In this document: in pieces, positions 1 to 61,185 of the stretch
How the letters are laid out: every line of letters begins with the position of its first letter
How positions within the stretch are numbered: position 1 is the first letter of the stretch
Assembly (NCBI GenBank): GCA_947168565.1
Contig: CAMVMM010000014.1
Span: 1 to 61,185 of the forward strand
Length of the DNA: 61,185 nucleotides
Reading direction: 5' to 3'
Origin: an uncultured Clostridia bacterium
GTDB lineage: Bacteria > Bacillota > Clostridia > Christensenellales > CAG-138
Translations under genes and position numbers: made by a program
The notes under the pieces: generated by a model
Told to the model about the DNA's origin: nothing
The model's input: the letters and a program-made list of their open reading frames with translations, nothing else
The model's database searches: none

Positions 1-10
1 CTTCCGATCT
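1..10. other. Probable sequencing-adapter remnant at contig end
   Basis: The first ten bases, CTTCCGATCT, are identical to the 3' end of the common Illumina TruSeq adapter. This is probably untrimmed adapter rather than genome, and it implies that the window starts at a contig edge. A chance match is possible but unlikely at exactly the first base. Confidence 0.75.
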
Positions 11-47
11 GCCGCTCCATTGTTTTGCTGAAAAATAGAATATTGTT

Positions 48-689
48 TTATTTGGTTCCGAATATCCTATCTCCAGCATCGCCGAGACCGGGCACGATAT
101 AGCCATGGTCGTTCAGGTGGCTGTCGATCGCGGCGGTGTAGATCGTTACATCGGGATGCGCTTCGTACATCGCCTTGAGCCCCTCCGGCGCCGCCACAAG
201 GCACATCAGGCGAACGGTTTTGCAGCCGGCTTCCTTGAGAACGTTGATGCCCACAACTGCGGAGCCGCCCGTTGCAAGCATGGGATCGACAAGAATCATG
301 TCGCGCTCGCTCGTGTCCGGCGGCAGCTTGTGATAGTAATCCTGCGGCAGAAGCGTTTCCGGATTGCGGTAAAGACCTATATGGCCGACCTTCGCGGCGG
401 GGATAAGATCCATTATGCCGTCCGCCATTCCGAGCCCTGCGCGAAGGATCGGCACGATGCCGAGCTTCCTTCCCGCAAGCACCTTCGCGGTCATCTTGGC
501 AACGGGCGTTTCGATCTGCTTTTCCTCAAGCGGAAGATCGCGCGTTACTTCGTATGCCATAAGCATTGCAAGCTCGCGCAGAAGCATGCGAAAATCCTTG
601 GTGCCGGTGGTGCGATCCCTCAAAAAGGTGAGCTTATGCTGCACCAGGGGATGATCGATCACCACAACGTTTTTCATATAGTCTTCCAT
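48..689 (-). CDS. upp: Uracil phosphoribosyltransferase
   Basis: Pyrimidine salvage enzyme that makes UMP from uracil and PRPP in the cytosol. The PRPP-binding loop ([11 protein letters not shown]) and the C-terminal uracil-binding segment ([12 protein letters not shown]) are both present. I start at the ATG at 689, giving 213 aa close to the usual 209, because a GGGGG ribosome site lies five bases upstream. An in-frame ATG at 740 would add 17 unfamiliar residues and overlap rpiB. It is the third gene of a ywlC-rpiB-upp run that recalls the Bacillus subtilis ywl-upp region, so cotranscription is likely. The stop codon is about 50 bases from the contig edge. Confidence 0.96.
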
Positions 690-726
690 ATTTACCCCCA
701 AAATAGTATTAACGGTTGGTCGCGGC

Positions 727-1308
727 TCAATCGCTGACAAGACGCGAGCTGCCGCTTCTGTGCGAGCTGCCGGAGGCGCTCCTTGAGCCGTGCATACCGC
801 TTGAGCTGTGTATGCTGCGATGCTCGCCGCTTGAATCGCCGCTCTGCGAGCTTGCGACCTTGGAGCTTGACGAGGTGTAATTTGCGATCTTCGTCAGGCG
901 CCTCTCGTGTCTGCCGCCCTCAAATTCGGTGGTGAGCCATTTGCTTACGATCTCCTTGGCGATCTCGCTGCCGATTATCCTTCCGCCCATGGCAAGCACG
1001 TTGCTGTTGTTGTGCTTTCTGGTGAGCTCGGCGGATACGGGATCGCCGCAGAGCGCGCAGCGAACGCCGCGGATCCTGTTTGCGCAGATGGAAACGCCGA
1101 TGCCCGTGCCGCAGATGAGTATGCCGCGGTCGTATTTCCCGCTTGCCACGGCCTCGGCAACGGGGAAGGCGATGTCCGGATAATCCACGCTCTCGGTGCT
1201 TGATGAGCAGCCGTAGTCGGAATAGCGATAGCCGTGCTCATCCAGATACTTTATGATCTTCTTTTTCAGCTCATAGCCGCCGTGATCGCATCCGATTGCA
1301 ATCTTCAT
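727..1308 (-). CDS. rpiB: Ribose-5-phosphate isomerase B with Ser/His-rich tail
   Basis: Interconverts ribose 5-phosphate and ribulose 5-phosphate in the pentose phosphate pathway. The RpiB/LacAB fold is clear from the N-terminal CDHGGYELK, the catalytic-cysteine loop [13 protein letters not shown] and the phosphate-binding segment around [15 protein letters not shown]. The family is normally about 145-150 aa. This protein is 193 aa because a low-complexity tail of about 45 residues rich in Ser, Gly, His and Arg follows the ordinary end near RRLTKIANY. The tail runs to a stop 37 bases before upp. Function of the core is secure; the tail has no function I recognise. Substrate could be another aldose phosphate within the LacB family. 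Confidence 0.93.
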
Positions 1309-1345
1309 GGTGTGTGCCTCCTAACGGATTCGTTTGTACTCATGG

Positions 1346-2386
1346 TTATTGCCTCAGCACCGTGAAGCCCGCAGCGCGAAGCAGGCGGTTCATATACGCC
1401 AGCCCCTCGCCGCTCTCCGGTATGCCCTCGGCAAGTATCAGGTCAACGCCCTCGGTTTCGTCCCTGAGCGCACCAAAAAGGGCCGCGCAGAGAGTTGCGG
1501 GCATATCCCTGTTCCCAATTATAACACATTTCTTGCCTTTATAATAGCTTTTTGTTTGCTCGGTTGCAAATATTTTGCAGCTTTTGCCCTCGATCTCCGC
1601 CTTTTGGTACTCCCTGCATATAATTCCGGCGGCGGCGCGCGGACTGCCAAGCGCAACGGCGACCTCGCACTCCGGCGCGTAATGCCGGTATTTCATGCCG
1701 GGTGACGCCGCCTGCTCATCCTCGCCAAGGGGACGCAAAACCGCTCCGGCGACCTTCACGGGGCCGATAACGCCCTCAAGCATCTCCCGCGTTATCCCGC
1801 CGGGGCGGAGGATGGTCGGCTCGCCCACAAGCGAAAGCACCGTGGATTCAACCCCGACGGAGCATCTGCCGCCGTCGATTATCACGTCCACGCGCCCGTC
1901 CATATCCTCAAGCACGTGCTCAACGCTGGTTGGGCTCGGCTTGCCGGAAAGATTCGCGCTCGGAGCCGCTATGGGAACACCCGCGGCGCGGATCAGCGCA
2001 AGCGCTGTCTTATGCTCCGGCATTCGCACGGCAACGGTGTCCAGCCCCGCCGTGACCTCGCCCGGAACAAGCTCGCTTTTAAGGTACACAAGCGTGAGCG
2101 GCCCGGGCCAAAAAGCGTCCATCAATATGCGCGCCTTGTCGGGCACGTGCTTCCAAAGCGGCTTTACATCGCTTTTTTTGGCGACATGAAGGATCAGCGG
2201 GTTGTCCGAGGGCCGCCCCTTTGCTTCAAATATTTTGGAAACCGCCTCGCCGTCAAGCCCGTTCGCGCCAAGCCCGTAGACCGTTTCCGTGGGAAACACG
2301 ACGAGGCCGCCGGAGCGGATCACCCGACCCGCGAGCGCGGTGCCGTTTTCCTTTTGAGTTTTTGCGTTGTAAAGCTCGGTTTTCAT
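1346..2386 (-). CDS. ywlC: L-threonylcarbamoyladenylate synthase (YrdC + Sua5 domains)
   Basis: First enzyme of tRNA t6A37 biosynthesis. It makes threonylcarbamoyl-AMP from threonine, bicarbonate and ATP. Residues 1-200 are the YrdC domain, with KGRPSDNPLILHV, FWPGPLTLVY and PSANLSGKPSPTS. The linker SPGMKYRHYAPE and the remaining ~130 residues are the Sua5 domain, so this is the long Sua5/YwlC form rather than the short TsaC form. The 346 aa length fits. It is first of the ywlC-rpiB-upp cluster, and the same neighbours occur in Bacillus. No tsaD/B/E partner is in the window. Confidence 0.95.
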   Translation of the reverse strand: MKTELYNAKTQKENGTALAGRVIRSGGLVVFPTETVYGLGANGLDGEAVSKIFEAKGRPSDNPLILHVAKKSDVKPLWKHVPDKARILMDAFWPGPLTLVYLKSELVPGEVTAGLDTVAVRMPEHKTALALIRAAGVPIAAPSANLSGKPSPTSVEHVLEDMDGRVDVIIDGGRCSVGVESTVLSLVGEPTILRPGGITREMLEGVIGPVKVAGAVLRPLGEDEQAASPGMKYRHYAPECEVAVALGSPRAAAGIICREYQKAEIEGKSCKIFATEQTKSYYKGKKCVIIGNRDMPATLCAALFGALRDETEGVDLILAEGIPESGEGLAYMNRLLRAAGFTVLRQ

Positions 2387-2643
2387 GGAATCTCTTTCTT
2401 ATCCGTTCTTTTACGGGCTTGCGCCCGCGTCACTAAAATATAGCACATTGAACGAAATATTTCAAGCGCTGCGGAGCTCCGAAGGCTTTGACGCATATCA
2501 GAGCCATGTTTTGCTCAAAAAAAGCGGTTTTAGTAGTTAAAGCTTGATTTTTGGCTGAAAATTATATGTATATTATCGTGAAGTCTTGAAATTGGCGAAA
2601 AAAAGGAGTATAGTTATATTATACCATTAAGGAGGTATGAAAT

Positions 2644-3096
2644 ATGTGGAAAGAATTTAAAAAGTTCGCGTTCAAAGGCAATGTGATGGATCTGGCAGTC
2701 GGTGTCATGATCGGCGGCGCGTTCGGCGCGATCGTAACCTCTCTTGTGAACGACATATTTATGCCGCTCATCGGTCGAATCTTCGGCGGTCTTGACCTGA
2801 GCCAGAAGTATCTGGTGCTTTCCGGCAAAGAGCTCGTGGATGGGACCATGACTGTGGAGCAGGCGACCGAGGCCGGCGCAAACGTGCTTGCCTATGGTAA
2901 GTTCATCGCCGCTATCATCAACTTCTTCATCATCGCTCTGATCATCTTCTTCGTGGTCAAGGGCATCAACAAGCTCACCAAAAAGAATGCCGAGGAGCCC
3001 AAGCCCGCCCGCAAGTGCCCCTACTGCAAGAGCGAGATCGCGGACGACGCAACCCGCTGCCCGCACTGCACCAGCGAGCTTCCCAAAGAAGCGTAA
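2644..3096 (+). CDS. mscL: Large-conductance mechanosensitive channel with C-terminal zinc ribbon
   Basis: Membrane tension-gated channel that releases solutes on hypo-osmotic shock. TM1 carries the typical NVMDLAVGVMIGGAFGAIV, followed by a periplasmic-side loop and TM2 (FIIALIIFFVVKGINKL). The last ~25 residues add a CPYC...CPHC zinc ribbon, which gives 150 aa. A C-terminal ribbon appears in some clostridial homologues. The ATG has an ideal AAGGAGGT site upstream. The gene is apparently monocistronic, with a hairpin between it and icd. Confidence 0.95.
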   Translation: MWKEFKKFAFKGNVMDLAVGVMIGGAFGAIVTSLVNDIFMPLIGRIFGGLDLSQKYLVLSGKELVDGTMTVEQATEAGANVLAYGKFIAAIINFFIIALIIFFVVKGINKLTKKNAEEPKPARKCPYCKSEIADDATRCPHCTSELPKEA

Positions 3097-3128
3097 GCTT
3101 TTGCTGAATTAAAATACGGATTGTTAGC

Positions 3129-3164
3129 TTTGGCGCATCAAAGCATCGTGCTTGGTGCGCCAAA
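3129..3164. repeat. Inverted repeat between mscL and icd
   Basis: Perfect nine-base arms TTTGGCGCA and TGCGCCAAA flank an 18-base loop. No T-run follows on the plus strand, so it is not a classical intrinsic terminator. It could be a 3' end-stabilising hairpin of the mscL mRNA, part of the icd leader or an operator. Confidence 0.5.
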
Positions 3165-3212
3165 ATAATAATAGATCAACAACAACCTATAAAGTATCCA
3201 AGGAGACCCACA

Positions 3213-4427
3213 ATGCAGAAGATTCAAATGAAGACCCCCCTTGTAGAGATGGACGGCGACGAAATGACCAGGATCATCTGGAAGATGCTCAAGGACGAGC
3301 TCATTCTTCCCTTTGTCGATCTCAAAACCGAATACTACGACCTCGGCCTCGTTAAGAGGGATGAAACGGACGACAAGATCACCGTTGAAGCGGCGGAAGC
3401 CTGCAAGAAGTACGGCGTTGGCGTAAAATGCGCCACCATCACCCCGAACGCGCAGCGCATGACGGAGTACAACCTCAAGAGGATGTACAAGAGCCCCAAC
3501 GGCACCATCCGCGCCATTCTGGACGGCACCGTTTTCCGCGCTCCCATCACCATGGACTGCCTCAAGCCCTCGGTAAGGAGCTGGAATAAGCCCATCACCA
3601 TCGCCCGTCACGCCTATGGCGACATCTACAAGTGCCAGGAATACCGCGTACCCGGCCCCGGCAGGGCGGAGATAAAGTTCACCGATGAAAACGGCAACGT
3701 GACCTTCGATGAAACCGTGTTTGAGTTCAAGACTCCCGGCGTTCTCATGGGCACCTACAATAAGGACGATTCCATCGAGAGCTTCGCAAACGCCTGCTTC
3801 CAGTACGCCCTCTCCACCAAGCAGGATCTGTGGTTCTCCACCAAGGATACCATCTCCAAGAAGTACGACCACACCTTCAAGGATATCTTCCAGAGGATCT
3901 ACGACGAAAAATACAAGGCGGAATTTGAAAAGCTCGGCCTTGAATACTTCTACACCCTTATCGACGACGCCGTGGCCCGCGTTATCCGCTCAAACGGCGG
4001 CTTCATCTGGGCGCTCAAGAACTACGACGGCGACGTTATGAGCGACATGGTTGCCACTGCGTTCGGCAGCCTTGCCATGATGACCAGCGTGCTTGTGTCC
4101 CCAGACGGAAACTACGAATACGAGGCGGCGCACGGCACCGTTACCAAGCATTACTACAAGCACCTTGAGGGCGAGTCCACCTCCACCAACTCCATGGCCA
4201 CCATCTTCGCATGGAGCGGCGCGCTTCGCAAGAGGGGCGAGCTGGACGGGATAAACGAGCTTGTGGATTTTGCAAACAAGCTTGAGCAGGCCTCCCTTGA
4301 AACCATCGCCTCCGGCTTTATGACCAAGGATCTTGCGCTTCTTGCCGATATGGACAAGAAAACCGTTTGCACCACGGACGGCTTCATAAAGAAGATCCGC
4401 GAGAGGCTGGAAATGCTGCTTGCGTAA
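3213..4427 (+). CDS. icd: NADP-dependent isocitrate dehydrogenase, eukaryotic-like type
   Basis: Oxidative decarboxylation of isocitrate to 2-oxoglutarate, supplying NADPH and glutamate carbon. The 404 aa protein has the signature of the homodimeric type II (eukaryotic-like) class: VEMDGDEMTRIIW at the N-terminus, KCATITPNAQR, SPNGTIRAILDGTVFRAPI, YDGDVMSDMVA and the NADP-site stretch around AAHGTVTKHYY. It is not the E. coli-type Icd. Codon use is biased to C-ending and AAG codons, suggesting high expression. Start is supported by an AAGGAG site. It is separated from mscL by 116 bases and is followed 33 bases later by the SEC-C gene. Confidence 0.95.
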   Translation: MQKIQMKTPLVEMDGDEMTRIIWKMLKDELILPFVDLKTEYYDLGLVKRDETDDKITVEAAEACKKYGVGVKCATITPNAQRMTEYNLKRMYKSPNGTIRAILDGTVFRAPITMDCLKPSVRSWNKPITIARHAYGDIYKCQEYRVPGPGRAEIKFTDENGNVTFDETVFEFKTPGVLMGTYNKDDSIESFANACFQYALSTKQDLWFSTKDTISKKYDHTFKDIFQRIYDEKYKAEFEKLGLEYFYTLIDDAVARVIRSNGGFIWALKNYDGDVMSDMVATAFGSLAMMTSVLVSPDGNYEYEAAHGTVTKHYYKHLEGESTSTNSMATIFAWSGALRKRGELDGINELVDFANKLEQASLETIASGFMTKDLALLADMDKKTVCTTDGFIKKIRERLEMLLA

Positions 4428-4460
4428 GCAAATCACAATAGCTTTTATTCGGAGATAATT

Positions 4461-4970
4461 ATGACTCTTATCGAACAGTGGCGCAGTCTTGCCGAGGGAT
4501 CGGACGATAATCCCGAGGTTCGTGCGTTCTGGAACAACTACTTCGCTTCGGAAACCGAGGCATACAGAAAAATACTTTCCGACACCTCCGTTCGTTATGC
4601 CGGCAAGGCGGGCGAGCTTGCGAAGGGCTTTGATATGAGCGAAGCGACCTTCGGCGGCTTTCTGGACGGCATAAATACCAGCCTGACCGCGCCTCTTGAT
4701 ATTGATTCAATCGAGGCGGACACCGAGATAGCGCTGGATATAGACTTTGAAAAGCTCTACTTCAATATGCACGAGGCGAAGGCGGAGTGGCTCTACGGTC
4801 TGAAGGAATGGGATAAGGTGCTGGACGGTGAAAAGCGCAGGGAGATCACCAAGGCATGGCGCGTTTCAAAGCAGTTTGTGAATGAAGGCGCCAAGGTCGG
4901 CCCGAACGATCCCTGCCCCTGCGGAAGCGGGAAAAAATATAAAAAATGCTGCGGCAGATCCGCAGATTGA
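4461..4970 (+). CDS. SEC-C motif protein
   Basis: 169 aa soluble protein whose last 25 residues form a SEC-C zinc-binding motif ([18 protein letters not shown]), as found at the C-terminus of SecA and in many stand-alone proteins. The rest is mixed charged helix with no domain I recognise. SEC-C motifs bind zinc and often contact SecB or ribosomal partners, but no specific job can be assigned here. It follows icd closely and is followed by a strong hairpin terminator, so the two may be cotranscribed. Confidence 0.8.
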
Positions 4971-4995
4971 TTGCCCTATACAATATGAGCACTTG

Positions 4996-5030
4996 TTCTG
5001 CCACGCCGCAAGGCGTGGCAGAACTCGTTT
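4996..5030 (+). terminator. Intrinsic terminator after the SEC-C gene
   Basis: Perfect 12 bp stem TTCTGCCACGCC / GGCGTGGCAGAA with a GCAA tetraloop, followed by CTCGTTT. The T-run is short but the stem is very strong. Confidence 0.75.
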
Positions 5031-5080
5031 AATTATCACAGTATTATAAAAAGGCGGAATAATTTCCGCAAGGGGTTCGA

Positions 5081-6070
5081 TTGACTACTTTTATTTATCA
5101 CTCAAATTCATACGACGGCTACACAAACCTTGCGGCGGACGGGTATTTTCTGGATACGCTCCCAAAGGGGGATATGCTGCTGTATACCTATATCAACGAT
5201 GGCGCCGTGATAATCGGGCGAAACCAGAATGCCTGGCGCGAGTGCAGCCTGATGGATATGGAGCGGGACGGAGTGCAGCTCGTTCGCAGGCACACCGGCG
5301 GCGGCGCCGTGTTTCACGATAAGGGGAACCTGAACTATTCCTTTATCACAAACGAAAAGGACTACGACATTAACAAGCAGTTTTCCGTGGTGCTCGGCGC
5401 CCTGCGAAAGCTTGGGCTTGAGCCGGAGCTGACCGGAAGAAACGATATCGTGATCGACGGCAGAAAGTTTTCCGGAAACGCCTATGCGCATGCAAAGGGA
5501 AACAGGGCGCATCACGGCACGCTGCTCGTGAACGCAGACCTTGCGCAGCTCAGCAAATACCTGAACGTTTCGAAGGCAAAGCTGATGGCAAAGGGTATAG
5601 AGAGCGTTCGCGCAAGGGTGTGCAACCTTTCGGAATTTGTGCCCGATCTGACCGTTGAGCGAATGCGCGAGCTGCTCTGTGAAAGCTTTAGGGAGGTCTA
5701 CGGCGAGGCGGAGGAGTATCCCGTTACGGATGTTACTTCTTCCGGAATAGAGCACCGCAAGCAGCTTCAAACCTCGTGGGAGTGGCGCTTCGGCAAAACT
5801 CCGGAATGCGAGAATATGTTTGAGCATCGCTTCTCCTTTGGCGAGGTGCAGCTTCATTTCACGCTGAAAAACGGCAGGATCTCCAAGCTGATGCTGTTTT
5901 CGGACAGCATGGACACCGCGCTCATCTCACGGCTTTCCCACGTGCTGAAGGGCTGCAAGGCTGAGCGCAAGGCGCTCCGCGAGGCCGTTTCGGGCATTGA
6001 AAACACCGAGGCGCTGCAGGAGATCTTTGATTATCTGGACAACAAGGGGCAGCTTGCAAACCCTAATTGA
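5081..6070 (+). CDS. lplA: Lipoate-protein ligase A
   Basis: Attaches lipoate to E2 or GcvH lipoyl domains via lipoyl-AMP. The family motifs RRHTGGGAVFHDKGNLNYSF and DIVIDGRKFSGNAYA, followed by HHGTLLVN, hold the catalytic lysine and adenylate-binding residues. The 329 aa length includes the C-terminal accessory domain. The start is TTG at 5081, with AAGGGG five bases upstream and a TTG-encoded MTTFIYHSNSYDGYTN that matches the usual start of clostridial LplA. It stands alone between a terminator and the lon promoter. No lipoylated enzyme gene is in the window. Confidence 0.94.
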   Translation: MTTFIYHSNSYDGYTNLAADGYFLDTLPKGDMLLYTYINDGAVIIGRNQNAWRECSLMDMERDGVQLVRRHTGGGAVFHDKGNLNYSFITNEKDYDINKQFSVVLGALRKLGLEPELTGRNDIVIDGRKFSGNAYAHAKGNRAHHGTLLVNADLAQLSKYLNVSKAKLMAKGIESVRARVCNLSEFVPDLTVERMRELLCESFREVYGEAEEYPVTDVTSSGIEHRKQLQTSWEWRFGKTPECENMFEHRFSFGEVQLHFTLKNGRISKLMLFSDSMDTALISRLSHVLKGCKAERKALREAVSGIENTEALQEIFDYLDNKGQLANPN

Positions 6071-6230
6071 GCCTCCGACCCTGATTGAGCCTCCGCTTCG
6101 GGGGTCCGGAGCCTTTATTTCCTGCAGAGTTTTTTGCGCATAAGGCACTGTAAAACCGAGCTTGACAAAGGGCGGCACCGCCTTTTTGTCTTTTTGGTGG
6201 CAATTACCCTGAAAAGTCAAAATTTATATG

Positions 6231-6259
6231 TTGAGAAAAATCGAATTTTGAGTTATAAT
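6231..6259 (+). promoter_or_regulatory. Sigma-A promoter of lon
   Basis: TTGAGA, a 17-base spacer and TATAAT, located 68 bases upstream of the lon start codon in an AT-rich stretch. I see no CIRCE element and no convincing pair of CtsR boxes. Confidence 0.7.
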
Positions 6260-6326
6260 CTATCCACAATGATGGCGAAGGCGGCTGCCTTCGCTCCTTG
6301 AATGCGCAAAAGAAAGGACAGATTAT

Positions 6327-8699
6327 ATGGAAATCGCATTTTATGAAAATATACCCGTGATCCCGCTCAGAGGGCTTGTGGTGCTGCCGTATTCGGCAAT
6401 GAGCTTTGACGTTGGCAGGGAAAAGAGCGTGCTTGCCGCAAGGGCGGCCATAAAGGGCAACGGGCTTGTGATGCTCACCACTCAGCATGATGAAAAAAAG
6501 CCGGAGGTTTCCGCAAGCGAGCTGCATACCTGTGGCTGCCTCTGCCGCATAAAGGGCAGCGAAAAGCTTGAGGGCGATTCGCTCAGGCTGCTTGTGTCGG
6601 GTCAGTGCCGCGCAAGGATAAAGAGCTTTGTTGAGGGCGGTGAATTTTTTGCCGCGGATATCGAATGCTATGAAAACGAGGAGCCAAGCGAGGCGGAGTC
6701 CCTTTCCGTGCTGCGCAGCATGATAGAGGAGAGCGCGGATAAATACGTTTCCATCATAGGAAATTCCCAGCTTAAAACAACGCTTGCCTTCATTTCAAGA
6801 AGCTCGAACGATGCGGAATACGCCTACCGCGTTGCAAACGTGTTTCTGCTTGCAAAGGCGGACAGGCAGACGATCCTTGAGGCGGAGGGCTATGCCGAGC
6901 GCGCCGTTGCACTTGTGAATATGCTGAACCGCGAGGCGGAGAAGGTGCGCATAAAGCAGCTTATCGACGCAAACGTTAAGGAGCAGATCGATAAAAACCA
7001 GCGCGAATACTATCTGCGCGAGCAGATGAAGGCGGTTCGCAAGGAGCTTGGGGAGGACGAGCAGTCCGAGGCGGAGGATTTCAGAAAGCGCCTCAACGAA
7101 AAGACCTTCCCCGAGGAGATTCGGAAAAAGCTTGAAAAGGAGATAGAGCGCTTCGCCCTGCTTCCCGCAAGCTCCCACGAAACGCCCTCCATGCGCACCT
7201 ATATCGACACGCTTCTAAGCCTTCCCTACACCGAGATGAGCGAGGACGATCTGGACGTTGAGCACGCCAAAAGGGTGCTTGATGAGGATCATTACGGGCT
7301 TGAAAAGGTGAAGGACAGGATCCTGGAGTTCATGGCGGTAGCCAAGCTCACCGGCAAGGTGAACGGGCAGATAATCTGCTTCGTCGGCCCTCCGGGCGTG
7401 GGCAAAACATCCATCTCCTCCTCCATCGCAAGGGCGCTCGGCAGAAAGTTCGTTCGCATGAGCCTTGGCGGCATCCACGACGAGGCGGAGATTCGCGGCC
7501 ACAGGCGCACCTATATAGGCGCAATGCCCGGCAGGATAATCGCCGCCATGCGTCAGGCGGAAACGGTGAATCCCGTGCTTCTGTTTGATGAAATAGATAA
7601 GCTCGGCGCGGATTCCTTCCACGGCGACCCCGCTGCGGCGATGCTGGAGGTGCTGGACAGCGCGCAGAATTTTGAATTCCGCGATCATTTCCTTGAAATG
7701 CCGTACGATCTTTCAAAGGTGCTTTTCATCACCACGGCGAACGATATGGCGGGCATTCCGCGCCCCCTGCTCGACCGCATGGAGATAATCGAGGTGCCGA
7801 GCTACCTTGCCAATGAAAAGGTGGAGATAGCGTTCCGCCACCTTGTGCCGCGCCAGCTTGAAAAGAACGGCTTCAAAAAGAGCATGCTCAGCATACCGCG
7901 CGAGAGCATTGCGGAGATAATAAACGGCTACACGCGCGAGGCGGGCGTTCGCAGCCTTGAAAGAAGCATCGCCAAGGTCTGCCGCAAGGCGGCGGTGGAG
8001 ATAGCGGGCGGTAAAAAGCGCGTTACGGTAAGCAAAAAGAAGGTTGAGGAATACCTTGGTGCGCCGCGCTATACCTACGATCCCGCGGATAAGGAGCCGC
8101 AGGTCGGGCTTGTGAACGGGCTTGCGTGGACGAGCGTGGGCGGCGAAATGCTCACCGTGGAGGCCGCCGTGCTTCCCGGCACGGGCAAGATCCAGCTCAC
8201 GGGCCAGCTTGGCAGCGTGATGCAGGAGAGTGCGCAGGCGGCGATAACCTGCATAAGGGAGCGGGTGGATATGCTTGAGCTTGAGAGCGATTTCTACGGC
8301 AAAACGGATATCCACGTGCATCTTCCCGAGGGCGCCATCCCAAAGGACGGCCCCTCGGCGGGCATAACGCTGTTTACTGCGGTCACAAGTGCGCTCACGG
8401 GCATTCCGGTGCGCTCCGGGCTTGCCATGACGGGGGAGATCACGCTGCGCGGCAGGGTGCTGCCAATCGGCGGGCTTCGTGAAAAGCTGCTTGCCGCCGT
8501 GCGCGCGGGTATCGACACCGTGCTGATACCGGAAAAGAACCGCAAGGATCTGCGGGAAGTGCCCTCGGATATCCTTGAGGCGCTGAATATAATCTACGTT
8601 GACAATGCGGACGAGGTGCTGAAGCACGCGCTCACAAGGCTGCCCGAAAAGCGCGTTGTGCTGCCTCAAGCGGCGGTTCAGGCGGGCGCACCCGCGTAA
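6327..8699 (+). CDS. lon: ATP-dependent endopeptidase Lon
   Basis: Cytosolic AAA+ protease for damaged and regulatory proteins. The order is an N-terminal LON substrate domain (residues 1-200), a coiled linker, an AAA+ module with Walker [10 protein letters not shown] and Walker [11 protein letters not shown], and a C-terminal serine/lysine protease domain. The catalytic serine sits in [10 protein letters not shown] and the lysine about 43 residues on, in [10 protein letters not shown]. 790 aa is a normal LonA length. Start supported by AAAGGA upstream and a good promoter. It is followed by coat-like genes, probably transcribed separately. Confidence 0.97.
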
Positions 8700-8815
8700 G
8701 GGAGCGGCGCAAGCTTCAAAAAACCGGTAAAAATTAACTGAATATGCCCTTCGTGAGCGAGCCAAACTATGCTTGCAGGCAAAAGCCTGAAAAACTCATC
8801 ACGGAGGGCATTATT

Positions 8816-9190
8816 ATGCACACAAACGGCAATGGTCAGGGCATGAATACCGATCGGTTTTTCAGCTCAAGCCCGGGCAGCCCCAATTCGGGCTGTTACG
8901 ATAGCGGGAGCGGCTCCGCAAGGAGCGAATGCTCAGGCGGCAGCGGCAAAAGCTGCATGAGCACTGCGGGCTCGCGCTGGAACACCGAGGCGGCAAGCGG
9001 CCCGATAGACAGCACGGATCTTTCGATCATTCAGGATGAAATGCATACCGAGGCGCTTCTTTACAAGAAATGCGCGGTATACGCGGGCTATTTCAGCGAT
9101 CCCCGGCTCAAGCGCGTGGCCGAGACCGCCGCGGAGCATCATCGCAGGCATTTTGATTCGCTCCACGGCTACCTGAATTCGTCTAACTAA
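8816..9190 (+). CDS. Ferritin-like coat protein (CotF-type) with Ser/Gly-rich N-terminus
   Basis: 124 aa. The first ~60 residues are low complexity and rich in Ser, Gly, Asn and Cys. The rest is a two-helix segment (DLSIIQDEMHTEALLYKKC, then AETAAEHHRRHFDSLHGYL) resembling ferritin-like CotF/DUF2383 spore proteins. I chose the ATG at 8816, which has GGAGGG seven bases upstream, over the in-frame ATG at 8744, which has none. A second CotF-like gene follows after 14 bases, so the two probably form an operon. Coat location is inferred from the family, not shown. Confidence 0.7.
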   Translation: MHTNGNGQGMNTDRFFSSSPGSPNSGCYDSGSGSARSECSGGSGKSCMSTAGSRWNTEAASGPIDSTDLSIIQDEMHTEALLYKKCAVYAGYFSDPRLKRVAETAAEHHRRHFDSLHGYLNSSN

Positions 9191-9204
9191 TCGGAGGAAA
9201 AACT

Positions 9205-9480
9205 ATGCAGAATTCATCCATGACCGAGCAGGAGCTGCTCACAGACCTTCTTCAGTCCGAAAGAGCGGCGGTTAAGCAATACGCCGAAAGCTGCACCGAG
9301 GCAGGCAGCATGAATCTTCGCAATCTGCTCATAAGCTGTATGAGCGAGGTAAGCGAGGATCAGTTCGCCGTGTTCGAGCAGATGAAGCAGCGCAATCTTT
9401 ACAAGACCACTCCCGCCAAGCAGCAGGAGATACAGACCGCGCAGCAGGATATGACCGAGCTTGCGCAAAAGACCTGGTAA
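9205..9480 (+). CDS. Spore coat protein, CotF family
   Basis: 91 aa all-helical protein with the COG5577/CotF pattern: TEQELLTDLLQSERAAVKQY, then a second helix ending in EDQFAVFEQMKQRNLY and a Thr/Gln-rich tail. Such proteins are small ferritin-like units of the spore coat or crust in Bacillus and Clostridium. A GGAGG site precedes the start. It lies 14 bases after another ferritin-like gene. Expression during sporulation is inferred from the family only. Confidence 0.82.
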   Translation: MQNSSMTEQELLTDLLQSERAAVKQYAESCTEAGSMNLRNLLISCMSEVSEDQFAVFEQMKQRNLYKTTPAKQQEIQTAQQDMTELAQKTW

Positions 9481-9634
9481 AGGCAAGGCGGCGGCAAAAA
9501 GCGGCGTTAAGAAGAAAAAGATTTCCTTCATAATGTAAAATCGAATTGAAATCACGAACGGAGCGGCGGGAAACTGCCGCTTCTTCGGCTTGCTCCGTAT
9601 GCGGCACGAGGATCAGCTCATTTTCTGAAAAGCA

Positions 9635-9663
9635 TTGACTAAAGCGCGGATTTTGGGTATAGT
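9635..9663 (+). promoter_or_regulatory. Sigma-A promoter of the macro-domain gene
   Basis: TTGACT, 17-base spacer, TATAGT; the start codon is 38 bases downstream, leaving a short leader with AAAGGAGGTG. Confidence 0.72.
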
Positions 9664-9701
9664 TGTATTCGTAATGAGTGCAGCAAAAGGAGGTGCGAGC
9701 T

Positions 9702-10910
9702 GTGCCGCTGATAATGGTCAGAAACGATATAACCAAAATGAAGGTGGACGCGATAGTGAACGCCGCAAACAGAAGCCTGCTCGGCGGCGGGGGAGTGGAC
9801 GGCGCGATACACCGCGCTGCGGGGCCGAGGCTGCTTGAGGAATGCCGCACGCTTGGCGGCTGCAAAACGGGCGAAGCAAAGCTCACCCTTGGCTACGAGC
9901 TGCCCGCGAAGTACATTATCCATACCGTTGGCCCGATATGGGCCGGCGGGCTTTTGGGCGAGGATGAAAAGCTGGCAGCATGCTATAAAAATTCGCTTGA
10001 AATTGCAAGGAAAAAAGGGCTTGAAAGCGTGGCGTTTCCGCTCATTTCATCCGGCGCTTACGGCTACCCCAAGGATAGGGCGCTGCGCGTTGCGGAGCAG
10101 GCAATAAAGCGGTTTCTTATAGAGAGCGACGCGGACATCACGGTTTATCTTGTTTTTTTCGATAAAAATGCGTTCGATGCCGGAAAAAGGCGCTTCAGGG
10201 AGATAGAGCAGTTTATAGACGACCGCTATGCAAGGGAGCATGGCGAGAGCGCGAACGTGGTTCACGCAAGGCGAAGGAATGAAAGTCCGGCGCAGAGCGC
10301 ACTTGCGAAGCCATGGGCGCGGGAGGACGATGCGGCTTTTGTGCATTCGGAGGAAGCGGCGGAGGAAGCAGCGGAGAAAGCGGCGGAGAAAGCGGCGGAG
10401 GAAGCGACGCTGATTCATGGGGATATAAGCCCTGCTTTTGCGCCAAAGCCGAAGGCAAGGCCGAGCGCGAAACGACCCGAAACAGACGCAGCGCCGCCGG
10501 TTTCCTACGGCGCGGCGCACAGCTCCGCAGCTTCCATTTCAAATATCGGAAGGGCGATAGACGAGCTGATGGACGAAAGCTTTTCGGAGATGCTGCTGCG
10601 CAAGATAGATGAAAAGGGGATGACCGATGCGGAATGCTACAAGCGGGCGAATATCGACCGCAAGCTTTTTTCAAAGATTCGATCGGACAGGCTCTATAAG
10701 CCCAGCAAGCCCACCGTTATCGCCTTTGCGATTGCGCTTGAGCTTGATCTTTCAGAAACAAGAAATATGCTGATGAAGGCGGGTTTTGCGCTTTCGCACT
10801 CCAATAAATTCGATCTCATAATAGAATATTTCATTGAGCGCGGCATTTACGACGTGTTTGAAATAAACGAGGCGCTGTTTGCGTTCGATCAGCAGCTTTT
10901 GGGCGCATAG
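9702..10910 (+). CDS. Macro-domain protein fused to a C-terminal HTH-like domain
   Basis: Residues ~1-160 are a macro domain of the O-acetyl-ADP-ribose deacetylase / YmdB type: [27 protein letters not shown], then [16 protein letters not shown]. The family binds or hydrolyses ADP-ribose derivatives. A charged Ala/Glu linker with [19 protein letters not shown] follows. The last ~110 residues ([19 protein letters not shown] through [10 protein letters not shown]) look like an XRE-type helical domain with [14 protein letters not shown], a unit I recall in many gut Firmicutes macro proteins. Start is GTG at 9702, eight bases after AGGAGG. The 402 aa protein ends before a convergent gene. Activity on ADP-ribosylated protein or nucleic acid is possible but unproven. 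Confidence 0.85.
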
Positions 10911-11048
10911 CCGCCTGCCTTAACTCGCCGTGAAGAGAAGCGGTCAACAGCCGAAAAGCAAGGGAGAGGACTTCCGCCCCTCCCTTTATATTTTGAAAAG
11001 CATTTTTTACCGGTATGAAAGCAGAGGCTGGCACACCCCGCGCCGCGC

Positions 11049-12188
11049 TCAATTCGCGCCCTGCTCTATGCCGTAGTACAGCGAAAGCTTTTCCGCATCC
11101 ACAAGGTAGTTCACCAGCTTGCTCTCCTCGTCCAGCGAAACATAATAGGCCTGCCAGGGGAAGCTGAGATAATAATCATAGGCGGGAAGCTCGGTGCTTG
11201 ATTTAGAGAGCCAATATTTGGGCAGCAGGGGAGCGGTCAGATCGTCCACCGCGCAGCCGCTGTCCGCACGGAGTTCGTCAGACATAAGGAAATAGTGCAG
11301 ATCGAGCTGCTGGCCCTCCTCCCGCAGCGACCAGGTCGCGTCCGAATGGTAGCCGTTTCCGTTTATCACAAGGTAGACCCATTCATGCGCCATGTCGGGA
11401 TTGCTGCACCCCACCTGAACCGCGTCCACGCCCGCCTGAAGCAGATAGAAGGTGAACGAGCCCGCGATATCTATGCACTGGCCGTTGCAGGTGTTCATTG
11501 TGATGTAGTTCGCGCCATCGTCCATTTGCTCTATGAATTCATGCTGATAGGTGTAGTTTGCTGTAATATAGTCGAAAAGCTTCAGCGCGATCTCGAATTC
11601 ATCGTCATCCTTTTCAAGAGTGGTGTTCAGCACGTTCACAACCATCTCCTCAAATTTTGCCTGCCGCTCAAGAAATTCATCCACAGGCATCCTATAATGG
11701 ATCTTGCCGATGCCGTTTTCAAACGGGGCGCTGCCGTCCTCGCTCTCGCCCTTTATCTTGGTGCAGGCGGTGGGGATGAGCGCGTTCATGGTGGCGGGAT
11801 CGGTCGCCCACTTATATGCTTCCTCGCTTGCGCACTCAAAGGTGGGCTCGCCCTTGCGCAGCGCGTCGATCAGGCTGTGAACGGCGTCCCAGTATTCCTG
11901 CGGCACGTCCTTTAATAGAATGGCCGAAAAGGGATGGGGATTATATTCAAATTTTTCCTGCTGCGGCTCCGGTGTGGGCTCGGCGGTGGGCTGCTCGGTC
12001 GGCTCGGCGGTGGGGGTGGGCGCGGCTGTGGGCGCGGCTGAAGGAGCGGCGGTCGGCTCCGCGCTCACCGCAGGCTCCGTGGGGCTTGCGCTCGGAGCGG
12101 GATCCGCCGAAGGGGCTTTGGCGCACGCAAAAAGCGCGGCAGAAGCAAGGACAAGCGCCGAAAGGCGCGTAAGCTTTTTGTAAAACAT
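11049..12188 (-). CDS. Transglutaminase-like cysteine protease lipoprotein
   Basis: A signal peptide ends in the lipobox LFAC, so the mature protein is probably anchored outside the membrane. A ~75 aa Pro/Thr/Ala/Glu spacer follows. The C-terminal ~200 residues hold a transglutaminase-like core with the Cys-His-Asp triad in NGQCIDIAG, MAHEWVYL and HSDATW. These enzymes act as proteases, amidases or cross-linkers on cell-surface proteins; the substrate is unknown. I start at 12188, which has GGAGG upstream and places the signal peptide at the N-terminus. The in-frame extension to 12341 lacks both. It faces a divergent secreted lipoprotein gene across a 309-base intergenic region. Confidence 0.85.
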   Translation of the reverse strand: MFYKKLTRLSALVLASAALFACAKAPSADPAPSASPTEPAVSAEPTAAPSAAPTAAPTPTAEPTEQPTAEPTPEPQQEKFEYNPHPFSAILLKDVPQEYWDAVHSLIDALRKGEPTFECASEEAYKWATDPATMNALIPTACTKIKGESEDGSAPFENGIGKIHYRMPVDEFLERQAKFEEMVVNVLNTTLEKDDDEFEIALKLFDYITANYTYQHEFIEQMDDGANYITMNTCNGQCIDIAGSFTFYLLQAGVDAVQVGCSNPDMAHEWVYLVINGNGYHSDATWSLREEGQQLDLHYFLMSDELRADSGCAVDDLTAPLLPKYWLSKSSTELPAYDYYLSFPWQAYYVSLDEESKLVNYLVDAEKLSLYYGIEQGAN

Positions 12189-12423
12189 GGCTGTGCCTCC
12201 GTGATCAAAGCCGGCATGACGCCGACGATTTTCTACAATAAGTATAAACACTCTTTTGGCGGAAGTCAAGGGCGAAGGGGGCGGAAAAACGGCACCAAAT
12301 GGGGCAAAATAACGGCAGCAAAGCGGGCGTAGTATCGGCACTGGAGGGAGCGGAAAAAGCCGCGCAGGCAGACGGTATGGCGGCGCAAAAGGTCAATCAG
12401 GAAAAAAAGCTTTCTTTAAAACA

Positions 12424-12466
12424 TTTAAGTATGATTTAAGACGGGTTTAAGAAAGGGGCATATAAT
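12424..12466 (+). promoter_or_regulatory. Promoter with three phased TTTAAG direct repeats
   Basis: TTTAAG occurs at 12424, 12435 and 12446, exactly 11 bases apart. A TATAAT box follows at 12461-12466, with no good -35 hexamer at the right distance. This layout is typical of a promoter activated by an OmpR/PhoB-family regulator binding tandem half-sites on one helix face. The regulator is not identifiable here. Confidence 0.68.
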
Positions 12467-12497
12467 AAGCATCAGAAAAGCACGGGAGGTGTTTAAA

Positions 12498-13931
12498 ATG
12501 AAAAAGGTTTTTTGCATAATTCTTTCGATGCTGCTCATGCTGCTCGCGCTTGCGGGCTGCTCCACAGGCGGCACAGGCACGGATTCCGGCAGCTCGGACT
12601 CGGGCAGCACGCAGTCCTCATCCTCGGCGCCGGTTCCTCCGGACGCACCCGGCGGCAGCGGCGGCCCCGGCGGGCAGGGCGGCCCGGGCGGCCCGGGCGG
12701 CTCCGGCGGCAGCTCGACCGTGGTTTACGCGGGAGCGGAGGAGATCACCTCCGCCGCCGATGAATCCGGCAAGAGCTATTCCTCCGCGGAGTCGGATGTG
12801 AGTGCGCTTATCGTGAACACCGCCGATGCCGTGACGCTTGCGGATATCACCGTTTCAAAATCCGGCGATTCGGACGGAGGCGACAACTGCAATTTCTATG
12901 GCCAGAATGCCGCTCTGCTCGTGATGGGCGGCTCAACCGCCACCATCACCGGCGGTGAGATAGCTTCCGACGCTTCCGGCGCGAACGGCGTGTTCTGCTA
13001 CGGCGGCAACGGCGGGCAAAACGGCGCAGACGGCGACGGCACCACGGTGGTCATATCGGACGTGACCATAAACACCACGGGCTCCGGTTCGGGCGGCATC
13101 ATGACCACCGGCGGCGGCATAATGAAGGCGTATAACCTCGCCGTGACCACGAGCGGGCAGTCCTCGGCGCCGATCAGAACGGACAGGGGCGGCGGCACTG
13201 TGACCGTGGACGGTGGCACGTATACCTCAAACGGGCTCGGCTCGCCCGCGATCTATTCCACGGCGGATATCACGGTTTCAAACGCAAAGCTTACGTCCAA
13301 CCTTTCCGAGGGCGTGTGCATAGAGGGGCTGAACTCCATCACGCTTAATAACTGCGACCTCACCGCGAACAACACGAAGTGCAACGGCAACGCCACCTTT
13401 TACGACACCATAATGATCTATCAGTCCATGTCCGGCGACGCGGCAAGCGGCACCTCCGCCTTCAATATGACAGGCGGCTCGCTCACAAGCAAAAACGGTC
13501 ACGTTTTCCACGTTACGAACACAAGCGCCGTTATCACGCTGAGCGGCGTGGAGATAGTGAATGAGGATGAAGGCAATATCCTGCTTTCCGTTTGCGACGA
13601 CGGCTGGTCGGGCGGCAGCAATATAGCGGTTCTGAATGCCAAAGCCCAAACCCTCTCCGGCGCAATACTGGTTGGAAGCAATTCATCCCTCACTCTCAGC
13701 CTCACCGAGGGCTCCTCATTCACGGGGCTTATCGGCGGCAGCATCACGAACGCAAGCGGCGCAAGCGTATCGACGGAGGTCGGCGCCGTGTCCGTTACGC
13801 TGGATTCCTCAAGCACGTGGACGCTCACCGGCGATACCTATATCACCGAGTTCAGCGGCGATGCTTCAAGGGTCATCTCAAACGGCTATACGCTCTATGT
13901 GAACGGTGCTGCGCTGGACGGCACGAACTGA
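12498..13931 (+). CDS. Secreted lipoprotein with right-handed beta-helix-like repeats
   Basis: 477 aa. Signal peptide with lipobox ALAGC, a Ser/Gly/Pro-rich spacer with GGPGG repeats, then a long Ser/Thr/Asn/Gly-rich region of short beta-strand repeats (VVISDVTINTTGSG, ITVSNAKLTSN, ITLNNCDLTANN). These look like a right-handed beta-helix of the pectate-lyase/adhesin type. No catalytic motif is evident, so an adhesin or carbohydrate-binding role is a guess. Start at 12498 has GGGAGG eight bases upstream. Its promoter carries phased TTTAAG repeats, so a two-component system probably controls it. Transcription diverges from the transglutaminase gene. Confidence 0.78.
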   Translation: MKKVFCIILSMLLMLLALAGCSTGGTGTDSGSSDSGSTQSSSSAPVPPDAPGGSGGPGGQGGPGGPGGSGGSSTVVYAGAEEITSAADESGKSYSSAESDVSALIVNTADAVTLADITVSKSGDSDGGDNCNFYGQNAALLVMGGSTATITGGEIASDASGANGVFCYGGNGGQNGADGDGTTVVISDVTINTTGSGSGGIMTTGGGIMKAYNLAVTTSGQSSAPIRTDRGGGTVTVDGGTYTSNGLGSPAIYSTADITVSNAKLTSNLSEGVCIEGLNSITLNNCDLTANNTKCNGNATFYDTIMIYQSMSGDAASGTSAFNMTGGSLTSKNGHVFHVTNTSAVITLSGVEIVNEDEGNILLSVCDDGWSGGSNIAVLNAKAQTLSGAILVGSNSSLTLSLTEGSSFTGLIGGSITNASGASVSTEVGAVSVTLDSSSTWTLTGDTYITEFSGDASRVISNGYTLYVNGAALDGTN

Positions 13932-14063
13932 CGAAATGCTTAATGTGAAAAAGTGATACGGCAATAATTCTGCTTCACGCGCTCCGGGTCCTGCACGGCT
14001 CGGGGCGCGGTTTTTAAAGAGTTTAAAATAATGGAACGCATAATCGGCGCGGATCTGACAATA

Positions 14064-14117
14064 CTATTGATGTGCCAATAAAAGCCTGAGTATTTCGGCG
14101 GTATGGCACGTCAATAG
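14064..14117. repeat. Dispersed stem-loop element, copy 1
   Basis: Arms CTATTGATGTGCC (14064-14076) and GGCACGTCAATAG (14105-14117) pair over 13 bases with one G-U wobble. The 28-base loop reads AATAAAAGCCTGAGTATTTC then GGCGGTAT. A second copy with the same loop lies at 16529-16584. It is 150 bases upstream of spoVT. Confidence 0.8.
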
Positions 14118-14267
14118 TTTGAATTCTATTGCCATTTCGCTTGCCGCTGAAGCGGCAGATCGTGAAAAATGGCTGATATTGCTCCACCCAAAAAAATCAA
14201 AAGATTCCATTGGGGAGCAATAACACGGAAGAAAATCCATAGCTTTTTCGGAGGAAAAGTACAGCAA

Positions 14268-14846
14268 ATGAAAGCAACGGGAATAGTCAGAAGGATAGAC
14301 GAGCTGGGCAGGGTGGTGATACCCAAGGAGATACGGCGCACGCTCCGCATCCGTGAAGGGGATTCGCTTGAGATCTTTACGGACAGGGAGGGCGGCGTGA
14401 TACTGAAAAAATACTCCCTTGTGGGCGAGCTGGGCGATTTTGCCAGGGAATACGTTGATTCCCTGCACCAGTCGGTGGGGCATACCGCCGTGATATGCGA
14501 TAAGGATACCATCGTGGCGGCGGCAAGCTCGTCCAAAAAGGAGCTTGGGCCCGGTGCGCCCCTTGCGCCGGAGCGTGCGATAAGCGCGGAGCTTGATGAG
14601 GCGATCTCCACGCGGCGCGCTCAGGTGCGGCTTGCCGCGAAGGGGGACGCGATGATCCCCGTGACGGCGGGGGAGAACGCGGCGCAGCGCTACGCGGCGC
14701 AGCTCATTCAGCCCATTCTTGCGGGCGGGGATACCATTGGCGCGGTGCTGCTGCTTTCACGGGAGCGGGATGCTTCGTTTTCCCCGGCGGACGTAAAGGT
14801 TGCCGAAACTGCCGCGGCATTCCTCGGAAGGCAGCTTGAAAACTGA
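14268..14846 (+). CDS. spoVT: Stage V sporulation protein T, AbrB-family regulator
   Basis: Transcription factor active in the forespore, controlling late sigma-G genes and germination in Bacillus. The N-terminal 50 residues are an AbrB swapped-hairpin DNA-binding domain (MKATGIVRRIDELGRVVIPK, then RRTLRIREGDSLEIF). The rest is a GAF-like domain, as in SpoVT. 192 aa against the usual ~178. I start at 14268, because the upstream in-frame codons lack a site and the AbrB domain canonically begins MKATG. GGAGGA lies 12 bases upstream. A dispersed stem-loop sits in the upstream region. Confidence 0.93.
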   Translation: MKATGIVRRIDELGRVVIPKEIRRTLRIREGDSLEIFTDREGGVILKKYSLVGELGDFAREYVDSLHQSVGHTAVICDKDTIVAAASSSKKELGPGAPLAPERAISAELDEAISTRRAQVRLAAKGDAMIPVTAGENAAQRYAAQLIQPILAGGDTIGAVLLLSRERDASFSPADVKVAETAAAFLGRQLEN

Positions 14847-14966
14847 TCGGGTATCGAAAAAGGGAACGGAGGTCTGCGCTGTCTGCGGCGGGCTTCCGCT
14901 TTTTGGCATTTGAAAGCAAGAATGCCCGCCGAAAGCAAAAACAAAACGTCCGACAAAGCTCCGCTT

Positions 14967-14973
14967 TTCGACA
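14967..14973 (-). promoter_or_regulatory. Candidate Spo0A box (reverse orientation)
   Basis: TTCGACA is the reverse complement of the 0A-box core TGTCGAA, inside CTTTTCGACAAAAC, so the flanks also match. A one-mismatch copy (TCCGACA) lies at 14949-14955. Both are upstream of the orphan Spo0A-C gene. Confidence 0.55.
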
Positions 14974-15131
14974 AAACAGTAAAAGCGGCGGAGCCGAGTC
15001 AGGCTTGCTATTTTAGGTATCAAGAAAAAATGCAGGCATCTCAAGAAAAATCATGCAAAGCAAATGCCGGGTATGCGTAAATTACGCTTGTCAAGATATG
15101 AGCTAAAATATATTTTATTATTAACGGATTT

Positions 15132-15155
15132 TGTCGAAAATTATCGTATTATAAT
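15132..15155 (+). promoter_or_regulatory. Perfect 0A box upstream of a -10 element
   Basis: TGTCGAA at 15132-15138, in the context ATTTTGTCGAAAATT, matches the Spo0A-box consensus. It ends 11 bases before TATAAT at 15150-15155, so it sits where the -35 region should be. Spo0A-activated sigma-A promoters such as spoIIG in Bacillus have this arrangement. The next gene starts at 15196. Confidence 0.65.
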
Positions 15156-15195
15156 TAACTCCACTATCAGTAAACACAGCAAGGGAGGAAAATCA

Positions 15196-15576
15196 GTGTT
15201 TGTTAATTTACCTGCAAGATATTTGCTTGAGCTCGGCTTCTTTCCTCAGCACAGCGGGTTTGGCTACCTGGTATACGCCATCGGAATGATCTCAAACGAC
15301 CCAATGGGGTATTACACGGGCAAAACGGATATTTTCGCGGCGCTCGGCAGGGAGTACGAGGTGTCGGAAAGCTGCGCCAAGCGCTGTATGCATTACTCCA
15401 TCCAGTGCGCGTGGAATCTGCCGAATAATCAAAATCTGCACGGCCTGTTTTCGTACTGCGCAAGAAACTGCCCGCCCTCATTAAGCGAATTCATGTGCAG
15501 GATCGCGCTTGAATTAAACGATACTCAGCACGAGCGCGCACACGGAATCGGCATAAAGGCGGGCGCTTCCGTATAG
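15196..15576 (+). CDS. Orphan Spo0A C-terminal (DNA-binding) domain protein
   Basis: 126 aa consisting almost only of a domain like the Spo0A effector domain, with no receiver. LLELGFFPQHSGFGYLVYAI matches the Spo0A stretch LxELGxPxHxKGYxYLxxAI. KRCMHYSIQCAW corresponds to the recognition helix region, and PSLSEFMCRIALEL to the C-terminal PTNSEFIAMVADKL. I start at GTG 15196, which has AGGGAGGA at good spacing; the in-frame ATG at 15064 lies upstream of the promoter. Recognition-helix residues differ from Spo0A, so its DNA target may differ. The 0A box in its promoter suggests control by Spo0A itself. Confidence 0.75.
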   Translation: MFVNLPARYLLELGFFPQHSGFGYLVYAIGMISNDPMGYYTGKTDIFAALGREYEVSESCAKRCMHYSIQCAWNLPNNQNLHGLFSYCARNCPPSLSEFMCRIALELNDTQHERAHGIGIKAGASV

Positions 15577-15581
15577 CCGCG

Positions 15582-16508
15582 TTACAGCCCGCCCAGCCTT
15601 GAGCAGAGCGCACAGTAGCGATCTATCACCTCAAGCTGAAGATGCTTCAGGCTGCCGCTGGTTTCGACCCTGTTTTCGGAAACGGCGGAGATAAAGCGCG
15701 TAAAGCAGCCGGTCAGCTCCACAAAATGCTCCTCAATAAGCCCAAGCGCACCTGTGTCATCCTCCATTTCGGAAAGCGCCGCACGGCAGGAGCGGATCTT
15801 TTCAAGCATTTCGTTTGCTATGGCGGAGGCGTACTCCACGCTTCGCTCCTCGCTGTCGAAGCGGATGGCTTCATCATTCAGCCTGTCTATAAGGCTTTTT
15901 GCAAGCTGAACGCTTGCGCCTATCGCGGAAAGCCGCCGCTCATCCGCCTGCGATCTGATCACTGCGCCGCTGCATTTGATCGGGTAAACCACGCCGGCAT
16001 ACCCCTGCTCGGTCAACCTTTTGCAAACGCTGTTTGCCGCCGCCTCGGTGGTGTAGCAGGAGGCGAGGATGCGCACCCCCTCATCGGTTGAAAGCGCGTA
16101 GCCCGCCGCGCCGAGGGAGCGCAGGGAGGAGATCATGCCCTGCGCGTTTGCGGCGGAATCGTAAACTCCAAGCTGCAGGCCGAAAAGCTCGAGCGGCGGC
16201 AGATCGAATTCCTCCGTCCTTACTTCGGGAGCGGGCGAGGGAGCGCCCTGCGGCTGAGCCGTGCCGTCCGCACCCTGCTGAGCCGGCAGCTCCGAGGGGG
16301 AGGGGGAGGCAGCGGCGCTATGCTTAAACACCTTGCCGACTATCGCCGCGCCTATCGGAGTGACCACCAACACATACACCAGCGCCGCCGTCATCAAAAG
16401 CAGCAGAACTGCGCCGATGATCCCACCCTCGCCGCTTTGCCTTGAGTATTGAGCCGATCTGTACGCGCCCCTTGCGCGGCGCCTGCTTCTTCTGCGTCTG
16501 TATTCCAT
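15582..16508 (-). CDS. Single-pass membrane protein with SPOR-like region
   Basis: 308 aa. A short Arg-rich cytoplasmic start (MEYRRRRSRRRARGAYRSAQ), one membrane segment (GAVLLLLMTAALVYVLVV), a Pro/Ser/Ala-rich spacer, then a ~75 aa SPOR-like domain (FGLQLGVYDSAANAQGMISS, later AGYALSTDEGVRILA). SPOR domains bind denuded peptidoglycan at division or sporulation septa. The C-terminal 120 residues are helical and unknown. Start at 16508 has GGAGG four bases upstream. The longer frame to 16751 only translates an upstream 9-base tandem repeat. It is convergent with the orphan Spo0A-C gene, six bases apart. Confidence 0.78.
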   Translation of the reverse strand: MEYRRRRSRRRARGAYRSAQYSRQSGEGGIIGAVLLLLMTAALVYVLVVTPIGAAIVGKVFKHSAAASPSPSELPAQQGADGTAQPQGAPSPAPEVRTEEFDLPPLELFGLQLGVYDSAANAQGMISSLRSLGAAGYALSTDEGVRILASCYTTEAAANSVCKRLTEQGYAGVVYPIKCSGAVIRSQADERRLSAIGASVQLAKSLIDRLNDEAIRFDSEERSVEYASAIANEMLEKIRSCRAALSEMEDDTGALGLIEEHFVELTGCFTRFISAVSENRVETSGSLKHLQLEVIDRYCALCSRLGGL

Positions 16509-16528
16509 ATTGCCTCCGTAACGGTTTG

Positions 16529-16584
16529 CTATTGATGTGCAAATAAAATCCCGAGTGTTTCGGTGGTATGCAGGCACATCAATA
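16529..16584. repeat. Dispersed stem-loop element, copy 2
   Basis: Arms TATTGATGTGC (16530-16540) and GCACATCAATA (16574-16584) pair perfectly. The loop repeats copy 1 closely (AATAAAATCCCGAGTGTTTC then GGTGGTATG) and contains an inner CCGA/TCGG hairpin. It lies 21 bases upstream of the SPOR-like gene, but in opposite orientation to that gene compared with copy 1 and spoVT. Confidence 0.8.
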
Positions 16585-16660
16585 ATGTGTTCGATACGGT
16601 ATATGCTTCCTCTTTGCGGCTTATTACAGGCGGGGGAATGCGGATTAAAGAAACGTAAAG

Positions 16661-16723
16661 AAAATACGGAAAATACGGAAAATACTGAAAACACGGATAA
16701 CACGGAAAATACAGAAAATACGG
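16661..16723. repeat. Nine-base tandem repeat, seven units
   Basis: Seven consecutive units of AAAATACGG with a few substitutions. They lie between the rnpB terminator and the stem-loop element, in non-coding sequence. The unit length is a multiple of three, which creates open but meaningless frames on both strands. Confidence 0.9.
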
Positions 16724-16730
16724 AAAAAAG

Positions 16731-16774
16731 AAAAGGCTCGGATGAAAGCAAATCTTCATCCGAGCCCTTTTATT
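16731..16774 (-). terminator. Terminator of rnpB
   Basis: Perfect 12 bp stem GGCTCGGATGAA / TTCATCCGAGCC, with an A-run on one side and a T-run on the other. It lies just after the 3' end of the RNase P RNA gene and could work in both directions. Confidence 0.85.
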
Positions 16775-16779
16775 TTGAA

Positions 16780-17109
16780 CCCGAGCAAGCCGTAAGCCGA
16801 GTTCTGTTTATGTGATCATCTATCTGGACGCAAGGTTACCCTTGCGCTCAAGCGATTACGGGGAGCGTGACGGACAGCCATTGAATGCTCCCATTTCAAT
16901 CTTGCTCCGAGTGGGGTTTACAGGGCACGCTTCGTCGCCGAAGCGTCGGTGGGCTCTTACCCCGCCTTTCCATCCTTACCGCGAAAGCGGCGGTTTATTT
17001 CTGTTGCACTTTCCTTGAAGTCGCCTTCACCGGGTGTTACCCGGCACTCTGTCCTGCGGAGCTCGGACTTTCCTCGCAAAAATTCGCGCGATCACTTGGC
17101 TTACTCGGG
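16780..17109 (-). ncRNA. rnpB: RNase P RNA, bacterial class A
   Basis: Catalytic RNA that trims tRNA 5' leaders. On the minus strand the conserved GAGGAAAGTCCGAGCTCC is followed by AGAGTGCCGGGTAACACCCGG, and the 3' end has ACAGAACTCGGCTTA, the universal P4 core. The ends pair as helix P1: CCCGAGTAAGCC at 17109-17098 with GGCTTGCTCGGG at 16791-16780, one G-U wobble. This sets a length near 330 nt. It is followed by a strong terminator and lies downstream of the zinc-ribbon gene. Confidence 0.95.
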
Positions 17110-17169
17110 ATAAAAACGATATATTTACACGCTTTTTCCGGCATTTGGGCATCGGCCCAAAGCAGCTTG

Positions 17170-17889
17170 CTACTCACGAATAAAGAGTATCCTGCCGCAG
17201 TTTTCGCAGCGCACAAGCGAGGTGCCGGCGGCAACGCGCTTTTCCACCACGGCGGGCAGCGCCATGTGGCAGCCTCCGCATTTGCCGCCTGAAAGCATGG
17301 CGATGGGGGCGGCATGGTTCTTTTTAAGGGTGGTATACCTGTCGAAAAGCTCGTCCGGAATATCCTTGCGCATCTCCTCAAGCCTATTGGTTATCTCGTC
17401 GATCTTCGGAGCGAAGGTCTCCTTTTCGGCGTCGCAGGCGGCGCGGACCATATCATAATCCTTCTTTGCCTTGACCACCTTTGAGTAGGTGGCGTTGATG
17501 AACTCGGTGAGCTTGTCGCAGCTCTCCACAAGCGCGCTCAAATCACGGCCGTAGGCGTTTATCCTGCCCACAAGCTTTTCTATCGCCTTTTTGGATTCGG
17601 TAAGCTCCTCCGGCGTGGCCTCCTCGTCAACCTCCATCACGTCCAGCTCGGATTTTTCAAGGTCGTAGTCGTGAAGCAGCGCCTCAAGCTGGGTCTGCAT
17701 GGAGGCAAGCTGACTGTTTTTGGCCTCAAGCTCGCTCTCAAAGCCGTTTATAACGTCCATCTGCTCGCGCAAAAGCTTATTGAGCTTGCCGCGCTTGCGA
17801 TAGTTTGGGGAGGAATGCATCTCTTTATTCAGCTTGGCAAGCTCAAGCTCGGCCTGCTGATACTCCCAAAGTTTATCGAGTTGATTCAT
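17170..17889 (-). CDS. Coiled-coil protein with C-terminal C4 zinc ribbon (COG1579/CdsZ type)
   Basis: 239 aa. Residues 1-175 are a long antiparallel coiled coil. The C-terminus is a C4 zinc ribbon with GGKCGGCHMALP and RCENCGRILF. The family, once DUF164, is found beside nif3 in many bacteria, as here, 17 bases downstream of it. The molecular role is not settled; nucleic-acid or ribosome association has been proposed. It is the last gene of a minus-strand run and is followed by rnpB. Confidence 0.85.
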   Translation of the reverse strand: MNQLDKLWEYQQAELELAKLNKEMHSSPNYRKRGKLNKLLREQMDVINGFESELEAKNSQLASMQTQLEALLHDYDLEKSELDVMEVDEEATPEELTESKKAIEKLVGRINAYGRDLSALVESCDKLTEFINATYSKVVKAKKDYDMVRAACDAEKETFAPKIDEITNRLEEMRKDIPDELFDRYTTLKKNHAAPIAMLSGGKCGGCHMALPAVVEKRVAAGTSLVRCENCGRILFIRE

Positions 17890-17906
17890 TTGATACCTCC
17901 TGATAT

Positions 17907-18686
17907 TTATTGGATATTGTCGCTTTTCGCAGTGCGAAAAACAGGAGTGTTTCGGCTTGATATTATTATTTCCACGCCCTCCGTATTCGCCTTGAGGTAT
18001 TCAGCAAGCGGGCGCAGCACGGGGTTTTCGGTTTCGTAATGTCCGGCGGTGATCACGGCAAGCCCCATCACGCCGGCTTCTATCGCCTGGGAGTGCTTGC
18101 ATTCGCCCGTAACGTAGCAATCCGCGCCGTAAGCTTTTGCAAGGGCGCAGTCCCCTCCACCGGAGCCGCCCATCACGGCAACGCGGCGCACAAGGCGGTT
18201 TTCACCGCTGATATGGGCAACGGCGCCAAGCTTTTTTTCCACAAGGCGGGCAAAATCGTCCAGCTCCACAGGCTCGGCAAGCTCGCCCACGCGCATGATG
18301 TTTTCCGGGGGAACGGCATAGGCGTTTTCAATGCCGAGAAGCCGGCAAAGCTCAGTGTTCACGCCGCCCTCCGCCGCGTCAAGATTGGTATGCGCGGCAA
18401 AAAGAGCTATGCCGGAGCGAATAAGCTTATACACTGCTGCGGAGGCGGGATCGTTCGGTAGAATGCGCTTGAGCGCGTTGAAAATAAGCGGATGATGCGT
18501 CAGCACAAGGTCGCACTCAAGCTCGGCGGCCTCGTCCGCAACGGCGCAGGTGCAGTCCAGCGCCACAAGCACGCGGCGCACCTCGCTTTTTTCGGCGCCT
18601 ATAAGCAGCCCGCAGTTATCAAAGCCCAGCGCCGTTTCGGGCGGGGCAAGCCTGTTCATAACGGCTGTAAAATCAGCAAGCTTCAT
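17907..18686 (-). CDS. Nif3-like dinuclear metal-centre protein (YqfO family)
   Basis: 259 aa short-form NIF3/DUF34 protein. Metal ligands are visible in LVLTHHPLIF, FAAHTNLDAAEGGVN and the late GHYETE motif. The family forms hexameric rings with a bimetal site. It is annotated as GTP cyclohydrolase 1 type 2, but its physiological function is unsettled. The trmK-nif3 pairing is the same as yqfN-yqfO in Bacillus subtilis. It is followed closely by the zinc-ribbon gene, so a three-gene unit is likely. Confidence 0.92.
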   Translation of the reverse strand: MKLADFTAVMNRLAPPETALGFDNCGLLIGAEKSEVRRVLVALDCTCAVADEAAELECDLVLTHHPLIFNALKRILPNDPASAAVYKLIRSGIALFAAHTNLDAAEGGVNTELCRLLGIENAYAVPPENIMRVGELAEPVELDDFARLVEKKLGAVAHISGENRLVRRVAVMGGSGGGDCALAKAYGADCYVTGECKHSQAIEAGVMGLAVITAGHYETENPVLRPLAEYLKANTEGVEIIISSRNTPVFRTAKSDNIQ

Positions 18687-18724
18687 TCCTTCCTCCGTTG
18701 ATCACGGCGCATTCTGCCGCGTTG

Positions 18725-18766
18725 CCGTGCCGCAATGCCGCAATGCCGCAATGCCGCAATGCAGCG
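18725..18766. repeat. Eight-base tandem repeat upstream of nif3
   Basis: Four units of TGCCGCAA (period eight) preceded and followed by degenerate copies, in the gap between trmK and nif3. Eight bases is not a coding period. It may vary in length between strains. Confidence 0.8.
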
Positions 18767-18782
18767 ATGCAAAGCGCCGCAG

Positions 18783-19550
18783 CTATTGCCGCTCGTTTAA
18801 AAAATAATCTATAAGCCGCCTTGTGTTTTCAATTTCGCAAACAAGGGCCCTCGGCGGCTCGCCTGCGGAGCTTGAGCGCTCAAGCTTCTTTTCCATTATG
18901 CCAAGGTAGCGCTCCATCATCGCAAACTGTGTGGGATCGCGCCTTTGGATCGGCGCCGCTCCGAACTGATACCAGCCCTCGGGCATGAATGAGGGCGGCG
19001 GCCCGGCGCGCTCGGGGTCGTACTTCGCGGCGATAAGCTGATAGTATCTTCCCGCGTCCAGGCAAACGGCTTCATCGAGTATGCGGTAGCCGCTTTTATA
19101 CAGATATTCCCTCAGCTCCGCTTCGCCGCGCATAGGCTGCATCACGATCCGCTCAAGCCCTTGGGCAACCGCCTTTCCGCCCTCGAGTATCGCGGCAATA
19201 AGCTCACCGCCCATGCCGAGCAGCGCGGCTGCGTCCGCATCAAGCCCGGAATAGCCGTCGAACCCGCCGCAGCAGCGGAAGGTGAAGCGATCCTCTAAGC
19301 CGAGCGAAGAAGCAAGCGCGCGCGCTTTGTCAAGGGAGGGGGCGCTGACGTCCGAGGCTATGACCCTTTGGCAAAGCCCCAGCCTCAATGCCTGCGCGGA
19401 AAACTTGCCGTGGTCGCAGCCTATATCCGCAAGCACCCTCACCCTGCCCAAAAGCGTGAGTGCGCAGCAAAGCCTGGGCCGCAGCTCGCCTTCGCGCCTT
19501 TTTGGCGGCATTTGATCGGAATGGTTCATATTACAGTCTGTCGCCGTCAT
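18783..19550 (-). CDS. trmK: tRNA (adenine22-N1)-methyltransferase
   Basis: SAM-dependent methyltransferase of the D-loop of tRNA. Motif I is VRVLADIGCDHGKFS; the later IVMQPMRGEAELREYLYKSG is characteristic of TrmK (YqfN). It is followed by nif3 as in Bacillus. The true start is uncertain: the first ATG, at 19550, directly abuts the T-run of an upstream terminator and lacks a ribosome site. ATGs at 19529 or 19511 are better placed for the enzyme core but also have weak sites. Confidence 0.88.
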   Translation of the reverse strand: MTATDCNMNHSDQMPPKRREGELRPRLCCALTLLGRVRVLADIGCDHGKFSAQALRLGLCQRVIASDVSAPSLDKARALASSLGLEDRFTFRCCGGFDGYSGLDADAAALLGMGGELIAAILEGGKAVAQGLERIVMQPMRGEAELREYLYKSGYRILDEAVCLDAGRYYQLIAAKYDPERAGPPPSFMPEGWYQFGAAPIQRRDPTQFAMMERYLGIMEKKLERSSSAGEPPRALVCEIENTRRLIDYFLNERQ

Positions 19551-19592
19551 AAAAAGCGGGATCCAATCCCAACTGTGGACATGGATCCCGCT
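19551..19592 (-). terminator. Terminator after the CD1247-type gene
   Basis: On the minus strand a perfect 10 bp stem AGCGGGATCC / GGATCCCGCT is followed by TTTTT, which runs straight into the first possible ATG of trmK. It separates the pepP-efp unit from trmK-nif3. Confidence 0.82.
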
Positions 19593-19635
19593 CGCAGCCT
19601 AAAAAACTTTAAAACACTTTTATACCGAAGAAAAA

Positions 19636-20064
19636 TCAGTTCTTTTTCTTCTCGTCGTGCTCGCCGAAAATGGGCTTATTGCACTTGGGGCATTTCAAAA
19701 GCTCGTCAAGCTCGATCTCGGTGCCGCAGGCATCGCAAACAATGCGCGATTCGCAGTCACATTCACAGTCGCACTTATCGCAATCGGTATCGCAATCGCG
19801 GCAGTCCCTGTCGTCATCATCGTCGTCGTCATCGTCATCGTCGTCGTCGAAAAGGACCTCGTCGTAAACGTCCATGGTTTCAAAAATCTCCTCGATATCG
19901 TCGTTCATGGAGTCGATCTCGTCGGTATTTTCGTCCACGGCGTCCGCAATGTCGCCGATGCAGTCGATAATGGCCTTAAGAAGCTTGGAATTCATGTCGC
20001 CATTGGCGCCAAGCTGCATTCCGTCCGCAAGGCCGCGGAGATATTCGGCTTTTTCTCTAAGCAT
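19636..20064 (-). CDS. CD1247-type protein with poly-Asp run and Cys-rich zinc ribbon
   Basis: 142 aa. The N-terminal helix (MLREKAEYLRGLADGMQLG, then LLKAIIDCIGDIADAVDENT) matches the small clostridial CD1247 N-terminal domain family. Next come 13 consecutive Asp, a Cys/Asp stretch (DCRDCDTDCDKCDCECDCES) and a C4 ribbon (CDACG...CPKCNK). The run of alternating Cys and acidic residues suggests metal binding beyond the ribbon. It is 16 bases downstream of efp and ends at a terminator. Function unknown. Confidence 0.8.
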   Translation of the reverse strand: MLREKAEYLRGLADGMQLGANGDMNSKLLKAIIDCIGDIADAVDENTDEIDSMNDDIEEIFETMDVYDEVLFDDDDDDDDDDDDDRDCRDCDTDCDKCDCECDCESRIVCDACGTEIELDELLKCPKCNKPIFGEHDEKKKN

Positions 20065-20080
20065 ATCTGCCTCCGGTTTC

Positions 20081-20638
20081 TCAGCAGCGGGACATATACT
20101 CGCCGGTGCGGGTGTCGATACGGATGCGGTCGCCCTCGTTCACAAACAGGGGCACATTCACCTGATAGCCGGTCTCCACCTTCGCGGGCTTGGTGGCGCC
20201 GGTCGCGGTGTCGCCCGCGAAGCCGGGCTCGGTCTCGGTCACGGTCAGCTCAACGAAGTTGGGAGCCGCAACGGAGAAGGCGTTGCCCTTGAAGAAGCGG
20301 ATGGTAACGTTGGAATTTTCAACGATGAAATCAATGGCGTCCTCCACCTGGCCGTGGTTGAGAGCAAGCTGCTCGTAGGACTCGTTGTCCATAAAGTAGT
20401 AAAGATCGCCGTCGTTGTAAAGGTACTGCATCTCGCGGGTCTCGATATGCGCGGTGGGGTACTTGTCCGTGGGGGAGAATGTCCTCTCAAGAACCGCGCC
20501 GGTCATAACGTTTTTCAGCTTGGTGCGAACGAACGCCGCGCCCTTGCCGGGCTTAACGTGCTGGAAATCGGCGATGGACCAAACCTGGCCGTCGATCTCA
20601 ACGGTGATGCCCTTTCTGAAATCGCCTGCTAAAATCAT
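20081..20638 (-). CDS. efp: Translation elongation factor P
   Basis: Relieves ribosome stalling at polyproline. 185 aa with the KOW-like domain I and the exposed loop [11 protein letters not shown], whose lysine near position 32 is the modified residue in other bacteria. OB domains II and III follow, ending in the family motif [17 protein letters not shown]. The pepP-efp order matches yqhT-efp in Bacillus subtilis. No EpmA/YmfI-type modifying enzyme is in the window. Confidence 0.97.
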
Positions 20639-20695
20639 AGTAAAACCTCCATGGTATGATTATTGAATTTAGTGATGAATAATGCTGCTCCCGTA

Positions 20696-21763
20696 TTACA
20701 GGATGATAAGATCCTTGGTGGTGGAGCAAAGGTTGATGAAGCCGGTTTCGGTAAGCACGCAGCAATCCTCTATGCGCACGCCGCCAAGGCCCTCTATATA
20801 GATGCCGGGCTCAACGGTGATGGTGGAGCCGGGAACAAGAAGCTCCTGCGAGCGGGAGTTCGCGTAGGGGTTTTCGTGCACCTCAAGGCCGAAGCCGTGG
20901 CCGAGGCTGTGGCCGAACTTATCGCCATAGCCGCGCTCGGTGATATAGTCGCGCGCGCAAAGGTCGAGCTCGGAGCCCGTCATATTGGGGCGCAGTATGC
21001 TCAGGCACTTGAGCTGCGCCTCAAGCACGATGTTGTAGATCTTGAGCATCTCGGGATCGGGCTGACCAAAGGCGATGGTGCGGGTCATATCGGAGCAGTA
21101 GCCGCCCACGCGGGAGCCGAAGTCGATAACCACCATGTCGCCATTTTGGATCCTGCGCTGACCGGGATAGGCGTGCGGCAGAGCGCCGTTGGGGCCGGAG
21201 CCCACGATGGTGTCGAATGAATTCTCATCCGCGCCGAATTTGCGCATGAGATAGTCCAGCTCGTTGCGAAGCTCTATCTCGGTCATGCCCACCTTGGCGC
21301 GCTTTAAAAGCTCCGCAAAGCCCGCGTCCGCGCAGTTCTGCGCCTTCTGCATAAGCTCGATCTCGTGCGCGTCCTTAACGATGCGGCAGCTTGAGATCTC
21401 ATCGCTTGCGGGCACAAGCTCAAAGGGGAGCGCTTCGTAGCCCTTGAATTCGGAAACGGTCATCGCGCGGTCCTCAAACGCAACGCGCTTTGCGCCGAAC
21501 TCGTTCAGCACGGCTTCCACGTCCGCCGGGGTGATGCCGCGGTTGACCTGACGCACCTGGCAAATGCCTGCGCATTGCTGATTCGCCTGAATGGTGTACC
21601 TGAAATCGGTGAGCAGCACGCGGCCGGCTTCGGTGAGGATAACAACGCCGTTGCTTCCGGTGAAGCCGGAGAAATACCTGCGGTTGATGGGGGAGGTTAT
21701 CACTACCGCGTCGATATTCATTTCTGCAAGCTTTTTAAGAAGCTTATCACATCTTGCCTTCAT
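20696..21763 (-). CDS. Xaa-Pro aminopeptidase, M24 family
   Basis: 355 aa metallopeptidase releasing N-terminal residues before proline. The creatinase N-domain occupies ~1-130. The pita-bread domain carries the ligands in IDFGSRVGGYCSDMTRT, GHSLGHGFGLEVHENP and the late TVEPGIYIEGLGGVRIED. Equivalent to YqhT/PepP next to efp in Bacillus. AAGGAAAG upstream supports the start. It probably heads the pepP-efp-CD1247 unit. Confidence 0.94.
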   Translation of the reverse strand: MKARCDKLLKKLAEMNIDAVVITSPINRRYFSGFTGSNGVVILTEAGRVLLTDFRYTIQANQQCAGICQVRQVNRGITPADVEAVLNEFGAKRVAFEDRAMTVSEFKGYEALPFELVPASDEISSCRIVKDAHEIELMQKAQNCADAGFAELLKRAKVGMTEIELRNELDYLMRKFGADENSFDTIVGSGPNGALPHAYPGQRRIQNGDMVVIDFGSRVGGYCSDMTRTIAFGQPDPEMLKIYNIVLEAQLKCLSILRPNMTGSELDLCARDYITERGYGDKFGHSLGHGFGLEVHENPYANSRSQELLVPGSTITVEPGIYIEGLGGVRIEDCCVLTETGFINLCSTTKDLIIL

Positions 21764-21977
21764 AGTTCTTTCCTTTCATGCGGCGCGTGGATGCCGCAGT
21801 ATTTATTTCGGAACGGGCGGCAGGGGCGCAAAAACGCGCACATAACGCCCGCATGGAAACATATCCTGTGTATTTTACCATTTTTACGGACGATAAACAA
21901 GATACATTTCCAAAAAAAGGGATACAACTTATTAAAAAAAACAAAAAAACAGATATATTTTGCACGCAAAAGGAAAT

Positions 21978-22000
21978 GCCGCAGGTTTAAACCCTGCGGC
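21978..22000 (-). terminator. Terminator after the orphan P-loop gene
   Basis: Stem GCCGCAGG / CCTGCGGC with a loop of seven bases. On the minus strand it is followed by ATTTCCTTTT. It lies 11 bases after the gene stop. Confidence 0.75.
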
Positions 22001-22010
22001 GGACGGTCCG

Positions 22011-22418
22011 TCAGATGATAAAGGGCCTTAAAAATTCGGGCGGCTCCTCCTCGGAGCTGATGCTTATCACAAGGTTGATATTCATTCTGTCCGAAAATTC
22101 CGCAAGAAAGGAAAACATCAGCGAAAGGCTTTCGATGGGATGCTTCACTATCTTCATGAAGCTGTTTATATACACGGCCTGAAGATCGAAATCGGACGCG
22201 GCGATGCCGGAAAGAAAGCCCGAAAACATCTTGGGGCCGTCGATTATAAACTCGCCGGCGTTGATGTAGCGGATATTCCGATCCAGCATATACATTCTGT
22301 CGTCATCATAATCGATGAATACGGAATTCTCGCCCTTTTGCTCATGCGCCTCGTTTGCCATGGTGATCAGGCGGCGGGATTTTCCCGAGCCCTTGCTGCC
22401 GAAAAGTATGCTTATCAC
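22011..22418 (-). CDS. Small orphan P-loop NTPase-like protein
   Basis: 135 aa beginning MISILFGSKGSGKSRRLI, a Walker A motif right at the N-terminus. A hydrophobic LVISIS strand near the end follows an acidic region. It resembles a minimal P-loop ATPase of the type sometimes labelled PilT-like, but no Walker B or partner gene is clear. The GTG start at 22418 has AGGAGG six bases upstream. It stands alone and has its own terminator. Function unknown. Confidence 0.75.
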   Translation of the reverse strand: MISILFGSKGSGKSRRLITMANEAHEQKGENSVFIDYDDDRMYMLDRNIRYINAGEFIIDGPKMFSGFLSGIAASDFDLQAVYINSFMKIVKHPIESLSLMFSFLAEFSDRMNINLVISISSEEEPPEFLRPFII

Positions 22419-22655
22419 GGTGCGCCTCCTACTGTTTGATGGTTAGATTATATCATATCAAAGCGGCGCATACAATGGCAAAAATGGATTATAATAATTT
22501 TAACGCAAAAAAACCGCGCAAAAAACCGCGTTTAAGGGATGAAAAACGGCAAAAAAACAGGCAAACGGCCATGATAACGCGGCGCCTAGGGGCGGGCGCC
22601 GGAAGTGCGGCAAACCGAAAAATGATAATATACTTTTGCGGAACGAAAAAAGGGG

Positions 22656-22684
22656 TTGATTTTTCCGCCTCGGGGTAGTATAAT
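22656..22684 (+). promoter_or_regulatory. Promoter of tRNA-Asn
   Basis: TTGATT, 17-base spacer, TATAAT; the tRNA begins 30 bases downstream. Confidence 0.8.
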
Positions 22685-22714
22685 GAATAGCGTTCCGAGG
22701 AACGAAAAGAATAT

Positions 22715-22790
22715 TCCTCCTTAGCTCAGTCGGTAGAGCATGCGGCTGTTAACCGCAGTGTCGTTGGTTCGAGTCCAACAGGGGGAGCCA
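22715..22790 (+). tRNA. tRNA-Asn (GUU)
   Basis: 76 nt cloverleaf with encoded CCA. Acceptor TCCTCCT pairs with AGGGGGA. The D-arm is GCTC...GAGC, the anticodon arm TGCGG-CTGTTAA-CCGCA with GTT at 22748-22750, and the T-arm GTTGG-TTCGAGT-CCAAC. Single-gene unit with its own promoter and terminator. Confidence 0.98.
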
Positions 22791-22792
22791 TC

Positions 22793-22824
22793 AAAAGCAG
22801 TGGTTTTTCAAATCACTGCTTTTT
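22793..22824 (+). terminator. Terminator of tRNA-Asn
   Basis: AAAAGCAGTG pairs with CACTGCTTTT over 10 bases around an 11-base loop, ending in a T-run. Confidence 0.88.
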
Positions 22825-22920
22825 GAATATTGTTCGCCCTGTCGGGCAAAGCTGCTGCATTGGCAAATGCCGCTTGCTTCGCAAGCGATGTGCGCCTTCG
22901 CTGCTCACGCCCGCGTTCAC

Positions 22921-22949
22921 TTGTTTTTTACGCTCCCGTATGATATAAT
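22921..22949 (+). promoter_or_regulatory. Promoter of the Nudix gene
   Basis: TTGTTT, 17-base spacer, TATAAT. The -10 region CCGTATGATATAAT is identical to that before recX at 34080-34093. Confidence 0.72.
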
Positions 22950-23048
22950 GCCCCTGCGCGCGCTTCTCGTTATATAGACCGAGGAAAGCTTGAAAAACGC
23001 AAAAAACTTTAGAAAAGGCAGAAAAAAGCATAGGAGTGAAAGAGCATT

Positions 23049-23540
23049 ATGGATTACATAAAACGGATCCGCGGGGCCGTGGGGCACGATAAAATAATTC
23101 TGAACAGCTCGGGCGCTGTGGTGGTAAAGGACGGGAAGATCCTTCTTCAGCGCCGCGCGGACAACGGCAAATGGGGCCTGACCGGCGGCATAGTGGAGCT
23201 GAACGAAACCTTTGCCGAGGCTGCCGTGCGCGAGGTGCGCGAGGAAACCGGGCTTGAGATAAAACTGGAAGCTTTTTTGGGGATCTTCCATAACCACGAT
23301 ATGATATGGGCAAACGGCGACAGGGCGCACGTGATAAGCGCATATTTTATCGCATCCCCGCTTGGCGGCGAGCCGAGGCTCGACGATGAATCGCTGGAGC
23401 TGCGCTATTTTGCTCAGGATGAGCTGCCGGAGCTTTTCGCGGAGGATCACCGCGCCGCCGTGAAGGCGTTTTTTGAAGGGCAAAGGCTGCCGCTTTTGAA
23501 TGAGAATCCCGTGAAGGCGCAGCAAACCGAAGCGGAATAG
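23049..23540 (+). CDS. Nudix hydrolase
   Basis: 163 aa pyrophosphohydrolase acting on nucleoside diphosphate-linked substrates. The complete Nudix box starts at GGIVELNETFAEAAVREV and ends REETGLE, fitting G-x5-E-x7-REUxEExGU. NSSGAVVVKDGKILLQRRADNG is the usual first strand pair. Substrate cannot be told from sequence; MutT-like or ADP-ribose-type are possible. Monocistronic, with its own promoter, convergent with metK. Confidence 0.92.
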   Translation: MDYIKRIRGAVGHDKIILNSSGAVVVKDGKILLQRRADNGKWGLTGGIVELNETFAEAAVREVREETGLEIKLEAFLGIFHNHDMIWANGDRAHVISAYFIASPLGGEPRLDDESLELRYFAQDELPELFAEDHRAAVKAFFEGQRLPLLNENPVKAQQTEAE

Positions 23541-23589
23541 TATTCGGAATACACAACGCAAAATATAAACAAGAAGCATTATAAGGAAA

Positions 23590-23625
23590 AAAACGGAGGC
23601 AGCCTTTACGGTCGGCCTCCGTTTT
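23590..23625. terminator. Bidirectional terminator between Nudix gene and metK
   Basis: Perfect 11 bp stem AAAACGGAGGC / GCCTCCGTTTT, with A- and T-runs on the two sides, serves both convergent genes. Confidence 0.85.
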
Positions 23626-23658
23626 CACAGAGCGAATGTTATCGGGGTAAAAACGAGC

Positions 23659-24837
23659 TTATTTCACAAACTCCAGATCTATCCTCTCCCACGGAAAATC
23701 GCAGTCCTCGCGGCCGAAATGACCGTAGGCGGCGGTTTTGGCGTAGATGGGTCGGCGCAGCCCGAGGTGGCGGATTATCGCGGCGGGGCGGAAATCGAAG
23801 CTTCTTGAGAGCATGGCTTCAAGCTCGCTGTCCGGCATGATGCCGGTGCCGAAGGTGTCCACCCGCAGGGAAACCGGCCTTGCCACGCCGATAGCGTAGG
23901 CAAGCTGGATCTCGCAGCGCCTGGCGTACCCCTGTGCAACGATATTCTTTGCGGCATAGCGCGCGGCGTAAGCGGCGGACCTATCGACCTTGGTGGGGTC
24001 CTTTCCGGAGAAGCTGCCGCCGCCGTGACGGCCGTAGCCGCCGTAGGTATCCACTATTATCTTTCTGCCGGTGAGCCCCGAATCGCCCTGCGGGCCGCCG
24101 ATAACGAACCTGCCGGTGGGGTTCACGAAGATATTCGTTTTTTCGTCCATAAGCTCGGCGGGGATCACCGCCTTTATCACCTTTTCGGTGATCTCGGCGC
24201 GAAGCGCCTCCATATCCACCTCGGGATCGTGCTGAGTGGAGATAACCACCGCGTCCACGCGAACGGGGCGGTTGCCTGAATCGTATTCCACCGTGACCTG
24301 GCTCTTGCCGTCGGGGCGGAGATTTGAAACGATGCCGCTCTTTCGGACCTCGGTGAGGCGCTTGGTGAGCCTGTGCGCAAGGCTGATGGGCATGGGCATG
24401 AGCTCCGGCGTTTCATCGCAGGCAAAGCCAAACATCATGCCCTGATCGCCCGCACCTATATCCAGCGCGTCGCCAGTTTCGCCCATTTTGGCTTCAAGGC
24501 TGCGGTCAACGCCCATGGCTATGTCCGGCGACTGGCTGTTCAGCGCGCTGATAACCGCAAGCGCCGCGCCGTCAAAGCCGTATTCGGGCCTGTCGTAGCC
24601 GATATCGAGCACCACGTCGCGCACGAGGCGGGGAATGTCGATATAGCAGTTCGTGGTCACCTCGCCCATCACCATCACCATGCCGGTGGTTGCGCAGCAT
24701 TCGCAGGCAACGCGGGAGTCGGGGTCGTTTCTGAGCATTTCGTCAAGCACGGTGTCCGCGATCTTGTCGCAAACCTTGTCCGGATGCCCCTCCGTTACGG
24801 ATTCGGAGGTAAAAAGTCGTCTTTGTTCTTTTATCAT
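23659..24837 (-). CDS. metK: S-adenosylmethionine synthase
   Basis: Makes SAM from methionine and ATP. 392 aa with the N-terminal [19 protein letters not shown], the [12 protein letters not shown] hexapeptide region and [19 protein letters not shown] of the C-terminal part, all canonical. Preceded on the minus strand by TTCAAG-17-TATAAT about 60 bases before the start. No SAM riboswitch fits in the short leader, and the ribosome site is weak. Confidence 0.98.
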
Positions 24838-24907
24838 AGTATTTACCGATTCTTTCGATGGATTTCTTTATTATATGTATACGCGTTAAGCGCTTGAATG
24901 AAGCTGT

Positions 24908-25915
24908 TCAGCTCTCCCGAACCGAGTCCTCGCCGGAAACAATGCCGTGTCCGTGACGATACAAAAGCCGGTTGTCCAGCGCCCACTGCCTGTCGGAAAA
25001 GCCGCCGATCTGAACCGCGCCCAGCACGTCAAACATTTCATAAAGCTTGGCGTCCAGCGAGTCCACGGTGGAAACGATCTCCGCCTCGGGAAACATGGGG
25101 GGCTTGGGCGAGCCGAATTCCGGCACGCCGTGGTGGGAAAGCAGGATATGCTCAAGCAGCATCGCCTTTTCGTTTGGAATGCCAAGCTCCACAGCCGCGC
25201 TTTCGATCATGTTCACGCCCATGGTGATGTGTCCAAGAAGCTGACCCTCCACGGAGTACGCGGTGGCAAGCCCCAACGGGCCGACCTCAAGCTCGGTGGT
25301 TTTGGCGATGTCGTGCAGTATCACGCCGGCATACACAAGGTCGCTTGAAAGCTCCGGATAGATGGCGGAATACACCTCCACCATTTTTTTAGCCACGCTC
25401 AGCATGGTGTGGGTGTGGAAGGCAAGGCCGCCCTTGTGCGCGTGATGCAGCCGGAGCGCGGCGGGGTATTTTATTATGCGCTCTCTGTTTGCTCCAAGCA
25501 TATACCGGGTAAGCCGCGCTATGTCCTCATCCGAAAAGGTGTGGGTAAAATCATAAAGCTCCTTGTAAAGCAGCTCGCCGTTTATGGGCGGCTCGGCAAC
25601 TATGGCGGAAAGATCCACGTTGTCGCTGTCCGTCATCTTGCGGATGCGGTCTATCTTAAGCTGCTCCTGATCGCGGTAGATATTCACCGTGCCGCGAATT
25701 TTGATTATCTCGCCCGCGGAATAGGTGCCGTGAACGGCGCTTTGATAATCCCAAAGCTTGGCGTTTATCTCGCCCTCCGCGTCCGCCACGGTGAAATCAA
25801 GATACTCCGCGCCCTTCACGTTCAGCTTGAGCTGAACGCTTTTAACTATGCAGAAGCCCTCGACCTGATTCGCCGCGCTGTTTATAACGTTTGATAAAAG
25901 CTTCATTCTTCCCAT
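24908..25915 (-). CDS. yhaM: 3'-5' exoribonuclease YhaM family (OB fold + HD domain)
   Basis: 335 aa. The N-terminal ~110 residues are an OB fold (EGFCIVKSVQLKLNVKGAEY, then LWDYQSAVHGTYSAGEIIKI). The HD phosphohydrolase domain has HHAHKGGLAFHTHTML, the HD pair in GVILHDIAKTTEL and LLEHILLSHHG. In Bacillus the homologue degrades RNA and ssDNA 3'-5' with Mn2+. Length and order match. It is followed by metK and preceded by a lipoprotein gene on the same strand. Confidence 0.93.
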   Translation of the reverse strand: MGRMKLLSNVINSAANQVEGFCIVKSVQLKLNVKGAEYLDFTVADAEGEINAKLWDYQSAVHGTYSAGEIIKIRGTVNIYRDQEQLKIDRIRKMTDSDNVDLSAIVAEPPINGELLYKELYDFTHTFSDEDIARLTRYMLGANRERIIKYPAALRLHHAHKGGLAFHTHTMLSVAKKMVEVYSAIYPELSSDLVYAGVILHDIAKTTELEVGPLGLATAYSVEGQLLGHITMGVNMIESAAVELGIPNEKAMLLEHILLSHHGVPEFGSPKPPMFPEAEIVSTVDSLDAKLYEMFDVLGAVQIGGFSDRQWALDNRLLYRHGHGIVSGEDSVRES

Positions 25916-25963
25916 GATGCACCTCTTGAAACTGCGGTTTTTCGCCCGAACGCAGGGGAGTTA

Positions 25964-26551
25964 TTATTTTTCGTCGAATCTTGAGCAGGTGATAACGCGC
26001 ACGTTGTCGCCGCTTAATTTAACGATAAGCTCAAGCTTCGCCTTTCCGCCGTCCGCGCAGTCGACCTCAACGGTGACGGCTCTGTTCTCGTTCTCCGCAG
26101 GCTCGTTTGAAAGAATTACGGAGCTCGTTACGGCAGGGGAGTTCGGCCTGATGATGTAGCTGCCGTCCGCAAAATCAAAATTCGCGTCGAAAAGATTCCT
26201 GCGCACGTGCATAAGGGTCTCAACGCCGAAATACGCTTTGATCCGCGCTGCCGCGTCCGCCTCGCTCACGCGAGCATAGCCGTCGCCGGCGGCCTCAAGC
26301 TCGGCATTGTAGAGGTAATACACGAATTTTTCCATATCCGTGATAGTGAGCGCGTTTTCGGAATTGTAATTTTTACCGCTCTCGATGAAGGCCTCGCATA
26401 TCGCGAGAATATTCCTGCTCTGAATCTCGGTAAGGCCGCTCACTTCGGGCTTTTTATTATCGTCCTTGCCGCAGCCGGCGGCGAAAACGGAGGCAAAAGC
26501 AAGCGCCGCGCAAAGCAGTGCCGAGGAAACTCGTTTTAAAAAAGATCTCAT
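25964..26551 (-). CDS. Lipoprotein of unknown function
   Basis: About 195 aa. The N-terminus is a signal peptide with lipobox FAAGC, followed by a charged region and a domain of helices and strands without recognised motifs (RVSEADAAARIKAYFGVETL, LVKLSGDNVRVITC). I prefer the ATG at 26551, with AAAGAG 10 bases upstream, over 26560. It lies 49 bases upstream of yhaM. Probably a surface-anchored protein; role unknown. Confidence 0.75.
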   Translation of the reverse strand: MRSFLKRVSSALLCAALAFASVFAAGCGKDDNKKPEVSGLTEIQSRNILAICEAFIESGKNYNSENALTITDMEKFVYYLYNAELEAAGDGYARVSEADAAARIKAYFGVETLMHVRRNLFDANFDFADGSYIIRPNSPAVTSSVILSNEPAENENRAVTVEVDCADGGKAKLELIVKLSGDNVRVITCSRFDEK

Positions 26552-26780
26552 GTATACCATTCTCTTTCGGTGGATTCTGCAGCGGAGGGCGGGGGAGTCA
26601 GCTCAAAGCGCACTCCGCTATCATATTATTGTATCATAGCGGGCAATGCAAAAGCAAGAGCGCGCGGAGGCTTTTTTTCGCAATTTCGGAATATCTTTTT
26701 TCGCTTTTGGGCTTTCGTTTTCATAGCCCGGAAAAAGAAGGCGTTTCCGAATAAGGATTTGTTAATAAAATCGCAAAACA

Positions 26781-26804
26781 AAAAACCCGCCGAAGCGGGC
26801 TTTG
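26781..26804 (-). terminator. Terminator of the STAS operon
   Basis: On the minus strand CCCGC-TTCG-GCGGG is followed by TTTTTTGTTTTG, a short stem with UUCG loop and strong T-run. Confidence 0.85.
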
Positions 26805-26844
26805 GTTCGGGATGAAGCGGGGTGCTTCGCCGCACCGCGGGGCT

Positions 26845-27141
26845 TTATTCGATATTGAGTATATCGGAAAAGCCGGTGATATCGAAGATCTCCGAAACCA
26901 TTTCGTTTACGTTCTTTACCACCATGCCGCCCTTGACGCCCATGCGCTTTTGAGCGCTGAGCAGAACGCGAAGGCCTGCGGAGGAGACGTACTCAAGGCC
27001 GCCGATGTCCAGCACCAGCTTGTCCGCGCTGTCGATCTGCTCGTTGATGGCGGCTTCAAGCTCGCCTGCGGTGAGTGTGTCGAGCCTGCCGCTGAGGGCG
27101 AGGGTAAGCTCGCTGCCGTTTTTGCTTTTGATAATTTCCAT
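26845..27141 (-). CDS. STAS-domain anti-sigma-factor antagonist-like protein
   Basis: 98 aa SpoIIAA/RsbV-like STAS protein. The segment LVLDIGGLEYVSSAGLRVLL contains the conserved serine that partner kinases phosphorylate in this family. It ends at a strong terminator. Two bases upstream is the stop of a 202 aa protein with a possible remote ATPase relation, so the two look like a partner-switching pair. No sigma factor gene follows, unlike spoIIA or sigB. Confidence 0.9.
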   Translation of the reverse strand: MEIIKSKNGSELTLALSGRLDTLTAGELEAAINEQIDSADKLVLDIGGLEYVSSAGLRVLLSAQKRMGVKGGMVVKNVNEMVSEIFDITGFSDILNIE

Positions 27142-27143
27142 TT

Positions 27144-27752
27144 TCAGTCCTCCAAACAGAATTTTTTATAAACGATCATTTCAACCTTCGAGCCGCGAAT
27201 GGCGATCTCTATCTCATCCGCAAGGTTGGCTACGATGGAGCGTTCAAGCTCAAGCTTTTCGTCGTTCCTGCCGCTCTCGCTCGCATAGCTGCGGTAGCGG
27301 TTGAACGACCAAAGGTCATACGAAAGGTGGCTGATATCCGCCGTGTCGGACGCGCTGACCATCCAGCCGCCGGGGTAGAAGCCGGTGCTTTTATCGTCTA
27401 TCGGCTCAAACGCGCGGGCAAACAGATCGCGTATCTTGCTCATCACCCCGTGCGCGCCGGCGTTCTTGCCGCTGGTGGAGGAATCGAGCAGCGCCTGCCG
27501 CTTTTCAAGATTCATGGAAGTGGTTGCGGTGAGATGGATCTTGAAATCAAGCTCATCGTCCTCAATGTAAAAATCGCCTTCCGTTTCGCCGGTCAGCCCG
27601 GAAAACATGCCCAGCATCTCCTCAACGAGCAATCGAAGGCGGATGCTCTGCCTGCGCGTCAGGTGCTTATAGGCGGAAACGGCCTCAACCTGCCTGAGGA
27701 CCTCGCTCATGCCCTCGCCGGTGCTTGAAATATGTATGGTGTCGGATCGCAT
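27144..27752 (-). CDS. Putative degenerate GHKL ATPase-like partner of the STAS protein
   Basis: 202 aa. The N-terminal half has TRRQSIRLRLLVEEMLGMFS, which resembles the N-box helix of anti-sigma kinases (ExxxN) but lacks the Asn. FYIEDDELDFKIHLTATTSM follows, where an ATP lid would be expected. A late glycine-poor helix and strand (IEIAIRGSKVEMIVYKKF) recalls the end of HATPase_c. AGGAGAGAGA precedes the ATG. It is adjacent to a STAS gene. ATP binding is doubtful; the assignment rests on context and weak similarity. Confidence 0.5.
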   Translation of the reverse strand: MRSDTIHISSTGEGMSEVLRQVEAVSAYKHLTRRQSIRLRLLVEEMLGMFSGLTGETEGDFYIEDDELDFKIHLTATTSMNLEKRQALLDSSTSGKNAGAHGVMSKIRDLFARAFEPIDDKSTGFYPGGWMVSASDTADISHLSYDLWSFNRYRSYASESGRNDEKLELERSIVANLADEIEIAIRGSKVEMIVYKKFCLED

Positions 27753-28014
27753 TCTCTCTCCTTTCGGGCGGCCCGGGGAGCCGCGCTCGGTTTTGGTTAA
27801 TTATACATCTTTTTTGCGCAAATTACAATCACACAGCGCCGCGCTTTCACGCTTTTTTATCCTCCGCCGAATAAATAACGCGCGAAGACGGCAAACGGTT
27901 CATCCTCGCGCGAAAAGTATTTGCTTTGTTCCGCTCCTTCAAGCGGGAGAGGCTTTTCGGGCCGAAGCGGGCCGCGAAGAAGGTCGCGTGGGGGCGGAAG
28001 GCGCATAAAGGGGA

Positions 28015-29076
28015 TTACTTGAAATACAGCGAAGCCGCCTCGTAAAACTCCCTGTCAACCTCCTTGCGGACCGTGACCGCCATATCGAGATCGGCGGCAA
28101 CGATCTTGTTGCCGGACTGACCCACCATGTTTCCGTATTCGCGGTTCACCACCAATTCGCCCGCCTTTATGCCAAGGCGCGTGCCGAGCACACGGTCGAA
28201 GGCGCAGGGCGCGCCGCCGCGCTGAACGTGACCCAGCACCACGGGGCGGCACTCGAAATACTGCGCGTCCGAGCCGAGCAGCGGATCGTTGCGCATGGTG
28301 TCCTCTATCATGTCGGAAAGGTTCTTTGCAAGGTTTTTATGAATAAGCAGCTTGTTGCCGAAGGCGTCCGTGCCAAGGTCGATCTCCTCGCTGCCAAGAA
28401 GCTCAAAGCCCTCCGCCACAACTATGATGGTGTATTTTTCGCCCCTCAGATACCTGCGGCGCACAAGGGAGATGATCTCGTCGTAGGTTTTGGGAAATTC
28501 GGGAATGAGCACAAGGTGCGCGTTCGCGGCAAGCCCCGCCTGCATTGCGATCCAGCCCGTGTTTCTGCCCATGCACTCCACCACGATGCAGCGCGAATGC
28601 GCCTTTGCGGTGGTCTGAAGGCGGTCGATAGCCTCCATTGCGATGTTTGAGGCGGTTTCAAAGCCGAAGGTGTAGTCGGTGCAGCTCAGATCGTTGTCTA
28701 TGGTTTTGGGCACGCCTATTACGTTTATGCCGAGCTTGCGAAGCTGGTTCGCAACGCCGAGCGTATCGTCGCCGCCGATGGCCACAACTCCCTCAAGATC
28801 AAGCGCCTTCAGCACCTCGATGATGGTCTGCGGACCGTCCGAATCGGCAAGCACGTTCGTTCTGGAGCTGCCGATGATGGTGCCGCCGAGGGTCTGTATG
28901 CCGTCCACCTCGGAGAGGGTGAGCCAGTGACCCTTTGCGGTGAGCGCGCCGCGCCAGCCGTTATGGAAGCCGAAAACCTCTATGCCCGCCTCCGCGCATT
29001 TTTCCACAACGCCCCTGATAACGGCGTTCAGTCCGGGGCAGTCGCCGCCGCCGGTGAGTATACCTATCTTTCTCAT
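28015..29076 (-). CDS. pfkA: 6-phosphofructokinase with PPi-type signature
   Basis: Phosphorylates fructose 6-phosphate in glycolysis. Motifs GGGDCPGLNAVIRG, IGGDDTLGVAN, PKTIDNDL (catalytic Asp) and MGRNTGWIA are clear. Asp in GGDD and Lys in PKTIDND replace the two Gly of ATP enzymes, which in this family indicates pyrophosphate as donor (reversible reaction). I start at 29076, with AAGGAG eight bases upstream and 353 aa, the normal start. The frame is open for a further 72 codons to an ATG at 29292 that lacks a ribosome site. It is downstream of the thymidylate-kinase-like gene. Confidence 0.9.
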   Translation of the reverse strand: MRKIGILTGGGDCPGLNAVIRGVVEKCAEAGIEVFGFHNGWRGALTAKGHWLTLSEVDGIQTLGGTIIGSSRTNVLADSDGPQTIIEVLKALDLEGVVAIGGDDTLGVANQLRKLGINVIGVPKTIDNDLSCTDYTFGFETASNIAMEAIDRLQTTAKAHSRCIVVECMGRNTGWIAMQAGLAANAHLVLIPEFPKTYDEIISLVRRRYLRGEKYTIIVVAEGFELLGSEEIDLGTDAFGNKLLIHKNLAKNLSDMIEDTMRNDPLLGSDAQYFECRPVVLGHVQRGGAPCAFDRVLGTRLGIKAGELVVNREYGNMVGQSGNKIVAADLDMAVTVRKEVDREFYEAASLYFK

Positions 29077-29343
29077 TTTGGTTATCTCCTTGATATTATT
29101 ATTGTTGTTATCGCTGCCTGAAGCGGCTGCTTCATCCTGCCTTGCCGCCGCATTTTCATATTGCGCCGCTTCCTCAAAAGCCTGTTCGGGAGCTTCATTC
29201 GGCTTTGCCTCCTCTGCGAAGGCTCCTTCCGATCCCGCCGCAGCGCTCTTCGCGGGCTTCTTTTTTCTTGATTTTTTCTTTATTTCTTCCATAGCTTATG
29301 CCGTTATTTGATACGTTATTTAAACCGTAATTTGTTTCGCGCT

Positions 29344-30042
29344 TTACCGCCCGCCTTGTTTATCGAGCAGACCGCGCGATTCAAGCGCCGCCATCAGCTC
29401 GTTTGATATTTCCTCAACGGGGCGCATATTGCCGCCCTTGGTGCATTCTATCACCACTATATCGGAAAATCTTTCGGACAGCTCGCGGTATTTATCGCTT
29501 GCACGCTGCTGAAGGCTCCTGCTTTTTTCATACACGTCGCTTCCGGAGCCAACGTAGTCGCGGAAGCCCTTTTTGGAAACGTTCGCCTTTGCGCAGGCGG
29601 TTTCCACGGAAAGAAAGACGTTCAGATCGGGGCGCGGAAGCGACAGGCGCTCGTATTCAAGCTCAAACACCCAGTCCACTATATCCGGCTTTTCAAAATC
29701 GGAATCGCGCACGCTCTGATACACGGCGTTGCTCAGCACGTAGCGGTTTATAAGCAGAAAATCGCTCCGCCCGTCCTGCCAAAGCCGAAAATCGTTGAAG
29801 CGGTCGAGCGCGAACCAGAGCGCCATGCTCTTTTGGTCAACGTCCGTGGCAAAAATGCCGCCGCTGCCCGAAAGCAGCCTGCCTATTTGCTCGCCGAAAA
29901 AGGAATCATACACGGGAAAACCGCGCTTTTCAACGGAAAAGCCCATTTCCTCAAGCCTTTTTGCAAGCAGCTCGAATTGAACGGTCTTCCCGCTGCCGTC
30001 TATGCCCTCTATGGTGATTATGCGCGTGTGGTTAGAATTCAT
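29344..30042 (-). CDS. Thymidylate-kinase-like deoxynucleoside (mono)phosphate kinase
   Basis: P-loop kinase with Walker A GIDGSGKT, the LFALDRF-like segment (WFALDRFNDF), RYVLSNAVYQ and DLNVFLSVE, as in dTMP kinases. About 232 aa from the ATG at 30042, which follows AAAGGCGGAGGGA. An in-frame TTG at 30093 would add 17 residues. It is a divergent member: the lid region (SKKGFRDYVGSGSDVYEKS) is unusual, so substrate could be dTMP or another nucleotide. It sits between hflX and the phosphofructokinase. Confidence 0.83.
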   Translation of the reverse strand: MNSNHTRIITIEGIDGSGKTVQFELLAKRLEEMGFSVEKRGFPVYDSFFGEQIGRLLSGSGGIFATDVDQKSMALWFALDRFNDFRLWQDGRSDFLLINRYVLSNAVYQSVRDSDFEKPDIVDWVFELEYERLSLPRPDLNVFLSVETACAKANVSKKGFRDYVGSGSDVYEKSRSLQQRASDKYRELSERFSDIVVIECTKGGNMRPVEEISNELMAALESRGLLDKQGGR

Positions 30043-30099
30043 TCCCTCCGCCTTTCCCGTACTTTCCGGATCGACCCGTAGATTATAGTCCAATTCCGC

Positions 30100-31878
30100 T
30101 CAAAAATCAATTATTTTTTTAAGCTGGCCTATATCCGCGCCGTCCAGCCTTGCCCGAATGCGCGTGCCGCTTTCAAGATGCTCCTCCTCAAGCAGCATCC
30201 CGCGCTCGCGGATAAAGGCAATTGCCTCGTATTTTGAATAGGGCACTATAAGCTCTATCTCCTGCCTTGCGGAATTGAGCGCGCGCTCGATGGCGGCTAT
30301 CAGCTCACTAACTCCCTCGCCGCTCTTTGCGCTGATGGAAAACCTTCCGTCGCCGTTTGCGGGAGCGGGGGAGGCGGCCTTGTCAAGCTTGTTGAAAACG
30401 CGGAAGGAGGGTATGTCCGCCGCGTTGAGCGAGGAAAGCACCTCGTCCACCACCTGCATCTGCTTTTCGTGGTACGGGCTTGAATAATCTATCACGTGCA
30501 GTATAAGATCGGCGTTTGAAACCTCCTCAAGCGTTGAGCGAAACGCCTTCACAAGCTCGTGCGGCAGCTTGTTTATAAAGCCCACCGTGTCCGAAAGCAG
30601 CGCCTCGGTGCCGCCCGGCAGCGTTATCTGCCGAACCACGGGGTCCAGCGTTGCAAAAAGCATATCCTCCGCAAGCACGGCGCTGTTTGTGAGCCGGTTC
30701 AAAAGGGTGGATTTGCCCGCGTTCGTGTACCCCACGAGCGCCACGAGGGGGATGCGGTTCGCCTTTCTTGCGTCCCTTCTCAGCTCGCGCTGCTTCTCTA
30801 TTTCCGAAAGCTCGACCTCCAGCTCGTATATGCGCCTTCTTATGCGCCTGCGGTCTATCTCAAGCTTTTTTTCGCCGGGGCCGCGCGTGCCTATGCCGCC
30901 GCCAAGGCGCGAAAGCACCTGACCCTGACCGAGCAGGCGGGGCAGGCGGTAGCGCATCTGCGCAAGCTCCACCTGAAGCCTGCCCTCGCGGCTGGTGGCT
31001 CTTGCGGCGAAAATATCCAGAATAAGCGTTGTGCGGTCTATCACCCTTGCGCCGAGTATCTCCTCAAGCGAGCGGAGCTGTATCGCGGAAAGCTCGTCGT
31101 CAAATATGAAAAGCTCCGCCTCAAGCTCGCTTCGCATCAGCGCCAGCTCCTCCGCCTTGCCGCTGCCGATATAGGTGGCGTTGTCTATCGCGCGCTTTCT
31201 GGTGTAAACCTTATTGAGCACGGTGGCTCCGGCGGTTTTTGCAAGCTCCGCAAGCTCCTCAAGCGTGTCGTACCCCTCGGAATTTTCCATGCCCACGAGG
31301 ATCGCGCGCTCGCTCTCCGTATCCGCCACGGCTTTTGTGACGCTTCTCATGCGGTCGTCGGAATTGAATATCTCCGCAATAAGCGCCCCCTGCGGCAGCT
31401 TGAGCGGGCGAAGCGGGCCGTACACAAGCGCGTCGCAGGTATCGGTTTCCTCGTTCTTTTCGCCAAGATACGCCGCGTAAAGCTGCGTGGGCCTGCCTTC
31501 AAGCACGCCAAGCGCCGCCATGCAGTCCAGCTTGCTTGAGCGCAGCGTGCCTATATCCACGCCGGAGAGCCTGCCGTCCCCGTTCGGATGGGTGTGAAGG
31601 CAGCGAACGCCGCAAAGCCTGTCTTCATTTCGCACAAGGCGCATGCTCGGCAGGCTGACAGTGGAGCTGTCGCCCACGGAAACGTCCACTATGCTGCCGT
31701 TTCGCGCTATATAAACCGATATTTCCCTGCCGATCTCGCCCGTGAGGGTGCTGAGCGCTTCGATAAGCTCCGCCGATGCGAACTCGCTCTGATCCATCGA
31801 AATATCGTAGAGCTGCGCTATGCGCTCTATCACGGTGTTTTTTATTCCGGTAAGGTTTCCGTTGACCTTTTTTGCCAT
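30100..31878 (-). CDS. hflX: GTPase HflX, long form with N-terminal JAMM-like region
   Basis: Ribosome-associated GTPase that splits stalled 70S ribosomes. The G domain has Walker A GYTNAGKST, DTVGFINKLPHELV and the NKLD-type FNKLD. It is preceded by the HflX glycine-rich region and coiled coil. The protein is 592 aa. The first ~180 residues lack the standard start and contain HTHPNGDGRLSGVD, reminiscent of the JAMM/MPN H-x-H-P...S-x-x-D metal motif. Start 31878 has CGGAGG five bases upstream. It heads a minus-strand run toward the kinase and phosphofructokinase genes. Confidence 0.93.
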   Translation of the reverse strand: MAKKVNGNLTGIKNTVIERIAQLYDISMDQSEFASAELIEALSTLTGEIGREISVYIARNGSIVDVSVGDSSTVSLPSMRLVRNEDRLCGVRCLHTHPNGDGRLSGVDIGTLRSSKLDCMAALGVLEGRPTQLYAAYLGEKNEETDTCDALVYGPLRPLKLPQGALIAEIFNSDDRMRSVTKAVADTESERAILVGMENSEGYDTLEELAELAKTAGATVLNKVYTRKRAIDNATYIGSGKAEELALMRSELEAELFIFDDELSAIQLRSLEEILGARVIDRTTLILDIFAARATSREGRLQVELAQMRYRLPRLLGQGQVLSRLGGGIGTRGPGEKKLEIDRRRIRRRIYELEVELSEIEKQRELRRDARKANRIPLVALVGYTNAGKSTLLNRLTNSAVLAEDMLFATLDPVVRQITLPGGTEALLSDTVGFINKLPHELVKAFRSTLEEVSNADLILHVIDYSSPYHEKQMQVVDEVLSSLNAADIPSFRVFNKLDKAASPAPANGDGRFSISAKSGEGVSELIAAIERALNSARQEIELIVPYSKYEAIAFIRERGMLLEEEHLESGTRIRARLDGADIGQLKKIIDF

Positions 31879-32131
31879 TGAGCCTCCGATTCGCCTCAGG
31901 GTATATTTTGCCCCGAAAAACGAAATAAACACAAGTTTGATAATCGCAATTATAAACCAATCGGAGCCGATTTTCAACAGAATTATGTCATTTACGGCAC
32001 AAATGCCGAAAACGATTGAAAAGCCTTTGCCGCAGCGCTATAATACCGACAGGAGAAATAATATAATTTACAGCCGCATTACAGCCGCACGCGGCTTCAT
32101 TCCGTTTACGGCTTTTGAAAGGAGAGATTTT

Positions 32132-33955
32132 ATGAAAAAGCTGCTGTCTGTTTTCATGGCTTTGTGTTTTATTATCGGAGCGGCCGCCTGCTCTTTCACG
32201 GGGGGAAGCGATAGGCCCTCCGCTTCGCCCGATCAAAGCGGCAGGCCCGCGGGGGAGAGCAGCGCCGAGCCGCTGCCCTCGACCACGCCGCACACCATCA
32301 AGAGCGCGGATGACGAGGCGTTTGAGGCGCTTTCAAGCGAGATCTTCACATCGGTGGTCACTGCGGACGGCTTCACCTTCCATCAATTCGTGAAGGACCC
32401 CGCCTCCTTCGGCATAGAGGAAAGCGAGATCGAGCGCGGCTGGGGCGAAATATCGCTTGAAGCGCATGAGCGCGATTATCGGGAAAACGACGAGCTGATA
32501 GCGAAAATGAAGGGGATAGATAAAGCCAATTTAAACCCCCTGAACTCCGTGGCCTACGATACTCTCATGGAAACGCTTGAGCTTGCGGAGCTTTCAAAGG
32601 ATTACTACTATTACGGCGAGCCGCTTGAAACGCTGAACGGCAGCCACACCATGCTGCCGCTGATGATGACGATGTTCGAGATAAGCTCCAAGGACGATCT
32701 TGATTCATATATGCTGCTGCTTGAGGATATGCCGCGCTATATGGATCAGATAGCGGTGTTTGAGCGGGAAAAGGCGGAAAAGGGGCTTTTTATGACCGAA
32801 AACGCGCTTGATACGGTGCTTGGCTCCATAGATACCTTCGCGCTTTCCGGTGAAAGCTGTTTTTTGATAGCGCATCTTGACGAGGTGCTGGAGGGCGGCG
32901 TAGAGGGCGTGAGCGCGGATGAAGCCGGGGAATATTCAAACAGAAGCCGCGAGTGCGTGCTTAACGGCATAATTCCCGCCTATAAGCGCCTTAAAAGCAC
33001 CCTTGAGGGCCTGAGGAGCAAATGCGGCCCCTTCGTTGGTGCGGCGGAGCGCGGGGAGGAGGCGCGGGCGCATTTTATCGCCTCCATAAGGAGCGGCGCC
33101 GCCTGCATGGCGGAGCCGGAGGAGATGGCGGAGCTGCTTTCGGAAACCGTTAGCACGCTCATCTCCAAGCTCGTGCAGATAATGTACAGCGACAGGGACG
33201 CTGTAAACACGCTCGGCAAAACGATCACGAGCGGCGATGCGGACACGGATATTGCGTATCTGCTCGAGCTTATTGCGGATATCTACCCCAGGATCCCGGC
33301 GCAGAGGATAACCTACGTAACCGTGCCGGAGGCGGTGGCGGAGGATTTCAGCCCGGCGGCGTATCTTATTTCGGCCTTCGATGATCCCACCCGCAATATA
33401 GTTATCAAAAATCCCACGGCGGACACGCGAACCCTGCTTTTCACCATGGCGCACGAATGCTACCCCGGGCATCTGTATCAAACGCAGTATTTCAGAAGCG
33501 GCGGCTTCCCGCTTGCGCAGCAGGTGGCGGCGCCGAGCGGCTATTCCGAGGGCTGGGCGGTTTTCTCCGAGCTTATGATGGCCTCAAGGGCGGAGCGCTA
33601 CGGCGCGAACGCCTGCCTGCTGGATCAGTACAACAGCATTGCAAGCAATATTCTGATACCCGCCTACGTGAGCCTGCGCGTGAACTGCGACGGCTGGGAT
33701 AAGGTGCGGATAGGCAAATTCCTTCAGGATTTCGGGCTGAACGACGAGGCGTATATAGATATCATCTATGAGTACGCCGTGAATATGCCGGATTATTTCT
33801 TCAACTATGCGATGGGCTTTGCCAATACTTATAAGATATACCAGTTCGTGTCACCGAAAACGGATGACGAGCTGAAAACCTTCCTCAGCGATTACCTGGG
33901 AATGGGGCCGTGCTGCTTCGACGTGCTGTTTGAGCGCTTCGGCATCAAAAACTGA
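32132..33955 (+). CDS. DUF885 family zinc peptidase-like lipoprotein
   Basis: 607 aa. Signal peptide with lipobox AAACS, a Ser/Pro-rich spacer, then a DUF885 domain. The HExxH motif is MAHECYPGHLYQT, and the downstream YSEGWAVFSELMM supplies the glutamate ligand, as in M32/M3-like carboxypeptidases. It is probably an extracellular membrane-anchored peptidase; substrate unknown. Start 32132 has AAAGGAGAG upstream. The longer frame to 31820 overlaps hflX and is rejected. It diverges from hflX. Confidence 0.9.
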   Translation: MKKLLSVFMALCFIIGAAACSFTGGSDRPSASPDQSGRPAGESSAEPLPSTTPHTIKSADDEAFEALSSEIFTSVVTADGFTFHQFVKDPASFGIEESEIERGWGEISLEAHERDYRENDELIAKMKGIDKANLNPLNSVAYDTLMETLELAELSKDYYYYGEPLETLNGSHTMLPLMMTMFEISSKDDLDSYMLLLEDMPRYMDQIAVFEREKAEKGLFMTENALDTVLGSIDTFALSGESCFLIAHLDEVLEGGVEGVSADEAGEYSNRSRECVLNGIIPAYKRLKSTLEGLRSKCGPFVGAAERGEEARAHFIASIRSGAACMAEPEEMAELLSETVSTLISKLVQIMYSDRDAVNTLGKTITSGDADTDIAYLLELIADIYPRIPAQRITYVTVPEAVAEDFSPAAYLISAFDDPTRNIVIKNPTADTRTLLFTMAHECYPGHLYQTQYFRSGGFPLAQQVAAPSGYSEGWAVFSELMMASRAERYGANACLLDQYNSIASNILIPAYVSLRVNCDGWDKVRIGKFLQDFGLNDEAYIDIIYEYAVNMPDYFFNYAMGFANTYKIYQFVSPKTDDELKTFLSDYLGMGPCCFDVLFERFGIKN

Positions 33956-34049
33956 GCGCGGGGAAAGCGGCGATTTATAATGGAAAGAGGCGGGATAAGG
34001 CGCGAAAGCGCGTAAAATACAAAGCCGAATACGGAAAATCAGGACTTTT

Positions 34050-34093
34050 TACGGGCTCCCTTGTTGCTTCACGGGGGGCCCGTATGATATAAT
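34050..34093 (+). promoter_or_regulatory. recX promoter with inverted repeat
   Basis: TTGCTT, 18-base spacer and TATAAT (34064-34093). Perfect arms TACGGGC (34050-34056) and GCCCGTA (34078-34084), with CCC/GGG inside, bracket the -35 hexamer and end near the -10. No LexA (GAAC-N4-GTTC) site is seen. Confidence 0.6.
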
Positions 34094-34117
34094 TTCGTAA
34101 GGTTGGAGGCTTTTGAT

Positions 34118-34624
34118 ATGATGCGAAGAAAAAAAACGGGCAAAAGGCCGGCGGCGCGGGGATGCTCCGCCTATGATGAGGCGCTGCGCTATCTGACCCC
34201 GAAGGCGCGCACCGTGCGCGAGGTGGAGGAGCATCTGGACGGATGCGATTATGCCGAAATGGAGGTTTACGAAACCGTGGAGCGGCTGAAAAACGCAGGT
34301 CTTTTGGACGATGCGAAATACGCGGCGGATTTTATTGCTTCCCGATTGAACACAAAGCCCGTGAGCAAAATGAAGCTGCGCGAGCAGCTTGCGGGGCATT
34401 TTCTGGATGAGGGCATGATTACCTCTGCGCTTGAGGCGGTTTCCGCCGAGGATGAAAGGGCGAACGCCCGTGCGGTTGCGGAAAAATACTTCCGTCAGTT
34501 TGAGGGTCTGGAGCCGTCGGAAAGGCTGCGCAGGGTGGGCCTGCGCCTTACCTCGCGCGGGTATGGTTGCGACGACATCAAGGCGGTGCTGACGGAGCTG
34601 AACGAAAATGAAGCCGATGAATAG
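34118..34624 (+). CDS. recX: Regulatory protein RecX
   Basis: Modulates RecA filament. 168 aa with the three-helix-bundle repeats: YDEALRYLTPKARTVREVEE, VERLKNAGLLDDAKYAADFI and LRRVGLRLTSRGYGCDDIKA. This pattern is typical. I start at ATG 34118, where GGAGG is eight bases upstream, rather than TTG 34103. It overlaps birA by 17 bases, so the two are translationally coupled. recA is not in the window. Confidence 0.93.
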   Translation: MMRRKKTGKRPAARGCSAYDEALRYLTPKARTVREVEEHLDGCDYAEMEVYETVERLKNAGLLDDAKYAADFIASRLNTKPVSKMKLREQLAGHFLDEGMITSALEAVSAEDERANARAVAEKYFRQFEGLEPSERLRRVGLRLTSRGYGCDDIKAVLTELNENEADE

Positions 34625-35498
34625 CAACAATGGCGTGCAAAAGGCGCATAGCCCCGAGCTTGGCTTTGAGCATCGGCATGAGCTGGATTCCACAAACGCG
34701 GAGCTTGCGCGGCGCATTTCGGCGGGAAAGCTCGCTTCGCCGCTCTGCCTATCCGCCGATATTCAAACGCGGGGCAGGGGCAGGCGCGGAAGGGTGTGGC
34801 TTAATACCGAGGGCGCGCTGATGATGAGCATCTGCTTTCCCGCAGCGTGGGCAAGCGGCGAGGAGCTGCCGCTTATCAGCCCCGCCGCCGCGCTCGGCGT
34901 TCACGACGCGGTTTCGGCTTATCTGCCGCGCTGCGCAATAAAATGGCCGAACGATATAGTGTCGGTGAGCGCGCCGGCCGCCCTGCATGGAGGGGCCTTG
35001 GAAACGGCGCAGGAGCGGGCAAGCAGCGCGTATTCCGAAGTGAAAAAGCTTTGCGGCATACTTTGCGAGCTGGTGGCCGCGCCCACGGGCGAAGCCTTTG
35101 CCGTGATAGGCATTGGGATAAACGCAAACTGCACCGCGCTTCCATCGGGCCTTTTGCAGCCCGCCACCTCGCTTGAGCTGGAGCTTGGGAGAAGGGTGGA
35201 TATAGAAGAATTGAAGCGGCAAACTGCGCTTGCCGTGATGGGGCGGCTTGAGGAATTGAAAATGTGCCCCGAGGCGGTATTGAGCGAGTATTCAAGGCGC
35301 TGCTTCACCCTTGGAAAAAGCGTTGCGGCATTCGCGCTCTCCGGCGAAAAAACGGCGGAGGGTACAGCAAAAAGAATCGAGTCGGACGGAAGGCTTGTGA
35401 TAGAAACGCCGCGCGGAGAGGTTTTCGTTTCGGCGGCGGACGTGTCCGTAAGGGCGAACGAGCCGAGCGAAAAACGTGAAAAGCATAATAACGAATAA
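34608..35498 (+). CDS. birA: Biotin-[acetyl-CoA carboxylase] ligase without HTH
   Basis: Attaches biotin to carboxylase carrier domains. The ATP/biotin loop QTRGRGRRGRVW, KWPNDIV and GIGINANCT are conserved; the C-terminal SH3-like domain ends the protein. At 296 aa it lacks the N-terminal winged helix of BirA, so it is monofunctional. A low-complexity insertion (APAALHGGALETAQERASSA) interrupts the core after KWPND. Start lies inside recX. Followed after 82 bases by nnr. Confidence 0.93.
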   Translation: MKPMNSNNGVQKAHSPELGFEHRHELDSTNAELARRISAGKLASPLCLSADIQTRGRGRRGRVWLNTEGALMMSICFPAAWASGEELPLISPAAALGVHDAVSAYLPRCAIKWPNDIVSVSAPAALHGGALETAQERASSAYSEVKKLCGILCELVAAPTGEAFAVIGIGINANCTALPSGLLQPATSLELELGRRVDIEELKRQTALAVMGRLEELKMCPEAVLSEYSRRCFTLGKSVAAFALSGEKTAEGTAKRIESDGRLVIETPRGEVFVSAADVSVRANEPSEKREKHNNE

Positions 35499-35580
35499 AA
35501 GAGTGCAAAAACAGCGTGAATAAAGCGGCGATTGAATAACGCGAAGTATTTGTGAAAAGCCGTATTTTGAGGAGCGAACC

Positions 35581-37059
35581 ATGCTGAATGTGTCCACAAG
35601 CGAGCTGATGCGGGAAGTAGACCGCCACATGACGGAGGATATAGGCATCCCTTCCGCGGTGCTGATGGAAAACGCCGCCCGTGCGGTTGCGGAGGCGGTT
35701 TTAAGCTGCGGCAGAGGCGGCGAATGCGTTATTCTGATCGGCCCGGGAAACAACGGGGGCGACGGGCTTGCCGCGCTGCGCCTCCTCGCCGTGCAGGGGC
35801 GCGGGGCGGTGGGCATACTGCTTTGCGATCCGGAAAAGCTGAGGGGCGACGCGCTGCTGAATTATAAAATAGCGAAAAGGCTCGGCCTGCCGCTCACCTC
35901 CTCGCTTGAGCCCATTGAAAAGGCGGATATAATCGTGGACGCGCTTTTCGGCACGGGGCTGGACAGGGAGATAGGCGGGATTCAGCTTGAGGCGATTAAA
36001 AGGGCGAATGCTTCACGCGCATACCGCATAGCGGTGGACGTTCCCTCCGGCATAAACGGCACGAGCGGCAGAACGCTTGGCGCGGTGTTTCACGCGCATG
36101 AAACGGTGACCTTCGTGGCTCTAAAGCGCGGGCAGCTCGTTACGAGCGAGCTTGAGTGCGTTGGAAAGCTTACCTGCGTTCAGATAGGCATGACGGATGA
36201 GGCGCACAGGCTCATGCTTGAGCGGGAGCGGCTTATGGACGGCGAAGCCGTGCGCGCACTCATCGGCGAAAGAAAAAGGTATTCAAACAAGGGCTCGAAC
36301 GGCAGGGCGCTGCTCATTGTGGGCAGCGAGGGCATGCCGGGCGCGGCGGTGATGGCGGCCGCCGCCTGCGTGCGCACGGGAGCTGGGCTCACCACCGCAT
36401 TCGTGCCGAAAAGCATATTTCCCGCCTTCGCCGCGCTGCCGGAGGCGATGCTTGCACCTTCGGATGAAAGCCCGATAGACGAAAAGCTTTCGGCCGCGGG
36501 CGCGGTGTGCATAGGCTGCGGCATTGGAAACGCCGAAAAAAACCGCGAACTGCTTGAAAAGGCGCTGCTCTGCGGCAAAAAAGCGGTTATAGATGCGGAC
36601 GCGCTGAATCTTATCTCGCGGGAGCGGGAGCTTTTGCCGCTTTTGAATGAAAACCACGTTATCACGCCGCATCCGGGAGAAATGGCGCGGCTCATGGAAT
36701 GCGATATTTCAACCGTGACGAACGATATGCACGGCGCGGCGCTCGGCTTTGCAAAGGCGCACGGCTGCACGGTGCTGCTGAAAAACGCCGTCAGCGTCAT
36801 CGCCTCGGCGGACGGAAGGGTGCGGTACAATGCCTCCGGCAACACGGGGCTTGCCAAGGGCGGCAGCGGGGACTGCCTGAGCGGGATCGTTACCGCGCTG
36901 CTCGCGCAGGGGCTTGCGCCGTTTGACGCGGCCTGCTGCGGCGCGTATCTGCTGGGGTGCGCTGCGGATGAAGCGATGGATATACTTATTACGCGCATGC
37001 TCACGGCGTCGGATATTTGCTCCGCGCTCGAAAAAATGCGTATTTTCAGTGATATTTAA
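35581..37059 (+). CDS. nnr: Bifunctional NAD(P)H-hydrate repair enzyme
   Basis: Repairs hydrated NAD(P)H. The N-terminal half is the YjeF epimerase (ENAARAVAEAV, GPGNNGGDGLAALRLL). The C-terminal half is the ADP/ATP-dependent dehydratase with VITPHPGEMARL and NTGLAKGGSGDCLSGIV (catalytic Asp). 492 aa is the standard fused length. GGAGCGAACC precedes the ATG. Part of the plus-strand run recX to coaD. Confidence 0.96.
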   Translation: MLNVSTSELMREVDRHMTEDIGIPSAVLMENAARAVAEAVLSCGRGGECVILIGPGNNGGDGLAALRLLAVQGRGAVGILLCDPEKLRGDALLNYKIAKRLGLPLTSSLEPIEKADIIVDALFGTGLDREIGGIQLEAIKRANASRAYRIAVDVPSGINGTSGRTLGAVFHAHETVTFVALKRGQLVTSELECVGKLTCVQIGMTDEAHRLMLERERLMDGEAVRALIGERKRYSNKGSNGRALLIVGSEGMPGAAVMAAAACVRTGAGLTTAFVPKSIFPAFAALPEAMLAPSDESPIDEKLSAAGAVCIGCGIGNAEKNRELLEKALLCGKKAVIDADALNLISRERELLPLLNENHVITPHPGEMARLMECDISTVTNDMHGAALGFAKAHGCTVLLKNAVSVIASADGRVRYNASGNTGLAKGGSGDCLSGIVTALLAQGLAPFDAACCGAYLLGCAADEAMDILITRMLTASDICSALEKMRIFSDI

Positions 37060-37084
37060 TACTACATACTTCAAGGAGTAAACC

Positions 37085-38254
37085 ATGCTTATTCTTAAAA
37101 ACGGCTTCGTTTGCCCCGTCGTTGGGGATAGCTTCACGGGCGATATTGCCATCGAGGGCGGCAGAATAGCGGCGCTCGGAGAGAGAATTGAAAATATGTA
37201 TCCGGATGCCGAAATTCTGGATATTTCCGGCCGCACGGCGGTGCCCGGCTTTATAGACGCGCACTGTCACGTGGGCATGTGGGAGGACGGCATGGGCGTT
37301 GAGGGCTCGGACGGAAACGATTACTATTCCCCGGTCACGCCGGAGCTTCGCGCCATAGACGGCATAAACCCGCACGACCGCTGCTTTGCGGAGGCAAGGC
37401 AGGGCGGCGTTACCACGGTGGTGACGGGCCCCGGCAGCGCGAACGTGATCGGCGGCCGGTTTGCGGCGCTCAAAACCTGCGACGGCGAGATAGAGGACAA
37501 GCTGCTTAAATTCCCGCTTGCCATGAAGGCGGCGCTCGGCGAGAACCCCAAGCGCGTTTTCACCGGTCAAAAAACCTTTTACACGCGCATGGCGGTGGCG
37601 GCGCATCTTCGCAGGGCGCTCACGGACGCGCGCGATTACGATGAAAAAATCAGGCGGGCGGGGGACGATCCCGAAAAGCTGCCCAAGCGCGATCATTCGC
37701 TGGAGGCGCTGCTGCCCGTGATCCGCCGCGAGCTGCCGCTCAAGATCCATGCCCACAGGATAGACGATATAAGAACAGCCATTCGCATCGCCCGTGAATT
37801 CAATATCCGCTTCACGCTGGATCATTTTACCGAGGGCTATATGTTTGCCTCATCGCTCAAAAAGGATATAGACGAGCTTGGCGCGGGCGTGATAGTTGGC
37901 CCGTATATGAGCGACCGCAGCAAGATTGAGCTGAAAAACGGCAGCATGAGGGCGCCCGCTGTGCTTGCGGAAAACGGCGTGAGCTTTGCGATAATGACCG
38001 ATCATCCCGTGATACCCATACAGTATCTTTCCGTTTGCGCCGCCCTTGCCATAAGGGAGGGGCTTTCGGAGGAGGAGGCGCTTCGCGCACTCACCATAAA
38101 CCCCGCCCGCATCACGGGGCTGGACGGGCGCATAGGCTCCATTGAGGTCGGCAAGGACGCCGATATAGCCGTGTTCGGCGGAAACCCCTTCGATTTCCGC
38201 TCCCGCTGCGTGCTGACCCTTATAAACGGCGAGATAGCGCACAGCGAGCTTTGA
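37085..38254 (+). CDS. Amidohydrolase family protein
   Basis: 389 aa TIM-barrel metal hydrolase. PGFIDAHCHVGMWEDG carries the first two metal His, TLDHFTEGY a later His and TDHPVIPIQYLS the catalytic Asp. The C-terminal DGRIGSIEVGKDADIAVFGG is the common family ending. It resembles the imidazolonepropionase-like/atrazine-chlorohydrolase-like subgroup; substrate cannot be named. AAGGAG upstream. It sits 25 bases after nnr. Confidence 0.9.
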   Translation: MLILKNGFVCPVVGDSFTGDIAIEGGRIAALGERIENMYPDAEILDISGRTAVPGFIDAHCHVGMWEDGMGVEGSDGNDYYSPVTPELRAIDGINPHDRCFAEARQGGVTTVVTGPGSANVIGGRFAALKTCDGEIEDKLLKFPLAMKAALGENPKRVFTGQKTFYTRMAVAAHLRRALTDARDYDEKIRRAGDDPEKLPKRDHSLEALLPVIRRELPLKIHAHRIDDIRTAIRIAREFNIRFTLDHFTEGYMFASSLKKDIDELGAGVIVGPYMSDRSKIELKNGSMRAPAVLAENGVSFAIMTDHPVIPIQYLSVCAALAIREGLSEEEALRALTINPARITGLDGRIGSIEVGKDADIAVFGGNPFDFRSRCVLTLINGEIAHSEL

Positions 38255-38299
38255 GCATAATTCGGGCAATACTTATTCAACAAGGTCAAGGTAATATTT

Positions 38300-38962
38300 A
38301 TGGACGTGATAAAGCGGATGCGGCAAACTGCGGAGCAAACGGCGGAGCAAGAGGCGGCGCAAACTGCGGATAAAAAGGCGGCGCTTCGGAAGGAACTTCG
38401 CGCACTTCGGCGCGCGCTCGATGCGGCGGAGGCGGAAAAAGCCTCGAAGGCCGTTTGCAAAAAGCTTACCGCGCTTGAGGTGTTTAATAGCGCGGAGCTT
38501 ATCCTTGCATATATGGCGGCGAAAAACGAGCTGGACGTTTCATACGCCGCTTCCGAGGCGCGAAGGCTCGGCAAGCGCGTTGCGTTTCCCCTCTGCGTGG
38601 AAAACGGCGGGCTGCGCCTTTTCGTGCCGCAGGATGAGCAAGCCTTCAGGGTCGGGAGCTACGGCATACTTGAGCCCGATCCCGAAAGGTCCTCCGAGGT
38701 GTTTGCAGAAATGCTCGATCTTATTATCGTTCCCGCCGTTGCCTTCAGCAGCGGCCTTCAAAGGCTCGGTCAGGGCGGCGGCTACTACGACCGCCTGCTT
38801 GAAAAAACGCACGCCTTCACCGTTGGCGTTGGGTACGATTTTCAGCTTGTGGAGGATATTCCCGTTGAAAAGCACGACGTGGCGCTTGAATGCGTGCTGC
38901 TGCCAACGCACGAGTTTTTCAAAGCTGCGCGGGGCGGGCAGGAATTAACGGAAAAATCATAA
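38300..38962 (+). CDS. 5-formyltetrahydrofolate cyclo-ligase
   Basis: Converts 5-formyl-THF to 5,10-methenyl-THF with ATP. KKAALRKELRALRRAL at the N-terminus, PQDEQAFRVGSYGILEPD, and the ATP-binding loop LGQGGGYYDRLLE are diagnostic. 220 aa with a Gln/Ala/Thr-rich stretch of ~25 residues added at the start. Part of the recX-coaD run. Confidence 0.94.
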   Translation: MDVIKRMRQTAEQTAEQEAAQTADKKAALRKELRALRRALDAAEAEKASKAVCKKLTALEVFNSAELILAYMAAKNELDVSYAASEARRLGKRVAFPLCVENGGLRLFVPQDEQAFRVGSYGILEPDPERSSEVFAEMLDLIIVPAVAFSSGLQRLGQGGGYYDRLLEKTHAFTVGVGYDFQLVEDIPVEKHDVALECVLLPTHEFFKAARGGQELTEKS

Positions 38963-39037
38963 TATATGCCCGCTTTGCTCTTGAAAGCGGGCTCAAGCGG
39001 TGGTAATATAATATAAATGGTCTCGGAGGGCGAAGGG

Positions 39038-39634
39038 TTGCGGATAATCGCGGGAAGCGCCAAAGGCAGAAATATCGAAGCGCCCAAGGGGCGCGACACA
39101 AGGCCCACGCTCGATCGGGTGCGCGAAGCAATATTCGGCATGATACAGTTCGACGTGGAGGATGCCGCCGTGCTCGACCTTTTCGCGGGGAGCGGCGCGC
39201 TCGGGCTGGAGGCGCTCTCAAGGGGCGCAAGCGAGGCCGTGTTTTGCGATTGCGACAGGCAGGCCTGCGCCGCGGTGCAGAAAAACCTTGCCGCGCTCGG
39301 CTTTTCGGAAAGGGCGCAGGTGCATTTTTCGGATTGCTTTTCGCTCCTTGAAAGGCTCTCCTTCGCCGAAAAAAGGTTTTCGCTCGTGCTAATAGATCCG
39401 CCGTATCAATCGGGCCTGTATGAAAAAACTCTCGAAGCGCTTGTGAAGGCGGGCATACTTGAGGATGGCTGCATAGTGATAGCGGAGCATCCGAAAAGAA
39501 TGAGCCTTGATGCGGATGAAGGGCATTTTTCCAAGGGAAAGCCGCACTCCTACGGCGATGTTGCCGTAACAAAGCTTGTGTATTCGGCGGCGGGTACGCG
39601 CCCGGATAGGCCCGGGCCTGCCGACGCCGAATGA
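39038..39634 (+). CDS. rsmD: 16S rRNA (guanine966-N2)-methyltransferase
   Basis: Methylates G966 of 16S rRNA. LRIIAGSAKGRNIEAPKG is the classical start, LDLFAGSGALGLEALSRGA is motif I and LIDPPYQ is the catalytic NPPY-type motif IV. I use TTG at 39038, which has GGAGGG seven bases upstream and places the canonical RIIAG at residue 2. The ATG at 39017 lacks a site. Gives 198 aa. rsmD-coaD is a very common pair. Confidence 0.95.
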   Translation: MRIIAGSAKGRNIEAPKGRDTRPTLDRVREAIFGMIQFDVEDAAVLDLFAGSGALGLEALSRGASEAVFCDCDRQACAAVQKNLAALGFSERAQVHFSDCFSLLERLSFAEKRFSLVLIDPPYQSGLYEKTLEALVKAGILEDGCIVIAEHPKRMSLDADEGHFSKGKPHSYGDVAVTKLVYSAAGTRPDRPGPADAE

Positions 39635-39658
39635 ACTTTATTCAACACGGAGGAAGCT

Positions 39659-40147
39659 ATGCGCATTGGCGTATTTGCGGGCACTTTCGACCCGTTCACC
39701 GTAGGTCATCTGGATATAGTCAGGCGGGCCGCGCCGCATTTTGATAAGCTTATCGTCACGGTTTGCGTGAACCCGGGCAAGGGCGAGCCGATGTTCACCC
39801 TTGATGAGCGCAGGGCGCTTATAGAGGACGCGGTGCGCGGCATTGCCAATATCGAGGTCACCTTCTTTGCCGGCGTTTTGATAGAATACTGCCGCATGGC
39901 GGGCGCAGGCTGCCTTGTGCGCAGCATCAGAAGCGGGAGCGACGTGGATTACGAGCGCATGCTTGAAAGCGTGAATCTGAGGCTCGATCCCAAAATCGAA
40001 ACCTTTTTCCTGCTTTCAAAGCCGGAATTGGCGCATATCAGCTCCTCACTCGTGCGCCAGCTCATAGGGCTCGGTATTGCGATAGACGACCTTGTGCCGA
40101 ACTCGGAGCATGAGATAATAAAAAACAAAACCGCTAAATCTATTTAA
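39659..40147 (+). CDS. coaD: Phosphopantetheine adenylyltransferase
   Basis: Penultimate step of CoA synthesis. GVFAGTFDPFTVGHLDIVRRA holds the HxGH-type nucleotidyl motif (as VGH), RSIRSGSDVDYE is the pantetheine-site region, and HISSSLVRQL is the family's C-terminal ISSTxVR. 162 aa. CGGAGGAAGCT upstream. Followed 12 bases later by the coiled-coil gene. Confidence 0.97.
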   Translation: MRIGVFAGTFDPFTVGHLDIVRRAAPHFDKLIVTVCVNPGKGEPMFTLDERRALIEDAVRGIANIEVTFFAGVLIEYCRMAGAGCLVRSIRSGSDVDYERMLESVNLRLDPKIETFFLLSKPELAHISSSLVRQLIGLGIAIDDLVPNSEHEIIKNKTAKSI

Positions 40148-40159
40148 GGGGATAATAAT

Positions 40160-41011
40160 ATGGAACAGGCAGAACTCATCATTGTGGACGCGCTCGATCA
40201 GCTCATGGATTATGTGGACAACAGCCGCATACCCGTGCTGCGCTCGGGAGACCGTATGCGCATCGTGGATTCGGACGAGATCGCCGAGATGATACAGGAC
40301 ATTAAAACCCAGCTTCCGGAGGATATCCGCAGGGCAAACTCCATTCTGCTTCAGGCGGAGGGAAAGATCCGCGAGGCGGCGGAGTATGCGGACAGGCTTA
40401 CGGCCGAGGCAAACAACAATATAGAAGCGCTTAAAACCAAATCCGAGGCGGAGGCGAATTCCGTTAAATCCGAGGCGGATGCCTATTATAAGGATAAGGT
40501 CGCATCCGGCGACGATTACCTTGCCAAGAAGAAGCAGGAGGCGGACGAATACTACCGCGACTGCGTTGAAAACGCGAAGCAGGAGGCGGCGCGCATCCTT
40601 GATGAGGCGAACGAGCGGCATGAGCAGCTTGTGAGCGAGGATTCCATCGTGACGGACGCGCAGAGGCGCGCCGAGGAGCTGCGCAACAAAACCATTCTGC
40701 GCTCCAATCAGGTATACAACAACGCAAAGCGCAGCGCGGACGACGTTTTTGCAGCGCTTCTGCACTGCCTGGAGGATTATTACAACGCCATCGAGCAGGA
40801 TAGAAAAGCGCTTGACATAAAGCCGCAGGAAACGGAGATACGCCCGCAGCAGCCCGCTCAAGGCACCGCAAGGCGCGATATTCAGCAGGTGGAGGATGCG
40901 GACGAAGCCGATTACGAGCGGGAGGAGGACGACGGGCCTTCCTTCTTCGATTTCTTCAAGCGCAGGAAAAAGAAGCCGAACTACGATCAGGATGACGAGG
41001 GCGGTTATTGA
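40160..41011 (+). CDS. Coiled-coil protein linked to coaD
   Basis: 283 aa. Residues ~40-210 are a long Ala/Glu/Lys/Arg coiled coil of the kind often mislabelled V-ATPase subunit H. The C-terminus is acidic and ends in FFDFFKRRKKKPNYDQDDEG. There is no signal peptide. Similar proteins follow coaD in other Clostridia. A role in envelope or division, as for DivIVA-like proteins, is speculation. It ends the run before a strong terminator. Confidence 0.75.
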   Translation: MEQAELIIVDALDQLMDYVDNSRIPVLRSGDRMRIVDSDEIAEMIQDIKTQLPEDIRRANSILLQAEGKIREAAEYADRLTAEANNNIEALKTKSEAEANSVKSEADAYYKDKVASGDDYLAKKKQEADEYYRDCVENAKQEAARILDEANERHEQLVSEDSIVTDAQRRAEELRNKTILRSNQVYNNAKRSADDVFAALLHCLEDYYNAIEQDRKALDIKPQETEIRPQQPAQGTARRDIQQVEDADEADYEREEDDGPSFFDFFKRRKKKPNYDQDDEGGY

Positions 41012-41066
41012 GCCCGCTCCTTCGGTACAGGTCGGTAAAAAACAATAAATCATCAAATCATCAATT

Positions 41067-41109
41067 AAGCCGCTTTTCGCAAAAGCTTTTGCGCGGGGCG
41101 GCTTTTTTG
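41067..41109 (+). terminator. Terminator ending the recX-coaD run
   Basis: Outer stem AAGCCGC / GCGGCTT encloses an inner CGCAAAAGCTTTTGCG palindrome and is followed by TTTTTT. Confidence 0.85.
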
Positions 41110-41245
41110 TGCTGCCCGGCAGCATGGGCGATGATGGCGGCTTCGGAGCAAAAAAGTCGTTTGCGCAAACCCTCCGAGATCGGCGCAGAGGGATGACGTG
41201 TGCAGGCGAATAAGGGCTGATTATATATATATATCAAAGAAACCC

Positions 41246-41274
41246 TTTAAAATCACGAGCTAACAATGTATAAT
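41246..41274 (+). promoter_or_regulatory. Promoter of the first dockerin gene
   Basis: TTTAAA, 17-base spacer, TATAAT. It lies 150 bases upstream of the start codon, leaving a long leader with conserved-looking folding. Confidence 0.55.
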
Positions 41275-41290
41275 ATACTTGAATGACAAC

Positions 41291-41364
41291 CGAACCGCGG
41301 CAAGGCTGCCGTGTGAAGCGCCGATGTGCGATCGGCCTGACCGCAACGGAGCTCGAGCGGTTCG
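41291..41364 (+). promoter_or_regulatory. Structured 5' leader, three-way junction
   Basis: Perfect outer stem CGAACCGC / GCGGTTCG encloses two hairpins: CGGCA-AGGC-TGCCG (41298-41311) and GCCGAT-GTGCG-ATCGGC (41320-41336). It lies in the leader of the dockerin gene. It matches no riboswitch class I know. Confidence 0.5.
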
Positions 41365-41423
41365 TAAACTTTGCCGAGCGGACCTTTCATAAATAAGTTT
41401 TTCAGTATAAGGAGGAAAAAAGT

Positions 41424-42449
41424 ATGCGATCACTCAAAAAAACAAGGCGCGCTCTCATGTGCGCAGCGCTTGCCCTTGCGCTTGCCGCGGTGTTTGCCGC
41501 ATCGTGGGCGGGCGCCGTGCCGGCAGCGGGGGACGGCAGCCTGCTGAATGAAACCGACCGCGCCGAGCTGCTTGCCTTCTGGCAGCAGGAGGCTTACGGC
41601 GGCATGAACAACGGCGAGGCCGTGTACGATATCGCGCTTGGCGATGGCGGCTTTCTGGAGGAGCCTGCGCCGCAGTACGACGGAGGCTGCATCACGCACC
41701 TTATTCAAACGGGCTTTCTCGGCTCCGAAAGCATAATAACCTCGTTTGACTTCAATTACAGCCTTCCCGGCTGGCAGGGCGAGGCGGGGCGGGGGAATGC
41801 GCCGCGCCTTTCACCGCTGGTTACGGTCTATCCCGATCTTTACGGGCCGCTCGATCTGCACGGAAGCTCCGTGCGCTTCTTCGGTAGCCCCGTGGAGGAT
41901 CAGACCCATATCACCCGTTTGGATCTGAACGATTGCCCGAACCTTGTGAAGCTGGTTTTCTGCGGTCAATACCACTGCGCGGAGGTCACGGCGCTGAGCT
42001 GCCCCAACCTGAACTATGTGAAGCTCCTCGGCGGAGCGTATAAAGCCGTTAAGTTCCATCCGTTTTTTACGGAGAATCCCGTTGAAGCTTCCGCCTTTGG
42101 AGGCGGCTCCGTGGGCGCATGGTATCAGGCGGGCGGCGGCAGCATACAGCACGCCTCGGTTTTCGCCTATCCGGACGGGGACTGCTTCGTGGGTTGGTTT
42201 GAGGATGGGCAGCTCGTTTCAACGGAGCTTGAATACTATAATGAAGCCGGTGGAAGGCTCACCGCCTGCTTCGGCGGCGATGCGGACGGAAACGGCAGCA
42301 TAGACGTGTCGGATGCGGTAACCGTGATGCGCCGCGCAATGGCTGTTACGCAGACGGACGGAAACGATGCAATGATGGACGTGAACTCAAACGGCACGGT
42401 GGACGTTGCGGATGCGGCGCTCATTCTCAGGTTTGCGCTGGGCTTGTAA
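41424..42449 (+). CDS. Secreted dockerin type I protein
   Basis: 341 aa with an N-terminal signal peptide (RRALMCAALALALAAVFAAS), a ~250 aa extracellular region without known motifs, and a C-terminal dockerin. The two calcium-binding repeats are GDADGNGSIDVSDAVTVMRR and DVNSNGTVDVADAALILRFA. Dockerins plug into cohesins, so the protein may belong to a cell-surface complex. No cohesin is in the window. GGAGGA precedes the ATG. Confidence 0.88.
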   Translation: MRSLKKTRRALMCAALALALAAVFAASWAGAVPAAGDGSLLNETDRAELLAFWQQEAYGGMNNGEAVYDIALGDGGFLEEPAPQYDGGCITHLIQTGFLGSESIITSFDFNYSLPGWQGEAGRGNAPRLSPLVTVYPDLYGPLDLHGSSVRFFGSPVEDQTHITRLDLNDCPNLVKLVFCGQYHCAEVTALSCPNLNYVKLLGGAYKAVKFHPFFTENPVEASAFGGGSVGAWYQAGGGSIQHASVFAYPDGDCFVGWFEDGQLVSTELEYYNEAGGRLTACFGGDADGNGSIDVSDAVTVMRRAMAVTQTDGNDAMMDVNSNGTVDVADAALILRFALGL

Positions 42450-42507
42450 CGCCCGCGCGAAGCAAGGCCGGTATTATAAAGGATAGTATTATATGAGATA
42501 AGCTTTT

Positions 42508-42549
42508 TTGAGCCGGACGGTTTGCGCCGCCCGGCTCAAGGGCTTTTTT
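42508..42549 (+). terminator. Terminator after the first dockerin gene
   Basis: TTGAGCCGG / CCGGCTCAA, extended by further pairs, followed by GGGCTTTTTT. Confidence 0.85.
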
Positions 42550-42614
42550 ATCCGCAGCTTTTTCGGAAGCGGCGGGCGGGAGGAGCGTGCCGCGCTCAAA
42601 AACTGCTTTGGGCG

Positions 42615-42706
42615 ATTGCGCGAAAGCGAAAAATGTGGCAGAATCAATAATAATAAAAATCAAGGAGGCAGTTAAGAAAAAAAGCTTTCGCATACTTATG
42701 AGCCTC
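42615..42706 (+). pseudogene. Truncated copy of the dockerin gene start at 55527
   Basis: Nearly identical to 55468-55557 across the 5' flank, the AAGGAGG site and the first codons: both encode KKSFRILMSL. The start ATG is replaced by AAG at 42674-42676. Downstream the similarity ends and frames break. It is a duplication remnant, not an active gene. Confidence 0.8.
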
Positions 42707-42932
42707 TCGCTCCCCGCATTCGTTATTATATTACGCAGAACAGAAAAGGGAATTACTAAAAAGCGAAAGCGTTACACCCCGAACGATATTGATACTATGT
42801 GTAGAGCGGCGGCGGAAGGGCGGCGGATGCAGGCGGGGAGGAAATGCGAAAGATGAGTAAAGCAAATGAAAAAGCGGCGAACCGAAAGGAGTGCGCCGCT
42901 AAAAAAGGAAATACGGTCAGACGGGATGAAGC

Positions 42933-44039
42933 TTAAACCGCCTCGCCGCCTATATAAACCGCGCGAACGTTCAGCGCGGCGTCGAGAATCACGAAATCGG
43001 CGGCAAGACCCGTTTCAAGCGAGCCGATGCGCTTCTCCATGCCTATCACCTTCGCGGGAGCATAGGTGGAGGCAAGTACTGCAGATTCAAGAGGAACGCC
43101 GAAACCCACCGCGCGGCGAAGCCCATCCATAAGATGAATGGAGCTGCCCGCAAGCGTGTCGGTGCCGGTAAGGGTCGCCTTGCCGTTCTTCATCGTGATG
43201 GGCTGCCCGCCAAGCTCGTATTCGCCGTCCGGCATTCCGGCGCAGCGCAGCGAATCGGAGATAAGCACGAGCTTTTCACCGAAAAGCCTGTGAACAAGGC
43301 GCACCACGGCGGGGTGGATGTGCAGCCCGTCGGTGATAAGCTCCACCGTGGCGCCCCGGTCCATCGCCGCCGCAGCCACGCCGGGCTCGCGGTGCGCAAG
43401 CGGGGGCATGGCGTTGAAAAGATGCGTGGTGTGGCTCGCACCCTCCGAAAAGGCGGCGCAGGCGGTATCGTAGGAAGCGGTGGTATGCCCTATGGAAACG
43501 GTGCAGAGCCTTGAAACCTCGCGGATGAACTCCATGGCGTTCGGCTCCTCGGGCGCAACGGTCACAAGGCGCACCATGCCGCCCGAAGCGTCGTTCAGCC
43601 TTTTGAAAAGCTCCGCGTCGGGAATATGAAGATTATCCGGATTCTGCGCGCCGCATTTTTTCAGGCTCAAAAACGGCCCCTCAAGGTTGATGCCCGCGAT
43701 TCTTGCGCCGCCGCGGGGGCGGGTAAAACCGCGTATCGCCCGCATCGCGCAGGTAAGCTCCGGCTCCTTGAGCGTCATAGTGGTGGGGCACCAGGAGGTA
43801 ACGCCTCCTTCCGCATAATAGCGGGCCATTTTGATAAGCCCCTCGGGTTTGCCGTCGCTCGCGTCCTCCCCGAGCGCGGCATGGGTGTGGATATCCACAA
43901 GGCCGGGGATTATGAAGCAGCCCTTTGCGTCAATGCCGCCCGAAACGCCCTCGCCAACGGAGATGAGCTTATCCTCAAACTCTATTCCGCCGCTTATGAA
44001 CCTGCCGTTTGAAAAAACCCTTGCGTTGGAAAATTTCAT
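42933..44039 (-). CDS. nagA: N-acetylglucosamine-6-phosphate deacetylase
   Basis: Removes acetate from GlcNAc-6-P. 368 aa. Metal ligands in GLVDIHTHAALGEDASDG, the GINLEGPFLS motif, SIGHTTASYD, ASHTTHLFNAM and LISDSLRCAGM are all present. It feeds NagB encoded at 54648 in the same locus. 42 bases downstream of the ROK gene, so nagA and ROK form a minus-strand unit divergent from the epimerase gene. Confidence 0.96.
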   Translation of the reverse strand: MKFSNARVFSNGRFISGGIEFEDKLISVGEGVSGGIDAKGCFIIPGLVDIHTHAALGEDASDGKPEGLIKMARYYAEGGVTSWCPTTMTLKEPELTCAMRAIRGFTRPRGGARIAGINLEGPFLSLKKCGAQNPDNLHIPDAELFKRLNDASGGMVRLVTVAPEEPNAMEFIREVSRLCTVSIGHTTASYDTACAAFSEGASHTTHLFNAMPPLAHREPGVAAAAMDRGATVELITDGLHIHPAVVRLVHRLFGEKLVLISDSLRCAGMPDGEYELGGQPITMKNGKATLTGTDTLAGSSIHLMDGLRRAVGFGVPLESAVLASTYAPAKVIGMEKRIGSLETGLAADFVILDAALNVRAVYIGGEAV

Positions 44040-44081
44040 TTTATATTCTCCAAATTATAAATTGCACATTGTAAATTGAAC

Positions 44082-45467
44082 TCAATCCTTGTTTATTCTC
44101 GGAAGGCTCGCCGCCGCCGCTGACTGGCCGACCCTGCGGAAGCGCTCATCGGGGAGGGAGGGAAGGACATTTGCAGCAGCTTCGGGATACTCCTGCTCCA
44201 GCACGCGCTTTGCCTCGCTCAGAATAAGGTCGCCCCCCTTGCCGCTCATGACCCTGCCGAGCAGCAGCACATGGCGCATACGGTATAAATCATAATAAAA
44301 TGCGAGCGTGTGACCGAGGTATACGCCTATGCTTGCGTACACGGAGGCCGCCGCGGGATCGTCCGCCTCCATAAGGCGCTGCACCACCTTGAGCTTTTCG
44401 GCGGGGGAGAGGGCGGGATCGAGCTCTATGCCCGCTCTCGGCGCAAGCTTTATCACGGAATCCTGCGAAAAATACTTCACTCCGCAGCCTATGTCGCCGC
44501 TCCATTCATCGCGCATCGCGCCCTCGGCGGCGTCCACCGGCACGAACGCCAGCTCGTTCAGCCAGCCCGTTATGCGCCCTTCGCCGTCCACGTAGCCCGC
44601 AGCCTCGCTGGTGCCCATTGCTATACCGAGCACATTCGCTTCGCCAAGGCTTATCATGCCCGCAAGCGCGGAAACGTCGCCGTCGTTCGCCACCTCGAAG
44701 GGGATGCTGCCGAAGGTGTCCGTTATTGCGCGGATATAAATATCCTTCACCTTGCTGTCGAACGCATCGTCCGGCACCTGAAGAAAGAGCGAGGCGCGCA
44801 TGGTGCGGTTGTTTATATATATGCCGGCTGAGGAAACGCCCACGGCATCCACCCTTGGAAGATGCGCCGCCGCGCTCTTGAGCGCCGCAACTATGCCCTC
44901 ATAGTGATAATCGGGATCGGAATTCAGCTTGGGAAACCACACGACCTCCTCGTCGTACACGCTTTTCCCGTCCATAACCGCGCTCACCTTGCGGTCGCTT
45001 CCTCCGGCGTCAAAGCCGATGCGGCAGCCGTCAAGATGCCCGCCCGCCGCCTGGGGGCAGTCGCGCTCCTCCGGCAGCTCGTCCACATACAGCACCTCGA
45101 AAGGCCGCTCGAAAACGTATGCCATAAAGTGATTGTCAAAATCGCGCGCGCCGCCGCTTGAATAGGCCTCGCAAAGGTAGTCGTAGATGCCCCGATCGCC
45201 GGAAACGAAGATGCGGAAGCCGCCCTTCATCCATAAAAGGGTTTTCACAAGCCTGTCGATATAATACCTGTCCGCCTCAAGGGAGGAGTCGGTGCCGCGA
45301 ATGAAGGTGCGCACGGAGGCCATCTGAGCGTCCGCACGCTCAACGGCGATGCCCACGGGCTTTTTAGCCTCGCGAAGAAACGCCTTGTTGAACGCGCCGA
45401 GCGGAACAAACTCCGGATCGAGCGCGGGGGAGTTGACTATGGGTATTTCTATGCCGTATCGATTCAT
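44082..45467 (-). CDS. ROK family protein, probable amino-sugar kinase
   Basis: 461 aa from ATG 45467 (GGAGG upstream). Residues 1-190 are an unfamiliar N-terminal extension. The ROK core has DAGGSDRKVSAVMDG (in place of DIGGTK), VDAVGVSSAGIYINN and IAMGTSEAAGYVDGEG. The family contains hexose/ManNAc/GlcNAc kinases and regulators; I see no DNA-binding domain. Position with nagA and opposite the AGE epimerase suggests GlcNAc or ManNAc phosphorylation. The altered phosphate loop makes that an inference. Confidence 0.75.
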   Translation of the reverse strand: MNRYGIEIPIVNSPALDPEFVPLGAFNKAFLREAKKPVGIAVERADAQMASVRTFIRGTDSSLEADRYYIDRLVKTLLWMKGGFRIFVSGDRGIYDYLCEAYSSGGARDFDNHFMAYVFERPFEVLYVDELPEERDCPQAAGGHLDGCRIGFDAGGSDRKVSAVMDGKSVYDEEVVWFPKLNSDPDYHYEGIVAALKSAAAHLPRVDAVGVSSAGIYINNRTMRASLFLQVPDDAFDSKVKDIYIRAITDTFGSIPFEVANDGDVSALAGMISLGEANVLGIAMGTSEAAGYVDGEGRITGWLNELAFVPVDAAEGAMRDEWSGDIGCGVKYFSQDSVIKLAPRAGIELDPALSPAEKLKVVQRLMEADDPAAASVYASIGVYLGHTLAFYYDLYRMRHVLLLGRVMSGKGGDLILSEAKRVLEQEYPEAAANVLPSLPDERFRRVGQSAAAASLPRINKD

Positions 45468-45516
45468 TTTTAACCTCCGATCGTTGCCGAACATAATATG
45501 CCGTAATGATACTCCT

Positions 45517-45528
45517 TTTGGCGCCAAA
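45517..45528. promoter_or_regulatory. Palindromic operator candidate
   Basis: Perfect 12-base palindrome TTTGGCGCCAAA in the divergent gap, 13 bases before the -35 of the AGE promoter and 50 bases from the ROK start. It could be an operator shared by the two divergent units. Only one copy is seen here. Confidence 0.5.
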
Positions 45529-45540
45529 TAACAAGGGGTA

Positions 45541-45569
45541 TTGATAAAAAAATGTGTAAATGATATAAT
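45541..45569 (+). promoter_or_regulatory. Promoter of the AGE epimerase gene
   Basis: TTGATA, 17-base spacer, TATAAT, located 32 bases upstream of the start codon. Confidence 0.8.
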
Positions 45570-45600
45570 CATTTCCATCAAACCGGAAGGGGTGTTATGT

Positions 45601-46815
45601 ATGGATATTAAAAAATTCCGCGATCTGCACGAATGGATACGGAGCGAGCTTGCCTCCTCCGCCGATTTTTGGCTTAAAAACGGCATCGACCGCGAGCATG
45701 GCGGCGTGTATACCTGCCTTGACCGCAGGGGCGAGGTTTTCTCAACCGATAAAAGCGTTTGGATGCAGGGGCGCTGCGGCTGGATCTATTCCTACCTCTG
45801 CACCAACTACGGCGCAAGGCCCGAATGGCTTGCCGCCGCAAAGAGCTGCATAGATTTTTTGGAGGAGCACTGCATTAATCATGCGGCGGGCGGAAGGCTG
45901 TATTTCACCGTTACCGCCGACGGAAAGCCCCTTCGCCAAAGAAGATACTGCTTTTCCGAGGATTTCTATACCATGGCAAACGCCGAGTATTACCACAATA
46001 CAGGCGAGCGGGAATACCTTGAGCGGGCAAGGCGCACCTACGAGCTCACCTACGAGCTGCGCCACGGGCTTATCAAGGATCCCACCGGGCTCGGCTCCAA
46101 AACCATTCCCGAAACGAGGCGCGGCAGGGCGTTCGGCGATCCGATGATCTATCTGAACGTGACCGCCGTTATGCGCCGCTGCGACCCCGAAAACGCCGCG
46201 CTGTACGATGAACGGGCAAAGGAATGCGTGGACGAGATAATCCGCTATCACTATAAGCCGGAGCTTAAATGCGTGCTTGAAACCGTCGGCCCGAACGGCG
46301 AGCTTCAGACCGATACCACCGCGGGGCGCGTTGTGAACCCCGGGCACGATATTGAGGGAAGCTGGTTCCTTGCGGAGCAGGCGAATCACACCGGTGACGC
46401 GCTTCTTCACGAAACCGCTCGGGAGATCTTCAAAAACGCGATCAACGCCGGATGGGACGATACCTACGGCGGTCTGCTCTATTTCATCGACTGCATGGGC
46501 AAGCCCCCCGAGGCGTATGAGCATGATATGAAGCTCTGGTGGCCGCATAATGAGATACTTATCGCCTCCATGATGTTTTACCGCGACACGGGCGATGAAT
46601 ACTACCTCGATTGGTTCATGCGCACCGCCGAATACTGCAAAAAGCATTTTGCCGACCCCGAATTCGGGGAGTGGTTCGGCTATCTGAGGCGCGACGGGCT
46701 TCCCACCGAGCCCCCCTGCAAGGGCTCCACCTTCAAGGGGCCGTTCCACGTGCCGAGGAGCCTTATAATAGTGGATAAGCTGATGGACGAGATAGAATCA
46801 AGACTCTGCGAGTAA
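45601..46815 (+). CDS. AGE family epimerase (N-acylglucosamine 2-epimerase type)
   Basis: 404 aa (alpha/alpha)6 barrel. Family motifs: FWLKNGIDREHGGVYTCLDR at the N-terminus, WMQGRCGWIYSYL, PGHDIEGSWFLAEQ and LWWPHNEILIAS, which carry the two catalytic His. In this family ManNAc and GlcNAc (or other sugars) are interconverted. Neighbouring nanA, ROK and nagA make ManNAc 2-epimerase the best guess. Start 45601 has AAGGGG eight bases upstream. Confidence 0.88.
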   Translation: MDIKKFRDLHEWIRSELASSADFWLKNGIDREHGGVYTCLDRRGEVFSTDKSVWMQGRCGWIYSYLCTNYGARPEWLAAAKSCIDFLEEHCINHAAGGRLYFTVTADGKPLRQRRYCFSEDFYTMANAEYYHNTGEREYLERARRTYELTYELRHGLIKDPTGLGSKTIPETRRGRAFGDPMIYLNVTAVMRRCDPENAALYDERAKECVDEIIRYHYKPELKCVLETVGPNGELQTDTTAGRVVNPGHDIEGSWFLAEQANHTGDALLHETAREIFKNAINAGWDDTYGGLLYFIDCMGKPPEAYEHDMKLWWPHNEILIASMMFYRDTGDEYYLDWFMRTAEYCKKHFADPEFGEWFGYLRRDGLPTEPPCKGSTFKGPFHVPRSLIIVDKLMDEIESRLCE

Positions 46816-46947
46816 CGCGCGGGGCGGAGATCGATAAGCGAAAAAACGCGCAAAACCCGAAAAGCACAAAAGCGCGGAATAAGCGCGAAGGGACGGGCGC
46901 ACGGGCATAAGCGCCGGCGCCGACGCATTGAGCAAGGACTGGCAAAA

Positions 46948-47631
46948 ATGAGCAACGGACCGAGAGAACAGTTAAACAGGGTTTTCAGCCCGGATAACCT
47001 GCTTTGGACGATAGTTTCCAAGGGCGTGGATATCGTCGGGCTGAGCCTCGTTTGGGCTTTTCTGTGCATACCCGTGATAACGATCGCGCCCGCCTCCTCC
47101 GCGCTGTATTACACCGTGGTCAAAACCTTTCGCCAGAAGGAAAGAGGCACCTTCGGTATATTCTTCAATTCCTTCAGATCCTGCTTCAAAAAGGGCGCCT
47201 TAAGCATGCTTATCGTGCTGCCCGCCGCCGTGCTGCTTGCGCTTGGCTACGGCATAATGAAGCAGCATTGGGGCACAAGCGCGGGCGCGGTGATGTTTGT
47301 GGCATACTATATCGCCCTTGTGATACCCGCCGGCATAGTGTGCTGGCTGTTCGCGCTGATGGGAAGGTTTGAATTCAACCTGACGGACGCCTTCCGCACC
47401 TCCGCGCAGCTTGCCTTCAGGCACCTTCCAAGCACCGTGGTGGTGGTGCTGCTTTCGGCGGAGGCGGTGATAATGATGCTTGAAAAATGGTGGCCGGTAT
47501 TCTTCGCGCCCGCCGTTGCCGCGCTGCTTGCCAGCCTGTTTTTTGAAAGGATCTTCCCCAAATACCTTTCCGATGAAGAAAAAAAGCTGCTCACCGTCAC
47601 AAGCGAAACGCCCACGGAGGACGACGACTAG
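46948..47631 (+). CDS. YesL/DUF624 family membrane protein
   Basis: 227 aa with about five membrane segments (SLVWAFLCIPVITIAPASSA, MLIVLPAAVLLALGYGIM, AGIVCWLFALMG and others). DUF624 proteins, such as YesL, accompany CUT1 sugar transporters in Firmicutes; their role is unknown. 132 bases after the epimerase gene and probably cotranscribed. Ribosome site is weak. Confidence 0.85.
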   Translation: MSNGPREQLNRVFSPDNLLWTIVSKGVDIVGLSLVWAFLCIPVITIAPASSALYYTVVKTFRQKERGTFGIFFNSFRSCFKKGALSMLIVLPAAVLLALGYGIMKQHWGTSAGAVMFVAYYIALVIPAGIVCWLFALMGRFEFNLTDAFRTSAQLAFRHLPSTVVVVLLSAEAVIMMLEKWWPVFFAPAVAALLASLFFERIFPKYLSDEEKKLLTVTSETPTEDDD

Positions 47632-47715
47632 ACGGAAAAGCAGCTTGAAGCCTGCCGTTTAAAGCGTATATTTGCAAGAATTCGCTTGAACATAGCCGTT
47701 TGAAACGGCGGAATG

Positions 47716-47735
47716 AAACGGTGAACCCGTTTTTA
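47716..47735 (+). terminator. Terminator after the YesL gene
   Basis: AACGG-TGAAC-CCGTT with TTTT following. Weak stem, correct position. Confidence 0.5.
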
Positions 47736-47751
47736 CCGCCAGAGCGGCTTT

Positions 47752-48396
47752 TCAAACGCGGATAAGCTGCGGCACCAAAAGTGAAAGCCGCGCCGCAAGC
47801 TGCGCATGTCCCTTTTTGGTCAGGTGCATTTTATCAATATCGTTGAATTCACAGCCGGCGGCGTTCAGAAAATGAGCGCCGTTCTGCTTTGCCGTCTGCT
47901 CAAGAAAGCCCGCGAGCGCGCGGGATTTTTCAATGCAGCCCGAGCCCATTATCTCGTCAAAAAAGCCTTCACGGATGGGCGGGGGGCAGATGATGAGGAT
48001 ATTCGGCTGCTTTGCGCCCCAGCAGTCCACGCTTTTGCATTTTTTAATCAGCCTGTCCATGCCTGCGGCGATGGCGGCGGCGCTCACGCAGAAGCGCTCC
48101 TTCGTGTCGTTCGTGCCGAGCATGATTATCAAAAGGTCGATGAACTCGTGGCTTTTCAGTATTGGGTAGGCAACGCTCAGCGCGTCCATCCCCTCGTGAA
48201 GCGGATCGGGAAACACGGTGGTCCTGCCGCTCAGCCCCTCCTCGCTCACAAGGCAGCCCTCGCCGAGCATGCGCTGCAGCAGGCAAGTCCAGCGCTCGTT
48301 TTCGCTGAAGCGGATGCCGCCATCCTCACAGTCGTGCGGATCGGCGCAGTAGCCGTGGGTGTTTGAATCGCCAAGGCAAAGAATATGCTTTTTCAT
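47752..48396 (-). CDS. SGNH/GDSL hydrolase
   Basis: 214 aa cytosolic esterase-like protein without signal peptide. Block I is LGDSNTHG (nucleophile Ser), Gly in block II lies in GLSGRTT, Asn in LGTNDT, and the Asp-His pair in DKMHLTKKGH. It is located between two halves of the sialic acid locus, so removal of O-acetyl groups from sialic acids is plausible. It could instead be a lysophospholipase-like enzyme. Divergent from the transport gene. Confidence 0.87.
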   Translation of the reverse strand: MKKHILCLGDSNTHGYCADPHDCEDGGIRFSENERWTCLLQRMLGEGCLVSEEGLSGRTTVFPDPLHEGMDALSVAYPILKSHEFIDLLIIMLGTNDTKERFCVSAAAIAAGMDRLIKKCKSVDCWGAKQPNILIICPPPIREGFFDEIMGSGCIEKSRALAGFLEQTAKQNGAHFLNAAGCEFNDIDKMHLTKKGHAQLAARLSLLVPQLIRV

Positions 48397-48499
48397 AATT
48401 AAATAACTCCTTTGTTGCTGTGAGTTTAAGTGTATACCGAATGCGAATCGATGTCAAGAGCGGAGCAAACGGCGAAAAAACGCAAAAAAGATATTAGAT

Positions 48500-48544
48500 A
48501 TTGGCAAAATACCTATTGACATCGCCCTGCCAATCAATTATAAT
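48500..48544 (+). promoter_or_regulatory. Consensus promoter and inverted repeat of the transport operon
   Basis: TTGACA (48516-48521), 17-base spacer, TATAAT (48539-48544). Inverted arms ATTGGCA (48500-48506) and TGCCAAT (48528-48534) straddle the -35 hexamer, a position for a repressor operator. Confidence 0.8.
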
Positions 48545-48571
48545 ATATTCACGGAAGCATATTCCGAGTCG

Positions 48572-48616
48572 GCCTGTGCGTGTTCGCATGCAAAAGCATG
48601 GGGAAGGGCGCACGGC
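48572..48616 (+). promoter_or_regulatory. Leader hairpin of the transport operon
   Basis: GCC(T)GTGCG pairs with CGCACGGC, and an inner CATGC-AAAA-GCATG hairpin is separated by a purine-rich internal loop (GGGAAGGG). It ends 24 bases before the start codon of the binding-protein gene. Not a known class. Confidence 0.45.
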
Positions 48617-48640
48617 TTATAATTTAAAGGAGACGAAAGA

Positions 48641-49972
48641 ATGAAAAAGATCCTTTCAATCGCAATCGCCCTGCTGATGATAGCAGGAGTCTTTGCCTGC
48701 AACACCGGCAAGCCCGCCGATAATCCGGATCAGGGCAACAGCGGCGATACGGCAAAGGAGATCACCCTTTGGACCTACCCCATTGGCAACTGGGGCGATG
48801 AGGCAACCGTAAAGACCCTTACCGACGCTTTCACCGCCGAGACCGGCATCGCCGTCAAGGTGGAGTACCTTACCTATGCGGATGGCGACGATAAGGTCAA
48901 CACCGCTCTCACCGGCAAGGCCGGCCCCGACCTTATCATGGAAGGACCCGAGCGCCTTGTGGCAAACTGGGGCGCGAACGGCTACATGGTGAATATTGCC
49001 GATATGTTCGACGCCACCGACAAGTCCGAGATCAACGCGGCGGCGCTCTCCGCCTGCTTCGCGGACGACAAGACCGCATACGAGTATCCCCTCGTTATGA
49101 CCGCTCACTGTATGGGCATCAACCTGAACGCCTTCAAGGAGGCGGGTGCCGATCAGTACATCAACACCGACACCCACACCTGGACCACCGAGCAGTTCAC
49201 CAACGCCGTTAAGGCGCTGTACGCCAAGTACGGCGACACCGTGGGCGCTGTATTCTGCAACGGCCAGGGCGGCGACCAGGGCACCCGCGCGCTTGTGAAC
49301 AACCTCTACGGCGGCACCTTCACCAACGCGGAGCACACCGCTTACACCTGGGACGACGCTAAGAACATTCAGGCGCTCAAGGCGCTGTACGATCTTGAGG
49401 GCATCGCTTACGACGCCTCCATCGTCGGCGGCGACGAGATCGCAAACTTCTACAACGGCATCTTCAAGATGGCCTTCTGCTGGAACATCGCTCAGCAGCA
49501 GAACCCCAACTCCGCAGGCACCGGCGCGGGCAAGACCGCGAACGGCGATGAGATCGTGTTCATGGCGTTCCCCTCCCAGGACGGCAAGGCGCAGCTTCAG
49601 GGCGGTATCTGGGGCTTCGGCATTGTGAACAACAACGACAACGCCCGCATCGAGGCTGCAAAGAAGTTCATCAAGTTCATGGCGGACAGCGAGCATACCG
49701 CCGATGCGGTTCGCGCCTCCAACTTCTTCGCCGCCCGCAGCGCGGTTGAGGGCAAGGCGCTTGACGTTTGGTCCTCCGATCCCATCATGGCGGAGTACAC
49801 CAAGCTCATGCCCATGCTTGGCGACTACTATCAGGTAACCAAGGGCTGGGCCGCCGCGCGCACCGCGTGGTGGAACATGCTCCAGAAGGTCGGCGCGAGC
49901 GACGGCTCCGAGGCCGCCATCTCCGCCGCTGTGGCCGAATACTGCACTCAGGCCAACGACGGCGCGAAATAA
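48641..49972 (+). CDS. Sugar ABC transporter solute-binding lipoprotein
   Basis: 443 aa CUT1-type extracellular binding protein. Signal peptide with lipobox GVFAC, then the typical ITLWTYPIGNWGDEATVKTL start. Aromatic residues abound. Codon use is strongly biased to C-ending and AAG codons, in keeping with a highly expressed gene. Followed by two permeases. By locus it probably binds N-acetylneuraminate, as SatA does in pneumococcus; binding specificity is inference. Confidence 0.93.
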   Translation: MKKILSIAIALLMIAGVFACNTGKPADNPDQGNSGDTAKEITLWTYPIGNWGDEATVKTLTDAFTAETGIAVKVEYLTYADGDDKVNTALTGKAGPDLIMEGPERLVANWGANGYMVNIADMFDATDKSEINAAALSACFADDKTAYEYPLVMTAHCMGINLNAFKEAGADQYINTDTHTWTTEQFTNAVKALYAKYGDTVGAVFCNGQGGDQGTRALVNNLYGGTFTNAEHTAYTWDDAKNIQALKALYDLEGIAYDASIVGGDEIANFYNGIFKMAFCWNIAQQQNPNSAGTGAGKTANGDEIVFMAFPSQDGKAQLQGGIWGFGIVNNNDNARIEAAKKFIKFMADSEHTADAVRASNFFAARSAVEGKALDVWSSDPIMAEYTKLMPMLGDYYQVTKGWAAARTAWWNMLQKVGASDGSEAAISAAVAEYCTQANDGAK

Positions 49973-50077
49973 TCAAAACAGTTATCCGGTTTAAGGGAAA
50001 ATATAAATCGGGTGCGCGCCCCATCCCGCACAGCGCGGGGTGGGGCTTTATTCTACAGAAAAAGGGGTGCGTTTAAA

Positions 50078-50974
50078 GTGAAGCGAACCATGAGTCCGGC
50101 ACTGCGCCGACGGGAGAATATCTCGGGATACCTGTTTCTGCTGCCAAGCCTGGTGTTTTTCGTGGGCTTCGTGGTGATTCCCATGATAATGTGCGTCGTC
50201 ACAAGCTTTTACGACGCAAACATGAATCTGAACACGCCGGATGTGTTCATCGGCTTTGGAAACTACGTTGAGCTGTGGCAGGATCCGGTATTCATCAAGG
50301 CGCTTGTGAATACCTTTATAATCGTTGGAGTCAGCGTTCCGTTCGTGTGCGCTTTCTCGCTTTGGGTGGCCTCCGTTATCTATAAGATGCGCGAGGGATT
50401 ATTGAGCTTTTTCCGCATAGTTTTCTATCTTCCCGTCGTAACCGGCAGCGTTGCCGTTACGGTGGTTTGGAAGTGGATGTACAACAACTACTACGGCATC
50501 TTCAACCATCTGCTCAAGGGCGCGGGCATCATCGACAGCAATATAAACTGGTTGGGCGATCCCAAATATGCTCTCTGGTGCATCATTATCATTCTGCTCA
50601 CCACCTCCGTGGGTCAGCCCATCGTGCTGTATGTTTCCGCTCTCAGCAACGTGGATCAATCCCTCGTTGAGGCTGCCGAGGTGGACGGGGCAACCAATTT
50701 CCAGGTGTTCTGGCGCATCAAGTGGCGCCAGATCATGCCCACGACCCTCTATATTTTGGTTATCACCACCATCAATTCCTTCCAGTGCTTCGCGCTTATC
50801 CAGCTTCTTACGAGCGGCGGCCCGAACTACGCCACGGAAACCGTGATGTATTATATCTACTACACGGCGTTTAAGCTGTATCGCTTCGGCTACGGCAACG
50901 CGATGGGCGTGATACTTGCCATATTCATCGGCCTGCTGAGCGCTTTGCAGTTCCGATTGGCGAAAGAGAAATAA
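50078..50974 (+). CDS. Sugar ABC transporter permease, MalF/MsmF type
   Basis: 298 aa with six membrane segments. The EAA loop EAAEVDGATNFQVFWRIKW contacts the ATPase. GTG at 50078 has AAGGGG ten bases upstream; the longer ATG start at 50012 is rejected for lack of site. Pairs with the following permease and the preceding binding protein. Confidence 0.93.
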   Translation: MKRTMSPALRRRENISGYLFLLPSLVFFVGFVVIPMIMCVVTSFYDANMNLNTPDVFIGFGNYVELWQDPVFIKALVNTFIIVGVSVPFVCAFSLWVASVIYKMREGLLSFFRIVFYLPVVTGSVAVTVVWKWMYNNYYGIFNHLLKGAGIIDSNINWLGDPKYALWCIIIILLTTSVGQPIVLYVSALSNVDQSLVEAAEVDGATNFQVFWRIKWRQIMPTTLYILVITTINSFQCFALIQLLTSGGPNYATETVMYYIYYTAFKLYRFGYGNAMGVILAIFIGLLSALQFRLAKEK

Positions 50975-50988
50975 GGGGGGTGTTTTAA

Positions 50989-51870
50989 ATGAAAAAAAGC
51001 AAGGATAACGGGCAAAGCGTTGCATACAGGATAATTTCCTTCATAGTGCTGCTGGTGCTTGCGCTCATATTCATCTTCCCCCTGTACTGGATAGTTACGG
51101 GCATGTTCAAGCCCCCGGCGGCGATAAACTCGCCCACCCCGCAGTGGTGGCCGCAGGAATGGACGCTTCGCAATATCACGGAGCTGTTTTCGCGCCGCAC
51201 AGCGCCGCTTTTCGGCAATCTTTCCATCACCGTGCCGGGCGCGGTGCGCTGGATGATAAACACGGTGTTCATGGCGGTGATGGCGATGATCCTCACCTGC
51301 GTCACGGCGTCGATGGCTGGCTACGCGCTGGCTAAAAAGCGCTTTTTCGGGCGCACGCTGCTGTTCAGCCTTATAGTTGCGGCAATGGCGCTTCCAAAGC
51401 AGGTGATCCTTGTGCCCCTCGTGCGCGAGATAAGCGCGCTTGGGCTGTATGATAATATCTGGGCGGTCATATTCCCGACCGTCGGCTGGCCGTTCGGCGT
51501 GTTCCTTATGAAGCAGTTCGCGGAGGGCATACCCGGCGAAATGCTCGAGGCGGCGCGAATCGACGGCGCGAGCGAGCTGAGAACCTTCACAAGCGTGGTA
51601 ACGCCGATGATAAAGCCCGGCATAGGAGCGCTTGCGATATTCACCTTTATCAATTCGTGGAACGATTATTTCATGCAGCTCATTATGCTCACAAGCAATT
51701 CAAACCTCACCATCTCCCTGGGTATCGCAACGATGCAGGCGGAAAACTCAACGGACTTCGGCCTTATCATGGCGGGCGCAGCGCTTGCCGCCGTGCCGAT
51801 AATCATAGTTTTCCTTCTGTTCCAGAAATACTTTACCAAGGGCATCACGATGGGAGCGGTCAAGGGCTGA
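50989..51870 (+). CDS. Sugar ABC transporter permease, MalG/MsmG type
   Basis: 293 aa with six membrane segments and the EAA loop LEAARIDGASELRTFTSVV. Starts 14 bases after the partner permease, with GGGGGGTG upstream. Likely forms the heterodimeric channel of the sialic acid or amino-sugar transporter. Confidence 0.93.
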   Translation: MKKSKDNGQSVAYRIISFIVLLVLALIFIFPLYWIVTGMFKPPAAINSPTPQWWPQEWTLRNITELFSRRTAPLFGNLSITVPGAVRWMINTVFMAVMAMILTCVTASMAGYALAKKRFFGRTLLFSLIVAAMALPKQVILVPLVREISALGLYDNIWAVIFPTVGWPFGVFLMKQFAEGIPGEMLEAARIDGASELRTFTSVVTPMIKPGIGALAIFTFINSWNDYFMQLIMLTSNSNLTISLGIATMQAENSTDFGLIMAGAALAAVPIIIVFLLFQKYFTKGITMGAVKG

Positions 51871-51886
51871 TGCGGGGAAAAGTGAA

Positions 51887-52348
51887 ATGATAATCGCCAA
51901 AAACAGCGAGGCCCTGCGCTACAAGGGCATCCATCCGCGCCTTGACGCGGTGCTTGAAAGGCTGAACGATGCTTTTTTGAGCACGGTGGGGCATGAGAGC
52001 ATGAAGCTTGAGGGCGACAGCCTTTACGCCACGCGCTTTGAGTACGATACCCTGCCCATTGAGGAAACCTTCTTTGAGGCGCATAAAAGGTATCTGGATG
52101 TTCACGTTATGATCTCGGGCAGCGAGCGGGTGGAGATAGCCTCCCCGGATTCGCTTGAATTGTTCGAGCATAAGGATGATTTCTATGCCTATCGCGGCGG
52201 CGCGGAGCAAAGGCTTGTGATCCGCCCCGGCGAATTCCTGGTCGTGTTCCCGGATGACGCGCATAGGATAAAGATCTGCGAAACCAAGCCCGAGAGGGTA
52301 AGCAAGGTTGTGTTCAAGCTTCTTGTATATGAAGATCGAAAGGAATAA
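51887..52348 (+). CDS. YhcH/YjgK/YiaL (NanQ-like) family protein
   Basis: 153 aa cupin-like protein. HKRYLDVHVMISGSERVEI and the late LVVFPDDAHRIKI are family motifs. E. coli NanQ (YhcH) is an anomerase of N-acetylneuraminate. The position next to nanA supports the same job here, though YiaL relatives serve other sugars. 16 bases after the permease; six bases before nanA. Confidence 0.9.
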   Translation: MIIAKNSEALRYKGIHPRLDAVLERLNDAFLSTVGHESMKLEGDSLYATRFEYDTLPIEETFFEAHKRYLDVHVMISGSERVEIASPDSLELFEHKDDFYAYRGGAEQRLVIRPGEFLVVFPDDAHRIKICETKPERVSKVVFKLLVYEDRKE

Positions 52349-52354
52349 AATCAA

Positions 52355-53284
52355 ATGAGCAACACTGAAAAATTTCGCGGAGTGTTTCCCGCACTGTACG
52401 CCTGCTACGATAAAAAGGGCGATGTGGACCTTGACGCGGTCAGAGCGCTGACGGAGTATCTTATCGAAAAGGGCGTAAACGGCGTATATGTCGGCGGCTC
52501 CTCCGGCGAATGCATCTATCAGAGCGTTGATGAAAGAAAGCGCGTGCTTGAGGCCGTGATGGAGGCGTCAAAGGGCAGGCTGACGGTGATAGCGCACGTT
52601 GCCTGCAACAGCACGAGGGACAGCATGGCGCTTGCCGCCCACGCGGAAAGCGTTGGAGCGGATGCGATCGCGGCTATCCCGCCCATCTATTTCCGACTTC
52701 CCGAGCGGGCCATAGCCAAGTATTGGAACGATATAAGCTCTGCCGCTCCAAACACGGATTTCATCATCTACAATATCCCGCAGCTTGCCGGAGTGGCGCT
52801 CACGCTTCCGCTCCTTGGCGAGATGCTGAAGAATCCCCGCGTTATCGGCGTTAAGAATTCCTCCATGCCCGTGCAGGATATCCAGATGTTCAAGGATCTG
52901 GGCACGAAGGACGGCCGCGATTTCGTGGTGTTCAACGGACCGGACGAGCAGATCATATCCGGCCTCATCATGGGGGCGGACGGCGGCATCGGCGGCACCT
53001 ACGGCGCAATGCCGGAGCTTATAGTGAAGCTGTTTGCGCTTTACCGCGAGGGCAGGCTTGAGCAGGCAAGGCAGTTGCAGTATGATGTGGACAACATCAT
53101 CTATGCGCTCTGCGCCGCAAAATGCAATATGTATGCCTCCATCAAGGAGGTAATGCGCCGCAGGGTCGGCTTGGACATCGGCGGAGTGCGTCCCCCGCTT
53201 TACGAATACTCAAGCGAGGACAACGAAGCCGTTGAAAAGGCGCTTGCGCTCATAAATGCCGCAGTAAAGCGCTGGATCGGCTGA
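52355..53284 (+). CDS. nanA: N-acetylneuraminate lyase
   Basis: Cleaves Neu5Ac to ManNAc and pyruvate. 309 aa (beta/alpha)8 aldolase of the DHDPS/NAL family with YVGGSSGECIYQS (pyruvate pocket), Tyr139 in YNIPQ and Schiff-base Lys167 in IGVKNSS. The IYQS after GSSGE fits NAL rather than DHDPS. Neighbours agree. Codon use and spacing suggest cotranscription with the transporter genes. Confidence 0.93.
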   Translation: MSNTEKFRGVFPALYACYDKKGDVDLDAVRALTEYLIEKGVNGVYVGGSSGECIYQSVDERKRVLEAVMEASKGRLTVIAHVACNSTRDSMALAAHAESVGADAIAAIPPIYFRLPERAIAKYWNDISSAAPNTDFIIYNIPQLAGVALTLPLLGEMLKNPRVIGVKNSSMPVQDIQMFKDLGTKDGRDFVVFNGPDEQIISGLIMGADGGIGGTYGAMPELIVKLFALYREGRLEQARQLQYDVDNIIYALCAAKCNMYASIKEVMRRRVGLDIGGVRPPLYEYSSEDNEAVEKALALINAAVKRWIG

Positions 53285-53493
53285 AAACCCCACGGATTCT
53301 CTATCAATAAATAAAAAACCGAACCATCGTCGCGCATGGGGCACTCCACTTTCTGCCCGTGCGGATGAAAAAAAGGAGGTTAAGTACCGCTGCTCGCGGT
53401 GCGGCAGTGTGGAGACCTGTCGTAATGCGTCCATCCCGTGCGGAGAGCGCGAGGCGGAAGGGGAGGAGTCCCTTTTCGCCGGAGCAAATAATT

Positions 53494-54651
53494 ATGTCCG
53501 AAGTTAAACTTGTTGGCATCAAAAAAATCTACGATAACAACGTCACCGCCGTGCATGATTTCAACCTTGAAATAAAGGATAAGGAATTCATCGTGCTCGT
53601 GGGCCCCTCCGGCTGCGGTAAATCCACCACCCTGCGCATGGTCGCGGGGCTTGAGGAGATATCGGACGGTCAGCTTTATATTGACGGCAGGCTTGTGAAC
53701 GACGTTGCGCCCAAGGATCGCGATATTGCTATGGTTTTCCAGAGCTATGCGCTGTATCCCCACATGACGGTTTACGACAATATGGCGTTTGCATTGAAGC
53801 TTCGCAAAACGCCCAAGGCGGAGATCGACAAGAAGGTGCGCGAGGTTGCCGAAATACTGGATATCACAAGCTATCTCAGCCGCAAGCCCAAGGCGCTCTC
53901 CGGCGGTCAGCGTCAGCGCGTTGCGATCGGCAGGGCGATGGTGCGCGATCCCAAGGTGTTTTTGATGGATGAGCCGCTTTCAAATCTGGACGCGAAGCTG
54001 CGCAATCAGATGCGAGCGGAGATAATAAAGCTGCGCCAGAGGATAAACACCACCTTTATGTACGTTACCCACGATCAAACCGAGGCTATGACGCTGGGCG
54101 ACCGCATAGTTATCATGAAGGATGGCTTTGTGAACCAGATCGGCACGCCCAAGGAGGTTTTCAATAAGCCGGTGAATCTTTTCGTGGCGGGCTTCATTGG
54201 GATGCCGGTGATGAATTTCTTTGATAACTGCAAGCTTTTGAAGGAAAACGGCGTGTATTTTGCCGAGATTCGCGGCGTGCGCTTCGAGCTTTCCCCCTTC
54301 CAGCAGGCCGCGCTCAAGCAAAACGGAGCGGAAAGCTGCGAGATAGTTTGCGGCATTCGCCCGCAGCATATTACGGTTGGCGAGGGCGAGCTCACCGGCA
54401 GGGTGGAGGTTTCCGAAATGCTCGGAAGCGAATACAATATCCATGCCGTTTCGGGCGAGGATAATGTGGTAATGGTCATTCCCACGGTCGGGCTTGAAAC
54501 CGACGTCAGCATGGGCGCAACCGTCAATTTTACCACTATGCCGGAGTTGATCCAGCTTTTTGACAAAAAGAGCGGAAACAATCTTATCTGGTTCGACAAG
54601 GAATCGGCGGAGAAGAATCACCCCGTCTGCAAATCTTACGATAGCTTATGA
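53494..54651 (+). CDS. ABC transporter ATPase, MsmK/UgpC type
   Basis: 385 aa. Walker A GPSGCGKST, signature LSGGQRQR, Walker B VFLMDEPLSNLD, and the C-terminal regulatory/TOBE domain of CUT1 ATPases. I start at 53494 (MSEVKLVGIKK), which has GGAG upstream. The open frame from 53359 encodes no family sequence. It could energise several CUT1 transporters. Its ATGA overlap with nagB indicates translational coupling. A 209-base gap separates it from nanA. Confidence 0.95.
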   Translation: MSEVKLVGIKKIYDNNVTAVHDFNLEIKDKEFIVLVGPSGCGKSTTLRMVAGLEEISDGQLYIDGRLVNDVAPKDRDIAMVFQSYALYPHMTVYDNMAFALKLRKTPKAEIDKKVREVAEILDITSYLSRKPKALSGGQRQRVAIGRAMVRDPKVFLMDEPLSNLDAKLRNQMRAEIIKLRQRINTTFMYVTHDQTEAMTLGDRIVIMKDGFVNQIGTPKEVFNKPVNLFVAGFIGMPVMNFFDNCKLLKENGVYFAEIRGVRFELSPFQQAALKQNGAESCEIVCGIRPQHITVGEGELTGRVEVSEMLGSEYNIHAVSGEDNVVMVIPTVGLETDVSMGATVNFTTMPELIQLFDKKSGNNLIWFDKESAEKNHPVCKSYDSL

Positions 54652-55376
54652 GAATTATCAGAGCAAGGGATTATGACCACATGAGCCGCCAGGCGGCAAA
54701 CATCATTTCGGCGCAGGTGATTTTGAAGCCGGATTCGGTGCTCGGCCTTGCCACGGGCTCAAGCCCGATAGGGGTTTATAAGCAGCTCATAGAGTGGTAC
54801 AAGAAGGGCGATCTGGATTTTTCCGCCGTTCGCACTGTCAATCTGGATGAATACGTGGGCTTTGGGGAAAGCGACGCGCAGAGCTATATCCGCTTCATGC
54901 GCGAGCAGTTTTTCGATCATATCAATATTGATATGCGCTGCACAAACATCCCGAACGGCCTGAACCCGAACGCGGAGCAGGAGTGCTCACGCTATGATTC
55001 CGTTATCCACGCGCTTGGCGGAATAGATCTTCAGCTTCTGGGGCTTGGCCCGAACGGGCATATCGGTTTCAACGAGCCTGCGGACGCATTCACGAAGGGC
55101 ACTCATCGCGTGGAGCTTTCTGATGCCACGATTCAGGCAAACAAGCGCTTTTTTGAAAGCGCCGATGCGGTGCCGCGCTCTGCCTACACGATGGGCATCT
55201 GCGATATTATGCAGGCGAAGCGCACCGTGATGGTGGTTTCGGGAAGCGCCAAGGCGAAGATAGTGCGCGATGCGTTCTTCGGCCCAGTAACGCCAAGAGT
55301 GCCGGCCTCGATACTGCAGCTCCACAGCGATTTTACTCTGGTTGCCGATGAAGCCGCGCTGGAATACGTTAAATAG
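54648..55376 (+). CDS. nagB: Glucosamine-6-phosphate deaminase
   Basis: Converts GlcN-6-P to Fru-6-P and ammonia. 242 aa with LGLATGSSPIGVY, NLDEYVGF (catalytic Asp), the LGLGPNGHIGFNEP hallmark and the C-terminal TLVADEAAL. Short form without the E. coli allosteric tail. Starts within the ATPase gene stop (ATGA). Completes the pathway begun by nanA and nagA. Confidence 0.96.
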   Translation: MRIIRARDYDHMSRQAANIISAQVILKPDSVLGLATGSSPIGVYKQLIEWYKKGDLDFSAVRTVNLDEYVGFGESDAQSYIRFMREQFFDHINIDMRCTNIPNGLNPNAEQECSRYDSVIHALGGIDLQLLGLGPNGHIGFNEPADAFTKGTHRVELSDATIQANKRFFESADAVPRSAYTMGICDIMQAKRTVMVVSGSAKAKIVRDAFFGPVTPRVPASILQLHSDFTLVADEAALEYVK

Positions 55377-55387
55377 AATGAACTCAA

Positions 55388-55418
55388 AAAAATGGGGGAC
55401 GCACCCCCATTTCTTTTG
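55388..55418 (+). terminator. Terminator after nagB
   Basis: AAATGGGGG-ACGCA-CCCCCATTT followed by CTTTT; a 9 bp stem. Confidence 0.87.
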
Positions 55419-55526
55419 GCGTTCGTTCGGCGGGGTAGATCCCGTTTTTAGGTGTAGGACAGTATAAATTGCGCTAAAGCGAAAAATGTGGTAAAATCAA
55501 TAATAATATAAAACAAGGAGGCAGTT

Positions 55527-56630
55527 ATGAAAAAAAGCTTTCGCATACTTATGAGCCTTGCGCTTTCGCTTGCGTTTTTGTGCGCCTTTATACCCGCCGC
55601 AACGGTTCGGGCGCACCGAACGGAAGCCGATTTGCCGGAGTCGGACGCAAAACCGGCGGGCGCGGAGCCTGCGGACGGCGTGCTGACCCTCAACCCCTCG
55701 TCGCTCACCGTTCCCGTGTTCAGCGGCTATTTCGGAGTGAAGATCCACGCCTACATAGACGGCGTGGAGCAGCCGCCGTTCAGCATCAACTGGTCCAGCT
55801 CAAGCTCCTACGTTGCATCAGTGGACAGCGTCGGCTGCGTCTACGCCTCGTCCACCGGCACCGCGACCATTACCGCGCGTGCGCAGAACGGCAGCACCGC
55901 AACCTGCACGGTCACGGTGGTTTCAAATTCCAATTATCCAAACGTAAATTCGCTCAATTACACGCAGATCGGCGAGCTTTCCTACGTGAATAATCAGGTG
56001 GGCATCGGGCCGCTTTTCGGCGGCGAACCGGTGATAATGCGCAGATACAGGCCGGGGAAGGATATGAAGATAGATAACCCGGGCAGCAATCCGAATGCAA
56101 ACAACGGCTGGGCGTTTACCTACGCAACGGGCTTCCGCTTCGCGGTGCAGGCGGGGCATGATTACACCGTATCCACCGAGGCTTACGCGGGGCAGCAGGG
56201 GCACAACGTGGAGGTGTTTATGTCCGTTTACAACAGCAATTATGACCTTGTGGACTATGCTTACAGCGTTCACACGGGCGAATACCCCTCGCTGAATATA
56301 CGCCCCACGAGCAGCGGCTATTGGTACGTGGTGCTCTCGCCCGTGAACCTTTCCAATCAATGGGGCAACGGCTATATTAAATTCAAACTGATAGACCCCT
56401 CCTCGCCCCCGCCGCCGGACGGGATGCCGGGCGACGTGAACCATAACGGCAGCATAGATATTGCGGACGCCGTGCTCGTGCTCCGCCACGCGCTCGGTAT
56501 CGCCATCCTTCCGGACGACGACCTCTATTGGGCGGACGTGCTTGCGGACGGCAATATAACCATACCGGACGCGCTTACCATACTGCGCCGCGCCATGGGG
56601 CTGATAGATTCATTCAATATGGGCCGCTGA
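55527..56630 (+). CDS. Secreted dockerin protein with Big2 domain
   Basis: 367 aa. Signal peptide (SFRILMSLALSLAFLCAFIP), a bacterial Ig-like Big2 domain (VLTLNPSSLTVPVFSGYFGV through TCTVTVV), a ~150 aa beta-rich domain resembling PPC-type modules, and a dockerin with GDVNHNGSIDIADAVLVLRH and NITIPDALTILRRAMG. The second calcium loop is degenerate (LADGNITIPD). Start has AAGGAGG eight bases upstream. A broken copy of its 5' end lies at 42615. Likely an extracellular glycan-binding or scaffold-docked protein. Confidence 0.88.
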   Translation: MKKSFRILMSLALSLAFLCAFIPAATVRAHRTEADLPESDAKPAGAEPADGVLTLNPSSLTVPVFSGYFGVKIHAYIDGVEQPPFSINWSSSSSYVASVDSVGCVYASSTGTATITARAQNGSTATCTVTVVSNSNYPNVNSLNYTQIGELSYVNNQVGIGPLFGGEPVIMRRYRPGKDMKIDNPGSNPNANNGWAFTYATGFRFAVQAGHDYTVSTEAYAGQQGHNVEVFMSVYNSNYDLVDYAYSVHTGEYPSLNIRPTSSGYWYVVLSPVNLSNQWGNGYIKFKLIDPSSPPPPDGMPGDVNHNGSIDIADAVLVLRHALGIAILPDDDLYWADVLADGNITIPDALTILRRAMGLIDSFNMGR

Positions 56631-56675
56631 GCGCGAAAGCCCCGCTTTTCACGCAAAAAGCATCCCTTTCAGGCC

Positions 56676-56710
56676 GCGCCCCGTTTGATCCATGCAGACG
56701 GGGCGCTTTT
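56676..56710 (+). terminator. Terminator after the second dockerin gene
   Basis: GCGCCCCGT / ACGGGGCGC nine-base perfect stem followed by TTTT. Confidence 0.85.
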
Positions 56711-56890
56711 GCGTTCGCTTATTCCGGCATTTATACTATCCCGCGCCCGAATCAAGGTTTCGGATACAGGATAGTATAATGAGTGCCATCGTTCAATACT
56801 GCTTTCTTTAGTCCATTGTATTTCATGTTGCCCTTTCCGCCTGAAAGGGGCATCGGGAAAGGATAGAATACGCAGCTTTGCTATGAAACC

Positions 56891-56961
56891 GGATTCAATA
56901 CCTGATTGGGCGCACTAAAGATAAGGGTATTGAATCCTGATCCCACAGAATCCGGGATCAT
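56891..56961. repeat. Nested inverted repeats in an AT-rich gap
   Basis: Arms GGATTCAATACC (56891-56902) and GGTATTGAATCC (56926-56937) are perfect over 12 bases. Immediately after, GATCCC and GGGATC pair across nine bases. The whole 56760-57060 stretch has no ORF. It could be a small structured RNA or a mobile-element remnant. Confidence 0.55.
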
Positions 56962-57066
56962 ATTCATATCCTTTGCCCTTAATGCATATCAGGCATTGAA
57001 TGTATTTGTTGTTAAGGATCGCTCCTTACGAGATTGATTTTACCAGCGAAAAGCCATCTAAACCAC

Positions 57067-57171
57067 GACATTAAATGTCACTATAAAAAGTCAATGTTTA
57101 CTTAGATTTCTTAAAAATACGGTTTTCAAAAAGTCAATAAATACGGGCATTCTATAGTGACATTTGATGTC
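57067..57171. mobile_element. MITE-like element with 19 bp terminal inverted repeats
   Basis: The left end GACATTAAATGTCACTATA and the reverse complement of the right end, GACATCAAATGTCACTATA, match at 18 of 19 bases over a 105 bp element. Each end also contains a small palindrome, GACAT-N3-ATGTC. Internally AAAAAGTCAAT occurs twice (57085 and 57128). No ORF. No clear target duplication beyond two bases. A regulatory double operator is the alternative. Confidence 0.5.
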
Positions 57172-57227
57172 ACTGTTTGAAACAGTATTTTTCGAGCCCA
57201 TCGGAATAATACTTGCATTGTTTGATG

Positions 57228-57256
57228 TTGTATTTTACGATGAATTATGCTATAAT
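57228..57256 (+). promoter_or_regulatory. Promoter of the toxin-antitoxin operon
   Basis: TTGTAT, 17-base spacer, TATAAT, 31 bases before the antitoxin start. The GACAT-N3-ATGTC palindromes lie 55-160 bases upstream. Confidence 0.7.
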
Positions 57257-57287
57257 AATTACAGCAACATGAAAGGAGCTGAATGAA

Positions 57288-57533
57288 ATGCCCAATATCA
57301 AACCCGTATCGGATCTTCGCAACTATAACGAAGTGTTGAAGGATATTGCCGTTGGCGAACCCGTTTTTCTCACCAAGAACGGCCGCGGTCGATATGCCAT
57401 AGTGGATATCGAGGAATATGAAAAAACTCGCGCCATTCTAAAACTCATAGGCGAGCTTGCTAAGGGTGAGCGCAGCGGAAATGAAAGCGGTTGGCTCAGC
57501 ATAGCGGATATTGAAAAGGAGCTCGGTATCTAA
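57288..57533 (+). CDS. Type II antitoxin, Phd/YefM family
   Basis: 81 aa. The N-terminal VSDLRNYNEVLKDIAVGEPV followed by FLTKNGRGRYAIVDIEEYE is the Phd/YefM DNA-binding fold. The C-terminal third is the toxin-neutralising segment. AAAGGAGCT upstream. The following toxin starts on the base after the stop codon, a coupled pair. Autorepression is expected for the family. Confidence 0.9.
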   Translation: MPNIKPVSDLRNYNEVLKDIAVGEPVFLTKNGRGRYAIVDIEEYEKTRAILKLIGELAKGERSGNESGWLSIADIEKELGI

Positions 57534-57842
57534 ATGGCTGAGATCAGGTTTTCGTCCGAAGCCCTTTCCGATTTGAAAGAGATCAAGGCATACATTGAGA
57601 AAGAGCTTCTGAATGAACAGGCTGCGGCGGACACGATAGCCGATATTATGAAACATATTCTGCAGCTTTCCGATTTTCCCGAATCCGGCGCGCCGCTGTC
57701 TTCCGTTATCCAACTTGATACTAACCATCGCTATCTCTCCTGTGGCAGCTATACCGCTTTTTACCGGTACGAAAACGGGATCGCGTTCATCGACCGAGTT
57801 CTATACGGCAGGCGTGATTATATGCGAATACTCTTCGGCTGA
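57534..57842 (+). CDS. Type II toxin, RelE/ParE superfamily
   Basis: 102 aa with the RelE/ParE fold: IRFSSEALSDLKEIKAYIEK, then HRYLSCGSYTAFYRYENGIAFIDRVLYGRRDYMRILFG. The last Arg/Tyr-rich strand pair fits RelE-like mRNA interferases more than ParE, but the two are hard to separate. Directly abuts the antitoxin. Confidence 0.9.
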   Translation: MAEIRFSSEALSDLKEIKAYIEKELLNEQAAADTIADIMKHILQLSDFPESGAPLSSVIQLDTNHRYLSCGSYTAFYRYENGIAFIDRVLYGRRDYMRILFG

Positions 57843-58322
57843 AATGAAAAAGTTGTCGTGAATCTCTTGGCGGCGGCTCATTTATTATTTCTTTCAAGGC
57901 ATTTTCACTCCGGCCGCTATCAAGCATTTGTTTATCTCAACTATATCCATGTTGACCATAGTCATAAGCAGCATAGAATAAGCAGCATAGAATAAGCCGT
58001 ATCCTCATTTGAGCTTGAAAGCCGATCCACGCAGTATTCTTCGCATGACAGTGGTCACAGGTTTTATAAATTAACAGGTTCGTTGGCAGAGTCCGTCCTT
58101 GCTTTGCAAATGCACCCTCATTATACTACGATGTAATAACAGCTTTTCTAAGGGGAAATAAAGAGCCGCTCACTTGAGGAAAACACCATGATGAACTATA
58201 ATTGGAGAAAAGCGGCAGATCCGCATTGAACAAATGTTAGTTATGCGTTTGTATCGATTTGTTATGCTAACGAAGTAACGAATAGCATGACGAGCTTTCT
58301 GCCTCCCGAGAAAGGAGAAAAA
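57843..58322. other. Gene-free region before the two-component system
   Basis: 480 bases without a supported gene. It contains two adjacent copies of ATAAGCAGCATAGA (57964-57991). I see no RNA gene or clear terminator. An earlier gene remnant is possible; short frames here are interrupted. Confidence 0.5.
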
Positions 58323-59855
58323 ATGAAAAAGGAAAACAGCGAAAGGCATGACGCGCTCTCACACGAAGCGATAGCGCGGGCGCTCTATGAGAACTATGAA
58401 AGCATTTATGTAGTTGATATCGAAACATCATCCTTTAAATGCTTCCATGAAAGCGACTCGTACAGCTCGCTCAAGCTTGAGCACTCGGGCGATGACTTTT
58501 TTAACGAGGTCACGGAGAATATTCTAAGAACGGTTTACGAGGGCGACCAGAATTATGTTAAGAAAATGCTTTCAAGGGATGCTATTCTTTTGGCACTGAC
58601 CTCGCAAAAGTATTATTCATTTGTGTACAGGCTTGTGATCGGAGGAGAACCGCTGTATCATAAATTAAGGGCGACCACTGATTTTGTAGACGCCCGCCTG
58701 CATCTTCTGATCGGCATCAGAAATGTGGACGAAGCGTTCAGAAAGGATAAAAGGCAGGCGGAGGAGCTGTCCTCCATGCATAAAAAAGAGAAAAACCACC
58801 TTGAGGCTGTGCTTTCAACCGCCGATTGGTATTTGGAGGTCAATCTCACGAAGGACAGCATACTTGAAAGCTCGATGCGCATCAGACCCGATTCGTTGCC
58901 TGAGGACGTGCATTATCCAAACGAAGTGAATGCATTATCATATAGCGAGTTCAAGCAGTGGAGGATAGATAACCTGATCGTTGAGGGGAAGGAAAAGTAC
59001 CTTGAGATTAGCGATAGAGAATACCTTATAAAGTGCTTTGAACGCGGCGAGAAGCGAGCGTCCGTATCTTTTTCAATAAGGGTTGCGGGCGGTAAGGTGC
59101 AGCCGTGCAAGAAGGTGTTTTTCCTGTATCAGGATGCTCCAACGGGGGATATCCTCTCTTTTTGCGTACTGTATGATCTAACGGAGCAGCAGCGCCGGGA
59201 AAAGGAGATAAGGGATCTGGAATTAAAGCTGCAAATGAGCAGACTGCGCAACTTCACCAGTCAGATGCAGCCGCATTTTCTTTATAATGCGCTCGGCTCG
59301 ATACAGGAGATCATCCTTGAGGATCCGGTGTATGCCTCGGAGCTGCTGGGCGATTTTACGGTTCATCTTCGAAGCTGCATACGGGCGATGGCGAACGACA
59401 AGCCGATTCCTTTTGAACAGGAATTGAAAAATATTCAAGCGTATGTAAACATAGAGAGGATGCGCCTGGGCGCAAAGCTGAAGATAGAGTATGATATTCA
59501 GACGGATGATTTTTCCATAATCCCGCTGAGCGTGCAGCCGATAGTTGAAAATGCGATTCGACACGGCATATATGAGAAGGGTGAAGAAGGCGGTATCGTG
59601 CGGATCGGCACAAAGGAGGATGACGAGTTCATTTTCATCATCGTGCAGGATAACGGCATCGGCTTTGACATTGAAAAGCTCAATGCTGAATCCGCGAATG
59701 TAAACACCGATTCAACAGGACTTAATAATATTACATTCAGGCTTGATAAGGTTATGAATGCAGCCATCGATATCAAAAGCCGCCCCGGCAGGGGAACAAC
59801 GGTCACGATCAAATTACCTAAGGAGAATACCGGGAATGAAAGCGATAATAGTTGA
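58323..59855 (+). CDS. Soluble LytS/YesM-type sensor histidine kinase
   Basis: 510 aa without membrane segments or signal peptide. Two N-terminal PAS-like regions (~20-130 and 150-290) precede a His_kinase (PF06580) domain with QMQPHFLYNALGSIQEI and phospho-acceptor His, and a HATPase_c domain with ENAIRHGIYEKGEEGG and QDNGIGFD. Start 58323 has AAAGGAG five bases upstream, 36 bases in from the first ATG. Signal is probably cytosolic. It overlaps its response regulator by 20 bases. Confidence 0.92.
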   Translation: MKKENSERHDALSHEAIARALYENYESIYVVDIETSSFKCFHESDSYSSLKLEHSGDDFFNEVTENILRTVYEGDQNYVKKMLSRDAILLALTSQKYYSFVYRLVIGGEPLYHKLRATTDFVDARLHLLIGIRNVDEAFRKDKRQAEELSSMHKKEKNHLEAVLSTADWYLEVNLTKDSILESSMRIRPDSLPEDVHYPNEVNALSYSEFKQWRIDNLIVEGKEKYLEISDREYLIKCFERGEKRASVSFSIRVAGGKVQPCKKVFFLYQDAPTGDILSFCVLYDLTEQQRREKEIRDLELKLQMSRLRNFTSQMQPHFLYNALGSIQEIILEDPVYASELLGDFTVHLRSCIRAMANDKPIPFEQELKNIQAYVNIERMRLGAKLKIEYDIQTDDFSIIPLSVQPIVENAIRHGIYEKGEEGGIVRIGTKEDDEFIFIIVQDNGIGFDIEKLNAESANVNTDSTGLNNITFRLDKVMNAAIDIKSRPGRGTTVTIKLPKENTGNESDNS

Positions 59856-60630
59856 TGATGAGCCGCTGATGCTGCGACGCTTCGTGCGCCTTAGCAGCGG
59901 CATAGAGGATCTAAAAATAGTTGGGCAGTTTGAATCCGCGGATAAGGCTCTGTCTTATGCTGCCGAAAACCAGTTTCAGGCGGCTTTTCTTGACGTGGAG
60001 ATGCCTAAAATCAACGGGATAGAGCTTGCTGTAAAGCTTAGAAAGCTCAGACCTGATATCATAATAGTGTTTGTTTCCGCTTATGATAATTATCTTTGGG
60101 ACTTCAACAGGATCGGGGGAGATTATTACATAATCAAGCCCTTTACGCGGGAAACGCTTGGAATGGCGATGGACAGGATCAGGCTTCTTATAAAGCGGCA
60201 GCAAAAGGAACTGTATATTCAAACCTTCGGCCGATTCCTGGTGCTGAAAAACGGAACGCCGGTGAAGCTTACCGGAAAAGCGAAGGAGATCTTGGCGCTT
60301 GTGGTAACAAGGCGCGGCAAGGAGATAAGCAACGAAGAGATATACAGCACGATATGGGAGGACAGGCTTTACGGAAACGAAATGATGGCCGTCTACTATA
60401 ACGCGCTTCGCAGGCTCAGGGTCGCTTTGAAAAAAGAAAACATATCCGAGCTGCTGATACCGACGCGAAGGGGACAAATCATCAACACGGATATGTTTGA
60501 CTGCGATTACTATGCATGGCAGGATAGGGATCTGGGGGAGCGCGATCGCTTTGAGGGCGAGTTTATGACGGAGTATTCCTGGGGCGAAAGCATACTTTCC
60601 AATATTCTGAACGATTTTTTAAATGAATGA
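59836..60630 (+). CDS. Response regulator with SARP-like winged helix
   Basis: 264 aa. Receiver domain with MKAIIVDDEPLM, the phospho-Asp in FLDVEMPKING and the lysine in YIIKPFTRE. The C-terminal ~100 residues (LYIQTFGRFLVLKNGTPVKL, KAKEILALVVTRRGKEISNE, YNALRRLRVALKK) resemble OmpR/SARP-type winged helices (COG3947). It is not LytTR, the usual partner of LytS-type kinases. Start 59836 lies inside the kinase gene. Confidence 0.92.
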   Translation: MKAIIVDDEPLMLRRFVRLSSGIEDLKIVGQFESADKALSYAAENQFQAAFLDVEMPKINGIELAVKLRKLRPDIIIVFVSAYDNYLWDFNRIGGDYYIIKPFTRETLGMAMDRIRLLIKRQQKELYIQTFGRFLVLKNGTPVKLTGKAKEILALVVTRRGKEISNEEIYSTIWEDRLYGNEMMAVYYNALRRLRVALKKENISELLIPTRRGQIINTDMFDCDYYAWQDRDLGERDRFEGEFMTEYSWGESILSNILNDFLNE

Positions 60631-60684
60631 GCGTAAACACTCGGGATAATGGATTTCTCTGAGTTTTCTTTATACCTCCTCACT

Positions 60685-60720
60685 AAACGGCGGCACATTG
60701 ATTCGGTGCCGCCGTTTTTT
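60685..60720 (+). terminator. Terminator after the two-component system
   Basis: AAACGGCGGCAC / GTGCCGCCGTTT perfect 12 bp stem followed by TTT. Confidence 0.88.
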
Positions 60721-60911
60721 GCATCAAGCCCGTTGGAAGCAATGCTGCAAATCATAAATATATTATTTTTTCCTTAATATGGCAAACGATCCGTTTGTTA
60801 GTGATTAGCGAGAGAGTGTCATAATAGCATCATAAACCTGCCAAGCAGGAAATCCTCACTTATGCAGGAGTGCTGCAGTTTGCTTGAACTGATGAGCGGA
60901 AACGGGGAATT

Positions 60912-61185
60912 ATGAATAACAAAGTTGACTATCGCAAGTTAAGAAGGATCGAGCTGTTGGAACTGCTGATCTCTGAAACAGAAAGAAATGAGAAATTGCA
61001 AACTGAGCTTGACGATGCACGAAGGCAGCTTTCAGCACAAAGCGGCTTGCAGGCGGAGCTTGACGAAGCCCGAAGGCAGCTTACCGCGCAAAGCGGCTTG
61101 CAAGCGGAGCTTGACGAAGCCCGAAGGCAGCTTTCAGCACAAAGCGGCTTGCAGGCGGAGCTTGACGAAGCCCGAAGGCAGCTTT
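60912..61185 (+). CDS. Partial coiled-coil protein with 17-residue repeats (runs off window)
   Basis: Open frame from ATG 60912 to the end, 91 codons. MNNKVDYRKLRRIELLELLI is followed by at least three near-identical copies of GLQAELDEARRQLSAQS, with one degenerate copy first. The 51-base DNA repeats are almost identical, so they are recent expansions. The N-terminus resembles a gut-Firmicutes coiled-coil family I recall next to surface or sortase genes, but that is memory only. Incomplete at the right edge. Function unknown. Confidence 0.7.
   Translation, partial: MNNKVDYRKLRRIELLELLISETERNEKLQTELDDARRQLSAQSGLQAELDEARRQLTAQSGLQAELDEARRQLSAQSGLQAELDEARRQL

Follow-up and report, generated by a model that had tools for sequence, protein, structure and literature searches.

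Spo0A is activated by phosphorylation at a conserved Asp, and the accessible part of PMC11210211 describes this route as common to endospore formers. According to the portion of PMC3485338 available to us, the isolated Spo0A DNA-binding domain binds its targets without phosphorylation, and Spo0A contacts G2, C4 and G5 of TGTCGAA, where single changes lower the affinity about ten-fold. Truncated, effector-only versions of Spo0A are carried by phages, as stated in the accessible text of PMC10294663. The available part of a paper on the evolution of the Spo0A pathway (PMC6136694) makes no mention of a paralogue, an effector domain or the word pseudo, and a literature search, mostly below full-text level, returned no report of a chromosomal receiver-less Spo0A lineage.

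We analyzed a stretch of 61,185 nucleotides from an uncultured Clostridia bacterium (contig CAMVMM010000014.1; hereafter the window), in which a first-pass annotation had pointed out a short protein with the Spo0A DNA-binding domain alone, here referred to as the orphan. It shares the homologous C-terminal effector domain with full-length Spo0A (sequence matches to 1fc3 and 1lq1), but it has no receiver, its recognition helix is changed and it belongs to a clade separate from canonical Spo0A. The phage-borne spo0A homologues, as far as PMC10294663 could be consulted, likewise consist of the effector domain without a receiver; unlike them, the orphan is chromosomal, most copies in the genus retain its neighbours, and its phage similarity is weak. 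The domain in the available portion of PMC3485338 is the same one and is active without phosphorylation, but that fragment was made in the laboratory and carries the Spo0A helix, whereas the orphan occurs naturally and its helix differs. Pseudo-receiver response regulators (PMC12632262, a paper whose accessible part does not mention Spo0A) resemble the genus's own Spo0A, which likewise lacks phosphotransfer residues, and differ from the orphan, which has no receiver. The genes and segments concerned are the following.

14271..14846, plus strand: spoVT (AbrB-type domain and SpoVT_C; PF15714, E 1.9e-36), upstream of the orphan and codirectional with it
15183..15188, plus strand: ribosome-binding site GGGAGG, preceding the orphan GTG start (sequence)
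15196..15576, plus strand: receiver-less Spo0A paralogue of 126 aa, Spo0A_C domain only (Pfam, PDB sequence match, conservation in the genus)
15364..15414, plus strand: segment aligned with the Spo0A recognition helix (residues 57-73, SESCAKRCMHYSIQCAW; alignment with the own Spo0A, TPSKVERAIRHAIEVSW)
15582..16508, minus strand: SPOR-domain protein (PF05036, E 7.6e-8), downstream convergent neighbour of the orphan
L076:5103-5912 on contig C35, minus strand: own full-length Spo0A, from the same genome as the window

The open reading frame was confirmed, and an HMM search, proposed earlier as a check on the domain assignment, matched Spo0A_C (PF08769) over residues 8-106 with 53.4 bits (E 2.9e-14), exceeding the gathering score of 25. 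No second Pfam domain was found in the 126 aa up to E 10, and the receiver is absent. The best sequence matches in the PDB were Spo0A effector domains (1fc3, E 1.6e-6; 1lq1, E 2.4e-6). Against the Spo0A equivalog TIGR02875, the protein reached 29.3 bits, below the cut-off of 200, with residues 11-107 aligned to model positions 157-255. The start codon is GTG; a longer frame from 15064 is unlikely because the aligned start is ATG in three relatives (G021, G023 and G025). Two Spo0A_C genes were detected in the window's genome (assembly about 92% complete), the orphan and the full-length Spo0A on contig C35. Without a receiver the orphan is therefore without the usual phospho-switch, which supports the earlier proposal of control that does not involve phosphorylation.

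Comparison with 10 other genomes of the genus (g1) revealed an orthologue in nine of them. Relatives of the organism include metagenome-assembled Clostridia whose sources are sheep and water buffalo. The remaining genome, G020, is 68% complete, and no spoVT was seen there either; the two Spo0A_C genes that it has encode full-length proteins, with open frames of 270 and 303 codons. With G016 contributing two short copies, 11 orphan copies were compared, the window's included. Over 10 copies of the genus, 17 of the 126 alignment columns were invariant. The pN/pS values of five pairs were 0.156/0.756, 0.172/0.629, 0.122/0.709, 0.227/0.745 and 0.204/0.409, giving ratios of 0.21, 0.27, 0.17, 0.30 and 0.50, all below 1, with synonymous sites near saturation in four; ratios below 1 do not distinguish a DNA-binding function from a different one.

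A second full-length Spo0A-like paralogue (about 300 codons open) was observed in 8 of the 10 other genomes, whereas the window's own genome, at a completeness of about 92%, showed none. One such protein of 306 aa (L124, G021:C8) has a strongly diverged N-terminal half and the helix VERAARYAIE.

Synteny with spoVT, which the first-pass annotation had suggested looking for in relatives, is kept: the orphan, spoVT and the SPOR gene occur together at 7 of the 10 other copies (8/11 counting the window). The spoVT product matched TIGR02851 with E 2.1e-69 and 233 bits, slightly below the cut-off of 235.9. It is encoded in the same direction as the orphan in G021, G023 and G025 and in the opposite one in G017, G018, G019 and G022, so that in four of the seven other adjoining copies (L068, L069, L071 and L074) the gene order is kept and the direction flipped. 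Three copies lie away from spoVT, namely that of G024 and both of G016. The G024 orphan (L067:7674-8072) is situated about 200 bp upstream of a gene pair (L067:7182-7472 and 6894-7175) homologous to window 8744-9190 and 9205-9480, the latter encoding a Coat F domain protein. Further along the window, a class A RNase P RNA gene was found at 16778-17107 on the minus strand (284 bits), and the open reading frames listed over it are probably spurious.

The recognition helix had been described as different from that of Spo0A, and comparison with the full-length protein of the same genome bears this out. The helix of the own Spo0A is that of the solved proteins (VERAIRHAIEV), and its Glu and Arg positions are presumably the base-reading ones, an assumption we take from the 1lq1 work. 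None of the 11 orphan copies retains the Glu of VERAIRH, which is replaced by K (4), R (4), S (2) or V (1). The Arg that follows is kept in 9/11 copies, the second Arg in 0/11, and His has become Tyr in 10. The helix residues of Spo0A that would mark a 0A-box-binding effector domain are thus missing from the orphan, with Glu and second Arg both lost throughout. Because the orphan helix has diverged in this way in the genus, its target is most likely a different or a relaxed site and not the classical 0A box. Among 19 receiver-less proteins of other genera (see below), 15 have an acidic residue (Glu or Asp) ahead of the Arg and retain the second Arg; those without this pattern are L107, L118, L120 and L126.

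The full-length Spo0A of the genus is itself unusual. In an alignment with the receiver 1dz3, the phospho-acceptor Asp corresponds to Glu56 of the own Spo0A and the second pocket Asp to Gly11 (own Spo0A numbering); we take the Asp aligned with Glu56 to be the phosphorylated residue of Spo0A. All 11 genomes of the genus have Glu at this site, while the conserved Lys and Ser positions of the receiver remain. We examined 89 canonical Spo0As of the family (f1), taken from 89 of the 98 genomes in which a match was found. Two (G039 and G042) are truncated and give no residue; the 87 readable ones comprise 36 Glu, 50 Asp and 1 Val. Glu was present in every examined member of g1, g4, g5, g14, g16, g17, g18, g21 and g23, some of them represented by one genome only. 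The second pocket Asp is lost in all 36 Glu proteins, and both Asp are kept in 33 of the 50 Asp proteins. Fifty Spo0As sampled from other families of the order (30 loci of top matches and 20 picked by hand) had 46 Asp, 3 Glu and 1 Asn. A literature search, again mostly below full-text level, returned no report of a Glu-type Spo0A lineage. The Glu may mimic the phosphorylated state or may merely disable the switch. The contrast between the orphan and a phosphorylated Spo0A, implied in the first-pass annotation, is doubtful because the Spo0A of this genus has no phospho-acceptor Asp.

The intergenic region between spoVT and the orphan contains the following elements.

14949..14955, minus strand: one-mismatch 0A core TGTCGGA (sequence)
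14967..14973, minus strand: perfect 0A core, reverse (sequence; not conserved)
15088..15114, plus strand: conserved upstream element TTGTCAAG-N10-AAATATATT, 35 bp before the -10 element (genus comparison)
15132..15138, plus strand: perfect 0A core TGTCGAA, in the promoter spacer (sequence; not conserved in the genus)
15150..15155, plus strand: -10 element TATAAT, equally far from the upstream element in G021, G023 and G025

A perfect core at the -35 site of a TATAAT promoter, with a reverse perfect core and a one-mismatch core further upstream, had been proposed for this region. All of these sequences are present, but the promoter core does not occupy the -35 site: its end is only 11 bp before TATAAT, which places it in the spacer, and taking TTGTCG as the -35 leaves 13 bp, short for sigma-A. 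In G021, G023 and G025 TATAAT is placed identically, and the TGTCGAA core is absent from that place.

What is shared in the genus is a different sequence. The pattern TGTCAA-N12/13-AATATAT precedes the orphan in 7/11 copies, with spoVT in either direction, and is missing upstream of the orphans in G018, G024 and both G016 copies. Its distance to the -10 is 35 bp where the hexamer is TATAAT (G000, G021, G023 and G025) and 34 bp where the hexamer is weaker (TATCCT in G022, TATCAT in G019, TATTGT in G017). In the window, the element has one match at up to 2 mismatches versus 0.06 expected. The fixed spacing argues for a site used by the orphan promoter. Read on the other strand, the element becomes TTGACA followed by an AT-rich stretch and resembles a sigma-A -35 with an UP element; it may therefore not be a regulator site. 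Over the 11 genomes, a looser form of the pattern matched 153 places versus 43 for the reversed control, and a stricter form gave 19 matches versus 1, of which 6 are orphan promoters. Several of the strict matches elsewhere look like opposite-strand sigma-A promoters (TTGACA with a TATACT-like box), so we do not read the enrichment as a regulon and rejected the element as a regulon mark.

TGTCGAA is not enriched over the whole window (8 found versus 6.58 expected). For the 349-bp intergenic region, the presence of two perfect cores has P 0.0008 under a first-order Markov model, in a test made post hoc. Conservation of the 0A boxes in relatives, on which the earlier proposal of a 0A-box promoter depended, does not hold inside the genus, where a perfect core within 260 bp upstream occurs in 2/11 copies at different places, with P 0.098 in a weak test; among the 10 other copies only that of G023 has one, at -24 on the other strand. 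Canonical targets served as a positive control. Perfect cores within 300-320 bp upstream were found for spo0A in 1/11, spoIIE in 1/10 and spoIIAA in 1/9 cases, and cores with at most one mismatch and with G2, C4 and G5 intact for spo0A in 7/11, spoIIE in 4/10, spoIIAA in 5/9 and the orphan in 4/11, figures in which spoIIE and spoIIAA were found below the family cut-offs, several starts were guessed and the G019 spoIIAA was left out. Since canonical targets seldom carry a perfect core, its lack is weak evidence in this genus. Conservation thus does not support a 0A-box promoter as the shared control of the genus, a negative weakened by the scarcity of perfect cores at canonical targets. Upstream of spo0A itself, one-mismatch cores at -99 to -104 in 5/11 genomes (L183, L184, L186, L187 and L188) could possibly form a conserved autoregulation site.

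Spo0A_C is present in 98 of the 103 genomes of the family. From 20 family stretches fetched, we left out the full-length L124 and kept 19 receiver-less proteins of nine other genera, of 92-128 aa by our choice of starts. In a tree of 30 receiver-less proteins (ten genera), 15 canonical Spo0As and 11 full-length paralogues, the receiver-less proteins formed one clade apart from the canonical and the full-length paralogous Spo0As (FastTree 0.997, UFBoot 100), inside which the 11 orphans of the genus formed a clade of their own (0.923, UFBoot 97). Orphan branches are far longer than those of canonical Spo0A; because the domain has about 100 residues and evolves fast, long-branch attraction may have contributed to the receiver-less clade. 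A profile of the lineage, searched against 297 genomes of the order, placed 11 matches from the family on top, followed by a 130-codon frame in G201, a genome of another family, with few other short frames among the matches listed. The receiver-less Spo0A paralogue lineage is old in this bacterial family. A tie to the Glu-type Spo0A was looked for and not found: receiver-less paralogues also occur in g13, g20, g25 and G013 of g11, whose examined Spo0As keep Asp.

The genomic settings of the receiver-less paralogues differ between genera. At two g23 loci (L108 and L122), the gene converges on a sigma-70 family gene resembling sigH, and at L108 a SpoU-type rRNA methylase gene adjoins. A cyclophilin gene adjoins the paralogue in g20 and, by sequence likeness only, at two g13 loci. 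The G005 paralogue is near a RidA-type gene and relatives of the window proteins at 17170-19550, the window's own neighbourhood.

In the nine other genera, a perfect core lies within 260 bp upstream of 6/19 receiver-less genes, about 1 being expected. The bearers are all three g13 genomes, G030, G036 and G004, and four of the six paralogues keep the Glu-Arg..Arg of the helix. With a background of about 0.05 cores per 260 bp in the fetched neighbourhoods, the binomial tail takes values of 0.098 (genus), 2.9e-4 (other genera) and 8.5e-5 (all 30); with the alternative rate of 2/30 found upstream of 30 longer open reading frames in the same stretches it is 1.1e-3 for the other genera and 6.0e-4 for all 30, all of these figures counting related species more than once. 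In G036 (g18), two inverted perfect cores 4 bp apart (TTCGACA-AAAA-TGTCGAA, L107 about 3322-3340) were observed upstream of a receiver-less paralogue on the minus strand.

We consider it an even call that the orphan is a phosphorylation-free DNA-binding regulator of changed specificity, made from its own promoter and placed near sporulation control. As a stand-alone effector domain from the old receiver-less lineage it would act on transcription by binding DNA, with an activity set by the amount of protein and not by phosphorylation. Its promoter would probably be of the sigma-A type, helped by the conserved upstream element, and the diverged helix would direct it to a different or relaxed target site in place of the classical 0A box. 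A putative role near sporulation control is suggested by its position, since it usually adjoins spoVT.

The main rival, which has real support in sister genera, is that Spo0A switches the orphan gene on or off via 0A boxes and that the orphan protein in turn occupies these boxes, thereby tuning or blocking Spo0A. The perfect cores at 15132 and 14967 and those in front of the other-genera paralogues, most of which retain the Spo0A-like residues, speak for it; the rarity and shifting places of perfect cores in the genus, the location of the 15132 core in the -10/-35 spacer and the changed helix speak against it, and for the window gene we regard it as rather unlikely. The feed-forward or antagonistic branch of Spo0A control put forward in the first-pass annotation is thus plausible for the lineage, where the 6/19 cores make feed-forward by Spo0A a fair hypothesis, and conjectural for the gene in the window.

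Still less probable is a partner protein that reads no bases and alters output by pairing with the Spo0A effector domain on DNA or with SpoVT. Such a role would agree with a Spo0A_C domain that is still recognised although its helix drifts, and with the adjoining spoVT in 8/11 copies, while the three copies away from spoVT argue against it. The least probable reading is a phage-derived or decaying remnant with no role. Phages carry truncated, effector-only Spo0A in the accessible text of PMC10294663, and the orphan resembles phrog_24603 (E 2.6e-9) and, weakly, one phage record (27%, E 8e-3). No relative was found in viral contigs by pattern and tblastn, however, and pN/pS is below 1; the open frame, start and promoter are kept in close relatives, and the neighbours in most copies of the genus. 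Given the weak phage similarity, the lack of a viral-contig relative and the chromosomal neighbours kept at 7/10 copies, we consider a phage origin unsupported.

Returning to the orphan as a re-specified, phosphorylation-free regulator, we tentatively suggest a wider picture, which we hold to be possible and somewhat on the unlikely side. In this genus and part of the family, sporulation control may have moved off phosphorylation, with a Spo0A that has Glu for Asp and has lost the pocket Asp, and beside it a separate, vertically kept receiver-less lineage, both governed by protein amount and by separate DNA sites; the orphan would then represent a branch with new specificity in a Spo0A system that needs no kinase. 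With Glu-type Spo0A in 11/11 genomes and a kept receiver-less regulator, the genus would offer a natural test of sporulation entry without a phospho-switch, and through the receiver-less lineage the effector-only phage Spo0As gain relatives encoded on chromosomes.
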